A DNA stretch of 64,000 bases, from positions 72,464,001-72,528,000 of the forward strand of contig NC_091262.1 of NCBI RefSeq assembly GCF_042477335.2, in the 5' to 3' direction. Source of the stretch: Ovis canadensis. Its lineage: Eukaryota > Chordata > Mammalia > Artiodactyla > Bovidae. Positions within the stretch are counted from its first letter, which is position 1; every line of letters starts with the position of its first letter. Below are positions 1 through 64,000 of this stretch, one piece after another. The translations under genes were made by a program, and so were the position numbers. A model generated the notes under the pieces. The model was not told the DNA's origin, did not search any database, and saw only the letters and a program-made list of their open reading frames with translations.

Positions 1-1585
1 GGTCTTGATCCCTGTCTCCTGTACAATGTCATGAACCTCTGTCCATAGTTCATCAGGCACTCTATCTATCAGATCTAGTCCCTTAAATCTATTTCTCACT
101 TCCACTGTATATCATAAGGGATTTGATTTAGGTTATACCTGAGTGGTCTAGTGGTTTTCCCTACTTTCTTCAATTTAAGTTGGAATTTGGCAATAAGGAG
201 TTCATGATCTGAGCCACAGTCAGCTCCTGGTCTGGTTTTTGTTGACTGAATAGAGCTTCATCTTTGGCTGCAAAGAATGTAATCAGTTTGATATCAGTGT
301 TGATCATCTGGTGATGTCCATGTATAGAGCCTTCTCTTGTGTTGTTGGAAGAGGGTATTTGCTATGACCAGTGCATTTTCTTGGCAAAACTCTATTAGTC
401 TTTGCCCTGCTTCATTCCGTATTCCAAGGCCAAATTTGCCTGTTACTCTAGGTGTTTCTTTACTTCCTACTTTTGCATTCCAGTCCCTTCTAATGAAAAG
501 GGCATCTTTTTTGGGTGTTAGTTCTAAAAGGTCTTGTAGGTCTTCATAGAACCGTTCAACTTCAGCTTCTTCAGCATTACTGGTTGGGGCATAGACTTGG
601 ATTACCGTGATATTGAATGGTTTGCCTTGGAGACGAACAGAGATCATTCTGTCGTTTTTGAGATTGCATCCAAGTACTGTATTTCGGACTCTTTTGTTGA
701 CCATGATGGCTACTCCATTTCTTCTGAGGGATTCCTGCCCGCAGTAGTAGATATAATGGTCATCTGAGTTAAATTCACCCATTCCCGTCCATCGTAGTTC
801 CCTGATTCCTAGAATGTCATTGTTCACTCTTGCCATCTCTTGTTGACCACTTCCAATTTGCCTTGATTCATGGACCTGACATTCCAGGTTCCTATGCAAT
901 ATTGCTCTTTACAGCATCAGATCTTGCTTCTATCACCAGTCACATCCACAGCTGGGTATTGTTTTTGCTTTGGCTCCATCCCTTCATTCTTTCTGGAGTT
1001 ATTTCTCCACTGATCTCCAGTAGCATATTGGGCACCTACTGACCTGGGGAGTTCCTCTTTCAGTATCCTATCATTTTGCCTTTTCATACTGTTCATGGGG
1101 TTCTCAAGGTAAGAATACTGAAGTGGTTTGCCATTCCCTTCTCCAGCGGACCACACTGTGTCAGGCCTCTCCACCATGCCCGCCCGTCTTGGGTGGCCCC
1201 GCAGGGCATGGCTTAGTTTCATTGAGCTAGACAATGCTGTGGTCCTAGTGTGATTAGATTGACTAGTTTTCTGTGATTATGGTTTCAGTGTGTCTGCCCT
1301 CTTGCAACACCTACCGTCTTACTTGGGTTTCTCTTACCTTGGACGTGGGGTATCTCTTCACTGCTGCTTCAGCAAAGCACAGCTGCTGCTCCTTACCTTG
1401 GACGAGGGGTATCTCCTCACCGCCACCCCTCCCAACCTTGAACATAGAATAGCTCCTCTAGGCCCTCCAGCACCCGCGCTGCCACCGCTCCTTGGAAATG
1501 GGGTCTCTCCTCCTGGCCACCGCCACTGGCCTCAGGCATGCAGCAGCTCCTCTCGGCCGCAGCCCCTGACCTCGATACATAGCCT
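1..1585 (-). mobile_element. BovB (RTE-type LINE), 5' part with endonuclease region
   Basis: Read on the minus strand, this is the 5' leader and endonuclease part of a BovB retrotransposon. A CG-rich leader (about 1585-1250) is followed by an N-terminal reading frame (1234-917) and an endonuclease-like frame (899-294) with VYAPTSNAEEAEVE and DWNAKVGS. The second of these fits the catalytic DWN-type motif of AP-endonuclease-like domains. The frame stops at 294 and the conserved downstream text continues only with breaks, so this copy is dead. The reverse transcriptase half would lie left of the window. It sits in a PPP4R4 intron in antisense orientation. Family assignment rests on recognition of the BovB protein, which is abundant in ruminants. 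Confidence 0.85.
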
Positions 1586-1771
1586 CAGGTAGTTACATTT
1601 CTTAGTTCCCTTTTAATCCAGAACAGATTCCCTCTTTGCCCTTCCCCCAATTTTTAATGACATTGAATTGTGGAAGAGACTTAGTTGTCCTGTAGAATGC
1701 CTCTATGGATTTACTTGTTTGTCTCTTCTCCATATTTGTTTTAAGCTGGAGGTTTGATAAGGGCTTGCTCA
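1586..1771 (-). mobile_element. Old L1 3' UTR remnant, left half
   Basis: AT-rich sequence resembling antisense L1M 3' UTR. The same ancient element appears to resume after the BovB copy at about 3344, so BovB probably landed inside it. Recognised by eye; the subfamily is not certain. Confidence 0.4.
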
Positions 1772-3343
1772 GTCTTCAGTTCAGTCTCTCAGTCGTGTCC
1801 AGCTAACTCTTCTCGACCCCATGAATTGCAGCACACCAGGCCTCCCTGTCCATCACCAGACATCCTGGAGTTCACTCAGACTCATGTCCATCGAGTCAGT
1901 GATGCTATCCAGCCATCTCATCCCTGTCGTCCCCTTCTCCTCCTTCCTGCCCCCAATCCCTCCCAGCATCAGAGTCTTTCCCAGTGAGTCAACTCTTCGC
2001 ATGAGGTGGCCAAAGTACTGGAGTTTCAGCTTTAGCATCATTCCCTCCAAAGAAATCCCAGGGCTGATCTCCTTCAGAGGACTGGTTGGATCTCCTTGAA
2101 GTCCAAGGGACTCTCAAGAGTCTTCTCCGACACCATAGTTCAAAAGCATCAATTCTTTGGCACTCAGCTTTCTTCACAGTCCAACTCTCACATTCATACA
2201 TGACCACAGGAAAAACCATAGCCTTGACTAGATGGACCTTAGTCGGCAAAGTAATGTCTCTGCTTTTGAATAGACTATCTAGGTTGGTCATAACTTTCCT
2301 TCCAAGGAGTAAACGTCTTTAAATTTCATGGCTGCAATCACCATCTGCAGTGATTTGGGAGCTCAAAAAAATAAAGTCTGACACTGTTTCCACTGTTTCC
2401 CCATCTATTTCCCATGAAGTGATGGGACCAGATGCCATGATCTTCGTTTTCTGAATGTTGAGCTTTAAGCCAACTTTTTCACTCTCCACTTTCACTTTCA
2501 TCAAAAGACTTTTCAGTTCCTCTTCACTTTCTGCCATAAGGGTGGTGTCATCTGCATATCTGAGGTTATTGCTATTTCTCCTGGCAATCTTGATTCCAGC
2601 TTGTGCTTCTTCCAGACCAGCGTTTCTCATGATGTACTCTGCATATAAGTTAAATAAGCAGGGTGACAATATGCAGCCTTGACGTACTTTTCCTATTTGA
2701 AACCAGTCTGTTGTTCCATGTCCAGTTCTAACTGTTGCTTCCTGACCTGCATACAGGTTTCTCAAGAGGCAGGTTAGGTGGTCTGGTATTCCCATCTGTT
2801 TCAGAATTTTCCAGTTTATTATGATCCACACAGTCAAAGGCTTTGGCATAGTCAATAAAGCAGAAATAGATGTTTTTCTGGAACTCTCTTGCTTTTTCCA
2901 TGATGCGGCGGATGTTGGCCATTTGATCTCTGGTTCCTCTGCCTTTTCTAAAACCAACTTGAACATCTGGGAGTTCACAGTTCACATATTGCTGAAGCCT
3001 GGCTTGGAAAATTTTACGCATTACTTTACTAGCATGTGAGATGAGTGCAATTGTGCAATAGTTTGAGCATTCTTTGGCATTGCCTTTCTTTGGGGTTGGA
3101 ATGAAAACTGACCCTTTCCAGTCCTGTGGCCACTGCTGAGTTTTCCAAATTTGCTGTCATATTGAGTGCAGCACTTTCACAGCATCATCTTTCAGGATTT
3201 GAAATAGCTCAACTGGAATTCCATCACCTCCACTAGCTTTGTTCATAGTGATGCTTTCTAAGGCCCACTTGACTTCACATTCCAGGATGTCTGGCTCTAG
3301 GTGAGTGATCACACCATCATGATTATCTGGGTTGTGAAGATCT
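1772..3343 (-). mobile_element. BovB (RTE-type LINE), 5'-truncated reverse transcriptase and 3' end
   Basis: A second BovB copy on the minus strand. Its reverse transcriptase region shows [27 protein letters not shown] and the catalytic YADD motif (in [11 protein letters not shown]). The C-terminal domain has [10 protein letters not shown] and [13 protein letters not shown]. The frame is broken into at least four pieces (3021-2728, 2978-2319, 2291-1989, 2050-1853), so it cannot make a working enzyme. The 3' end near 1772 carries the BovB tail signature seen on the plus strand as TCAGTTCAGT. The 5' end is truncated inside the reverse transcriptase, as usual for target-primed insertion, and a T-rich tract (minus-strand A-rich) abuts it at 3343-3359. 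Confidence 0.85.
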
Positions 3344-3745
3344 TTTTTTTTTTTTTTTTAATTTATACTAAAATGTATATTGCCGAGTCTTAGGTCAAAT
3401 GTTTTTGGCAAGAATTCTTTATCAGCGCTGCTGTGTTTTGTGTTGTGTCGCATGTGGACTCCCATACCTTTGTAAATGAGCTCAGAGTTCTTGTGCAGGC
3501 AGGGACATCTCTGTTAGTTCACTGCAAAATTGTGTTTTCTCCCTTGTGATCTGTGTCATAATCTGAAGCTGACACTTCAACACTGAATACCCAGTTTCCC
3601 AGTCACCTTTTACCTTTCAGTTTTAGCATCCACTGATGATCCTTGCCTGAATCAGTTATTTCATTAGAACTTACAAAAGAGTTGCTTTTAAAAATCTATT
3701 TTCTTCTACATTGTTGATGATGTTCTTCTCAGGATAAATGCTTTT
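3344..3745 (-). mobile_element. Old L1 3' UTR remnant, right half
   Basis: A T-rich tract followed by text such as GGCAAGAATTCTTTATCAG and CTGATGATCCTTGCCTGAAT, typical of antisense L1M/HAL1-like 3' UTRs. It continues the fragment at 1586-1771, with BovB between them. Similar phrases (AATTTATACTAAAAT) recur at 3359 and 3749. Confidence 0.4.
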
Positions 3746-5131
3746 TTAAATTTATACTAAAATATATTTCCTAATGTAAGGAGAGAATTAATTCTTATTC
3801 TTTCCCTCTATCAATTTTCAGAGTTAACCCAGGGATGATAAATGAACTTTGTTTTTGTTTTTATCCTTTCATTTAGACTCATCTTTTATATGGAACAATG
3901 TTTTAATCAATTTCAGTCATTATTCACATGCTCAAGTGGTTGCAGTTTCTTTAAACTGACTTTTGTTTGTTTTGATATAATTACCTTTGTCTTTGATTTC
4001 TGGCCCCCAAAATATTACCTTATACTGTGAGGTATAAAATATACATATTTTATATTATTTCTGTTTCAAATAATTAGTGTTTATTGCATTTGGAATTCTA
4101 TTAGTATATACAAAATAAAAGAAAAGAGTAACATCCTTTTATTTAAGTTCATTTATCTAACATTCATTTTCCTTAATTCGACTGATATTTCTGTTTATGT
4201 ACATTTTTTAAATTTTCTGTTCTAATTTATAGTGAATATTCTTTTTTACCTTCAACAGATTAAAAACAGTGCACAAAATGGTACTAGATAGAATGGAAAT
4301 AGCTTGTATAAAATAGGAGGTAATAGGCCATACTCTCTGAGCAATGTCTATTTTTTCTATTTGAATTTCAAGCATCCCTATCATGATAGTCTGAATCTTC
4401 AAGAACTGAATGTTATATATATGTAAGTCAAGATAGTGAATGTGAATTTATACTGGATACAGTATACCTGGTTGAGAGATTTTTCTCTGATGCATAGTTT
4501 GAAGCCATAGTAAAGATGGATGGTTGAATTTACTTAGAATTAAGGTTCTGCCCAGTTGGTGTGACACAAATCCAAAGGATCAAAGAGTTTAAAACACTAG
4601 TAATAATAACTGGCATGGTGTCCCTTGGATTCTAAACTTTATCTGTGTCATGGACCAGGGATCTTAAAGGATGGTATTGAGATGGAGGAGGCAGAACTAA
4701 GTGAGAGGAATCTGACGTATACCTGGTCATAGGATCTCTGATTTGAGAAGTGGCACGTTTTTGGCGAGGTACCTGACACGGGGTGTGTACTAGCAAATGT
4801 TTGTTGAATAAATGAGTAACATGGTCTAGAAGTGGCTGAGATGTATTTGGGGAGAATATCACTTAAGATGAGGTGCCAAGGAGATGTGAGTCAGATATAA
4901 ATTAAATCTGGATGATTTGGAAGTGACTCTGCCAAATTACTTGAACTTTGCAGTATGATAGATGAGTTGATTTGCCTGACTGATAACATTAAATTATAAA
5001 GACACGTCCACACTGATTTCAGAGCCAGACAGCACTGCTTTCAGTCGATAACTTAAAATTGATGTGTGGGGTCAAATTATTTAGAGCATATACCGTTAGA
5101 CTTGTTTAATTGTTTTTCTTATTTCTCTAAG
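3746..5131 (+). other. PPP4R4 intron sequence
   Basis: AT-rich intronic DNA ending in a polypyrimidine tract and the AG acceptor at 5130-5131. I see no exon here. A short L2/MIR-like tail (ending TTTGTTGAATAAATGAGTAA) lies at about 4770-4820. The rest shows nothing recognisable. Confidence 0.5.
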
Positions 5132-5237
5132 AATGTCTTACCTGTCCAAAAGGCGGCTTCACGAACTCTATGCATTTTTCTACGTTATAATCGTAAACAG
5201 GAACAGAGACATGAGGTGATTCAAAAATTAATTGAAC
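5132..5237 (+). CDS. PPP4R4: PPP4R4 exon ([10 protein letters not shown]... to IQKLIE)
   Basis: 106 nt, entering in phase 0 and leaving one base (C) of a split codon. The acceptor is TTTCTCTAAG and the donor GTGAGT. It encodes [20 protein letters not shown] and onward, a helical HEAT-like segment. It is too short to stand out as an open frame; it was found by its splice sites and protein match. Confidence 0.88.
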
Positions 5238-8200
5238 GTGAGTAATCACTCTCTCTCATTTGGAGAACAGAAAGTAAATAAACTGGTTGGCCTTAGTTAG
5301 ATTTGGCTTATGTTATCATATTGCTATGAATAATTAGGCCAGTATTGCTAAAATTTGTATTTGAGCTTTAGAGGCTAATTTCTTGTTTGTTTTAGAAATT
5401 TTTTTACAGGATCAGATCTTTGATGAATGAAAAATTCATCTACTTTAGACTACCTTTCATGAATTTCTACACTTGAGATGTTAAAATACATACACTTATC
5501 GTTGAAAACTCAGTTTCTATTCTAATGAATACAATTTGAAAATAAGATACAAGCAGGCTACCCATGAATCCAATAATTTGTTTTGTGTTCCTATATTAAA
5601 TATTACAGAATGTGGGTTTTGTTCTCTTGAATAGACTTGATAGTACACTCAAATGTGAATCTAGTGAGCCGAAGTGGTTTATAATGTCTTAAAAAATTGT
5701 CAGTTAACAAATGCAAATATATTTTAATTTGCTATGGGCTAAAATCAAAACAAAACCTTTGGTTAAAGAATTAATTCTTGAAGTAGTGATAGACACCTAT
5801 ATATACTTAGTGAATTTGTTAATTATTGTGTACTTGCTTTGACCATAGTGCCTTAATGCTTTTATTAAACTATTATCCAGCATAGACAGGTAATGAGATT
5901 TTCTGGTTATTATAGTTTACCATTTTAAGTATGGATCACCACTTAAAAAAAAATTAGAGCACATAAAATTCTGTTTAAAGAAAAATTTTGCTCAATATAC
6001 TTTAATCTTTCTTTTTTTTTTTTTACTGTATTTTAATTCAATTTTCAGTTTTTAGTGGTAGAGCCTGCCCTTTAGAATGTTTTATTTTGAATGGAGATTA
6101 TATTTGGTTTCAAACATTAAGAATTTTGCTTTTGAACATGTGTGTAATAAGGGAGAAAAAATTATCCTTCAAATATTGACCTGAATTATTTTCAGTGATA
6201 ATTTTGTTTATATATGATTTTATTTCAAAGCATTTTAAGAAAACCTAAGAGGAAGAAAACAGTTAACTTCATTGGTCAAAAGATTTTGAAGTTATACAGA
6301 CCTGCATTTGAATTCTAGCTCTGTTCCTTTAACCTCTAAGAATCTCAGTACCTTATCTTTTAAGAGGAATAAATATATGCCCTTCCCGTTGGGCTTTCAG
6401 GATTTAATGAGATAATATGTTTCAGTACTTAGCACATAGCGGGTAGTAAAAAAAATAGTAGATATGTTCCTTCAATATTTAATAAATGCTTGAAGAATTG
6501 AATGTAATATTTAATAAATTTGTTTCTGTTTTTTATGCTTTCATTAATTCAGGGGTATATAATATGATTTTTTCCCCTTATCTCTTATTTGTGCTAAGCA
6601 AATTGTGGGTATAAAAAAAATGTCATGGACTTAGTGATTTTTGTCACAGGAAATTTTATGTAGGAAAAATTAAAACGCAAAACTTTTTTGTTGTTGTTTC
6701 TAGAACTGGGCCAAGGAAAAAGTTATTGGAACAGACTCCGATTTTTGGATACCTGTGAATTTATTATAGAGATATTTTCCAAGTCATTTTTCTGTAAATA
6801 TTTCTTTCTACCTGCTATTGAACTGACACATGATCCAGTAGCAAATGTAAGGTATGATACTAATCCAAGAATATATATTTGAAAAAACTGTATTTTTTAA
6901 TGTATCTTATTCATGAATAAGAAACTGAGCTATTCAAAAGTGTTTTCTTAGTCTTGAAAATAATCAAGAACTGGTACTCGTTTTGAGATTCTTGGTAGTC
7001 TTAATTGAGCCTCAGTAGGACTTGAAAGTGTGATCTTCTAACACTCTCTGAGCCCTTTAGTTTACTGGGTTGACAGCTGTAGTCACAGCCAGACTGACAG
7101 GCTTCTCCAGCCACAGGGATACACACACTGACACCAGGAGAAGATTGAGTAGATATGATTAACTTATCTATCTTTTAAGCCTAGAGAAAAAAATAGTTCA
7201 AAGTTGGCTTGGAGAAGATCTGTCCATTTTTATAAGCCCCTTTATTCAGCGAAGCAGGGCTGTTTCCAAGTCTTTTTCTTTTCTTTTTCCTTTGTTCAGC
7301 TCTCTCACAGTTTTGAAATCCAGTAAATGGTAATTGGATTTGATTAATTAACTGTGAAGTTAAATGAAACAGGCCTGAAAATGGCTTGCTTGGAAATTGA
7401 AAAAAATGAATAAATTGTATTTTGCTTTCTTTTTTCTTCCTAAATAAGCATATTATTTTTTAAAAAAAAGTAGTGGTAAAATATACATAGCATAATACCA
7501 TTTTAACCATTTTGTACAATTCAGTGGCATTAAGTAGACACACATGTACACACACAGTGTTTGAGTTATTTGTACATTGCATACTGATTTAAAGAGAATT
7601 TTAAACTGTCAGCCGTGAGGTTTGTGTTTGTGCTCTATGTCGGTGTTCCATGTGTGAGGAACTCACATCCGTAGGAGACACAGTCAGAGTCAAGACTTCC
7701 TGAACAGGACTACAGAGCTCCCTGCTGAGTATTCACACGCCAGCCACGCCTCATGCTTGTTTCATGCTGTGTGACATATGTGCATCTTTTATAAACAACT
7801 GATGTGCATTGTAGGCAACGTACAATCATTTAACACTTTTAACAGGAAGAACTGGCCAGGTAATAAGCATAGACTAATAGCATAGTTGTTGAGAAAGAAA
7901 TATACCAAGAAGATTTGTCAAAAGATGTTGAAGAGTTCAGCCTGACAATGTTATGAGCATTATTTAGGAGGAACAAATCGAGATATTGGTTTTATTTTGT
8001 AGAGAAAATACAGAAAACATAACAGCATTGGCTTTAGTATTTTGTGCATCTTCCCTGTGCTGTATAAATGAGAGCTAAGGTTTCCTTGACTTGAGATTTA
8101 AATTAAAGTGGTTTTAAGTAGATTGAAAGACCCTGATGACAGTTCTTTAGAATTTATCTCTTGGTAAATAGATAATGGATCCAACCACATTGTAAACCTT

Positions 8201-11200
8201 TTGCAAATTGAAGTTGTGATTCTAGAAAAGCAGATTCCAAGAAAAGATTCTAGAAAAGCAGATTGCATTATCCCTTATCTGACAGTTCCCAAAAATTATT
8301 GGAAAGGGAATGAAATCATCTCTACTCAAGTCAGTGTGACTAGCAGCATAGCATTGACTCTAAGAGAAAGCAACCTGTCAATTCAAAAACCAAATGAAGA
8401 TGAATATTGCTCTGTGAGTCTTGGTGGTTTTGTTGAGTAAGAGATCATCGTATAGCCATGTATCTTGGTTCTGACTCTCCTGCCTGTGCAGCTGCCAGCC
8501 AAAAAAAATGGATCCAGCAACACCATGTACTTTTGGATGCCAAAGCCTTCGCCCAGCTCTGTAGAGATGGGCGGATAAAATGGAAGCCGCCACAGGCAAG
8601 AGTGGCAGGATCGTGCAGGTTAGAAGGAGAGTGCCTGTAGCCACACTCTGTGACCTCTACACCAGCTGTGTGTCCCGGCAACTTACAGAACCTCTCTGTG
8701 CATCAGTTTCCTTGGTACTTAATTCATGGGGGTGTTCTGAGGAATAAATACCTGAGATAGTGTACATGCAAAATTTAGCTTACCTGAAAAGTGTGGTCCT
8801 TAATTTTGAAATCTTCATAATCTCCGGGGCCCAGGACTCTCATCGAGATAAATAATTGCTAAGGCTTCGGTAGCTTCTGTCGCATGTAGGTTTTCTAGAT
8901 GTGCCTTGGGTTATAAAGAGTGAAGTGTGCATGGACTGCCAGTTGTTTCTGTTTTTCCTTAAGTCAATGTTTAAAATTAAAATCACCAAGTCTGGACAAT
9001 ATCAAGGCTAGAAAAAAGACTATTGGTATTCAGAGGAGCCTTCTCTTCAGCTGCCAGAAATGAAAACAATTCTCTTTGGGTGTGATTGGGACCTCTTAAC
9101 TAAAGAAAGCATTACCACCATGCTTAGCAGTATCCGTGGCGAGTCCTGAATAAGTTTGAGACTATTATTGCTATGTACAGAGATGAAAATTCTGGGGAAG
9201 AAACGTCTTTTGCCTTTTTGGTTAAATAAAAGGCAAATTTTCTTGTATATGAGGAATCCTTGATTGAAGCTCAGCTGAGAAAGCATCCTGAGAACTCCAG
9301 GAGTGGGACTTAGTTGTCTCAAGCTTTGGCATAGAAATAAAAATATAGTATCTGGAGAGTGCTGAGACAAATGAATGAATGAATACAGCAGCCACAAATT
9401 AGACAACAGCCCTGGCAAAGCAATAGAGTTTTAGCTTAGTAAATAGAACATTTCCTGCACCACCTTTTCCTAGGAAGTTTTTTGTTTGGTTGGTAGGTTG
9501 TTTTTTTTTTTTTTTTTTTTAACTCTCCTGGAATTCTTCAGTTTGCTTGTTGCTTCCTTATCAGCCCATCTGGACCATGGTGGTGACATAGAAACTCTCC
9601 TTTTATCTCTCCTTCTCAAACTGCACTTGCTGCCTGGGTAATTCTCTGGGCTCCTGGTTCACATAGCATCTATGTTCTGAAGATTCCTGACAGCACATCT
9701 CCAGCATAGGCATCCACCCTGGACAGAAGACTCATCGAGCCAACTGCCCACTGCATTTCCATCAACTACCTAACAGGCTCCTCAGAGTTAATCTGTCCAG
9801 TTAAGCCACACCTTCCTCATCGACACTTGCTCTTTCTGCCATCTTCTTCATCTCAGTAAATAACCGTTTTGTCTTGCCACTTGCTCGGGTCAGAGCCTTG
9901 ACCTCCTTTCTGTCATTCTACCTCCAGGCCCTCAGCACAACCTGCTGCTTGTATAAAATATTCAGATACAGGCCACTTCCCACCGCCTCACTGCTGCTTC
10001 TCTGGTTGAAGAACCAGAGTGATGGTGGTGCCACCATCATCATACTGGGTTACTGAATTACTGGATTCTGGCCTGGATTACTGAAAGAGCCTCCTCTATC
10101 CTATCCCTTCTGTCCTTGTCCACCTACAGTCTAATCTCAACACAGTAACCAGATGATACTTCCCAAATGTTAAGTTGAATCTTTTTACCCCACTGTGCAG
10201 AACCCTTCATGGCTTCTCATTGCTCTCAAAATAAAACCAGTTTCCAATCTGTAGTCGCAAGGCTCTGGATGATCTGACCTCCTATTTCCACACTCAGGCT
10301 TTTAGCTAAATTTGTTTTTGCTCTGTTCTCACCACTCTAGCCAGTTTGGGCCAATTTGTTAATTTGGGGCAACTCCTAAGGCAGGCTCCCCTCATAGGGC
10401 ATTTGCTTTTACGATAACAGTCTTCTCTAGGTATTCGCATGGGTTAGTCCCCAGTTTACTATAAGTCTCTGTTTAAATGTCATTTTTTTTCAGTGAAAGC
10501 TTCACAGAAACCCTCTCTGACTACCTGTTTGAAACTTGTAACTCCCCCTCCTCTGGTACTCCTTCACCTTCCCTTGCTTTATCTTTTTCTGCAGCACTTA
10601 CCACTGTTTGATGGACATATTACTCATTCGTCGGAGAAGAAAATGACAACCCACTCCAGTATTCTTGCCTGGAGAATCCCATGGGCAGAGGAGCCTGACG
10701 GGCTACAGTCCATGGGTCGCAGAGAGTCAGCCACGACTGAGCGACTAACACTTATTCATTTGTTTATCCTCTCTCCCTACCTGTGGACTAGAATGAAAGC
10801 TCTGTGAGAGAGCAGAGAATTGTGCTGATTTTATTCACTGCAATGTTTCAGCACCCAGAGTAATGAATGCTTGACTCATCATGGGCCCTCCATAGATATT
10901 TGTTGCATAATAAACTCTCAAGCTAGCTAAAGCTTGAATTTTCTTTCAAATTCATGTGACTATTATTCCAGGTTATTAAATTTACTCATAGGTTAATGCT
11001 TTTTAATTTATTATAGAATGAAACTTTGCTACTTGTTGCCCAAAGTGAAATCTACTCTGAAGATTCCTGCAGATAAGCATCTACTTCAGCAGTTGGAAAT
11101 GTGTGTGAGAAAGCTCCTCTGTCAAGAAAAAGATAAAGATGTTCTGGCTATTGTAAAAAGAGTAAGTATCCCTCTTGCAATGGCATTTGTCTTTCTTGGG

Positions 11201-14200
11201 TTAAGATGATCTTAATCATAGCTTCACTATTTTTAACTTGATGGGCTAACAGTAGTATGTTAAAATATTTTAATCATTGCTAGAGTAGTAAGGATTTGGT
11301 GGATGTGTGCTCTAACTGAAGAGGGAAGTTCTTTTAGAAAGCACCCACCTGGTGGCTCAGCTGGTAAAGAATCCACCTGCAATGTGGGAGACCAGGTTCG
11401 ATCCCCAGCTTGGGAAGATCTCCTGGAGAAGGGCATGTCAACCCACTCCAATATTCTTGCCTGAAGAATCCCCATGGACAGAGGAGCCTGGTGGGCTGTA
11501 GTCCATGGGGTCAGAAAGAGTCGGACGTCACGACTGAGTAACTAAGCACAGAGGGCGCTGAAACATTAAGCTTTTATTACTGGTAATATAAGCTCTATGA
11601 GAGAGAGCTTGCATTTTAGGTACTCTGTAAATACTTTTCAGCTAATAATGACTGTTTCACTCACCAGACTATTTATAAGTGATTATAATTGGTAAGACTT
11701 TGTTGGTAAAGTCACATTTGAAAGAAACTTAGCCCTGGGACTTCCCTGGTGGTCCAGTGGCCAAGAATCCACGCTCCCAATGCAGGGGGCCCGGGTTCAT
11801 TCCCTGTCAGGGAACTACCCATATCCCACAACTGAGTCCCTAGCTAGGAACTTAGGCATGAAAGGGTTAGAAGGGCCTTCAGTGATCTGTTTGACTTTAC
11901 AGAAGCTCTGGACCTAGAAATGTTAGGTATCAGCTTAAGATCTTATTAGTAAGTAAGTGGTAGCTCCAGGGCTGGAATGGAGACCTCTTAACCCTTTTCA
12001 ACTATGTAACATTGTGTTTAATGGCTTTTTTGTTAGTTTTTTTTAAGCCTGTGATCTTATATGGATTGTTTGGCAGTGTTTAACACTGAAACAGTAAACA
12101 TTTGGGTTAGTGAAGTCAAACTTGAAAATACTTGACAGTCTTTAAAATCTTTTTCGCCAAACATTTACCTGATGTTTTTATGAAATTAAGTCAAGTCATT
12201 ATTTCTATGAATCTGAATGTGGAATTCAGGATACAGTTTTTGAGCCTTGCTTTGTAGTGAGAGAAATGAATTTATGTTATCAACAACTTGGTGTCAGTGA
12301 TGAGGGGGCAAAAAAGAGAACCCTTTGATTTTATTTTCTTTTTTCTAGGGACCCTTGTGATGTTGCATAAGAAGCTTTTTAAAAAAGTGATTTGATAACT
12401 TAGTATTAATTAGTATAATTTTCTTTTACTGAAATGTAAATTCTCCTTTCATTAATTGAAATAATCAGAATACGCAGAATCTGGACATACATCTAAATCT
12501 TAAAACATAGATACACATACATTTGTTTTTATCAGATATGTCTGTCTTTACCATTTAATTACAGTAACTTTCAAAATAGTAAATATGAGACAATTACTTT
12601 TTAAAATAATTAGTTAATTTGGCTGCATGTTGCCACATGTAAGATCTCCCTTGTGGTGTGTGGGCTTAGTTGCCTGGCAGCATGTGGGATCTTAGTTTCC
12701 TGACCAGAGATTGAACTTGTGTCCCCTGCATCCAAAGGTGGATTCTTAACCCTTCCCCCACCAGGGAAGTTCTAGTTAGTATTTATATATAAACTGAAGA
12801 GATAACTCAAGCTGACCCCATAAAATAGGGGCAAAACGCTATAATTAAATAGATAGATTATTGAATGGATTATTCAGGAGTACAGTTCTTCTTTTAAGAA
12901 CATTGCAGATGAGGAAGTCATTCTGTCTCATAAAAATTCTGTACTATAATGTTTATCAAACTGATGTATTGGTGTGGGGACCCCTCAAGAAGCTATTCAA
13001 AGCCTTGTGATAAAAATGAAATAGGTTAGTCTAGTCAGTTTTTTAAAGATGAAAAGTAATTTCATTTAAAAGGAATATTTCATGATGTGAATTACAACAT
13101 TTTCATAAAATTTCACCATAAAAATAAAACCAAATAAATACTATGTTTGCAGTCAATAGCTTTGGACATATGAATAAACGTACTTGTATCTTGACCATCA
13201 GAGTTATTCCTGTAAAGAAGTACTGTCGTCTGTCAGAGATAGAACCCTGGATTAGATGGGCCGGTGTTTGATTGAAATAATTTATTTCAGACAGTGTATT
13301 CTGAAAGACATAAATTAAGAGAATGCTTTCAGAGCAAAATATTTTTTATTCATTAGAATGTCATAAGGATCAAAAGTTTCTGTGGAAAGGAACCAAGAAT
13401 ATTAAACCAAATGATAGCCTTTCACATAGTGGAGAAATCTCTTCTTTGGACCTCTCCTAGAAAAAGAGTCTTTTTGAGAAATGAGTAGTTGATTTAATTG
13501 CTGTTGAATTATTTTAAAACATTTTCTTTACAGACCGTGTTAGAGTTGGACAGAATGGAAATGTCCATGGATGCTGTAAGTATACTCCCTTTACCTTGTG
13601 TGGAAAGGAATCTTTAAAAATTGGCAGAGACTCATCATTACTGTTTCACAATTTCATTTTAAACTTTAAACTTAGTTTCAGAAAAAGTTTTATGAGAAAG
13701 ATTTGTTGGATCAAGAGAAAGAAAGAGAAGAACTACTTCTTTTGGAAATGGTATGTTTTCACATGCATATACACCTACTCCTTTCTGACCAGTATTAACT
13801 GTGCTATGTTATTAAACTTAATAAATTATTTCAGTATCACACTACTTTTACTTTCTCTATAAATGACTAAAGAAGAGTCCTAATCTTTTGAAATATGTTC
13901 TTTTATGAACTGGAAGGAAAACTACATTTGAAAGCCTTTAAAAAAATACCTTCTTGAAGTATATTGACTTATGATTAACTGCAAATGCTTAATGTGTACA
14001 ATTTGGTGAATTTTGACATATGGACATATCTATGAAACCAGCATATAAAATACCAAACATTGCTGTTCCCTCAAAAATTTTGTTGTGCCCCTTTGTGATC
14101 TACAACTAATGAATTGAATCTTTATTAGTACTTTTTGGGTCATGCTTCTCTCCATCAGCATAATTATTTTGAGATTCTTCTACATTGTTGTGTATATCAA

Positions 14201-17200
14201 GAGGTCACTCCTTTTTATTTCTAAATAGTAGCCCAAACTATGGATATACCACCGTGTTTTTGCATGCATGCTAAGTCGCTTCAGTCATGTCTGACTCTTG
14301 GTGACGCCATCTATAGCCCACCAGGCTCCTCTGTCCATGAGATTCTCCAGGCAAGAGTACTGAAGTGGATTGCCTTTCCCTTCTCCAGGTGATCTTCCTA
14401 CCCAGGGATCAAACCTGCATCTCTTATGTCTCCTGCATTGGCAGGCGGGTTCTATACCACTAGTGCCACCTGGAAAGTCACTTACCATGTATATACCCCT
14501 TCCTTAATGGACATTTGGGTTACTTCTAGCTTGAGAATATTAGTGAAGAAGTCTTTGAGTTGATGTATACTTGGATTTCTTTGGGAAAATAACCTAGGAG
14601 TGGAATGGATGGATCATATGTTAAAGTATGCTTAACTTAAAAACAGAGACTGTTTTGCAAAGTAACTGCACCATTTTACACCCCCACGGACTGTGATGGA
14701 GAACTTCAGTTACCTCATATCCTCTGTAATGCTTGTTAGAGTGAGGGTGTAATGGTATCTCATTGCAATTTCAGATTGTATATCCCTGATGCCTAATGAG
14801 GCTGAGCATCTTTGCCTTTGTGTATTGGCCATCCTTATATCTTAGTTGATGAAGTCTATTTTCAGATTTTAAAGTGGGTTGTTTCTCTTCTTATTATCAA
14901 GTTGTAAGAGTTCTTCGTAAACACTGAATACAATTCCTTTGTCAGATACACATTTTATGAATATTTTCTTGGAGTCTGTGCTTCTTTTTTCATTTACTTA
15001 ATGGTGTCTTTTGAAGAGCAGAAATTTGATATTGATCAAGTGCAACTTATATCCATGTTTTCTCTTAGCATAGTTCATGCTTTGTTTGTACCCAAGAATC
15101 CTTTGAAAGTAAAAGTGAAGTCATTCAGTCATGTCCAACTCTTTGCGATCTCATGGACTGTAGCCTACCAGGCTCCTCCATCCATTGGGTTTTCCAGGCA
15201 AGAATACTGGAGTGGGTTGCCATCTCCTTCTCCAGGGGGTCTTCCCAACCCAGGGACTGCATCCAGGTCTTCTGCATTGCATGCAGATGCTTTTACCTTT
15301 TGAGCCGCCAGAGGAAGCCCTTAGTCTGTCCCCAAATTATAAAGACCGTTTCCTGTTTTCTTCTAGGAATTTTAGTTTTAGGTTTTACATTTAGGTCTAT
15401 GAATCATTTCAAGTTAATTTTTATGTTTTTTTTTTCTATCTGTCTAAGCAATTATTCTAGCACCAAACTTTCTTTTCTCCATTGAATTGCTTTAACACCT
15501 TTTTTTTTTTGTTTGTTTTAATCAGTTGTTCATATGTATATATGTGTGTGTATGTGTGTGTGTGTCTCTGCTTCGGGACTCACTATTTCATTCCACTGAT
15601 TTATATGTTTGTCTTTCTGGCCATTCTAAACTGCCTTGAACACTGTGTAGTAATTATCAAAGTCAGATAGGATCAGTTCTCAAACTTATTATTTTAAGTT
15701 GCTTTGGCCAGTTGAGGCCCTCTGCATTTGATATAAAGGTTAGAATCAGTTTGTCAATTTCTAAAAAGCCTGAAATTTTAGTTAGGATTGTGTTAATTAT
15801 CATTGATCTGTAGATCAAGTTTGGAAAATTGCCATCTAAACATTATGAGTCTTCTCATGATTGGTTTATTTAGTCTTTACTTTGCTTCTCAGTAGTTTTG
15901 GTAGTCTCAACTATGGCGTTCAAGGAAGTCTTTTGTTAGATTTATTTCTAGTATATTATGTTTCTTGACACTGAGGATGGAATTGTAGGTTTAAATTTTG
16001 CTTTCTAGTTTTTTGTTGCTGGAGCTTAAGAATACTGTTGATTTTTGTATATTAGCCTTGTGTTTTGCAGACATGCTGTTTTCTTATTTGTTCTAGAAGT
16101 TGGTTTTTAGATTCAATCAGACATTTTACCTGAGCCATTATGTCATCTTGAGGAAAGCTTTCTTATCTCTCCTTGCTGTTCTTTGGAACTCTACATTCGA
16201 ATGAGTATATCTTTCCTTTTCTCCTTAGCCTTTCACTTCTCTTCTTTTCTCAGCTATTTGTAATGTCTCCTCAGACAACCATTTTGCCTTTTTGCTTTTG
16301 TTTTTCTTGATGATCTTGATCACTGCCTCCTGTACAATGTTACAAACCTCCGTCCATAGTTCTTCAGGCACTCTGCCTGTCAGATCTAATCCCTTGAATT
16401 TATTTGTTGCTTCCACTGTATAATTGTAAGGGATTTGGTTTGATTTGGGTCATACCTGAATGGTCTAGTGGTTTTCCCTGCTTCCTTTAAGTCTGGATTT
16501 TGCAATGAGTTCATAATCTGAGCCACAGTCATCTCCTGGTCTTATTTTTGCTGACTGTATAAACTTCTCTATCTTCAGCTGCAATGAGTATAATCAAGCT
16601 GATTTCATTATTGACCATCTGGGGATGTCCATGTGTAGAGTCTCTTCTTGTGTTGTTGGAAGAGGGTGTTTGCTATGACCAGTGCGTTCTCTTGGCAAAG
16701 CTCTGTTAGCCTTTGCCCTGTTTCATTTTGTACTCCAAGGCCAAACTTGCTTGTTACTCCAGGTATCTCTTGATTTCCTACTTTTCCATTCCAGTCCCCT
16801 ATGATGAAAATAACATCTTTTTTTGGTGTTAGTTCTATAAGGTCTTATAGGTCATTATAGAACCATCATTCATTGCTTAGGACCCAAGTTTCCCTCTCGT
16901 TTTTTTTCCCCTTCAGCCTGAAGAATGAAGTGCAAGTATTTTTAGACAGATTATCTTAGTTTTCCTTTATCTAAAATGTCTTATTTTTGCCTTCCTCTTT
17001 AAGGGATATTTTTATTGAATACTGAGTTTTCAAGCCTTTTTTCATACTGTACTTAAAAGAATTATTTCTATCTATGTTCTGGTCTCAGTTCAGTTCAGTT
17101 GCTCAGTCCTGTCCGACTCTTTGCGACCGCTTAAATTGCAGCACGCCAGGCCTCCCTGTCCATCACCAGCTCCCAGAGTTCACTCAGACTCATGTCCATC

Positions 17201-20200
17201 GAGTCAGTGATGCCATCCAGCCATTTCATCCTCTGTCATTCCCTTCTCCTGCCCCCAATCCCTCCCAGCATCAGAGTCTTTTCCAGTGAGTCAACTCTTC
17301 GCATGAGGTGGCCAAAGTACTGGAGTTTCAGCTTTAGCATCATTCCTTCCAAACAAATCTCAGGGCTGATCTCCTTCAGAATGGATTGGTTGAATCTCCT
17401 TGCAGTCCAAGGGACTCTCAAGAGTCTTCTCCAGCACCACAGTTCAAAAGCATCCATTCTTTGGCACTCAGCTTTCTTCACAGTCCAACTCTCACATGCA
17501 TACATGACCACAGGGAAAACCATAGCCTTGATAGATGAACCTTTGCTGGCAAAGTAATGTCTCTGCTTTTGAATATGCTATCTAGGTTGGTCATAACTTT
17601 TCTTCCAAGGAGTAAGCGTCTTTCAATTTCATGGCTGCAGTCACCATCTGCAGTGATTTTAGAGCCCAGAAAATAAAGTCTGACACTGTTTCCATTGTTT
17701 CCCCATCTATTTCCTATGAAGTGATGGGACCAGGTGCCATGATCTTAGTTTTCTGAATGTTGAGCTTTAAGCCAACCTTTTCACTCTCCTCTTTCACTTT
17801 CCTCAAGAGGCTTTTTAGCTCCTCTTCACTTTCTGCCATAAGGGTGGTGTCATCTGCATATCTGAGGTTATTGATATTTCTCCTGGCAATCTGGATTCCA
17901 GCGTGTGCTTCCTCCAGCCCAGCATTTCTCATGATGTACTCTGAGTATAAGTTAAATAAGCAGGGCGAGAAATCTGATAAAATATCCACTCATTTGAATT
18001 GTTGTTCTTCTGTGTATAATGTTGTTTGTCTCTGACTACTTCCAAGATAGTTTTTTGTTTTTAGCAGTTTGATTTTGGTATTTTTAGGCATGATTTGCTT
18101 CATATTTATCCTGTTTTGGATTTGTTGAGCTTCCTGAATCTGTAAACACGTATTATTTCCCAAATTTGGGAAGGTTTGACCTGTTGTTTGTTTAAATATA
18201 TCTTCTGTCCCCTGTTGCTCACTCTTATACTTCTGGGTCAATAATTATACACGTGTTAGATCTTTTTATATCATCCCACAGGTCCATGAGGCTTTGTTCT
18301 TTCTCTTTTCTCCCCTTAAACTCTGCTTCTCAGAGTGAATAATCTCTTTTGATCCATCTTCAATGTCACCAATTCTTTTCCTGCCTTCTCCTTTTGGCTA
18401 TTGAGCCCATCCAGTGGTTTTAAAATTTCCAGTACTGTGTTTTTCAGTTATAATATTCTCATTTATTTTATATTGTCTATTTCTCTGCAAAAAAATTGTG
18501 CTGTGAGATTAAAAACTTAAGTGGAAATCCTCTGAAAAGCAAATTGTGTTATTCAGCAGTCTAAAACAAAGGTTAGAGCTCAGGATTGCCAGTGGTAGAC
18601 GTTCTAAAGAATAAACAGGCTCTAAAAATTTTAAGACTTCATAACCTAAACCCAAGACAAAAATCAGAGAATAGAAAAAGATTCACAGATGATCTTACTG
18701 TTAGAGTTACCCAACAAGGACTTCAAGATAATTGTGATTAACATGATCAAATAGTAGAGGAAAAGATAAAACAAATGACACTACTTCTTAAGCTCACTTA
18801 GCAATATTTTTCAGCTTTGCATGTTTTATTTTCAGTCTTAGATTTTTTATTTAGCGGTTTTTTATGCAGTCCAAGTCTGTGTGGAATTTTTTGTCTTGTC
18901 TGTTTTCTCTTTTTCTTCATTTTACACTTTTTCTTGAAAAGAATGTGTATTCTCCATTGTTGATTGTAGTGTTCTGTACATGCCTGTTATGTCATGTTTG
19001 TTCAGAACTTGATAGGAGTTATCTTGGTTATTCTGTTTGGATAAAGAAGACTTTGAGCTTGGTAACATTTTGTTTCTTGGTCTGGGAGCTGATTATATGG
19101 GTGTGTTCATTTTGGGAAAATTTACTGAGCTGTATACTTACAGTTTGTGTACTTTCTCTATGTGTATTATACTTCAATCAAAATTTAAATAATATCTGCA
19201 AATTCTTTTTTCTCTCAGGCTTTTAAAAGAAGGATATTATTTTTTCACTCGTCAGTTAGAAATGGAAAGGGCCAATAGTGCCAATATTTTGCTGATGAGA
19301 ATTAGTAAATGAAAGTGAAGTGAAAGTGTTAGTCACTCAGTCATGTCCAACTGTTTATGACCCCATGGACTATAAACCCCAGGCTCCTCTGTCCATGGAA
19401 TTCTCTAGGCAAGAGTACTGGAGTGGTTTCCAGTATTCTGGTTTTGAGTACTGCTATTCCCTTCTCCAGGGGGTCTTCCCGACCCAGGGGTGAAACCTGG
19501 GTCTCCTGCATTGCAGGCAGATTCTTTACCATCTGAAAGGCTCATTGCAACAGTGATACCAAATTCATTGTTTTATCTTGACAACCCTCCAAGGGCACAA
19601 TTCTGTAGATGTTAAAAAAAAAAGTCTGAAAGAACTGTGAGTTCTTTAGATACCAATTTTGAAAAAAAATTACTTCTGTTAGGTATTTTTGTGAACTGTA
19701 TTTTTATATCTCTAAAGCTTAGAGTAATTTCTGATTAGAATAGTTTTCTAAACCTACTTATGCTTGTTAAATAATTAATTCAATGGAAGCATACCTCCTT
19801 GCTATACTTTAATAGTTTAGATCAGATAATGAATCCTCCTAGAAGCATTATACTTCGCATACTCTGTTGCTTTATGTCTCACTTTTAATTGGACATTAAG
19901 GGAATGTGGTATTTTAATCATAGCTCTGCCAGTATCTTTATCTAGAGTTCTGTTGCCATTTTTGTCTTCTCTTAAATTTTTGTCATCAAGAAAGGCAAGA
20001 TTACATTTTTTCCCTCCAGATTGAGTTGGTGTAGTGTATTCTTGGTTATTAAAATATTCATAGCTTTGGGACTTTGAAATGGTAAATAATCATGATGTGT
20101 GAAACAACATGATACATAACTGTATGATCTTAATTACATAAAAATGGATGGTTAGTTATGAAAATACACAAATGAGACCTGGGAGGACATGTCAGATGGT

Positions 20201-23200
20201 AAATTGCTTGTGATTGTGAATGACTGCTTTTTGCTTCTTGCGTTTTTTTTGTTGCCTATTATGTTAACTTTTAATAAATGTTATTTTAGAAACCTTAAAA
20301 AGGTAAACCTACTTATGCTTATCTTTAATGCTAAGGTACTGTTTTATTAATAGGAGCAATTAGAAAAAGAGAAGCAACAAAATGACGGAAGGCCCATGAG
20401 TGAGAAAACCTTTGAAAAGAAACGTGAGTAGTTTTCCCACATCCTCACCACCAAGGTACACAATTGATGTTATATCCCAGCATTCTGAAAGGCCATGCTG
20501 AGTTTTTGGTTTTGTTTTTTAATATGGACTTGTTTATTTATTTTTTAATTGAAGGATAATTGCTTTACAGAATTTTGTTGTTTTCTGCCAAAATATCAAC
20601 ATGAATCAGCCATAGGTATACATATATCCCCTCCCTCTTGAACCTCCCTATGCTGTTTTTAATTTTATATGGAAAATCACTTTCTTTGGTTTATCAAAAG
20701 TTGTTCTCATAAATGGATGCTAACTCATACAGATCCTCACAAATAAATAAATGGTAAGGATCAGTGCAGAGGTTCAGATCTTTCAAAGGAAAGTTTGAAG
20801 TTTGATAACAGCAATAAGATTGTGAACTTGATCACTGAGTAACTAAGAATGAAATATTTAAATATATAAAGAATAAGATTTGGAAAAAAGTGCTGCTTAG
20901 TGAGAGAAAGTGGTTCATAGTCTCTGTGTTGTCTTGTGTATATGGAGATTAATTAGAGGAAATTATAACACTTAAAACAGAGTTTGTTTTAGGTAGAGAC
21001 TCCAAGACACCAACAAGTCTGCCCAAGAGCATCCCCATTTCTGTTCCTGGATCCTCTTCTGCCACCCCATCCACAAGTAAGAAACTGGATTTTGTGTCTG
21101 CTTTTTTCCTTTTATAAATGATAGTTACAAGGAAGTCACTCTATGAGATATGAGATATTGTTTGAAAAGCTCTTTTTTTCTTTTACTTCATTTGGTGCTT
21201 CTTAATGGGCAATGAAGTAAGAAGTACTCCAGTCAGGAGTACTCCAAACCAAGGCAGGGAAGCCACCCGCTCAGTATGTTACTCACAGTGGTGGGGGCTG
21301 GAGAGGCAGTGGGGTTGGGGCAGCTGAGGATGAACTGATGAACTAAACAATTGCATTTGCCTTCTGCTTGTTACTCTAGGTAAAGAAATCAAGAAATCTA
21401 AATTGATTCGAAGCCAGTCTTTTAATAATCAAGCTTTTCATGCAAAATATGGCAACTTAGACAAATGTACTACTAGGTATGATCTGTCAGCTCTTCACAT
21501 TCTGACTTAATTTTTATTTTAACACATCTTTATGTGAGGTGTTTACATTATTATATAAAATAGGAATTAATTTTGAGGTTTTTCATAGGTGAACAATAAA
21601 TTACCGTCTATAAAGAATTCATATTAAGAAAAATAGTAGTTTTACCAATTTGCATGAGAACAGTTATCCTGGAATTCTAGGAAGACTCCTTCTCCGATCC
21701 TGTGTAATGACATCATGGAATCTGTAGTGGTGCTCTATCGCACGTGCCACACAACTTCTAAATGGGTGTGGACATGCCCCATTCACTGAATAGATGTGAT
21801 GTCCATTTGCTGTTTGTGTTGTTTCTGTCCATGAAGAAACCACTGGCCTCTTTCTGTGGTAAAATGGTCACAACAGAGTTCTCCTGACTGTGGTTGTACA
21901 TCTAGTCTCCCTTTTGGTCCAGCAGACAAAATTATAAACAGTTAAGATTAGGGGAGAATCAGTATAAATTAAATGACCATGACTCTTATATATATTGTAT
22001 GCATATAGTAAATATGTAACGGCTGCAAATCAGTCAGCAAGCAAAGTAATTTTAAGGAACCGTAAATGTCTTTAAAACTATCAAGAAAAAGACTATGTTA
22101 TGGGAAAATGTTTTTCTTTTAAACCTTTTTATAAAAAATTGAAAAAAAGCTTACTCTGGATGTGTTTTGGCTATGCTTTTGGACATTATTTGTAGAATTA
22201 TTTACAGCTCCTAGCCAATAGGGTGATCTCAAGATGGGCAAAAGAGAATAGAACTAAAGATGTATTATTCCCAGGAAAATTTTATTTCTATTACCTGTTT
22301 TGGCTGTGTATCAAAAGAAAAACTGTTATTCTGATGTAGCAGAAGTTTAAGGAAATGCTTTTAACTTAAAGTAATTGTGAGGTGTGGAATGTAAAAAATA
22401 AATGAGAAATAAAAGTAGTAAGCATGTTTCATAACAAGTAGAGGAAAGCATTAAGGAAAAGTTAGGAAAGACCAACTGGTATTTTCTAATCAATGGCTGA
22501 GACTGGAAGATACATTTTCTTGTATTTTAACTAAATCATGTTCTTTTCTAGTAAAAGTTCTACAGCAGCATATACACCTTCTGTCTCAGGTTTATCAAAG
22601 ACTTCTATGATTTCACTAACTGGTAAGTAGAAATCTGAGCTCTTCAAATAATTATTAAATTTAATAAAATACAGTTTTCTTTAAATGACTCATTTCTTTA
22701 TTTCTAGGTACAGTGTCCCCAAATGTATGTCTTTATCAAATAGCAAAGAAACTTTCCCCTAGCAGTTAAAATGCTTGACAATACTATTTTGTTTTCACTG
22801 TGTCAAGAGTCAGAGTTCAGTACTTTTAAAAAAGGAGAAGTACAAAATGATAGGATACTGCAGCCAATAGGCTGATCTAGCAGTGACCCCTAGCCAATAG
22901 GGTGATCTCAAGATGGGCAAAAGAGAATAGAACTAAAGATGTATTATTCCTAGGAAAATTTTATCTCTATTACCTGTTTTGGCTACATATCAAAAGAAAA
23001 ACTGTTAAGCAGAAGTTTAAGGAAATGCTTTTACTGCAGTCTGAGGACCTGCTCAGGCATAGACTAAAAGTTTTAATTTTTAAGGAAGTTAAAACACTGA
23101 GGCTTCACTGTGGATCACATGCAGCCAAACAGTTATAGTATTACATACTTGAAAGTTTATACCAGGGATAAGCAGACTTCTCTGTAAAGGACCACATGGT

Positions 23201-26200
23201 AAATATTTTGGATTCTCTTGGCCAAACTGGTTTCTGTCACAATTACTCAACTGTAGTATAGCAGAGTAAAAGCAGCCACAGACAATACGTAAGAAGTAGG
23301 TGTGGCTTTTATTCGACACAATATTGTTGTATCTCAGGGAACAAGGAGGCCTGTAGAGGGATAGTGATCAGGGAATGGCCAGAAAGTAAAGCAATCAGAA
23401 CATGTACAACATTCATCAATTAGGTATGCCATCTTATATGGATGTGGTTCATGGTGCCCTAAGACAATTTCAATAGTAACATCAAACATTACTGATCACA
23501 GATACCACTGTAAATATAATAACAAGGAAACAGTTGGAAATATTGCAAGAATTATCAAAATATGACACAAAGACAAGAAGTGAGCAAATACTATTGGAAA
23601 AATGGTTCTGGTAGACTTTCTGGATGCAGTGTTGTTACAAACCTTTCAATTTGTAAAAAAAAAACCAAAAACACAAAAAAATGTGTTATCTGTTTTATCT
23701 GCAATAAAGTGAAGAGCAATAAATTGAGGTAGGCCTGTGTATGATCTGCAGATTCTAAAGTTTAACATCCATGGCCTAAAAAGCATATCTCTCGTAAGGG
23801 TAAATCATTTATTAAAAAATTTGAAAAATATTGTCTTAAAGTTTCAGTATTATTTTGGGGAGAGGAAATAAATTGAATGAAGTATTTCCTAGGTTTCTTG
23901 GTTAGAAAAGTGTGCTTATTATTTATTACTTAATGAATTTCAGACTGAGGAAAACATCGATACAATTACATATCTGCTCTCTAATGAGAAAATGGGAGCA
24001 AAGTATCTCTAAACAAATATATTAGGTGTTCACATAGAGACTGTATTTACTTTGGGAATGAAGATGGGCTTCAGGATGATTGTCATTTGAGATGAACCTT
24101 AAGGTGCTGTAATATTTTGACTGGCAGAGATGGGTATGGAATACCATCCCATTCAGAGAACCTGTTGGAAGTAAAAGCTGACTATTGTGTCTTTAGAGAA
24201 CAACAGCAGCCTGTCAGGCTGGAGTGTGGAGAGGGGGTGTGTGTGTTGCGGGGGAATAGTGTTAAATAAAAAATGGAAAGGTCAAAGACACAGTATGGAA
24301 ACTCAAATGAATACTTTTTACTTAACATGTACCTATCAGTCATCAATTATAGCGTTGCAAAGCTCTGTAGACACCACAGTTTGGATGAAATGTAAAGGGA
24401 ATTCTAGTAAGGATTCATGGAAACAAATTGCAATGTATCCTCCATTGCAGGTGGGTATGAAAATCGGTGGATGTTTTTGGGAACAATTTGGTCAAGTTTA
24501 TCAAGAATCCTAGTTTTTAAAAATATTTCCTATAAAAATCCCATATCTAGTGATCTGTCATGAAATATAAAATAAAAAAACAGAAAAAAAGATTTGTCAG
24601 TGTGCACCCTTGATATGATGTGATGAAAATACTACTTTAACTCTGTCATCCTACCTCAACCCTATAACCTTAGTCTAATTGTGAGAAAAGCATCACACAG
24701 ATTCCAGCAGAGGTGCATCCTACAAAACATTTGAGCAGTACCCCTCACAGCTGTTAAGGTCACCAGAAGTAAGGGAAGGCTGAAAAGCTGTCCCAGCAAA
24801 GGAGGCCTGACAAGTAAGTGTATTGTGGTGTCCTGAGTGGTATCCTTAGATAGAAACAGACATTGGGTGATACTGAGGAAATCTGAACACACTGTGGATT
24901 TTTGTTAATAATACCATGTTACCATTGGCTCATTGATTGCACCAAGTATAGTATATAAATGTAAGGTATTAATAAAAAGGATCCTGATTTTGGGAAAGAT
25001 TTGAAGGCGAGAGGAGAAGGGGACAACAGAGGACGAGATGGTTGGATGACATTGCTGACTTGATGGACATGAGTCTGAGTAAGCTTCAGGAGTTGGTGAT
25101 GGACAGGGAAGCCTGGCATGCTGCAGTCCATGGGGTCGCAAAGAGTTGGACACGACTGAGTGACTGAACTGACTGTACTGTGGGGGTAGGTGGGAATTCT
25201 TCATACTCGTCTCAATTTTTCTATAAACCTAATTCTTTAAAAAATTATGTCTGTTTGAAGATAACATTTTAAATAACCTTAAAAATATTAAATGCTCAGG
25301 GATCAAATTTAGCAAAATGTTTGCTAGATACTAACATTGCTGGAAGAAATTAGACATAAGTAAATGGAAGTCATACCTTGTTCATGGATTGGAAAACTTA
25401 ATATTGTTGTGATGTCAATTGTTTTTAAATTGAGCCAGAGATTCAATGCAATCCTGATAAAAATATTTTTGAAAGTTACTGTGTATTTAAATACACAAAA
25501 CTGAGTATTTTGAAAAAAAAAAAAAAATTACCTGATATCATTTACTCCTAAAGCTTCAGTACTCAAGACTGTGTGACCTACACTGACAAACATAGTTAGC
25601 TGAGTTTTAAGATTTTTTTTACTAAAATTTTTTGATGCTAAAACAATTGAATATCCATAATAAACCCCAAAAACTGAACCTCAATTCTTATCTCACACTA
25701 TACACAAAATTAACTCAGAATGTATTGTAAACCTAAATATAAAAGTTAAAAATGTGACATTTCTGAAGAAAATATAGAAGTAAGTCTTTGTGATTTTAGA
25801 ATTGACAAAAATTTCTCCAAACCATAAAAAACTAACTTACTGTACTTCATTAAAATTTAAAACTTTGACACTTTGACATAGAGTGTTAAAAAAAAAAAAA
25901 GGCAGGACACAGATTGGGAGAAAATATTCATGTTACATATACCTGACAAAGGACTTGTATCTAGAATATACAAGTTTTTTTTTTTTTTTTCAAATTGAAG
26001 TATAGTTGATTTACAATATTGTTAGTTTCAGGTGTATAAGCACAGTGATTCAGTTATATATATATTCTTCAGATTCTCTTCCCTTATAGATTATTACAAA
26101 ATATTGAGTATAGTTCCTTGTGCTGGCTTCTCTGGTGGCTCAGCTGGTAAAGAATCTGCCTGCCAATGCAGGAAGCTCAAGAGACGGAGGTTCAATCCCT

Positions 26201-29200
26201 GGGTCAATCCCTGGAGAAGGAAATGGCAACCCACTCCAGTATTCTTGCCTGGAAAATTCCATGGACAGAGGAGCCCGGCTGGCTACAGTCCTTGGAGTCA
26301 CAGAGAGTCAGACAAGACTGAGTATACATGCCTTGTGCCATTCAATAGATCCTTGTTGGCTATCTGTTTTATATATAGCAGTGTGTGTATGCTATTCCCA
26401 ACCTCCTAATTTATCCCTCCTGCCACCCTCTTTATGTTTTCTATGTCTGTGAGTCTCTTTCTGTTTTGGAAATAAGTTCATTTACATCTTTTTTCTTTTT
26501 TTAGATTCCACATATAAGTGATATATGATATTGTTCCCTGGCTTTTCATAGTATGACAATCTACTATCATAGGTCCATTCAAATGCTGCTAATGGCATTA
26601 CTTTATTTTTATGGTTGAGTAATATTCCATATTCCACCAAATCATCTTAATCCATTCATTTGTTGAAGGACACTTAGTTTGCTTCTAATGCCTTGTCTAT
26701 TACAAATAGTGTTGCAATGAATGGTGGGGTGCATTTATCTTTTCATATTATGGTTTTCTCCAGGTATATGCCCAGGAGTGGATTGCAGGACCATATGGTA
26801 GCTCTATTTTTAGTTTTTAGGATATACAACAATCTTTAAAACAAATAACGCATGTACACCTGTGGTGGATTCATGTCAATGTATGACAAAACCAATACAG
26901 TATTGTAAAATAAAGTAAAAATAAAAATTTAATAAAAGAAAAAATAATAAAATGGGAAAAAGATTTGAACAGGCATTTCATAAGAGAAGATATACAAGTA
27001 AGTAAGTAAAAAGATGCTTAAGATCAAATGGCAACCCACTCCAGTACTCTTGCCTGGAAAATCCCATGGACGGAGTAGCCTGGAAGGCTGCAGTCCATGG
27101 GGTCGCTGAGGGTCGGACACAATTGAGCGACTTCACTTTCACTTTTCACTTTCCTGCATTGGAGAAGGAAATGGCAACCCACTCCAGTGTTCTTGCCTGG
27201 AGAGTCCCAGGGACAGGGGAGCCTGGTGGGCTGCCGTCTCTGGGGTCGCACAGAGTCGGACACGACTGAAGTGACTTAGCAGCAGCAGTAAGATCAGTAA
27301 CAGTAGAGCAATGAAAGTTGATGCAATGAGAAAAAAATCACACACAAGGAGATAGCACATCACATCCACTAGTGTTTAAAAACGCTCACAATATCAAGTG
27401 TGTGAGAATATGGAGTAACCCTCCAGGATTCTCATATTGGTGCTGGAAATGCAAAGTGGTATAACCACTTCACACAGCAATTTGGCAGTTTCTTAAATAT
27501 AAATACACACTGACTACATGATTCAGCAGTTCCATTCAAGACTTAACGAAAGAGAAAGCACATGTCCACACACAAACTTGCACGCTATCATTCACAGCAG
27601 CTTTATTTGTAATAGATTATAATGGGGGCGGAAATCATGATGTCTGTCAATAGGAGAATGGATAGACAAATTTCTGCAGGTCCGTGCAATGGGAATGTTC
27701 TCAGTCGCTTAGTCATGTCCTACTCTGCAACCCAACGACTAAACCACCAGGCTCCTCTGTCCATGGGATTCTCCAGGCAAAAATACTGAAGTGTAATGCC
27801 ATTTTCCAATAGGAATACCGGTCAGCAATAAAAAGGATAAAGTATTGACATATAAAATGAGGATGAATTGCAACATAATTATGCTGAATGAAAGAAGTCA
27901 GACAAAAAAAAGAGTGTATACTGAGTCCATTTATATGAAATATCATGAAATGCAGACTAATCTGTAGTGAGCAGCAGCGGGCAGGTTCGTGGTTGCCTGG
28001 CATCAGAGAGGGAGCAGAGGGATGATGAGGCAGGAGCAAATGTGATGGGTGTGTACACTCTTGATTGTGGTGATGGCTTCGTAGTATATACAAATTTCAG
28101 GACCTTAAATTTGTGCAGTCTAGTGTATATAATGTATACCTTAGTAAAGTTGGCTTTAAAAGAAGGGGAAAAGTCAGCTCTTATGAACCTTCTTGAAGGT
28201 TCACATCTCTCTAGTGGACTCCATCTGGCTGACTGTACGTGTGTTCCTTTCAGATGACTCATTCCGGACGCGTAACACCAATAGTGCTCCCAGTTCCTTT
28301 TCGTCTAATACCTCCCTGCCCAGCACCTCCCGAGGGACAGGTAACTCAGTTGATCCCAAGAGCAGTGGAAGTAAAGATACACAACCACGGAAGGCTACCT
28401 TGTAAGTAATCCAGTTGTGGACTGCCAAGTGTTTTATTCTGTTCTTTGTGTACTTTCCTTCCCACTTAAATAGTTTCCAAAGAATAGGAAGTGTCTGTAA
28501 TGGAGAAATGCTATCAGTTAAAATGGTTGTTATCACATGCCTCTGGTTATGTTACATATTTTGTATAAGATAATTTATATATGGCAAAGATGTTGTAACC
28601 TTAGGAAATTGACAAGAAACTTTAAATGGCTCCCATTAATAGCTGAGATCTATGTATTTTTCTGCAAAATATTTGCATTTCTTTAAACAACTAGCTTGGG
28701 CTTCCCTGGTGGCTCAGCAGTAAAGATATGCCTGCAGTGTAGGAGATGTGGGTTCGATTTCTGCATCAGGAAGATCCCCCTGGAGAAGGAAATGGCAACC
28801 CACTCCAGTATTCTTGCCTGGAAAATCCGATGGACAGAGGAGTCTGGCTGGCTACAGTCTATGGGGTTACAAAGTGTCAGATATGACTTAAGAGACTAAA
28901 ACAACAGCAAAAACAAGCAACTAGCTTAAGGTCATGGTATTCAATCAGCCAGTGCTCAGGAGGATGGGTGTAATGATGCCAGTTAAGAAACTACTGCAGC
29001 ACATAATCTAGAGTTGTGGGTCCAATAAGATAGAGATTTCTACTGACATTTGTTCCTTAAAGTTATAAGGAACCCTTTCGTGGCTCCTTTTTATGCACCA
29101 GTTGTATCTTATTTGAATTGATGAAACCTTTGTTTCTCTTAGGTTAGACATGTAAGAGGGTAGTGGGGGGAAAATATCAACATAGAGGTCATATCCATGT

Positions 29201-31404
29201 AGAAGCAATTCATCCAAGATGCCCAAACTATAGTTACAGGTTTCCTCTTCCATATGGGACACCTGACTCTTCTGATTAGAAGAGAATTTAAACAGGATTC
29301 AGATTTTCTTTTAAACATAGTTCACTTAATTCATGAATGAAGTGAAAATGAAAGTTGCTCAGTCATGTCCAACTCTTTGCAACCCTATGGACTATACAGT
29401 TCATGGAATTCTCCAGGCCAGAATACTGGAGTGGGTAGCCTTTCCCTTCTCCAGGGGATCTTCCCAATCCAGGACTCAAACTGGGGTCTCCTGCCTGCAT
29501 TGCAGGCGGATTCTTTACCAACTGAGCTATCAGGGTAATTCATGAATATTTTGATGAATATTTTCTAATAAAGTTTCCATCTTTTTGCACATCAGAAGCT
29601 CCATACTGGAGTCCCATTTAGGAACTGAACTGTATTATAATTTGTTCTAAATTTCTAATTGGCCATTGGTATATACAAATATAGATGTATTCCAAATTCA
29701 TTTAAAACTTAGAAGTATATTTATTGAATAGAGCTCAAAAGTAGACTACATAATAGAAAAAAATTGATAGAAAATAGTAATATTGATGGTACAGGTTAGT
29801 AGTGTTACTACAGAGAATCTCTTAGCCCTATGATTATTGTTCTAATGACTGTGCTGTGGAAGCTCCATTTAAAGTCTTGAGATAGAGGCAGAACAGGGTA
29901 ATGATCTATGGAGACCACAGAGATGGGCCTCGTGCTCTGGTTCCCACGTGCAGTTCATGTCAGCACTCTGGTCCTCACTGTGCCCTCTGTGAAATGATGG
30001 GACAGACTCAGTTCATCATCTGAGGCACCTAACCTTTTGACATCCTGAAATCCTTCCTCTTGATCACTCCTGACCCTCTTCCTCTCAAAAGACTGGTCTG
30101 GAATTCTTCTATTGAAAAACACATTTAATAACAGCAGAATGCAATTCATTCTCTCATCTTTCTAAATACGATAGTCATTTATTGTTAACAGTAAAGACCA
30201 TTGCAGTCTAATCTACTTATACCAGCTCTCCATTATTGGCACCAATGGTAAAGAATCCACCTACCAATGCAGAAGACACAAGCGACGGGTAAATCGATCC
30301 CTGGGTCGGGAAGTTCCCCTGGAGGAGGAAATGGCAACCCACTGTAGTATTCCTGCCTCAAAATTCCCACAGACAGGCATCTGGCAGGCTACAGTCCATG
30401 CAGCTGCAAAGAGTCGGACACAGCTGAGCGACTGATCATTATTTCAGATTACTTCTTTATGTGTTCTTTCATTGTTGAGCATGCTTTTCCTTTTTATGGA
30501 CTAAATTTTATTTTGCTCAGTATTTATAATATATAGTTATATAATCAGTTGCATATATAATTGTTTAAAAAATGAATCTAGAAGCAAACACTGCTAAACA
30601 GTCACGTGAAGTTTGGTTTTTTTCTGAATATTCGGAAGTAGGAGGTGTGTTGCTCTCACAGCTGCTTGGTTAATGTGTAACTGAATCTCCAAGTCCACAC
30701 TCTCTCCATGTTATGTGGTTCTAATTTAGACTTTCTCATGAATGCACAGTGCCACATAACTGCAATAGGTGATCAGTATCTGTAGATATTAGTCATGTTT
30801 CTGTGGACCCTTATCCACCATTCAGCACTATGGCATATCCAAATGAAAATCTATCCTTTTTGCTTAAAATAAGCCTGTGAAGTGATTTCAGAAAGTATTA
30901 ATTATCTCAGTTTTGCTGCTTAAAAAAATTGTATGCAGTACATTCTCCAACTTTCCATTGTCATAAAGATGATACATCTGGCATTTAAAAATATCAGTCT
31001 TAAAGGAAGTTTAGGAATGCATTATATGTTACGTTTTACAAGGCCAGATGATTGATAATTTTAGGTTGTGTTAATTTCCGCTATGGTTATAGAAATGAAA
31101 AACAGGAAAAGTATGAGTTGAATTGAATGCTATGTTAGCTGCACATAAGATTGAGTAATTAAAGGGTATTCCAAGTAAACTTTAACGTGTCATTCACTTA
31201 TCCACTTAATCACAGTTCTCATATATTAGGTTTTTTCATAGTAGAGTATATCTGTTTCTTTACTTTGTAAGTATCATATGGATAAACTTTTTCATGTTTT
31301 GTTTTCTTTTTTCTTCTTTTCTTCTCTCCCTCCACCTTCCTCCTTCTCTTCTTTCTTTCTTTCTTCCTTTCTGACAAAGAAAATCCAGAAAATCCAATCC
31401 TTAG
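5132..31404 (+). CDS. PPP4R4: PPP4R4, protein phosphatase 4 regulatory subunit 4 (C-terminal part, 11 exons, spliced)
   Basis: PPP4R4 is a cytosolic HEAT-repeat regulatory subunit that binds the PP4 catalytic subunit. The spliced coding exons are 5132-5237, 6704-6851, 11017-11161, 13534-13575, 13676-13750, 20354-20423, 20993-21076, 21380-21476, 22552-22622, 28254-28401 and 31380-31404. All have GT-AG borders and compatible phases, and together they give 1011 nt (336 residues plus stop). The first exons finish the helical HEAT-like region ([38 protein letters not shown]). A coiled-coil-like charged stretch follows ([20 protein letters not shown]), then a Ser/Pro-rich basic tail ending KSRKSNP. 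Human PPP4R4 is about 873 residues, so the N-terminal 540 or so are encoded left of the window. Identity rests on close match to the known protein and on synteny with SERPINA10. No disabling change was seen. Confidence 0.93.
5238..6703 (+). other. PPP4R4 intron
   Basis: AT-rich intron. A MIR-like SINE in plus orientation lies at about 6285-6490 (CTGCATTTGAATTCTAGCTC, then a tail with ACTTAGCACATAGCGGGTAG). Nothing else was recognised. Confidence 0.55.
6704..6851 (+). CDS. PPP4R4: PPP4R4 exon ([10 protein letters not shown]... to PVANV)
   Basis: 148 nt. The acceptor is TTGTTTCTAG and the donor AAG|GTATGA. Two bases complete the previous Gln codon, and two (AG) are left for the Arg codon finished by the next exon. 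It encodes the helical segment with [12 protein letters not shown] and [14 protein letters not shown], typical of the repeated helices of PP4 and PP2A scaffold-like subunits. Confidence 0.92.
9590..10920 (+). mobile_element. L2 LINE relic, interrupted by a Bov-A SINE
   Basis: Plus-strand text matches the L2 3' region: TCATTGCTCTCAAAATAAAA, then a stretch like TGGATGATCTGACCTCC, AAATGTCA, and the tail CATAGATATTTGTTGCATAATAAA. Old and diverged. The SINE at 10629-10755 splits it. Confidence 0.6.
10629..10755 (+). mobile_element. Bov-A type SINE monomer
   Basis: Core text CCCACTCCAGTATTCTTGCC and the end CGACTGAGCGACTAACAC. Imperfect flanking direct repeats (TTACTCATTCGT and CTTATTCATTTGT) look like the target-site duplication within the L2 relic. 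Confidence 0.85.
11017..11161 (+). CDS. PPP4R4: PPP4R4 exon ([12 protein letters not shown]... to AIVKR)
   Basis: 145 nt. The acceptor is TTTATTATAG and the donor AGA|GTAAGT. It encodes [20 protein letters not shown], then [15 protein letters not shown] and KDVLAIVKR, the last helical repeat before the charged linker. The exon ends on a codon boundary. Confidence 0.93.
11340..11555 (+). mobile_element. Bov-tA SINE
   Basis: tRNA-like head (GGTGGCTCAGCTGGTAAAGA, a B-box-like GGTTCGATCCCC) joined to a Bov-A body ending AGTCGGACGTCACGACTGAG. Confidence 0.9.
11738..11835 (+). mobile_element. CHR-type tRNA SINE
   Basis: GGGACTTCCCTGGTGGTCCA head and GGGTTCATTCCCTGTCAGGG B-box region, typical of cetartiodactyl CHR SINEs. 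Truncated at the 3' side. Confidence 0.75.
12612..12775 (-). mobile_element. CHR-type tRNA SINE
   Basis: Antisense copy. The plus strand ends with CCACCAGGGAAGTTCT, the complement of the CHR head. The body has TTGGCTGCATGTTGCCACAT and GACCAGAGATTGAACTTGTG. Confidence 0.75.
13534..13575 (+). CDS. PPP4R4: PPP4R4 42-nt exon ([14 protein letters not shown])
   Basis: A 14-codon exon in phase 0. The acceptor is TTTCTTTACAG and the donor GTAAGT. It starts the charged coiled-coil-like linker. Skipping it would keep the frame. Confidence 0.92.
13676..13750 (+). CDS. PPP4R4: PPP4R4 75-nt exon ([11 protein letters not shown]... to LLLLEM)
   Basis: 25 codons in phase 0. The acceptor is AAACTTAG and the donor GTATGT. 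It encodes a strongly charged heptad-like stretch ([14 protein letters not shown]). Only 100 bp separates it from the preceding exon. Confidence 0.92.
14263..14482 (-). mobile_element. Bov-tA SINE
   Basis: Antisense. The body is GACTCTTGGTGACGCCATCT, and the tRNA-like head complement is at the right end (CCAGGGATCAAACCTGCATC, GTGCCACCTGGAAAG). Confidence 0.9.
15105..15322 (-). mobile_element. Bov-tA SINE
   Basis: Antisense. GTCATTCAGTCATGTCCAAC on the left and the head complement ending GAGCCGCCAGAGGAAGCCC on the right. Confidence 0.9.
15538..15566. repeat. Short (TG)n microsatellite
   Basis: Alternating TATA/TGTG run, 29 bp and imperfect. Confidence 0.8.
16149..16866 (-). mobile_element. 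BovB fragment, endonuclease C-terminal part and linker, truncated at both ends
   Basis: Minus-strand reading 16416-16225 gives [18 protein letters not shown] and [18 protein letters not shown], the BovB linker after the endonuclease. The nucleotide text parallels the copy at 1-600. It starts and ends inside the coding region and lacks the BovB 3' tail, which is unusual for a LINE insertion. Flanked on both sides by antisense L1. Confidence 0.75.
17083..17976 (-). mobile_element. BovB fragment, reverse transcriptase C-terminal part and 3' end
   Basis: Minus strand, with [34 protein letters not shown] and [15 protein letters not shown]. The 3' tail is near 17085 (plus-strand TCAGTTCAGTTCAGTTGCTC). 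5'-truncated inside the reverse transcriptase. Broken frames. Confidence 0.82.
19308..19553 (-). mobile_element. Bov-tA SINE with internal duplication
   Basis: Antisense Bov-tA (TTAGTCACTCAGTCATGTCC on the left, GGGTCTCCTGCATTGCAGGC on the right). The GAGTACTG motif occurs twice (19413 and 19446), which lengthens the element by about 33 bp. Confidence 0.88.
20354..20423 (+). CDS. PPP4R4: PPP4R4 exon ([12 protein letters not shown]... to FEKK)
   Basis: 70 nt. The acceptor is TATTAATAG and the donor GTGAGT. It continues the charged linker with [20 protein letters not shown] and leaves one base of a split Arg codon. Confidence 0.92.
20424..20992 (+). other. PPP4R4 intron with L1 3' end
   Basis: Contains an antisense ruminant L1 3' end at about 20515-20680 (TTAATTGAAGGATAATTGCT, AACATGAATCAGCCATAGGT). 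The rest is AT-rich. Confidence 0.5.
20993..21076 (+). CDS. PPP4R4: PPP4R4 exon ([13 protein letters not shown]... to TPSTS)
   Basis: 84 nt, with two bases finishing the first Arg and one left at the end. The acceptor is TTGTTTTAG and the donor GTAAGA. A Ser/Thr/Pro-rich tail begins here ([18 protein letters not shown]). Confidence 0.92.
21380..21476 (+). CDS. PPP4R4: PPP4R4 exon ([14 protein letters not shown]... to DKCTT)
   Basis: 97 nt. The acceptor is TTACTCTAG and the donor AG|GTATGA. It encodes a basic stretch with [23 protein letters not shown] would suit basophilic kinases, but that is only an inference. Confidence 0.92.
22210..22363. repeat. Direct repeat copy 1 (pairs with 22889-23033)
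   Basis: A 154-bp block beginning CCTAGCCAATAGGGTGATCT. The copy at 22889-23033 matches at about 140 of 145 aligned bases, with one 9-bp indel (TTCTGATGT present here only). Similarity stops abruptly at both ends. The pair brackets the PPP4R4 exon at 22552-22622. Confidence 0.93.
22552..22622 (+). CDS. PPP4R4: PPP4R4 exon ([13 protein letters not shown]... to MISLT)
   Basis: 71 nt, with one base finishing Ser and one left for Asp. The acceptor is TTCTTTTCTAG and the donor GTAAGT. Ser/Thr-rich tail ([18 protein letters not shown]). Confidence 0.92.
22889..23033. repeat. Direct repeat copy 2 (pairs with 22210-22363)
   Basis: 145-bp partner of copy 1. A further short copy of its first 17 bp (AGCCAATAGGCTGATCT) lies just upstream at 22862. 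Confidence 0.93.
23158..23325. mobile_element. MER5A-like hAT DNA transposon relic
   Basis: Text such as TTCTCTGTAAAGGACCACAT, TGGTAAATATTTTGGATTCT and GCAGCCACAGACAATACGTA matches the MER5A family as I remember it. Diverged. Confidence 0.6.
23370..23745. mobile_element. Tigger-like DNA transposon relic
   Basis: ATTATCAAAATATGACACAA, GACAAGAAGTGAGCAAATAC and the end AATAAATTGAGGTAGGCCTG resemble the Tigger1 3' region. No transposase remains. Confidence 0.6.
24985..25175 (+). mobile_element. BovB 3' end fragment
   Basis: Plus-strand 3' terminal BovB: GATGGTTGGATGACATTGCT, GACATGAGTCTGAGTAAGCT and the end CGACTGAGTGACTGAACTGA. Strongly 5'-truncated. Confidence 0.8.
25180..25972 (+). mobile_element. 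Old L1, sense, first part
   Basis: L1 ORF2 3' region, for example GGGAGAAAATATTCATGTTA and GACAAAGGACTTGTATCTAG. It appears to resume at about 26958 after two younger L1 pieces. Confidence 0.6.
25973..26828 (-). mobile_element. Antisense L1 3' UTR with inserted Bov-tA
   Basis: Starts with a poly(T) run, then AATTGAAGTATAGTTGATTT, and ends in CAGGAGTGGATTGCAGGACC. Short similar flanks (GAATATACAA and GGATATACAA) may be its target-site duplication. Confidence 0.65.
26125..26330 (+). mobile_element. Bov-tA SINE
   Basis: GGCTTCTCTGGTGGCTCAGC head and a Bov-A body. Flanked by CCTTGTGC on both sides (26117 and 26331), a clear target-site duplication in the L1. Confidence 0.92.
26830..26957 (+). 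mobile_element. Ruminant L1 3' end
   Basis: CATGTACACCTGTGGTGGAT and CCAATACAGTATTGTAAAAT followed by an A-rich tail, the common bovid L1 3' terminus. Confidence 0.65.
27024..27291 (+). mobile_element. Bov-A2 SINE (dimeric)
   Basis: Two Bov-A monomers in tandem (27028-27150 and 27165-27290), each with CCCACTCCAGT and GTCGGACACA/GTCGGACACG, ending GACTTAGCAGCAGCAG. Inserted in L1. Confidence 0.92.
27292..28178 (+). mobile_element. Old L1, sense, 3' part
   Basis: L1 3' region continuing from 25972: GGAATGGATAGACAAAT-like text at 27655, ATGAAAGAAGTCAGACAAAA, GTGATGGCTTCGTAGTATAT and an A-rich end near 28178. A Bov-A fragment interrupts it at 27697-27815. Confidence 0.65.
27697..27815 (-). mobile_element. 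Bov-A SINE fragment
   Basis: Antisense: CTCAGTCGCTTAGTCATGTC to AGGCAAAAATACTGAAGTG. Confidence 0.85.
28184..28203. promoter_or_regulatory. Heat-shock-element-like palindrome
   Basis: TGAACCTTCTTGAAGGTTCA contains four alternating nGAAn/nTTCn pentamers, which is the consensus form of a heat-shock factor site. It lies just after an L1 3' end and 51 bp before a PPP4R4 exon. The sequence is certain; its function is only inferred. Confidence 0.35.
28254..28401 (+). CDS. PPP4R4: PPP4R4 exon ([13 protein letters not shown]... to QPRKAT)
   Basis: 148 nt. The acceptor is TTCCTTTCAG and the donor TT|GTAAGT. It encodes the Ser-rich tail ([37 protein letters not shown]) and leaves two bases of the Leu codon completed by the last exon. 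Confidence 0.93.
28695..28903 (+). mobile_element. Bov-tA SINE
   Basis: GGGCTTCCCTGGTGGCTCAG head and Bov-A body. The flanks CAACTAGCTT (28687 and 28918) form a perfect 10-bp target-site duplication. Confidence 0.93.
29338..29535 (-). mobile_element. Bov-tA SINE
   Basis: Antisense, with a tRNA-like head complement ending ACCAACTGAGCTATCAGGG. TAATTCATGAAT on both sides is the target-site duplication. Confidence 0.93.
30228..30440 (+). mobile_element. Bov-tA SINE, diverged
   Basis: AATGGTAAAGAATCCACCTA, GGTCGGGAAGTTCCCCTGGA and AAAGAGTCGGACACAGCTGA. Older than its neighbours. Confidence 0.88.
31298..31370 (+). promoter_or_regulatory. Long polypyrimidine tract before the terminal PPP4R4 exon
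   Basis: About 73 bases that are nearly all C or T, running up to the acceptor CTGACAAAG. It is far longer than a normal splice-site tract. Confidence 0.6.
31380..31404 (+). CDS. PPP4R4: PPP4R4 terminal coding exon (KSRKSNP, stop)
   Basis: One base completes Leu, then KSRKSNP and TAG at 31402-31404. The short basic ending matches the known C-terminus of PPP4R4, which fixes both the acceptor and the frame. Confidence 0.9.
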
Positions 31405-32475
31405 GCCATCTCCTTGAAGAAGGAGGCAAAACAAAGACAACTGGAGATAATGTGATTGATGAACAAAAGCTAAAGCAATGGCTGATGACTGGAAAAGAGA
31501 GAGATACATAATGGCAGCTGATGTTGTTAAACGTTCCATATTTGAAATTATATTCCCTAGCAGGTATAATATATATTTCTTGAACAATAATGTGGTTACA
31601 GAATTCCAATGTTATAGTGAAGTGTAATGAAAAAAAAAAACATTAGGTATGTGCTTTAACTACTGCTACAAAAGAGATAAGTCTGCATTTATTTGTGCAG
31701 GAAACCATCTATTTAACTGTGCTAGAGTTTAGCATTTAAAAATTGTATGAAAGGCCCAAATCAACTGAAATCACCCTACCTAGATAATCACTTGGAGGGG
31801 GACTTGGGAGTAAAAAAGGCACTGCATTTTCTCACAAATCTCTAAGCCCAATAGAAAAGTCACACTGAAACAGGGTACAAACAGCTGTCTGAAATTATAT
31901 CAGTCCTGCGATTGTGGTGACAAGATGTTGTACCTGGACATTCTGAAATTAAAATTTGGCAATGAAAATTCTACAAAGATTTCTGATAACTTTTAGCTAC
32001 AACTAACTTAAAAATAATAGATTGATGATTTCCTTTGTTACCTAGAAGAATTTATTTTATAAATACTTTGTTTACATTTTAGATTGTATTTGTCCTTACT
32101 GAATTAGAAATGATGAATCTAGTTTGAATCAGCTGTTATTCCAAGCTATCATGCTTAAGCTATGTCAACAGCATTTATTTGTACTAATGCTATTATTCCA
32201 TCAAAATTTGCCTGTGGAACCTATACAGTTCTTAATTTTAAAAATGTCAGTTCTTGAGATATACTGTATGAAGCTATTGTCAGCTTCTCTATTTCAAAAT
32301 GCAATCAGCATATAATTATATTGATATTGAAAATATTTGTTTTTTTTAAAAATATATTGATGTATGATAAAGATGATCTAATTTGTGAATGCATATGCGT
32401 GTGTGGTTACTTTTTATAATGTGAAATCATGAATAATGAATTTACCCAAAATAAAACATAGGTTAATGAGATACC
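31405..32475 (+). other. PPP4R4: PPP4R4 3' untranslated region
   Basis: AT-rich 3' UTR of about 1.07 kb running to a poly(A) signal AATAAA at 32450-32455. A GT-rich stretch (TGTGTTTGTG) follows at about 32475, as expected downstream of a cleavage site. The exact cleavage position is inferred. Confidence 0.65.
32450..32455 (+). terminator. PPP4R4: PPP4R4 poly(A) signal AATAAA
   Basis: Canonical hexamer in AAAATAAAACAT, with a GT-rich element about 20 bp downstream. Confidence 0.65.
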
Positions 32476-35204
32476 TGTGTTTGTGAAAACAGTTTTAAGT
32501 ATTTTCTGCAGTTTTTATTCTGTAATTAAAGACAGTTTATTTTTAAGTAATGAACAAGAAAAGGGCACAGACAGCAACTAAAATTACCCAGGGGGCAGCT
32601 ACTCAGTATGAGGCTTTCATGGTGTTTGTTTTCCTCCTTTCCTTACCTCTGGCCTCTTTTTTTGGCTAGTTTTAGTGATGCTTAATATCTTTCATTGAAG
32701 GACCATCAGGTAAATGGAATTGTTCAACCATTCATTTGGTCAGTAGTTAAAAATTGATTAGGTATGAGAAGCTTGACAATACTGGTTAGTTCATACATCT
32801 TTGTGGATTTCACTTAACCATGTTAGTGATGTTTCCTACTAACATCGCTAACGTGCAACCAAGTACATTATGATCTAGGAGAGAGCATCAGGGGTACGTA
32901 ATGGATGTCAAAGCAGCATCAGTTTTTCTAGCACTTTGGTTCATAGCATTGACTCTGTTACTTTAAATAAAATGCAGAATTTTAGTTTATTTGTTCAGTA
33001 ATAAGTTTAGCAGAGTTAGGACCTTTTCTTCAGCATGCATGCAGGAGAAGAAGAAAGTGATTTGACAGAAAAGTCGCTAATGTTTATAAAGCTCAGAAAT
33101 CTACAGAAGTCAGCTGCAGTCTTATCTTAGGCACTAAATTATCAATTAAGACAGTCAATCAAAGTTATGTTTAGAGGTTTTCTTTTTTTCCAAGAGAACA
33201 TGATAATTTCTAAAATTGTTGAAATATTTGTTAAAATTATACTTCCAAGGACAGATACATAGAGCAAAAAACCAATTGGTGACATTTATGAATATCCATA
33301 TGTACCTCAGTTTCCACTGGAAAAAATGATTGATACTCTTGTAGAAGTTCTCAGTCTAACAGCTTATCAAATAGTTCCTTTAAACCAGTTGTATGACAAA
33401 GATACATCTCTAACTGTAGCTGCAGAGAAATAGACACATCTCTGTTAAGTATGGAAACTTGCAGTTTTAAGGATAGGTTCTAGAACGTCACTAATCAGCA
33501 TTATAAGCAAAAAAACAGACCTATAGAATCAATCTTACTGGCAGAAATAGAGAGAGATATAAAGATTTTACTTAATAGAGAAGAGCATATAGAGCTTTGC
33601 TCCCATAACCATCACATTTAAAAATCATTCTGTTACTTGACTTCCTGGGCTTTATAAAGATACCTTATTCTGGAAGAGTGAGTCCATTTCACCTACAGTC
33701 AGTGGCATATGTGAAATAATTTGAATTGAAATAGAACAGTCTCTTCAGCTTGACTAGGTTTATACCATGAAGATAAGATGAATTCAATTAATTCAATAAT
33801 CTGATCTCAGTTGTGGCATGTGTGTTAGGAAGTGAGTATGGGTGTGTATCTGTCTGTGTAGGAACAGTTTTTAAAATCTGACCCTTAAATACAGTGAAGT
33901 GTTGTTAGAATATTCAGAATTTTCCCCTTTGGTTGAAACAGATTTTTTTGCAAGATCAGTTACATTTTTCCTTGACCTGCATTTTTTCACCATGCATACA
34001 TATTTAGAAAATCTAGTATCCTTGGAGCTTCTTAAGCATATGTGGGGAAATACTAATTTTTTTATAGAGAATAGGACCATTTTCTGCCTTAAAGAGTAAT
34101 GCATTAGATATCATTGTCCCATGTCATCATCATTTTGTGCGAATATATGCAGAGAAGGCAAGAGTGTGAGTATATGTTCTATGAATCCCTTGATAATAAT
34201 GAACCTTTTTATCACTGGGTTTGGCCGTATTTATTTCAGAGGGTATTGTGTTCTCTAAACACAGTTTATTTCAGAGGGTATTGTGGCTTTCTTCTCTAGA
34301 TTTCATTTCTAAAAACATGAATAATTTGACTGAGCCCTCTTTTATTTCTCTTTCTGCTATTTTTCTACAAATGAACGTCATTAACTGAATAGTAACAAGT
34401 CACTTAAGGATGTCAACTGAAGTTAGTCCTCTATTTTTGTTTCTTTCTAGGCTCTAGAGTTGCCTGGCTTACCGGTATCAGTTAGTGCACATGAAGGGCA
34501 TACAGGAATGAACTAATATCCAGGTTTTAGAATGATAAAGAGTCAGTCTCTAGACTGTGGCTTATTGTTATTATCTATTCACATTAGGTACTGTTCACAT
34601 AAATCTGTCAGTTGTAATAAGAGGAATAACTAATACAGTAAATTTAAGTATATTTAAATTGGCTAGCAAACAGATAAAAATCCAATTAGGTAGTTAGTCA
34701 ACCTAGTTGACATTCCAAAAATAGTTCACTCTACTCCTGAGTCTCTGAAATTACTCCTAGAATATTTTCTTATCTCTATAACAGAAGATGACAGGCTCAG
34801 AAGCTGTTTTGTTATCTTTCTTTGACCCTTGGGACAAAGTCCATGCTTACTTACATTCTATTTAATCACAATGGGTAACAGACATGAACACACGCCGCCT
34901 GTTGAACTGCACCCCATGAGATGCTTTAGACAGAAAGAAGAAAGAGTGGAATGGGCTTGGGGCCTGGAGTCAGTGGCAGGGCCCTGACTGCCATTAATGC
35001 ACTGGTTTTTCTTCCTCTGAGATGCCCTGTATGATTTCTCCATTAGATGCTGTAGGCATAGGACGTCAGGCCCACAGTACTTTCAGGGACCCGTGAAGAT
35101 GTCTTATTTCTTGCTCTGTAAGTGAGTTCCATGCTTTGCAATTAGTATAAAGACAGATATAACCCAGAATATATTCACCTTTATACAAATACAGTCATAA
35201 AATT
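32476..35204. other. Spacer between convergent PPP4R4 and SERPINA10
   Basis: AT-rich sequence with no exon, recognised transposon or long open frame that I can support. A 21-bp direct repeat lies at 34230-34285. Confidence 0.45.
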
Positions 35205-35329
35205 TTTATTATACACACATATATGTGTGTGTATATACACATATATGTATATGTGTGTGTGTATGAAATGGAAGAAGGAATCCACGAAGGCAAAAGGGCC
35301 TGGCGCCCATGAAAGCCTTGCATGTATCC

Positions 35330-35544
35330 GTGTGTGCTCAGTTGCTCAGCTGTGTCTGACTCTTTGAGACCATATGGACTGTGGCCCACCAGGCTCCTCT
35401 GGGGATTCTCCAGGCAAGAATACTGGAGTGGGTTGCCGTGCCTTCCTTCAGGGGATCTTCCCAACCCAGGGATCAAACTTGAGTCTCTTAATAACTCTTG
35501 CATTGGCAGGTGGGTTCTTTACCACTAGCACTACCTGGGAAGCC
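35330..35544 (-). mobile_element. Bov-tA SINE
   Basis: Antisense: GTGTGCTCAGTTGCTCAGCT to CTAGCACTACCTGGGAAGCC. CCATGAAAGCCTT on both sides is the target-site duplication. Confidence 0.93.
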
Positions 35545-36024
35545 CCATGAAAGCCTTACTGTGGCCCTTTTCTCCAGTTTCCCATTTCTTTTCTTGGCTT
35601 TTATAATAAAATTAGGAGATTGAACTGGAAGATCTGTAGCTCAGTTAATGGCTTCATGGAGTAGACAAAGCCACATGGTGGCAGATGCTGTGATCAGGCC
35701 TGACTACAGCTATTTTTTTCTAATTTTAGTCGCCAAGAAATTATTCTATAGTAGGTTAAAATAAAACACTAATTCGCACCAGGGAACAGTAAAGGGAGTG
35801 AAGCACATGACCCGTGGAGAATGTGTACTTGTTTTCCCAAAGACTTCATCTTGAAATAGAGTTCTGCTGAGTCCAGATACCAAGATGGTTTCAGTTAATA
35901 ACATAGGCTCTTAGAAACAGGCTTAAAATACCAGCCAGCTCATACAAACATCTCCTTAAAATAAGCTTGAATTTCATATGCAGATCCAAGAATGGCTCAA
36001 ATTAGCGCTTGAGAACAAGGGGGG

Positions 36025-36088
36025 ACACCCAGTGCCAATGTCCTGTGTGGATTCAGACACCCAGTGCCAGTGTCCTGTGTGGATTCAG
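36025..36088. repeat. 32-bp tandem duplication
   Basis: Two adjacent 32-bp units starting ACACCCAGTGCC, differing at one base (A or G). Next to the SERPINA10 stop codon. Confidence 0.95.
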
Positions 36089-36133
36089 ACACCTCGGATC
36101 GCTGTACCTCCAAGGACTCACGCGTGCTGTAAA

Positions 36134-36325
36134 TCACAGGAGAGTCGGATTCACCACCCGGCCCAGAAATAGCACGGTTCTGGAGGTTTCTTCATAGATG
36201 ATGAAGAGAAATGGCCGGTCCACTCTGATGATGGGAGGCATGTAATAAGCAGTGATTTCTAATAGGGTTCCTGCCATTGCCTCTGTACCTTCTTCATCCA
36301 CCTCAATCATAGCTCTTTGTAAAAC
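36134..36325 (-). CDS. SERPINA10: SERPINA10 last coding exon (reactive-centre loop and C-terminus)
   Basis: 192 nt in phase 0. The acceptor is TTTCCTAG and the stop TGA. It encodes VLQRAMIEVDEEGTEAMAG (hinge region), the reactive loop EITAYYMPP, and the conserved serpin end DRPFLFIIYEE and GRVVNPTLL. Confidence 0.95.
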   Translation of the reverse strand, partial: VLQRAMIEVDEEGTEAMAGTLLEITAYYMPPIIRVDRPFLFIIYEETSRTVLFLGRVVNPTLL

Positions 36326-38865
36326 CTAGGAAAGGAAATATGTGGAAGACAGTTTGTCTGCTCATGGAGAATAGGATTCACTGAATCCCTGAACACTTTT
36401 TGTTATGGTCCTTACCCACGGGGCTGTGCTCTCAGGATGTATTGGTATAGAGCTCATCTGCAGAGAGGAATGGTCTGTGGTTGCCCTAGCAACTGCCTCA
36501 GAAGCCCCTCAAACACCAGGAGACACAAGGAACCCAATTGTGAAGTTCATTCTGGCCAGGGACGTGAGGATTCTGTGGCTGGCCATTTCACACACACATG
36601 GATCAAATCAACAAATACTGAGCATGCACTTTGTGCTACTGATTTTTAAAAATATTTATTCATTTGGCTGTACCGGGTCTTAGCTGTGGCATGCAAACCC
36701 TTAGTTCCAGCATGTGGAATCTAGTTCCCTGAGCAGGGATCGAACCCAAGCCCCCTGCATTGGGAGTGTGGAGTCTTAACCAGTGGACCACCAGGTAAGT
36801 CTCTGTGTTACTGGTTTGTGAACTGAGCTGATATTCCTCCTGGAAGGTTTCAAGCTGTCTGGAACCCCTGAGAACTTTGACCTTCTTTCTGGCAGGCAAG
36901 GGGTGGGAGGGAGGTGGGGCAGGAATGTGGTTATTCTTCTGTAGCAGTTTCCTAGAACTTGGTACCACTCTAAAGTGTCCCCTGAGCAAGCCTCTGGGTC
37001 CTTGAAGTCTTTCTGAACTCAGGTGGCCTGGATATAGGCCACCTGTCCCGTTTGTGAGGCCCTTTTGTCCAAGAACCTCATGTGATGTGCGTAATGGACC
37101 TGTATAATTATTCTAAAAGAAGATAATGAAAACTGTGTTAATAATAATACCTAGACATTCTCTTAAGTTCCTGGAGTGAAAATTCCCTTCCTGGAGTAAA
37201 CAAAGGGAAAATATCAATAATTTAGAATTTAAGCTCTAAAACCAAAACACATTTCTTCAATCTTTCATGTGTTTGTAGCAGAAATGCATGTGTTGGATGC
37301 TATAGAGGCAGAACTAGGGACAAAGAATGTAAGTTGGGGGAATTACAGGTCAAAATATATATATGAATAAAACTCAAAAACAGTTTTTGCCATTTGTGGA
37401 TTGGGCTGCTTTCACTGCAAACATTAAAAAACAAAACTGGAAGATTGTTTTGTAGGGATATATCAGAGGGGGTTTTCACAAGAGGCAGGAAGTTAGGCAG
37501 ATAACCTCTGGGGTTTTCTTCCCTCTCCAAAGCAGTGGACTTCACTGGCAGTCAAGTGGTTAAGATGACCCTTCCACTGCAGGGAGTATGGGTTCAATTC
37601 CTGGTCAGGAAACGAAGATCCCCCATGCTGCAGAGTGCAGCCCCTCCACCCACCCAAATAAATGAATAAAACGGTAAGGTGGTGCAGTTTCATGGAATTC
37701 TAAGTGAATCTGTGAACCAATTCCATTTGGGGGTAAATTTCTCCTTAAGCACTGAGAAAGAAGAGAGGGAGCTCTACAAAAATTAGTTAAACAGATGTTT
37801 TAATAAAGTAGCTCCAAATTCTTCAAACATCCAGCTTAGGCGCTGTTTCAAGTCTTTGGGAATTTTAATCTAGTTTTCTACTACAAGGCTTCCCTTGTGG
37901 CTCAGCTGGTAAAGAATCCGCCTAGAGTGCGGGAGACCTGGGTTCCATCCCTGGGTTGGGAAGATCCCCTGGAGAAGGGAAAGGCTACTCACTCCAGTAT
38001 TCTGGCCTGGAGAATTCCATGGACTGTATAGTCTATGGGGTCCCAAAGAGTTGGACATGACTGAGTGACTTTCACTTTTCTACTACAACTTGGCCTTTTA
38101 TTGACATTCAGTGGAATGGAAAAATATTTGTTCTCTTAGACTCCCCTGAAAGAGCCTGACTTACCTTGGAAACTTTCAGATTTCTTTCAGTAACCGTGAG
38201 ATCCCTTAGGTCAGCCCAGGGTAAGAAGATTCTTTGGACTCCCATCTGTTTAAGCAGCTCATGCATCTTATACTTCTGGTCTAACTTGAACTTTGGAAAG
38301 AAAACTTCCATTTTTCTGTGATACAAGTACATATAATGGTGAACCATAGACAAAAATCTTAGATTCTGAACACTAAAAAGGTCACTTCACCTTCCTCCAA
38401 GATTATTCCTAGTAACAAGTCTCCTTCAGTTGACTGTAGCTCATTCTGCCCTTTTGTAATGGTCTGACTCAGAGAAGAGAGTTCTGACTTACCAAATATG
38501 TATTACTTCTGCTTCAGGAAACCAGTTTTATTTCCCAGTCAATGACTCACATTCTCTTTAGGAAAAGATGCCATACTTTGTCGGCCTGATGGGCTGCTGT
38601 CTGTGGGGTTGCACAGAGTCGGACACGACTGAAGTGACTTAGCAGATCAGCAGCCATACTTGTATCCATTTCCCTGTGTCTTAAAAACAACCCAACCAAA
38701 TATCTCCTGCAGTGAATTCTGCAGACTCCTGGAGGATGGCTGTTTCCAGTCCCTATTCTGCAGACTCCTAGGATTCCAGGAGAAACTTGGGAGTCTGGGA
38801 ATGGATGGGGGGAGGGGAAAAAAGGAAATTTTCAACCCCCTATTTATTTTTAGCCAGAGAAACTC

Positions 38866-38923
<58 letters not shown>

Positions 38924-41900
38924 ATCTAGCTAGAGTTGGCCAAAAAGCCCATTCAGGTCTTTCTATGCCACCTGTAAAGATGCACATTGGAGTTCTTACC
39001 CTTGTTTAGAAAGATGGATTCTGTGGCTCAAAAATAAAAGGATGTAAACTACTGACTGGTACTAAGTTAGTCTTAAAGAAGTCCCAGTGTCTTCATCTGT
39101 GAAGTACAGCCAAAATACCAATACGGATTTCAGCGTTCTTCAGAGGAGTCAATGACATAACATATGTTAAGCACCCAGAACAATGTCTGGTGTAGAGTAG
39201 AGGCCCAATGAATATTCATTTCCTTTTGCCCCCTCAACCCTTCTTTCTTCCTCTCTTGTAGAGCTGGGCAGGGCCCATACTCAGGACATGACAGGTCTTG
39301 AATATATAAATTGATGCACCTAAACATTTGTTGAGGGCTTACTACGTTGAAGTCCTTTGCTAGGCTCTAAGGATTTGAAGAAGAGGAATGAAGATAAAAT
39401 GAACACTGGGACCTTTAGCTGAACTCCCCTCTGCGTCAGATTCTAGAGTGACGGATTCAGGAGGCATCGCCTTGGCCTCCTTACTGGTGCTAACTTCCTT
39501 GTACCCTGACGGGTGGATTGATTTATTCCACAAGCATTTGCGAGCCTGCCCTGTGCTCCCACCCCTGCTCTCTGTGCTCAGCCTCCTCTCCAGGTCCTCG
39601 CATCTGGTCTCATGGTTCCATTTTTGTGCTGCTGACTCCCCAGCCTGGACCTCGCCCTGCACACACCAGATCCAGCCTTTGATATCCAGCTGTTGCCATT
39701 TTGATATCCCCACCCGGCTGTCTATAGGTATTTCTGATCCAGCTCTTTCCAGCTGAGCTTTTGCACATACCCCTCGGCATGTTCGTCCCACAGTCTCCGT
39801 TTTCAGTACGTGGCAAATCTTTCCAGTTGCTAAGGCCAAAGGCTTCATCTTTGACTCTCCCTCTTCTCTCTCACCCACATTCCAGTCCATGGGCCAATCC
39901 TGTGACTTCCAGGTTCACAGATCCAGGACCTGCTCCTCCTTACCTCCACTGCCACTACCTGCCGAGCATCCTGATCTGGGTGCTTACGCTGACCACGTGA
40001 CTGGTCCCCTTGCTCCTCCTACATGGCCCCAGTGTCTTTTCTTAACAAGCACAGACCATGTTGCCCCTCAGCCTGACTCCAGTGGCTTCTCATCTCTTTT
40101 GAAAAAGCCCATGTGTTTCCCAGGGCCTGTAATGTACAGTCCTGGGTGACGGCTGCTGGTTCCCCTGCAACCTCATGTCCAAACTGCTGCAGCCTCACCA
40201 GCCACCTCATTGTGCCTCAAACCCACCAAGCACACTCCTAACCCAGAACTTTCACACTTTTGCCTGTAACTCTTCTCTCTCCCAGGGCACCCTGACAGCC
40301 CTCCTTCATCTTAAGTGTTTGCTTACATCTATCTTCTTGGCCTGGCCTTCCCTGCTGCCCACCTACACCTCAGTAGAACGTGAGCTCCATGAGGAGGGCT
40401 AGCATCGCGCACGCATCACAATGCCTGACAAGTGGAAGAGCCTTGATAAGGACTGGCCGAGTGAACAAGGAGCCACGCAGTGTGATAGACAGTGACAGAG
40501 TGGAAAAGAGGACAAAGGCAGCCCCTGCCATCAGGGAGCCCACCGTGGGGCAGGACAGGCACAGAATGAAATTGGGAGTGCCCACAGGGAAGGAGAGGCT
40601 GAGCTGGGCGACAGGAGAGCCGTACCTGGTTTTCATGTTCCTGAGCCACGTGTCCACCAGGTCTGTGGTCAGGTAGTCTTCAAGGGTGAGATGGTCGCCT
40701 ATCCTCCCCATGAGGACCACCAGCATGGAGGCATTTCCTCGGTAGGGCAGCTTGAGGACATGGCAACCAAAATTCTTATCAAAAGTGGAGGCAAACTTGC
40801 CTGACCTGTACATCATGGGCACCTTGACCACCTTGTACTTGTCCAGGTAGAAAGTGTCCATTTCGGTAAGAGCAGGGTCAAAAGGGATCAGCCATTTCCC
40901 TGAACAGGTAAGAAAGGAACTCATTGTGGAAACGATCCTCCCCTAAAGCATCCTTCCTGCCAAAGTAATAAAGGGCCAGGGTTCCGTCCCCCTTTCTGCC
41001 CAACTAGGACAGGTATCCTTATTGGATTTGTTTTGACCACAGCTCAGGCAGTCAGGAGGAAAGCATGGCAACCCACTCCAATATTCTTGTCTGGAGAATC
41101 CCCATGGACAGAAGGGCCTGGGGGCCTATAGCCCATGTGGTCTCACAAAGTTGGACATGAGTAAAGTGGCTTAAGCATGCCTGGATGCAGGCAGCCGGAA
41201 TACATTTCCTAAAGATCAGCCTTTCCCAGGCTTCTTTCCAAACTGGCAAAAAATGAACCCAGGGACCTCCCTTGTCCTGTGGTTCAGAATCCGCCTTCCA
41301 ATGCAGGGGACATGGGTTTGATCCCTGGACCAATGCAGGGGACACAGGAAGATCCCACATGCTGTGGGACAACTAAGCCCGAGTGCCACAACTATGGAGC
41401 GTGACAAAACAGAGACCTAACAGCCAAAACTAAAGTGGTGAAAGTCGCTCAGTCGTGTCCGACTCTGCGACGCCACGGACTAAACAGTCCATGGAATTCT
41501 CCAGGCCAGAATACTAGAGTGGGTAGCCTTTCCCTCCTCCAGGGGATCTTCCCAACCCATGACTGAATCCAGGTCTTCCGCATTGCAGGCGGATTCTTTA
41601 CCAACTGAGCCATAAGAGAAGCCCATTACACACACACACACACACACACGCACACACACACACACACACAAATCTACCCAAAGGTCTGCTGGAATCACGC
41701 ACTGAAGCAAGGAGATGTCTCCTAACCACCTATGGCTCCCTCACGTTCTGGACAAAACACAGGGTGAGCAAAAGTCACTCATTCCAGATGATGCCCGAAG
41801 GACCCACTTCTGTCTACACTCATTTCCTTGTGGTGGGTTAGCTCCAACCTGGAGAAGACTTTGGGCCTGGCCACAGGCCTGTGTGCAGGAAGGGCTCTCT

Positions 41901-43458
41901 GACCACTCCTTTGGTGCATATAATGTGCAAACAGAGGCCACTGGGGCAGAAATGATGACATTGCCACCCATCCTGTGCTCAGTGAGGCTCAGGGGAGGGG
42001 CGCCTTGTCGACAAGCAGCCACACAACCCAGAGGAGGCCGCCAGCATGCAGGCACACAGCTCTACACACAGACATCTGTCTGGCCTGGCTCAATGAAAGT
42101 CCTCCTCCCGGACATTGCAAGCCCCCTGGTGTCACCTTCCTGCTACAACGGTGGCCATGCAAAGCCAGTGCTCCCTGAGAAAGGCAGGATGGAAAGGACC
42201 TGGGATGAACCCCTCATCTGAGGTCAGCTTCTGCTGTTTACCCTGTGACCTTGATCTAGCCAATTTCTCTGAGCCTCACTTCTCTATAGGAGGTGGGAGA
42301 GTCTGCATTTTCTATACTGAGAATCCAAGGCCAAGGGATTTTGTCACTTGCCCCAGGTCACAGAAGTAGAGGGTGAAGGAGCAAAGATGCAACCTTAAAT
42401 ATCTCAGATGATCAGAAACCCAGAAGGTTCCCCAGGTCTGAATGTCAGAGGAGAGCTGTGTAGATATGCTTAGAAAACTAGCAGTAAGCCCTGCAGGCAC
42501 GCAGGGGCCCCAGGGCAGGGGCATCAAATGGACACATTGTCTGGCGCTGTGCCCGGTACATCCTACCTGTTCAATGCATGTTTCAATCTGTTTGTGAAAC
42601 CTGAGAACAACATGTTCCTAGGAAATCCCTTGGCATCAACTGGACACAGGCCCAGCAGGAAAGGAAGAGACAGGCGAAGAGACCCACGGCTCTGGAAGAG
42701 CAGAATGTTATCCAAGTACCTTTGAACAAGATGTAATCCACAAGAATTAATCTGGTGTCAGGATTAATCTCATCAAAGAGTTTGGGAAGTTTCCCCTGCG
42801 TCTCTTGGTTCACGTAATGATTCATGAGCCTTTTGGCCTGGGAAGTGTTGCGAAAATTCACAGTCACACACTCCATATCGAAATACCTCTTGGAGAGATT
42901 GAGGAAGGTCTCTCTGATGTCAAAGTCCTTGTGGATGAAGGCGAAACTCCCCTGGGCCAGGCCCAGCTCTGGGTTATGGGAGAGGCTCTCTCGTAGCCTC
43001 TTGAAGAGGGCAGGCAGGCGCGGTGTTCGGGTCTGGTTCACCGCGGGCCGGGTCTGGTTCCAGGCCTGCAAGAGGAGTCCCTCCAGCTGGGCTCTGCTGT
43101 GCCCCCTGGCCCCCAGAGTCAACGCAGCCATGGCCCAGGCCAGGCCGAGGGGGGAGAACACCACGTTGCCATCATGCTTCAGGGAGATCTTACGTAGCAG
43201 GCTGAACCCCAAGTTGGAGGCCTCCCTGGAGAACTGCTGCCCCTTGGCTGACAGCCAGGGGGAGTCTTCCTCCCCCTTCTCCTCATCTGGAGCCCATGGT
43301 CTCTCACTGGTCTGGCTGGTCTTGTTTTGGGCCCTGGGGGTCAGCAGAGTCTCCAGCCCTTCCTGGGCCTCTGGCGAGTGGGAAGCAAGGGTGGAACCAG
43401 GCGCCAGCCACGCCTGGGCCAGGAGGCAGGCCAGCGGGAGGCTCAGCACTACCCGCAT
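36134..43458 (-). CDS. SERPINA10: SERPINA10, protein Z-dependent protease inhibitor (ZPI), complete spliced CDS
   Basis: ZPI is a liver-secreted clade A serpin that inhibits factor Xa (with protein Z on phospholipid) and factor XIa. The coding exons, in transcript order, are 43458-42720, 40899-40626, 38315-38165 and 36325-36134. All have GT-AG borders, and the lengths (739, 274, 151, 192 nt) are typical for the family. They give 451 residues against about 444 in human. Visible: a signal peptide (MRVVLSLPLACLLAQAWLAP), a modestly acidic N-terminal extension (DEEKGEED), the serpin core, and a reactive loop EITAYYMPP with P1 Tyr415. Residues I recall as protein Z contacts in human (the LDKY motif, Asp in LED) are kept. 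Oddities are a 7-residue insertion carrying two NQT sequons and Tyr in place of Ser at P1'. It is convergent with PPP4R4, as in other mammals. Confidence 0.95.
36648..36802 (-). mobile_element. CHR-type tRNA SINE
   Basis: Antisense: TTTGGCTGTACCGGGTCTTA, GAGCAGGGATCGAACCCAAG, TGGACCACCAGGTAAGTC. Confidence 0.8.
37538..37675 (+). mobile_element. CHR-type tRNA SINE
   Basis: GGACTTCACTGGCAGTCAAG head, GGGTTCAATTCCTGGTCAGG, and a tail CCAAATAAATGAATAAAA. Confidence 0.75.
37886..38084 (+). mobile_element. Bov-tA SINE
   Basis: GGCTTCCCTTGTGGCTCAGC to GACTGAGTGACTTTCAC. TTTTCTACTACAA on both sides is a 13-bp target-site duplication. Confidence 0.94.
38165..38315 (-). CDS. SERPINA10: SERPINA10 coding exon (MEVFFPKFKLD... 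to LKVSK)
   Basis: 151 nt. The acceptor is TGTATCACAG and the donor AAG|GTAAGT. It encodes KMEVFFPKFKLDQKYKMHEL, then LPWADLRDLTVTERNLKVSK, the segment before the hinge. ZPI-specific text. Confidence 0.94.
38580..38660 (+). mobile_element. Bov-A2 SINE tail fragment
   Basis: GGCCTGATGGGCTGCTGTCT to GACTGAAGTGACTTAGCAG. Only the 3' end remains. Confidence 0.8.
38869..38919. repeat. (TC)n microsatellite
   Basis: 51 bp of uninterrupted CT dinucleotides. Confidence 0.97.
39560..40430 (+). mobile_element. L2 LINE relic
   Basis: GACTCCAGTGGCTTCTCATC, CTTCATCTTAAGTGTTTGCT, and the tail AACGTGAGCTCCATGAGGAG fit the L2 3' end. Open frames here are chance. Confidence 0.6.
40626..40899 (-). CDS. SERPINA10: SERPINA10 coding exon (KWLIPFDPALTEMD... 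to NMKTR)
   Basis: 274 nt. The acceptor is CCTGTTCAG and the donor AG|GTACGG. It encodes KWLIPFDPALTEMDTFYLDK, VPMMYRSGKFASTFDKNF, GNASMLVVLMGRIGDHL and TLEDYLTTDLVDTWLRNM. The LDKY and LED motifs correspond to the protein Z-binding residues I recall for human ZPI. The NAS sequon in GNASML is the usual serpin site. Confidence 0.95.
41058..41182 (+). mobile_element. Bov-A SINE fragment
   Basis: GGCAACCCACTCCAATATTC to GTTGGACATGAGTAAAGTGG. Confidence 0.85.
41262..41430 (+). mobile_element. CHR-type tRNA SINE with internal duplication
   Basis: GGACCTCCCTTGTCCTGTGG head. CCAATGCAGGGGACA occurs twice (about 41298 and 41331), a local duplication around the B box. Confidence 0.75.
41432..41625 (-). 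mobile_element. Bov-tA SINE
   Basis: Antisense: GTGGTGAAAGTCGCTCAGTC to ACTGAGCCATAAGAGAAGCC. Its head directly abuts the (CA)n run. Confidence 0.92.
41628..41671. repeat. (CA)n microsatellite
   Basis: 44 bp of CA repeats with one CG interruption. Confidence 0.97.
42720..43458 (-). CDS. SERPINA10: SERPINA10 first coding exon (signal peptide to LVDYILFK)
   Basis: 739 nt from ATG at 43458-43456 to the donor AAAG|GTACTT. The ATG is followed directly by a typical signal peptide. An acceptor (CTTTTCTCCCAAG) about 37 bp upstream puts the exon start near 43495. It encodes an N-terminal extension with NKTS, then the serpin core (FSLLRKISLKHDGNVVFSP, QGSFAFIHKDFDIRETF, FRNTSQAKRLMNHYV, KLPKLFDEINPDTRLI). 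Residues 134-147 read NQTRPAVNQTRTPR, a duplicated block absent from the human protein as I know it. Confidence 0.95.
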
Positions 43459-45054
43459 CGGGGCAGCGTGGAGGCCCAGTCAGCAGCAAGCCTTCCTTGG
43501 GAGAAAAGAAGGCAGAGATTGTGCTTAATGTCTGATGCCCACCTCCTCCCTGGGTCCTGGTATAGCTCCTCCGGTGACCCTGCTTCTTTCCTGGGGGGTC
43601 AGGGCTTATGCCCCCGAGGCAGGCCTGGGGAGACCCTGAGCAATTAGGGTCACATTTGTTACCTGAGTCGGTGGGAGGGGAGATATCTTATTTCATGGAG
43701 AGAAACCTCCTCTCGTTTCCATCAGGGATCAGGCTGCCCCAGCTGTCCTCACCCATCCCAGTTCCTCCCAGGGGAATGGCAGGCAGCCAAGAAGGGAAGG
43801 GATGTGAGGGAATGCGATGTGGGTCCTTGGCCTCACTGGGTGCTGGTCACAGCAGCGCCGGGAACTGGGAGGTCTTCCTAGAGCTTTCCCTGTCTGCTTG
43901 CTTCATTCGCTGTCCTGGATCGCTGGGCAATAGGGCAGCCTGTTCAAGCTGGGCTGTGGGGACTTGGACCTTGGCCTTTGGCTGGGGACTTAGAGGGTCT
44001 GGGGGGCCATGGGGCAAGGATGAATGCTGAGTTTGCCTGATTCTGCAATAGACCCCCCGTGCCTCCCCTACAGCGTTCGGCCCAGCCCTGGGACCCAGTC
44101 ACAGAGCTCCTCTCAGGACTTCCTGCCTTCACTCTCTCCAGAGCCCCCCAGGATAGGAACGGATGATGAGCCAATTCAAACCACTCGGGCCCGGGCTAAA
44201 CTCTGCTTGGACTGTCTCACCTAACCCTCAACCTGTGAAGTGCGTCCTCTCGCCCACTCTGAGGCTGCCTGTTCTAGCGGAGCCAGCCCTCCAGCTTGGG
44301 CAGTGGGTCTCCATACACCACACTCCCCACCACTGCCCCCTCTCTGGCCTCCCTCTCATCCTTGGGCACAGAGCCTAGCTCCCGATCACCTGGAGTTTCC
44401 ATCTGAATAAACCCCCATGGGCACACGGGGCTCCTGGTGTTGACACCACCAGAGGCTGGCTTGGAAGGTCACTGAGATGCACCCTCGCTCTCTTCTGAAC
44501 CCACTGCCCCAGGAGGGCTTGGGTGGGGCAGGACCACTCAGCACAGGGCACACAGGCCAAGGGAGGCCACAGGCCTCACAGAGTTTCTATCAGCAGAGAC
44601 CTTCACTCAGCCAGGCCACCTGAAGCAAAATGTGCTGGCGGGGTGAGGTTCCCCGGCCTCTTGTGGACGCAGAGGCCTGTGTCCTCGCTGAGCTGGCTAC
44701 AAGATGACCCCTGGCTCCGGGACTTAGCACATTGCTTTGGCTTTTGCTAAACAGTGTCATAGGATCCAGGGCCTCGTTCTTTCCATTGCTTGAGTGGCAT
44801 GACCTTACTCAGCGAAATACTCCTCTGTTTTCTGTGAGCACTTAGGAAGCTTTGCCCAGTTCTAAATGGCAAGCCTGCACTCTAAAGGTAATTCCAGCAT
44901 TAAATGTGCTGGGTAAAGACCTGCTGGAGTGTACCAAATGTACCCAGATTCATGCCTTCATTATATCACAGGCTTTAGTACCCCTTTGTAAATTAATCCC
45001 ACAGCGATACTCTCAAATTCAGAGTCACTTCTGTCTGTGATGGTTTCCACAGAC

Positions 45055-45150
45055 TGGTGCTAGTAGTAAAGAATCTGCCTGCCAATGTAGGAGATGCTGG
45101 TTTGATCCCTGGGTTGTGAAGATCCCCCTGAAGAAGGAGATGGCAGAGTG
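45055..45150 (+). mobile_element. Bov-tA head fragment
   Basis: GTAGTAAAGAATCTGCCTGC and GATCCCTGGGTTGTGAAGAT, with the 3' half missing. Confidence 0.75.
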
Positions 45151-45471
45151 GGTTCTCACACATTCCCACTCATCTCAGTATTCATAATCAGCAGGAAGAA
45201 GAGTTCCACATACCTTAGTAACAGCAAACTACCCACCACTTGGTTCCGACAAGAAATTGCCATAACTCTGAACTCTCATTCTCCTCCAATGAGCTTTTGT
45301 TCAAAGCAACCCTCCCCAGCTTCCTCCCAGAAGCTAAGAAAAGCCAGCCTGCCTTTGTCTCTCTGAGAATTGTCTATGGTTTGCCAGTTTGTCCCAAATT
45401 GCAAGTCCTCTGCTATTCCTGAACCTGTTCATCTTCACTTCATTGTAGTTGCCATTAATTTTGTTTAAGGG

Positions 45472-45686
45472 GCTTCCCGGGTGGCTCAGATGGTAAAGAA
45501 TCGGCCTGCAGTGTGGGAGACCCAGGTTCAATGCCTGGGTCAGGAAGATCCCCTGGAGAAGAAAATGGCTACTCACTCCAGTATTCTTGCCTGGAGAATC
45601 CCATGAATCGAGGAGCCTGGCAGGCTACAGTCCATGGGGTTGCAAAGAGTCAGACACAACTGAGTGACTAACACTTTCACTTTCTA
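45472..45686 (+). mobile_element. Bov-tA SINE
   Basis: GGGCTTCCCGGGTGGCTCAG to CACAACTGAGTGACTAACAC. Confidence 0.93.
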
Positions 45687-46005
45687 AGGGGCTTCCCAGG
45701 TGGCTCAGTGGTAAAGAATCCGCCTCCCAATGCAGGAGACACAGGTTCAATCCCTGCTCTGGGAAGATCCCATATGCCATGGAGCAAAGCCCATGAGCCA
45801 CAGCTACTGAGCCCACGTACTGCAACTACTGAAGCCTGCCCGTCTGGAGCCCATACCCCGCATGAGAAGCCACTGCAATGAGACATCCATGGACTGCAAA
45901 CTCGAGAGTAGCCCCTGGTTGCCACAACTAGACAAAAATCCGTGCAGCAATGAAGACCCAGCACAGCCAAAAATAAATAAATTAAATTAAAAGACATTTT
46001 TTTTA
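45687..46005 (+). mobile_element. CHR-type SINE with long tail
   Basis: GGGGCTTCCCAGGTGGCTCA head, then GCCCACGTACTGCAACTACT and AGCCACTGCAATGAGACATC, ending in AAATAAATAAATTAAATTAA. Directly follows the previous SINE. Confidence 0.85.
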
Positions 46006-46455
46006 AGGATGACACAGAGATATGGCACTCTAGAACCTGAGTAGTAATAAACCCACCACTCACACACCACTTCTCAGCCCTGAATGCACCTGGAGCTGCA
46101 AACCCACCCCCAAATCTGGAAGCAGCAGGAACTCACTTGCTCGGGCAGACAGGTCTCTGAGAAGAAGGCCAGGGAGCTATGTGGGGCTTGCATGGAGTGT
46201 TGTGGGCATGACATCTCAAGCCTTCAAAGCCTCTTCCACTGGCCTCCTCTCTGCGGAGGAAGCTTCCTGTGTCTACAACAAGCCTCTTACCACCCCCACC
46301 TCCTTGCCCGCCCTATCCAGTCCGGGAATGAGGGATCAGCGCTGCCCAGGTTGCCACCCCCTCCCCTGGGAACCCACCCAGAGAGGACAGGTCTTCTCTC
46401 CCTATTCTTCATTAGGCAGACACTGTGAAGCCTCCCTTTGATCCACTGTTCTTAC

Positions 46456-46535
46456 CAGTGAGAGGCCACCTGGTGCCTGGGAAGGTCCTTCATTCAGGGC
46501 AAAGACAGAAGGTTAGGGCTTGTAGCTGGAAGCTT
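46456..46535 (-). other. SERPINA10: Candidate SERPINA10 noncoding exon 1
   Basis: On the minus strand a good donor (CTCTCACTG|GTAAGA) ends at 46456, just downstream of the promoter-like sites at 46538-46598. ZPI genes begin with a noncoding exon, so this fits, but the transcript start is a guess. Confidence 0.35.
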
Positions 46536-46537
46536 GC

Positions 46538-46598
46538 AGTAAATATTTGCTATTCCAAAGTGTGACCCCCCTGCCCCCGGGGGCTGTTACTGATTAAC
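46538..46598 (-). promoter_or_regulatory. SERPINA10: Candidate liver promoter of SERPINA10 (HNF1, FOXA and HNF4-like sites)
   Basis: GTTACTGATTAAC at 46586-46598 matches the HNF1 consensus GTTAATNATTAAC except at one base. The minus strand also shows TATTTAC (FOXA type) at 46545-46539 and GGTCACACTTTGGA (HNF4 DR1-like) just downstream of the HNF1 site. Such clusters are typical of liver serpin promoters. Function is inferred from motif and position only. Confidence 0.4.
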
Positions 46599-46934
46599 AT
46601 TCTGCTTGGAGATGGTGGTGTTTCTGGGAAAGCCAAGATGGAGAGAAAAGCTTCCCATAATCCCCTGTAATCCTGCACTCCTGACTCGGGCAATTCCTCC
46701 ATGAGAGCCTCTGCTTCTCAACCCAGGCAGCACCCTAGTGAGATCCAGCTCCTCTTGGGACATAGTTGCTGCAGGTGCTGAACACCTCGCAGGAAGGAAG
46801 GGCTGGATCCCATGGAGGCCTCCTGGGTCCCCAACTCAAAGCTGGGCTCCGTGTGAGGAGGGAAGACAGAAATGAATAAGGCCTGCCCCCAGCACCTCCC
46901 AGGGAACTTTTCAGTCCACTGGGAGAGCTGTCGT

Positions 46935-47152
46935 TGTTTAGTTGCTAAGTTGTGTCCAACTCTTTGTGACCCCATGGATTGTAGCCCACCAGCCTCCTCC
47001 GTCCATGGGGATTCTCCAGGCAAGAATACTGGAATGGGTTACCATTTCCTTCTCCAAGGGACCTTCCCCACCCAGGGACTGAACCCACGTCTGTTCCATA
47101 TCCTGCACTGGCAGGCAGATTCTTTACCACTGTGCCACCTGAGAAGCCCCCC
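46935..47152 (-). mobile_element. Bov-tA SINE
   Basis: Antisense: TTTAGTTGCTAAGTTGTGTC to CACTGTGCCACCTGAGAAGC. Confidence 0.92.
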
Positions 47153-48654
47153 GTGCCCTCCCCACCCCCCGCAGTGGGAGAGACAGACCCTTTAATCACC
47201 ACCAGCCATAAAGAGCCTATTTCAAGGTTAATTCTCTGCTTCACCAGGTCAATGGACTTCTAAGACTAAAATCCTCAAACTGTTAGACTGTTAGACTGTT
47301 GGACTCTTTTTGATAATATAAATATTTTATGTGCCCTTCACTACTCTGAAGTGAAATTTGTAGTTAATAGAATCTACCCACAACATTTAAAAAATAATAA
47401 TAATGCTTTATAATATGGAGGGGAAAAGGAAACTGTGAGAAGATAACGTTTCTTTAAGTATGCTCTGCCCTGACTACACTAGAAGCGGCAGCGATACTGT
47501 CAGATGCGGGACCAGGTGGGAGCGCTCTCTGCTGCGCACCTGTCGTATTGGCCCTTCCATGCCGCAGCCACGGTCACTACCAGCTATGCGGCTTTCTGCA
47601 ATGGTGAGTCACGTTCAGTTCCTCCAAAACAACATACAAATCTTCCTCTGATTTATTTTCATAGGCAATTCCTTGGGAATTAAAAATTGGTGGTGGGGGG
47701 GGGATGGTGTTTTTAGCTGAGCTAAAATACCTGTGGCCCTGTGAGAGTCTGGGCTCAGATCATTTATTAATGGGTTTTCAAATGTTCCATCCATGTGGAC
47801 TTGCGGCGGGACATTGCAGTCACGTGACGCCACTTCATTGTGGGGGACAGGTCTGTGCGTTTCCAGTATATCTGGCATGTCTGGCCCGCACTCATGGAAG
47901 CCCAATAACGCTGCTCCAAATGGTTGTGGAAATCAGAAGTGCCCCCAGCAAGTTTCCAGAGTGTTCCTCTGGGGAAATACTTGCTCTGTTGAGAATGGCT
48001 GCCTGAAGAGGCCAAAGTGAAGGGTGCAGGCAGATGAGGCTGGGCCAGGGTTCTAGGCTCAGCACAGGAGCCAGCCTCTCCTTCCGGCCCCTGGAGTTCT
48101 GCAGCTGAGGGGCGGCTGGCAACCAGGAGGCAAGGTCTGCTTCCTGCTGGGGGTGACGGGCTTCTGCTTGGGGCAAACGCCTGGGAGGAACTAGTGAGCA
48201 TGGAGGGTGTGGAGCACAGCGCTCACAGGGGATTCAGAGGTGCCATAAAAGTCATCATGGGGCATTTGACCATTTGGGAGTCTTAAAACTTCTGCGGGAA
48301 TTTCAGAAACGGATCTTTATAAGGAAGGCAGCAGAATGTATTGGAAAGAGTGTAAAGGCCTCTGTCAGACTCCCTGGGCTTGAATCTCAAGTCTTCCAAA
48401 TTCCTGGCTGCTGGACATCAGGAATGTAACCTAACTTCTGTGAACTTGCTTTTCCTTCTCCATAAAGTAGCCAAAACTGTGCCCCTGACCCATGAATATC
48501 TCAGCAGCACCCAGGAACCAGGAAGTCTATGGGCAACATTGCTTCTAAGGTGGTGGGTCCCAACCCCCAGGAAGGGTGGCCCGCAAGTTCTCCACCTTTA
48601 GCAAAGATGAGTCCTGCACTGCTCCCAGCAGGTCAAGGTCAACACTTGCCCCAG

Positions 48655-48830
48655 TAAGTGTGAGCTCTTTCACCAGCTGTGTGGCCCTGAACAAGCTCCT
48701 TAACCTCTTCTTGCCTCAGTTTCCTGATCTGTAAAGTGTGACTCCCCGGGCTGAGCTGTTAGGACTGCGGTGAGGCTTAAATAAAGCAGTGCCTGTAAAG
48801 AGCTTTCTACCTGGTAGGAAGAGCTGATGA
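48655..48830 (+). mobile_element. MIR SINE
   Basis: CAGCTGTGTGGCCCTGAACA and TTGCCTCAGTTTCCTGATCT are the MIR core. Confidence 0.8.
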
Positions 48831-48939
48831 ATGGTATTTGTGGTATAATTTCAGAGCCAGAATGAACTTCAGCGGCAAGCCCAGACCCTGGATTTGGACT
48901 TGACAGAGAAGATGTTGGGGGGGGGCAGGGAGGTCAATG

Positions 48940-49135
48940 TTAGTCGCTCAGTGGTGTCTGACTCTTTGTGACCCCCATGGACTATAGCCCGCCAGGCTCC
49001 TCAATCTATAGGATTCTGCAGGCAAGAATACTGGAGTGGGTAGCCATTCCCTTCTCCACCCAGGGATCACACCTGGGTCTCCTGCATTGCAGGTAGATTC
49101 TTTACCCTCTGGTAGAGACACTAGGGAAGGCAGAA
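48940..49135 (-). mobile_element. Bov-tA SINE
   Basis: Antisense: TTAGTCGCTCAGTGGTGTCT to GGTCTCCTGCATTGCAGGTA. Confidence 0.9.
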
Positions 49136-50319
49136 AATGCGCACCCATACTCCTTAAGGCCCTTCCTGCCTGTGGTGGTGCCGGAATACAGCCAGGCCAC
49201 CTGATTTCCCATCTGCATTTCATTCACCAGCTTCTGCAGAGAGAGACTGGGAAACATCTGATGGGAAGGTGTGTGGTGATCAGAATCAACTCAGAGGAGA
49301 AAGTACAGTCATTCCGGGAACAGCTCAGTAGGCAGGCAGCATAGTGCTTCTGGGACCCACTCTGGAGGGCGAGATCCAGGGGCTTCTAAAGCAAATGTGT
49401 CCTAGGGCCCAAGGGGCTGAATGTCTGAAAAACAACCAGAGCCAGGTATTGCCAGAATCAGGCTTCAGGAACCAGTGAATCGCAGTTAGTCCGCTCAGTG
49501 TGGATCAGGTCAAGAGGAAAGCTTGGGCGAGTGTGGGGCACAGAGATAGAAAACAAAAAGTTTCCGAAATCCTTGCGACACACAGATGTGTGGGGCAAAT
49601 GGTTCACTGTTTGCAAAGCAGCCTCTCTTTCCCTCCCCAGTGGCCTTCTGTCTCCCTGCTTCTGCACCAGGCTGCCTCCACCCTGCCTCCCCCGGCTCCA
49701 GGGACACCTAACAAGATGGCAGATTCATCCTCTGTCCCCAGTGCTAGAAAGCTGATGGTCCAGGCAAGTGTGCTACTGTGATCAGCAAGGTGGGTTTAAC
49801 TTCCGGGTAATTAGGGGCTTGCCTGGATAGCACCTACATCTGCCTAGCATGACAGGTTAACTAACCTAGCTTTCTTTCCTTGAGATGGGCTTTCTCTTTG
49901 GTTCAGGGAAAAGGACATCGGAGTCAGAGGGACATGGTAGTAAGTTTTCCTTAGTATAAAGAAACATGATCAGAGAGGTCAATAAACTTGTTCAAGAACA
50001 CAGAGCTTGAATTGGAACCCAGACCTCTGGATTCCAACACAGCTAACCAGTACAGCCACCTAGTGTGACAACAGGTTTTCACTGAGATGGTCCTTCTACC
50101 TGGGAGATCACGTCCTTTCCCTTTTTGTTTTGTGCTGGGGTTCATTAGTCATTTGTTTCAGTTTTTAAAAAATTATCTTTAAATAATTTCAAACTTTAAA
50201 GTTGCAAGGATAGTTACAAAGAACTTCTGTTACGCTTTACCCAGGTTCACTAATTTTAAAACATTTTCCACATGTTTTACCATTCTCTTCTTTTTATACA
50301 TAGTAGCTTCAGGTATCAG

Positions 50320-50545
50320 AGAAGGCGATGGCACCCCACTCCAGTACTCTTGCCTGGAAAACCCCATGGGGTCGTGAAGAGTCAGACATGACTGAGCGAT
50401 TTCACTTTCACTTTTCACTTTCCTGCATTGGAGAAGGAAATGGCAACCCACCCCAGTGTTCTTGCCTGGAGAATCCCAGGACAGGGGAGCCTGGTGGGCT
50501 GCTGTCTATGGGGTTGCACAGAGTCAGACACGACTGAAGCAACTT

Positions 50546-50589
<44 letters not shown>
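50320..50589 (+). mobile_element. Bov-A2 SINE with expanded (CAG)14 tail
   Basis: Two Bov-A monomers ending GACTGAAGCAACTTAGCAG, then 14 CAG units at 50548-50589. AGCTTCAGGTAT on both sides is the target-site duplication. Confidence 0.94.
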
Positions 50590-50590
<1 letters not shown>

Positions 50591-50869
50591 TTCAGGTATT
50601 GTGACCATATTAAATTTCCTGGATTTGAGAATTTGATACTACTTACAGAAGAGAATACTCTTGTTCTTGGGGTCACCTTATCATCTCCAGCGGTTCATCA
50701 TAAGGCAGTGTGTGTGCACGGACATGCGTATACACGCCTTGCGCCTGCTAGTAGCTGATGAAGCGTATTGTCCAACTAGTATGTTGAAAAGCTCCTTGGA
50801 CTGATTCTTCTTCTCCCCTTTAATGTAGTTATATTATCTGTTTGAAATATGTTTGAGTTCACTTGTTTT

Positions 50870-52370
50870 CTTTTCACATGGTTTTAGGGCTTTCCTCATT
50901 TGTTCACTTAATTTTATTTTTGAATATACAGAATATTAACATTACTCTAAAAGTCTAAACCATATAAAAAGGTCGACGAAGAGAAGCGCTATTCCTTACC
51001 CCCCAATCTCTTCCACTCTGTCCTCCTCACTCCCTTGCAGGTAACCATTTAATTAGTTTCTAGGTCATCCTTTTTTTACAAGGACCCACTGGCATTTACA
51101 CTAGCAACATATGAAAATGATTGTTTCCGTACAACCAGTAGAGTGTCCTGAAAAGCTCTCACATTTTTCCAATCTGATGAATAGGAAATGGTATCTCAAT
51201 GTAGTGTTAATTTGCATTTTTCTTATAATGAGGTTGAACATATTTTCATATGTTGAAACACCTCATAATAGGGATATTAGCTCTTTATCAGTGACATTTC
51301 TTGCAAGTATCTTCTCTCAGATTTTCACTTCTATTGACTTTGCTTACGAATTTTTGACTAAGCAATTAAAAATATTTTATATGGTCAAATTTCTCAGTCC
51401 TTTGAAAAATTTCATATGGACTCAGAGTCATGGTAGGGAAACCTTTTTCTCTACCTAAATTACAGAGAAGTTTACCTGTGTTTTCTTCTAGTACTTATAC
51501 AGTTTTTTCTTATTTTTCATTTAGGTCTCTGATTCTTAGTTTATTCTTATGTGTGAAGAATGAGTCTAATTTTATCCTTTTCATTTTTCAAATGGCTATT
51601 CAGTTGTCCCAATACTATTTACTTGAAAGTCTTTATCAAATATTAACTTTCCATTTGTATTGCTAGACTTTCTAACCTATTTCATTGGTCTGCCTATCTA
51701 TTCATATTCCAGTGCCATAGATTTAGTTACAGTATCTGTGTGGTTTGAGTTGACATTTGGTTGGGCCGGTCCCCTATCCTCCACCCCCTGCCCCCACATC
51801 TTTTCTCTTTCTGTGTTTTCCTGGTTACTCTTGAAGGTTTATTCTTCTGTATGGACTTTGGCATCATTTTGTCTACCTCCAGAAAAAACATTTGCTAGTA
51901 TTTGTATTGGAATACAATTAAGTTGATAACTTAGGGAAAACTGACATCTAGATGAGGCTGACCGTCTTATTCAATAAGGAATATCTTTGCATTTGTTCAA
52001 GTCTAATTTTGTATCTTTAAGGAATATTTTATAATTTTCTCTATATCAATTCTGCACATTTCTTATTTATTTCTAAGTGCTATATCTTTTTGATTGTTTT
52101 TGGATTTTCTCTTCCATTATCTGTTTTAATTGGTTGTTGTTTGTGTATATGAAGGCATTGCTTTTGCGTGTTAACTCTGTATTCTGGTATCTTGCTGAAA
52201 TCTTTTATTGAGTTCGTTTTACCATTGATTTGCTTAGGTTATGCAAGTACATTACATGTCATCTGCAAACAGAAAGAGTTTACACTTCTAACACCCCCAA
52301 TGGGAAATGGTAATGAATAGAACAAGTAGCCTCGTCTTACTCTTGATCTTAGTGGGAATGCATTTAGTGT
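50870..52370 (-). mobile_element. Old antisense L1
   Basis: TTAATTTGCATTTTTCTTAT, ATATTAGCTCTTTATCAGTG and TGTATTCTGGTATCTTGCTG are standard antisense L1 text. Confidence 0.7.
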
Positions 52371-52379
52371 TTTCTTATT

Positions 52380-52930
52380 AAGATGCTGACTTTACACATA
52401 AATATGGAATCTAGAAAAATAGTATAGATAAACCTATTTGCAGGGCAGGAATTGAGACGCAGGCATAGAGGACAGACATGTGGGCACAGAGCTGGGGGAA
52501 GCGGGGAGTGGGATGAATTGAGAGTAGACTGACGAACATGCACTACCATGTGAAAAACAGATAGCGGGAAGCTGCCAGATAGCACAGGGAGCTCAGCTCG
52601 GTGCTCTGTGATGACCTAGAGGTGGGATGGGGGGCGGTGCGGGTGGGCGGGAGGTTCAAGAGAAAGGGGATATATGTATGCATATGGTTGATCTGCGTGT
52701 GGCTCAGCTGGTAAAGAATCTGCCTGTAATGCGGGAGACCTGGGTTCAATCCCTGGGTTGGGAAGATCTCCTGGAGAAGGGAAAGGTTACCCAGACCAGT
52801 TTTGTGGCCTGGAGAAGTCCATGGACCATACGACTGAGCAAATTTCACATAGTTGATCCACTTGGTTGTACAGCAGAAACTAACACAACATTGTAAAGCA
52901 ATTATACGCCAATAAAAAAAGATTCTGATT
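52380..52930 (+). mobile_element. Ruminant L1 3' end, interrupted by Bov-tA
   Basis: TAGCACAGGGAGCTCAGCTC, then CAGCAGAAACTAACACAACA and AATTATACGCCAATAAAAAA at the 3' end. A Bov-tA (52691-52846) sits between two similar flanks (CATATGGTTGATC and CATAGTTGATC). Confidence 0.8.
52691..52846 (+). mobile_element. Bov-tA SINE, 3'-shortened
   Basis: TGTGGCTCAGCTGGTAAAGA to GACCATACGACTGAGCAAAT. Confidence 0.88.
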
Positions 52931-52966
52931 TAGAAAGGTGTACAAATATGTCTATTTAAAGAAAGT

Positions 52967-53158
52967 GAAAGTCACTCAGTCATGTTCAGCTTTTTGTGAC
53001 CCCATGAACTGTAGCCTGCCAGGCTCCTCTGTCCATGGAATTTTCCAGGCAAGAATACTAGAGTGGGTACCATTCCTCTTTCCAGGGGATCTTCCCAACC
53101 CAAGGAACAAACCCAGTATCTCCTGCATTGCAGGCAGATTCTTTACCTTCTGAGTCAC
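52967..53158 (-). mobile_element. Bov-tA SINE
   Basis: Antisense: AAGTCACTCAGTCATGTTCA to CTTTACCTTCTGAGTCACC. Confidence 0.9.
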
Positions 53159-53167
53159 CAAAGTGAA

Positions 53168-53292
53168 GTGAAGTGAAGTCGCTCAGTCATGTCCAACTCT
53201 TTGCAACCCCGTGGACTGTAGCCCACCAGGCTCCTCTGTCCATGGGATTCTCCAGGTGAGAATACTGGAGTGGATTGCCATTTCCTTCTCAA
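53168..53292 (-). mobile_element. Bov-A SINE monomer
   Basis: Antisense: GTGAAGTCGCTCAGTCATGT to GAGTGGATTGCCATTTCCTT. Confidence 0.88.
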
Positions 53293-53325
53293 GTATCCTC
53301 AGTTCCTTTCTCTCAAGACATATGC

Positions 53326-53516
53326 CGTTGTTGTTCAGTCGCTCAGTCGTGTCTGACTTTGCGATCCCAGAGACTGCAGCACACCAGGCTTCCTTGTCCT
53401 TCACCATATCCTGGAGTTTGCTCAAACTCATGTCCATTGAGTTGGGGATGCCATCCACCCATCTCGTCATCCTCTGTCATCCCCTCTCCTCCTGCCTTCA
53501 ATCTTTCCCAGCATCC
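53326..53516 (-). mobile_element. BovB 3' end fragment
   Basis: Antisense: TTCAGTCGCTCAGTCGTGTC, CTCATGTCCATTGAGTTGGG and CATCCACCCATCTCGTCATC. Heavily 5'-truncated. Confidence 0.78.
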
Positions 53517-53605
53517 TGTATCTATCATCTAATTATCTCTGTATCATCTATTATCTATCTACCTATTTATCTCTCATCTATAACATCTATTTATGTATCT
53601 ATCCA
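53517..53605. repeat. Degenerate (ATCT)n tetranucleotide repeat
   Basis: ATCT/ATTT-rich imperfect repeat directly beside the truncated BovB end. Confidence 0.85.
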
Positions 53606-53829
53606 TTTGATTCTCCTTTATCTCACTTGCTGTTTTCTGCCCTGAACTGTGACAGTAAGGTCTCTTCCTCTTGCAGTCTTTCTCTAGTGACCTCTTCTAA
53701 CAGAGCTTAATATGATGCCCGGGGCTGAAGAAAAGGTCCAGACCCTGATCTGAAAGGTCCAGATCAGTTTTTGCAGAGCTGCAATGAAAGGAGAATTTGG
53801 AGTTGAAAAGCAGTAAATCGATACCTTTT

Positions 53830-54385
53830 TGTTTTAAATAGTCAGTTATACTTTAAATGTGTTTAGAAATATTTTTTCTTTGTCCACATATATACTCTTT
53901 CCAGTGCTCTTCATTCTTTTGTGTCTGTGCTAGTTTCCATCTAGAAGCATCTTATTTCTCTATAAAGAACTACTTAAAATTTTTCTTTAGTACAGGTGGC
54001 AAGCTTCCTCAGCTCTTATTTCTCTGAAAAACCCCCTTATTTTGTCTTCAATTTTGAAGGATTTTTTTTTTTTTTTTGCTTTCTGAGAGATAGGACATAT
54101 CCGCCTCCCCCTCTAGCACTTTAAATACATCTTTCTGTTGTGTTTTGACTTGGATGATTCCTTCTTTTTAAAGTTTTTACTTAGAAATAATTTCAAACTG
54201 ACAAAAGTTTACAAAAATAGTAATGTTTCCATAGACCTTTCACGGTGCTTCCACATATCACATAACCGAAGGACAAGGATCAAAACCGGAAAATTACATC
54301 GGCACAGTACTACATTGATATTACTCAGTGTATCGGTCGTCCCCCCCTTCCCCTTCAACCACTCTTGTCACCAGTAGCAATGACA
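53830..54385 (-). mobile_element. Old antisense L1
   Basis: TTTTGTGTCTGTGCTAGTTT, GCTTTCTGAGAGATAGGACA and AGAAATAATTTCAAACTGAC are antisense L1M-like. It ends next to the SERPINA6 poly(A) region. Confidence 0.5.
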
Positions 54386-54389
54386 GTGA

Positions 54390-54395
54390 TTTATT
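54390..54395 (-). terminator. SERPINA6: SERPINA6 poly(A) signal AATAAA
   Basis: The minus strand reads TGTAATAAATCAC only 23 bp beyond the stop codon at 54421-54419, so the predicted 3' UTR is extremely short. Confidence 0.6.
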
Positions 54396-54418
54396 ACAAG
54401 AGGGGGACCTGGGGAGGA

Positions 54419-54682
54419 TTAGGGGGAGCCCTCCCACCCCTTTCTGTGGGCTCTGGGTGCCCGCGTCAGACGCAGCTTGGCTCCTGGGAGTGCACCTTCG
54501 GTCGGATTCACAACCTTGCCCAGGAAGAGGCTGCTCCACGTGAAGTCGTCGAAGATCATGACGATGAAGGGCCGGTTGAAGCGGAGGGTGAGCGGCCCGG
54601 GCGCTGCGCTCACGCTGACCCGGGTAGGGGCGGCCGCCTCCAAGCCCTTCTCATCGACCTGCAGCGCGGCCTTGTGGACCAC
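54419..54682 (-). CDS. SERPINA6: SERPINA6 last coding exon with C-terminal extension
   Basis: 264 nt (87 codons plus TAA). The acceptor is TTCCCACCAG. It encodes the hinge [19 protein letters not shown], a reactive-loop region [17 protein letters not shown], and the conserved end [17 protein letters not shown]. Human CBG stops right after NPV. Here the frame runs on through [16 protein letters not shown] to a TAA, adding a basic, Arg-rich tail. I recall that the ovine CBG entry is also about 25 residues longer than human, so this is probably a real ruminant feature. Confidence 0.92.
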
Positions 54683-57600
54683 CTGGTGGGAACAGACCCG
54701 GCAAGGAGGATGAGTACCGGCTGCATGGGCGGAGCTTTCCGAGCTCCACCGCCTCAGCTCCTCGCACCCTCGGTTTTCTGGACTGCAAAGCTGTGGCTCA
54801 GAGAAGGGCACTTACTGATCCCTCATCTATGCGGCAGCCCCCGGACTAGCGCTGGAATCTGTCCACCCCCCGGACCCAGGTCACACCTAGGCTGCCTCCC
54901 TAGAAAATCGGCAGGTGGAGCCCACCAACGGAGAGAGAAAGACTTGGGGCTGAAACTGGAGCTCAGCATCCATACTGGGCGTCCCTTACTGGGTCCTGCG
55001 CTGGTGGACGGAGACCTCGTTCCCTCTTCACTTTGCCGGTAAATACGAGGGTTCGATTTATGCAAAAGGGTTGTACCCACTCTGTAGGGGAAAGGGTCAT
55101 CTGTGACTTCTCAAACATCCCTAGTTATAATCAAAATTAGAAGATATTCTCAAGCTGGTAAAACTCTTGAGTGGCTTGTATCAAAAGCCTTGGACGGATC
55201 AGAACTGGCTGATTAAATAACACCACCTATGGGATAGGATGGCTTCCCTGGTGGCTCGGTGGTAAAGAATCTGCCTGCCAATGCAGGAGATGCAGGTTTG
55301 ATTCCTGGGTGGGGAAGAGCCCCTGGAGAAGAAAATGGCAACCCACTCCAGTATTCTTGCTGGGGAAATCCCATGGACAGAGGAGCCTAGCGGGCTCCAT
55401 GGAGCTGCAAGGAGTCAGACATAACTTAGCAACTAAACAACAACAACGAAGGGACAGGACTCTCCTAGATGGAGCAGCTGGGAATCAGAGGCTCAGAGCA
55501 CTCTGAAATGAGGCCCACGTGGCTAGGGAGAAGCTGAGCTGGGCTAGGAACCCCTGCAGTGTGTCCTGGGAATATGAGGTTTTGAGTTAGCCTGTTTACT
55601 GCCTCTGTGACCTTGATGAGTCATTCACTCTCCCAGAGATTCCTCCTCTGAGAAACTGGGGTTGCAGCCACCTTGTAAGGTGGTAGCGGTCTGACTGAGT
55701 CCTTCACACACAGGCACTGCTGAGCGCATACTGTGTGCCAGGCATCACAGTGGTCAAAGTCTGCGTGTATGAGGGCAGGGGCTTCTCTCACTCTCCTGTC
55801 CGCCCCACCCCCCTTCTTTTTTTGTCATCCACAGGATGGTAAGATCCTGCGAGGGCAGGGCCACATCTGAGGCATCTCTAGTGTCTAGCCCAGGTGGGGA
55901 CACATAGAACTTGCTCTGTAATATTTCTGAATGAGTGACAGAACCTAAAGCTGAAGGGTGGAGATTCAGTGTGATCTCATGCAGACCCTTTCTTTTGCTA
56001 GCAGTCCTGCCGTGACGACTTTGTCTTCTGCAGAGCCCCCTCTGTGTGGCCTGGCAGAACAGGTGGACGCTGGACTGTGCTACTGCTTTGTCCCCAGCTT
56101 CCTGTGTGACCTTAGGGAGGTCACCTTCTTGCTGAGCCTCCGTTTAGCCTGTTGTAAACTGGAGGCTTGGAGAAGACCTCTCAGCCTGGGGTCTAGTGAC
56201 CTGTTCATGGGTGGGCTCTGTGTTGCTTATTATTGTTTGTACTGTGAATTTTGGTAGAGGGGGAAGGAGGGGCTGTAAAGACACCTACCTTTGACACCTT
56301 CGGCAGGGCCTCTTGGGTGATGCCTGAGAAATGTGTCCGGTTGCTGAGCAAGTCTGCAATGCCCATATCCCCCATGATGCCCCCAAGGTCGTAGGCTCCA
56401 GAGATGGAGATCTTTGGGATGTACAGATCCACCTGGCTGCTTGGGTAAGCAGATGGGGTTAGACTTTCCTGGGCTGGGCCTGATCAGCCAGACTCCCGTT
56501 TCCCCTGGGATGCCCCTGCCTCCCTGCTGGACCTGCTCTTTGGGGACAGAGGAGGGGACAGGGCAGGAGGCAGGATCTGCCTCTCCCTGCAACACACAAG
56601 CAGCTTCTTCTTTGGGCCTCTGAATTGCAAAGTCCTTTCTTCTCAGCTCTTTCTTGGAGCTGATTCCACTCAATCCAGCTAAACTCTTGGACCCTGAAGG
56701 AAAGAATCCCTAAAGAAATCCTTGTGGACAAGAGAAATAAAAGCAAAAATGAAAAATAGGATCAAACAAAACAGAAGTTTTTGCACAGCAATGGAAACCA
56801 TAAACAAAATGAAAAGACAACCTATGGGGTGGGAGCAAATATTTGCAAATCATGCTACCAACAAGGGCTTAATTTCCAAACTATACAAACAGCTCATGCA
56901 GCTCAATATCAAAAAACCAAATAACTCAATCGAAAAAATGGACAGAAGACCTCTATAGACATTTTCCCCCAAGAGACATACAGATGGCTAACAGGCACAT
57001 GAAAAGATGCTCAACACTGCTAATTATTAGAGATATGCAAATCAAAACCACACTGAGACATCACCACACACTAGTCAGAATGGCCATCATTCAAAAAGTC
57101 TGTGAATAATAAGTCTGTAAATGCTAGAGAGGGCATGGAGAAAAGGAAACCTTCCTACAGTGTTGGTGGGAATATAAGTTGGTTTAGCCACTGTGGAAAA
57201 CAGTATGAAGTTTCCTTAAAACACTAAAAAGTTATCATATGATCCAGCAATCCCACCCCTGGGCATATATCCAGAGAAAACTCTTAATTTGAAAGGATGG
57301 CTGTACCTCTATGTTCATTGTAGCATTCTTTACAGTAGACAACACACCCTAAGTGTCTTTCAACAGATGAATGGATAAAGAAGATGTGATATATATATGC
57401 AATGGAATATTAGTCAGCCATGAAAAAGAAAGAATTAATGCCATTTTCAGCAACATGGATGGACCTAGAGAATATCATACTAAGTGAAATGTCAGATAGC
57501 AAAAGGCAAATACTATATGATATAATTTATATGTGGAATCTAAAAATAATACAAATGAATTCATTTATAAGGCAGAAAGAGTCTCACAGACATAGAAAAC

Positions 57601-60526
57601 AAACATTGTTACCAAAAGGAAAGGGATGAATTAGGAGTATGGGATTAACAGATACACACTGCCATATATATTAGATAAACAACAAGGATTTACTCTATAG
57701 CACAGGTGACTGTATTCATTATCTTGTAATAACCTATAGTGGAAAAGAATGATAAAAGGATATATAAACTGAATCACTTTGCTGTACACCTGAAACTAAC
57801 ACAATATTGCATATCAACTGTACTTTAATTTTAAAAAGAAAAAAAAAAAGTCCTGTGGAACTGCAAGCATCCCCTGGGAGAAATGGAGTGGAGGGAGCAG
57901 GCAGCTGGGAGCAGCAGTCCTGGCCCCAGCCGTGCTGCTAATGCTTTGTGGCTTTAGCCAAGTCCCATCCCTTTCTGTGCTTGTCCTCATCTACACCACA
58001 CAGGGGAGAGAAGATGCCTGAAACCCTGAAATCAGTGATAAGGCCCACGCTGTCCATTGTGGAAGGAAAGGCTGGAGAGCTGCTCTGCACTGAGCACAAG
58101 CCACCCTGGGGAGGACTGGAGGCTGCCAACCTGGGGAACTGAGGAGGAGCCCAAGGCCAGCGAGATGTGGGACTTCTCTAGATGAGCAGTGGCAACAGAA
58201 GGTAAGGGAGGCAGTCCCATACCAGGCAGCTCCTGGCTCACCTTCCTGACCTCCTATACCTCACCTAATCTGCGCAATCTTACAAAGTGGAGTCAACATC
58301 TTCAATTTCCAGATTGAGAGACTGAATCTCAGAAGCTGAGGAATTTCTCCAGAGTCACACCCCTGGGAAGCAGCAGGACTGTGAAGAAACCAGGACTTGT
58401 TGCCTTGGAGCCCCACTGCCCTACCCCGAGAGCTGTCACCATGACCTGCCGGCAGCAGGCAGGTGACAGCTGAGCAAGGGGACCCGGGGGAAGGCTCTTG
58501 TGAGAGCACCTTGTGAGTAGGGCCCAGGGGCTTCCAGTGGGAGGTGGGGTATCAGCTGGGCTCTGAAGGATGCTGAGCTCAGATCCATTGGAGAGCATGG
58601 TGGGAGGGGTAGTGATGCTGGGAGTGGTGAGAAGTGAGAAGTGACCACGTGAGTGTGGAGGTGAGGAGCCGTGGGTGACATCATTGGAATAAAGTAGATG
58701 CCCAATCACATATGATGTCCAAAGGTGCAAAGTTTTACCTTGAATGTTTATTTTTTAAAAATCTAGATGAAAATGGCACATGTTACTGGTGAATGTTGTT
58801 TTAAAGTATTTTAGTTTAGAGATTATTTTTGGAGTAAAGAGAAAGGGTATCCTTTGTCTCATTTTCAATACATCAGGGTTTAGAATTTGAATCACAGAGT
58901 ATTATCACCACCTGGTGGGGCTGTACCTGAATTACAGGGTCCCTTCGAGGGGTGAGGGTGAGGGAGGGAGGGATGGGACGGTTGACCAGAAAAACTGGCA
59001 AATGGGTCCCAACTATTGACCAAACATGTGGGGCTTCCCCAGTGGCTCAAGCAGTAACGAATCCACTGCAATGCAGGAGACATGGGTTTGATCCTTATGT
59101 TAGGACGATCTCCTGGAGGAGGAAATGGCAAGCCATGCCAGTATTCTTGGCTGGAAAATCCCATGGAGAGAGGAACCTGGCATTCAGGGGGTTGCAAAGA
59201 GTCAGACAAGACTGAGCACACGATGGATGGATGGATGGATGGATGGATGGATGGATGGATGGATGGATGGACCAAACACAGGCTCACATGCACACACCCT
59301 GAAGGGAGAGATGGTTGGTCCAAGGACACTAAGAATGCCTTCCATGGCCCCCATGTGGCTCTGGGGATCTCTGGAACACAGAGCTCTCTTCCCTGAAGGA
59401 GAATGCCCTAGGACTTCCTGTCCACTCTGGAACTGGATTAACCTCTCCAGAAGCACCAGGACTCAGCAGCTCTCTAAGAGGAACATTTATAATAAAAAGA
59501 ACCCCAAACCATGGAACACAAAACCTTTGTTTATAACAAAGTAGAAGAGCTTCTTTCTAGATTTTTCTGCCAGCAAAATTCTTGGATTACCAAGTTCATC
59601 TAAGAGGGATTTGGCTTACCTCTGCTGCTGATGGTGCTCGGGTCCTGGCCTCCCTGACTTGGCTGGTGCTGTTACCTCTTCCACCTGTGATCCTGGGGTG
59701 CTTTGTGCTGACTGAACTTCTACTCAGGCTTAAGGCTCAGTTCAAAGTGAAAGCCTTCCGCTCTGTAGCCCCTTCCCCAGTTTCCTGGGGCAGAGTCCAG
59801 TTTCCTACCCTCCTTCAAGTTTTATACATTATGCCTCTCCTTCCCTCTCTTGCTCTGACAGAGCTTACATCACTGTACCACTAATAATTCCACTAGAATC
59901 TGCTTTCTTCTCTAGAGTACATCCCTTCTGCTTAGCCTAGTGTGTTGTACATAGCAGTTGCTTCCACATATGGATACTGAATGACTGGATGGATGAATGA
60001 AGGACATGGTGATTAACTTAATCAGGACAACTTCCTGATTAAGAAGGACCCCCCTTTGTGGAATGCCCCAGAGCATCCCTGTGTCAATCAACACGTGGAT
60101 AAACAAGTGTGACTTCCAGGTCAGAGAACCCAGCACACAGGGAAACAATAAGCCCCGGAGGGCAAGTCTAGGGGTAGAAGGATAGCTGGATGGATCCCTT
60201 TTCTTCTCGCCCCACTTTCTGGGATCTGCAGAAACTCAGTTGGCTAAGGGCTTACCTCATGGTTAGGGACTTGGACCACCTCTGAATGGTGTCCCGGCTC
60301 AGCGCGGTGATGACCGAGTCCATCTTCCCCTTGACTGGGAGCACGAAGAAGACAGTCTCATTGCCTGTATAGTCCAGCTGTACCAGCTGGCAGGGGAGCA
60401 CCGAGTCGTTCAGGTACTTGATGGTGTTCGACTGGAACATCACGGGCACCCGCACTGTCGTCGCCTCATTCACATAGAAGTTCTCTTCTCTGGTGCTTTC
60501 CAGGTCGAAGGAGTGCGCCCACATGC
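54419..60526 (-). CDS. SERPINA6: SERPINA6, corticosteroid-binding globulin (CBG), last three coding exons
   Basis: CBG (transcortin) is a liver-secreted, non-inhibitory clade A serpin that carries cortisol in plasma. The coding exons, in transcript order, are 60526-60256, 56436-56289 and 54682-54419 (271, 148 and 264 nt). All have GT-AG borders and joining phases. Diagnostic text: [31 protein letters not shown] (the conserved steroid-site-linked sequon), [32 protein letters not shown] and [14 protein letters not shown] (with the Trp of the steroid pocket). The C-terminus continues 26 residues past the human end. The first coding exon, with the signal peptide, must lie beyond 64000. Neighbour order PPP4R4 - SERPINA10 - SERPINA6 agrees with other mammals. 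Confidence 0.94.
54683..56288 (-). other. SERPINA6 intron 4
   Basis: Contains a Bov-tA (55243-55437), MIR/L2-like text at about 55575-55935 and MIR-like text at 56060-56180. 54690-55240 appears unique. Confidence 0.5.
55243..55437 (+). mobile_element. Bov-tA SINE
   Basis: GGCTTCCCTGGTGGCTCGGT to ACATAACTTAGCAACTAAAC with an AAC-rich tail. Confidence 0.92.
56289..56436 (-). CDS. SERPINA6: SERPINA6 coding exon ([10 protein letters not shown]... to LPKVSK)
   Basis: 148 nt. The acceptor is ACCCAAGCAG and the donor AAG|GTAGGT. It encodes [20 protein letters not shown], then [19 protein letters not shown]. The sequon is NRT, shifted by three residues from the NFS sequon of human CBG as I recall it. 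Confidence 0.94.
56735..57852 (+). mobile_element. L1 3' end
   Basis: L1 ORF2 end and 3' UTR: CAATGGAAACCATAAACAAA, GGGAGCAAATATTTGCAAAT, AGAGATATGCAAATCAAAAC, CCAGCAATCCCACCCCTGGG, CCTGAAACTAACACAATATT, then an A-rich tail. 5'-truncated. Short similar flanks (TCCTTGTGGA and TCCTGTGGAA) may be the target-site duplication. Confidence 0.88.
59032..59221 (+). mobile_element. Bov-tA SINE
   Basis: GGCTTCCCCAGTGGCTCAAG to GTCAGACAAGACTGAGCACA, followed at once by (ATGG)n. Confidence 0.9.
59223..59270. repeat. (ATGG)n microsatellite
   Basis: Twelve perfect ATGG units at the 3' end of a Bov-tA SINE. Confidence 0.97.
60256..60526 (-). CDS. SERPINA6: SERPINA6 coding exon ([13 protein letters not shown]... 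to WSKSLT)
   Basis: 271 nt. The acceptor is CTCTCCCCAG and the donor AG|GTAAGC, the usual length for this serpin exon. It encodes [56 protein letters not shown] and [11 protein letters not shown]. Sequons are NET (conserved) and NDS (in YLNDS, not in human as I recall). Confidence 0.95.
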
Positions 60527-61237
60527 CTGGGGAGAGGAGGGGCGGGGAGGGGAGGAAACAGGCCTGTGAGAGCAGGAGGAAGGCACAGCTTGGGTGGCAT
60601 CAGCGCACCAGGGATGACCACCAAACAAGTCAGGCAGTGGCCTCCTCAACCGGGAAGGTCCTCACCAGAGCTGCTGGAACTTTGTGCTAGGATGTGAAAT
60701 TCCCAGAGGTGTAAAGCCTGCTCCATCCTCCTTTGTGATACACTGCAGATTAGTATGCTTTCTGAGACTGACTTTTAGAAATGGAAGGAGAGAGAAAACA
60801 GAGAATGCCGGTCCGGGGATTTGGGAGTAGCATTCAGTACACTAGACTTTGGATTGAGTGGATCTTGGATTGGAGGGCTCTGAAGTAGTGCTGGGGGAAC
60901 TGATCAACTATTCCATCCTCACTCCCTGATGTCCTGGCCACAGAAGCACAGCAGGCAGCCTGGTCACCCAGTCAGTCGTACCCACTTTCCTGCAGGCAGC
61001 TCCTCCCCTCCTGAGTGGTCCCAAGGGCCACAGCACATTTCCTAGAGACAGGATCAGGGTGAGATGAGTCCTTCAAGGTCTCAGACTCCCATCCCCACCT
61101 GGACTCATATCCCCTTCACCACATTCCACCACAGCATCATGCAATTTGTTTGTTCCTCTTGTGATGGGGAACTCACTACTGTAACTGATGGGACTTTCCA
61201 CTACTGGTCAATACTGATGGGAAGGAAATTGCTCCTT

Positions 61238-61435
61238 ATGAAAGTCACTCAGTCATGTCCAACTCTTTGTGACCCCATGGACTGTAGCCTGCCAGGCTCT
61301 TCCGTCTATGGAATTCACCAGGCAAGAATACTGGAGTGGATAACTGTTCCCTTCTCTAGGGGAATCTTCCCAACCCAGGGACTGAACCCAGATCTCCTGC
61401 ACTGAAGGTGGATTATTTACATCTGAGCCACCAAA
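61238..61435 (-). mobile_element. Bov-tA SINE
   Basis: Antisense: AAGTCACTCAGTCATGTCCA to TTTACATCTGAGCCACCAAA. Confidence 0.92.
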
Positions 61436-61970
61436 GCCTGCCTGATGGTAATGCCTGCCTGAGCCTGTTCAGCCCTTGAGTTTATTCCAAGACACTCCAA
61501 GTCCTCTTGGAGATGACAGGTTTTTGGATATTTAGACACAGGTTGAGTCTCACCAGGGCCTCTTTGGCTCTAGGTTATCTCACTGGTCTGGAGATGAATG
61601 AGGACCCTGAGCCCAGCAGACCCCAAGTGTTCTGGCTGCCCTTGACCTCCAACCCAGAAACCCTTGTGAAGTCACTGATTGCCACCTGAAGCTGCCTGAA
61701 AGTGGCCAGAGCATAGCTCCGAGAGACATTCTCCACCCATTCACCTGTGGGGTCTCTGAACCACGAGGCCAAGACTCTCGGTTCCGAGGCAGCCTCAGCA
61801 CCCTGGAGGACTTCTAAGGGAGACGATAGGCAGAAGCCAGAGAATGCAGGGTAATGAGCAATGGATGCAGATCCTGGAGACTCAGGGACTGTGCCTGGTC
61901 CATCTCCGTGACTGAGGCTGTCTCACAGCACGTGAGATAGTCTATGGGCTCTCAAGCCATCCTCTGGGCT

Positions 61971-62168
61971 TACTTGGTGACTCAGTGGTAAAGAATCTGC
62001 CTGCCAATGCAGGAGACATGGGTTTGATCCCTGGGTCCAGCAGAGCCCCTGGAGAAAGAAATGGCGACCCACTCCAGTATTCTTGCCTGGGAAATCCCAT
62101 GGACAGAGCAGCCTGACAGGCTACAGTCCATGGGGTTGCAAGAGTCAGACATGACTTAGTGACTAAAC
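61971..62168 (+). mobile_element. Bov-tA SINE
   Basis: GGCTTACTTGGTGACTCAGT to GTCAGACATGACTTAGTGAC. Confidence 0.92.
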
Positions 62169-63174
62169 AAAAACGAAGTCTGGACTCCTCAGAATTAAAG
62201 GGGTGTGTGTTTTATGGCCAACTGCTCCAATTCACAGCCAAAAAAATGTGGATGAAATATTTTTTAGAGCTAGGTTTTCCATACTTAAAAGTTTGCTGTG
62301 TGCTTTTTACTGAGTATTTCTTTTCTAGAAGCAAGTGTATCATATATCCAGCTTGGTAGAAAACCGAATTTAGAATGCCATCTAACTTCTACTTTAAGGG
62401 ATTTTTCTTCTTGAAAATTCCTAGGAATTTATGAAGGGAAATTGGAGACAGCAAGGATGAGTCCCTGGAAGATCTTTTAACAATATTTCTAATGTTCTCT
62501 GAAAAAGAGCTGTTAAGACAGTTCACTAAGTAAGGAACATGCCAGGGACACTGTCCATGTCCCAAGTTTAGTGATGAGAGCTGCACCATTCTTCATTTGT
62601 ATTATTATCCTGACTTGCTGGAAACATTTCAAAGTGTCTCTCAGCTTAAACAAGGGCTTGTTAATTAGCTTTGCTTTATCATAGAACATCTGTGTATAAT
62701 CAAGCAACCCACACTCCTGTTAATGTCTGCTCTTCTTTCAAATGTTCAAACTATTTCTGATTTTATTACCAGGAGCTATTATTTCCTATCAACTCAGCCC
62801 CATTGCAGTCATGAGAATGCTTAGAAATTTTGAGAGCAAAGCCCTGTGTCAAATGGTACTCTGTCAGCCCCTGTCCTGCCAGCCGTCTCTCAGTCTCCCT
62901 TAGGCTTCTACCGGTGTTGCAGAACTTCTATGCAACCACTGCTGAGTTCCTTGCATGTGCCAAGCACTATGCAAAGGCACTAGGGTGCCCAGGGAGCTGA
63001 GGATGCCGTGCACGAGAGCGCATAGTCTAGTGGGAGATGTGGCCTGGAGAATTCATGTGAGCATCCAGGAACATTCCCAGGCAAACATTCCTAGACTCCT
63101 TGGTCCTCCCATGGGCAGGTGTAAAGAATACTGTGTTTTGATTGGGATCACAAAAGATCCTGAATAGCCAAAGC

Positions 63175-64000
63175 CATATTGAGGAAGAAGAGAAAGCTGG
63201 AAGCGTCACACCTCCTGATTTTAAACTGTGTTATAAAGCTATAGTAATCAGAACTGTATGGTACAGGCATAAAAACAGACACATTGACCAATGGAACAGA
63301 ACTGAAAGCCTAAAATAACCCCTCACATTTATAGTCAGCTAATATATGACAAGGGAACCAAGAATACTCAAGGGGAAAAAATAATCTCCTCAATAAGTAG
63401 AGCTGAGAAAAGGATATTCATATAAAAAACAATGAAATTGAACACGTATCTCACACCATTCACAAAAACTAACTTGAAATGTATTAAAGACTTAAACATA
63501 AGACCTGAAACCATAAAACTCCTAGAAGAAAATTTAGGGTAAAAAGAAGCTTTTTGACATTAATTTTAGCTATGAGTTGTTTTTTTTTTAATAAGATAGC
63601 AAAAGCACAAGAAACAGAGGCAAAAATAAACCAATGGGATCACATCAAACCAGAAAGCTTCTGCATAGCAAAGGATATAGTCAGCAAAGTAAAAAGGTAA
63701 CCTATGGAATGGGATTAAATATTTGCAAAACATATAACAGATAAAGGGAGTAATATCCAAAAAAATAAAAAAAGGTAAGAAACTCATCCAACTCAATATC
63801 AAAAGAAGCCTCAAAGAATCAAATTTAAAACTGAGCAGAGGACTTGAATGGATATTTTTCCCCCCAAGGAAGATAAAATATAAATGGCCAATAAGTACAA
63901 GGAAATGTGCTTAACACCACTAATCACCAGGGAAATGCAAATCAAAATCACAATGAGATATTGCGTCACACCTGTCAGAATGACTATTATTAAAAAGAAA
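63175..64000 (+). mobile_element. L1 ORF2 3' region, running off the window
   Basis: AAAGCTATAGTAATCAGAAC, GACCAATGGAACAGAACTGA, AAACTCCTAGAAGAAAATTT and AAATGCAAATCAAAATCACA are L1 ORF2 text in sense orientation. Open frames are broken. Confidence 0.88.

Follow-up and report, generated by a model that had tools for sequence, protein, structure and literature searches.

A 21-bp in-frame repeat carrying two N-glycosylation sequons in the helix C-D loop of sheep SERPINA10

The SERPINA10 gene and its surroundings

The window analysed here, a 64,000-nucleotide stretch of Ovis canadensis DNA, carries an apparently intact SERPINA10 (ZPI) gene on its minus strand. The coding exons listed in Table 1 join into a frame of 451 amino acids without an internal stop, and all three introns between them have GT/AG ends, the junctions having been placed by frame and alignment. 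Searches of exon 2 against PDB returned human ZPI chains as best matches (E-value 2.2e-73), followed by mouse ZPI (4.4e-66), with the next relative at 9e-18; the nearest solved relatives are ZPI, which identifies the gene product. The reactive-loop segment contains ITAYYMPP, as read from the translation rather than from a tool alignment to human ZPI, and may include the Tyr that ZPI has at P1 of its reactive loop. Six N-glycosylation sequons are found in the sheep protein, at positions 45, 134, 141, 187, 204 and 302. A search for exon 2 as host contamination in viral contigs and in genome contigs gave 8 and 41 pattern matches, respectively, none of which was confirmed as a relative. Three albumin exons from this assembly (75, 66 and 72 residues) are identical to PDB chain 4luf, sheep serum albumin, over all 213 residues, while chain 5ori, the goat protein, shows six differences by hand count; this fits sheep or a very near relative.

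Several other features were observed near the gene. Window positions 36024-36093, immediately beyond the stop codon of SERPINA10, are occupied by a tandem repeat with a period of 32 bp (2.2 copies at 97% matches), which may fall within the 3' untranslated region. Two minus-strand serpin exons lie in the region 54500-60527 of the window, at 60527-60255 and at 54682-54500. They presumably represent SERPINA6 exons 3 and 5, with exon 2 of that gene situated past the window end.

Table 1. Coordinates of SERPINA10 coding exons and repeat features in the window
Feature	Position	Strand	Remarks
SERPINA10 coding exon 2	42720..43458	-	Start codon at 43458; ends ...YILFK G/GTACTT; PDB matches to human and mouse ZPI; Pfam serpin; splice site placed by the authors
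SERPINA10 coding exon 3	40626..40899	-	Contains the equivalents of K260, R305, K308 and R310; R263 is Gly
SERPINA10 coding exon 4	38165..38315	-	Placed by frame and alignment
SERPINA10 coding exon 5	36134..36325	-	Reactive-loop segment and stop; ZPI C-terminus, presumed from frame continuity
First 21-bp unit, best register	43049..43069	-	Encodes approximately QAWNQTR; 16/21 match to second unit
Second 21-bp unit	43028..43048	-	Encodes approximately PAVNQTR
12-mer copy with first NQTR	43049..43060	-	Exact match
12-mer copy with second NQTR	43028..43039	-	Exact match
Asn134 codon	43057..43059	-	Aligned to human Lys113
Asn141 codon	43036..43038	-	Second sequon; exact gap position relative to human ambiguous

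A 21-bp repeat in exon 2

Two exact copies of the 12-mer CGGGTCTGGTTC, spaced by 21 bp, occur in exon 2 where an earlier note on this DNA had placed them. The minus strand reads ...LQAWNQTRPAVNQTRTPRLPALF... across this region, giving the protein sequence LQAW-NQTR-PAV-NQTR-TPRLPALF, and the NQT sequons at Asn134 and Asn141 (precursor numbering) are as that note described. The Asn, Gln and Thr codons are identical in both units, while Arg is encoded by CGG in one and CGA in the other. The 21-bp repeat as such stands, but the unit proposed for it (NQTRPAV/NQTRTPR) is not the best one, since this register matches at 14 of 21 bases compared with 16 of 21 when shifted to the left. In the better register, the units correspond approximately to QAWNQTR and PAVNQTR (15 of 21 bases in the exact codon register, counted by hand). 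The exact 37-base repeat stretch has a single occurrence in the assembly.

The repeat is short and imperfect. Mismatches between the two units are bunched in one half, the matching bases mostly forming one 12-base block, and Tandem Repeats Finder reported no array at this site at its lowest threshold. Based on 2000 dinucleotide and 2000 codon shuffles of 720 bases of exon 2, an exact run of at least 12 bases at an offset of 9-60 was reached in 12 dinucleotide and 10 codon shuffles; a one-period tandem score at least as high as the observed one, for periods of 15-30, came up in 17 and 20, respectively. Taken alone, the repeat is thus moderately unlikely to have arisen by chance (about 0.5-1%). 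It becomes more convincing than the shuffles alone suggest because its period equals the extra loop length relative to human and mouse ZPI, at the same place.

Loop length and age of the insertion

Loop length was counted as the residues between the Gly-Leu that follows helix C (Gly-Phe in A12) and the Phe of helix D. The helix C-D loop comprises 23 residues in sheep ZPI and 16 in both human and mouse ZPI. Alignment bore out the statement in the earlier note that human ZPI (PDB) has LQALKPTKPGLLPSLF here and is seven residues shorter than the sheep protein. Within the same genome, the loop has 15 residues in SERPINA1, A6 and A11, and 13 in A12; SERPINA1 and A6 were identified by their best PDB matches, and the names A11 and A12 are our assumption from gene order. 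The 200 kb searched also contain a diverged serpin-like exon (G000:C18:72683438-72683839), whose helix C-D region is off the usual pattern and which was left out of the count for this reason. With short loops in four paralogues as well as in human and mouse ZPI, an insertion is likelier than a deletion, and the seven extra residues of the sheep loop are probably derived.

Between the two units, 5 of 21 sites are different (interval 8-47%). With 2.2e-9 substitutions per site and year as the assumed rate, the probability of at least five differences is 0.003 at 10 My and 0.04, a marginal value, at 20 My, these figures being rough as the register was chosen as the best one and the sites are coding. 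This rough clock predicts that the repeat is common to other pecorans.

Heparin-binding sites

In human ZPI, heparin binding has been mapped to helix C (K104, R105, K113, K116) and helix H (K260, R263, R305, K308, R310), according to the part of PMC9190012 available. Lys113 and Lys116, which the earlier note had named as heparin-binding, both belong to the mapped site, and their alignment to Asn and Arg in sheep ZPI was confirmed, with positions counted from the printed alignment to chain 4afx. That note had missed K104 and R105, which are absent too: the four human residues K104, R105, K113 and K116 correspond to Glu, a gap, Asn and Arg in sheep ZPI, although the gap could shift one position either way. 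Three of the four helix C positions (104, 105, 113 and 116) are therefore not basic. By alignment, mouse ZPI lacks all four basic residues, and PMC9190012 (2022), in its accessible part, describes the helix C site as not conserved in other vertebrate ZPIs. A loss or weakening of the site special to this lineage, as had been proposed, is thus not supported, and human ZPI may be the exception in having it.

At the helix H site, with numbering taken from chain 4afx, where Arg310 is the last aligned residue, four of the five residues are kept in sheep ZPI, all but R263, which is Gly; in mouse ZPI, R263 is kept and 305 is Gln. A segment picked by eye, bounded by the end of helix C and the beginning of helix D, has a net charge of +4 in human ZPI, +2 in mouse ZPI and +5 in sheep ZPI. 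Since the repeat adds arginines, the sheep segment is not poorer in charge, so that any weakening of heparin binding may depend on the presence of glycans.

Sequons in the helix C-D loop of clade A serpins

Asn134 and Asn141 of sheep ZPI lie in the same helix C-D loop as sequons of SERPINA1 and A11 from the same genome, both of which read GFNLTE. Counted from the printed alignment, the Asn of the SERPINA1 loop sequon falls opposite chain position 83 of human alpha-1-antitrypsin, and Asn83 of that protein is stated to be glycosylated in the portion of PMC9741788 consulted. As far as these sequences indicate, it is nothing unusual for a clade A serpin to have a sequon in this loop. The sequon is not constant, since there is none in A12 of the same genome. 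Separately, the loop sequon was observed to be absent from SERPINA6 of the same genome (G000:C18:72529571-72530032), which reads FSLVE where human corticosteroid-binding globulin has FNLTE.

Evidence on how such glycans might act comes from antithrombin. The glycan at Asn135 is reported to hamper heparin binding or lower affinity, yet the same source, in the part available, describes it as thought to slow the conformational change rather than to block initial heparin binding (PMC4813732). The accessible text of PMC7825591 further indicates that added glycans mostly left antithrombin activity undisturbed. Glycan masking in sheep ZPI is a plausible conjecture. A literature search for glycan studies of ruminant ZPI yielded none that were recognised among the matches listed, judged mostly by titles and abstract openings, and a search for four loop peptide strings gave no matches.

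Origin and possible effects of the longer loop

The reading that we consider likely is a lineage-specific, tolerated loop insertion that arose by a 21-bp in-frame tandem duplication, doubling one sequon with a mild effect. The helix C-D loop of ZPI in the sheep ancestor would already have contained one N-Q-T sequon, a state to which the repeat points. A 21-bp in-frame tandem duplication, in preference to another type of insertion, would have copied this sequon and extended the loop by seven residues, resulting in two N-X-T sequons seven residues apart. By likeness to SERPINA1, whose sequon lies in the corresponding loop, the extended loop would be exposed and its sequons glycosylated. The consequences would be mild, possibly affecting size, charge and half-life, with somewhat less heparin access; this is expected because heparin binding is not a conserved property of the helix C-D loop. 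Inhibition by sheep ZPI that depends on protein Z should be intact. The duplication is supported by the 21-bp period with 16 of 21 matches, the longer loop and the open frame, as read in one genome; against it are the bunching of the 5 mismatches in 21, the silence of Tandem Repeats Finder and the shuffles that reach 0.5-1%.

These same weaknesses of the repeat would suit an unrelated 21-bp insertion that happened to resemble its neighbour, given that comparable scores were reached in 10-20 of 2000 shuffles and that the matched bases are largely one 12-base block. Such a coincidence is nonetheless very improbable, as it leaves the agreement between period and extra loop length at the same place to chance, together with the unchanged repetition of the Asn, Gln and Thr codons (Arg being CGG or CGA). 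The long loop might instead be old and common to many laurasiatherian mammals, primates and rodents having lost seven residues. The 5 differences between the 21-bp units exceed the expectation for an event younger than 10 My at the assumed rate of 2.2e-9, so the event may be old, but four paralogues in the same genome are also short-looped and the extra residues resemble a repeat of their neighbour, which makes this history unlikely.

A stronger functional outcome of the same duplication would be that both sequons are occupied and that the sugars, together with the loss of K104, R105 and K113, abolish heparin activation, leaving protein Z as the main cofactor. Three of the four helix C site residues being non-basic (the fourth is Arg), the replacement of R263 of helix H by Gly and the Asn135 glycan of antithrombin that is reported to hamper heparin binding (PMC4813732, in part) all point in this direction. 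We nevertheless regard it as improbable: the loop has three Arg and the segment exceeds its human and mouse counterparts in positive charge, four of the five helix H residues are retained, and the antithrombin literature, as far as the available parts of the sources go, holds that the first contact with heparin is not believed to be blocked by the Asn135 glycan (PMC4813732) and that extra glycans are mostly harmless to activity (PMC7825591). Moreover, weak heparin binding can be explained without masking, as mouse ZPI lacks the helix C site without having loop sequons.

Beyond the duplication, ZPI residue 113 might act as an evolutionary switch, at which an Asn with a glycan, retained and duplicated in the lineage of sheep, would close the loop to heparin, and the human Lys would open a high-affinity site. 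Asn could be the older state at this position, since the Asn codons are one base away from Lys (human 113) and Ser (mouse 113) and Gln114 is common to mouse and sheep. Drawn from three ZPI sequences, this idea is a speculation that we hold to be quite improbable. For ZPI, which acts as an anticoagulant, activation by heparin has been mapped in the human protein. If sugars sit at the position of the human heparin site in sheep ZPI, results on heparin and ZPI would not be transferable between people and sheep models unchecked. The sheep protein also offers a natural variant for asking if the helix C site of human ZPI was gained recently.

Comparison with known serpins

Human ZPI (SERPINA10; PDB 3F1S, 3H5C and 4AFX) is the product of the same gene and the nearest solved relative, sharing K260, R305, K308 and R310 with sheep ZPI. 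It differs by a loop that is seven residues shorter and has no sequon, by the presence of K104, R105, K113 and K116, and by R263, which is Gly in sheep. Mouse ZPI (PDB 4AJT) resembles the sheep protein in the absence of helix C basic residues (4/4 in mouse, 3/4 in sheep) but has a short loop without a sequon, keeps R263 and carries Gln in place of R305. Outside ZPI, SERPINA1 (alpha-1-antitrypsin) likewise has an N-glycosylation sequon in its helix C-D loop, at Asn83; there it is single, belongs to a loop of 15 residues and, by hand count, stands closer to helix C than Asn134 by three residues. Antithrombin (SERPINC1), with its alpha and beta forms differing at Asn135, is the example of a serpin in which a glycan is reported to lower heparin affinity (PMC4813732, part available); in contrast to ZPI, its heparin site is on helix D (PMC9190012, accessible part) and its activation proceeds by conformational change.
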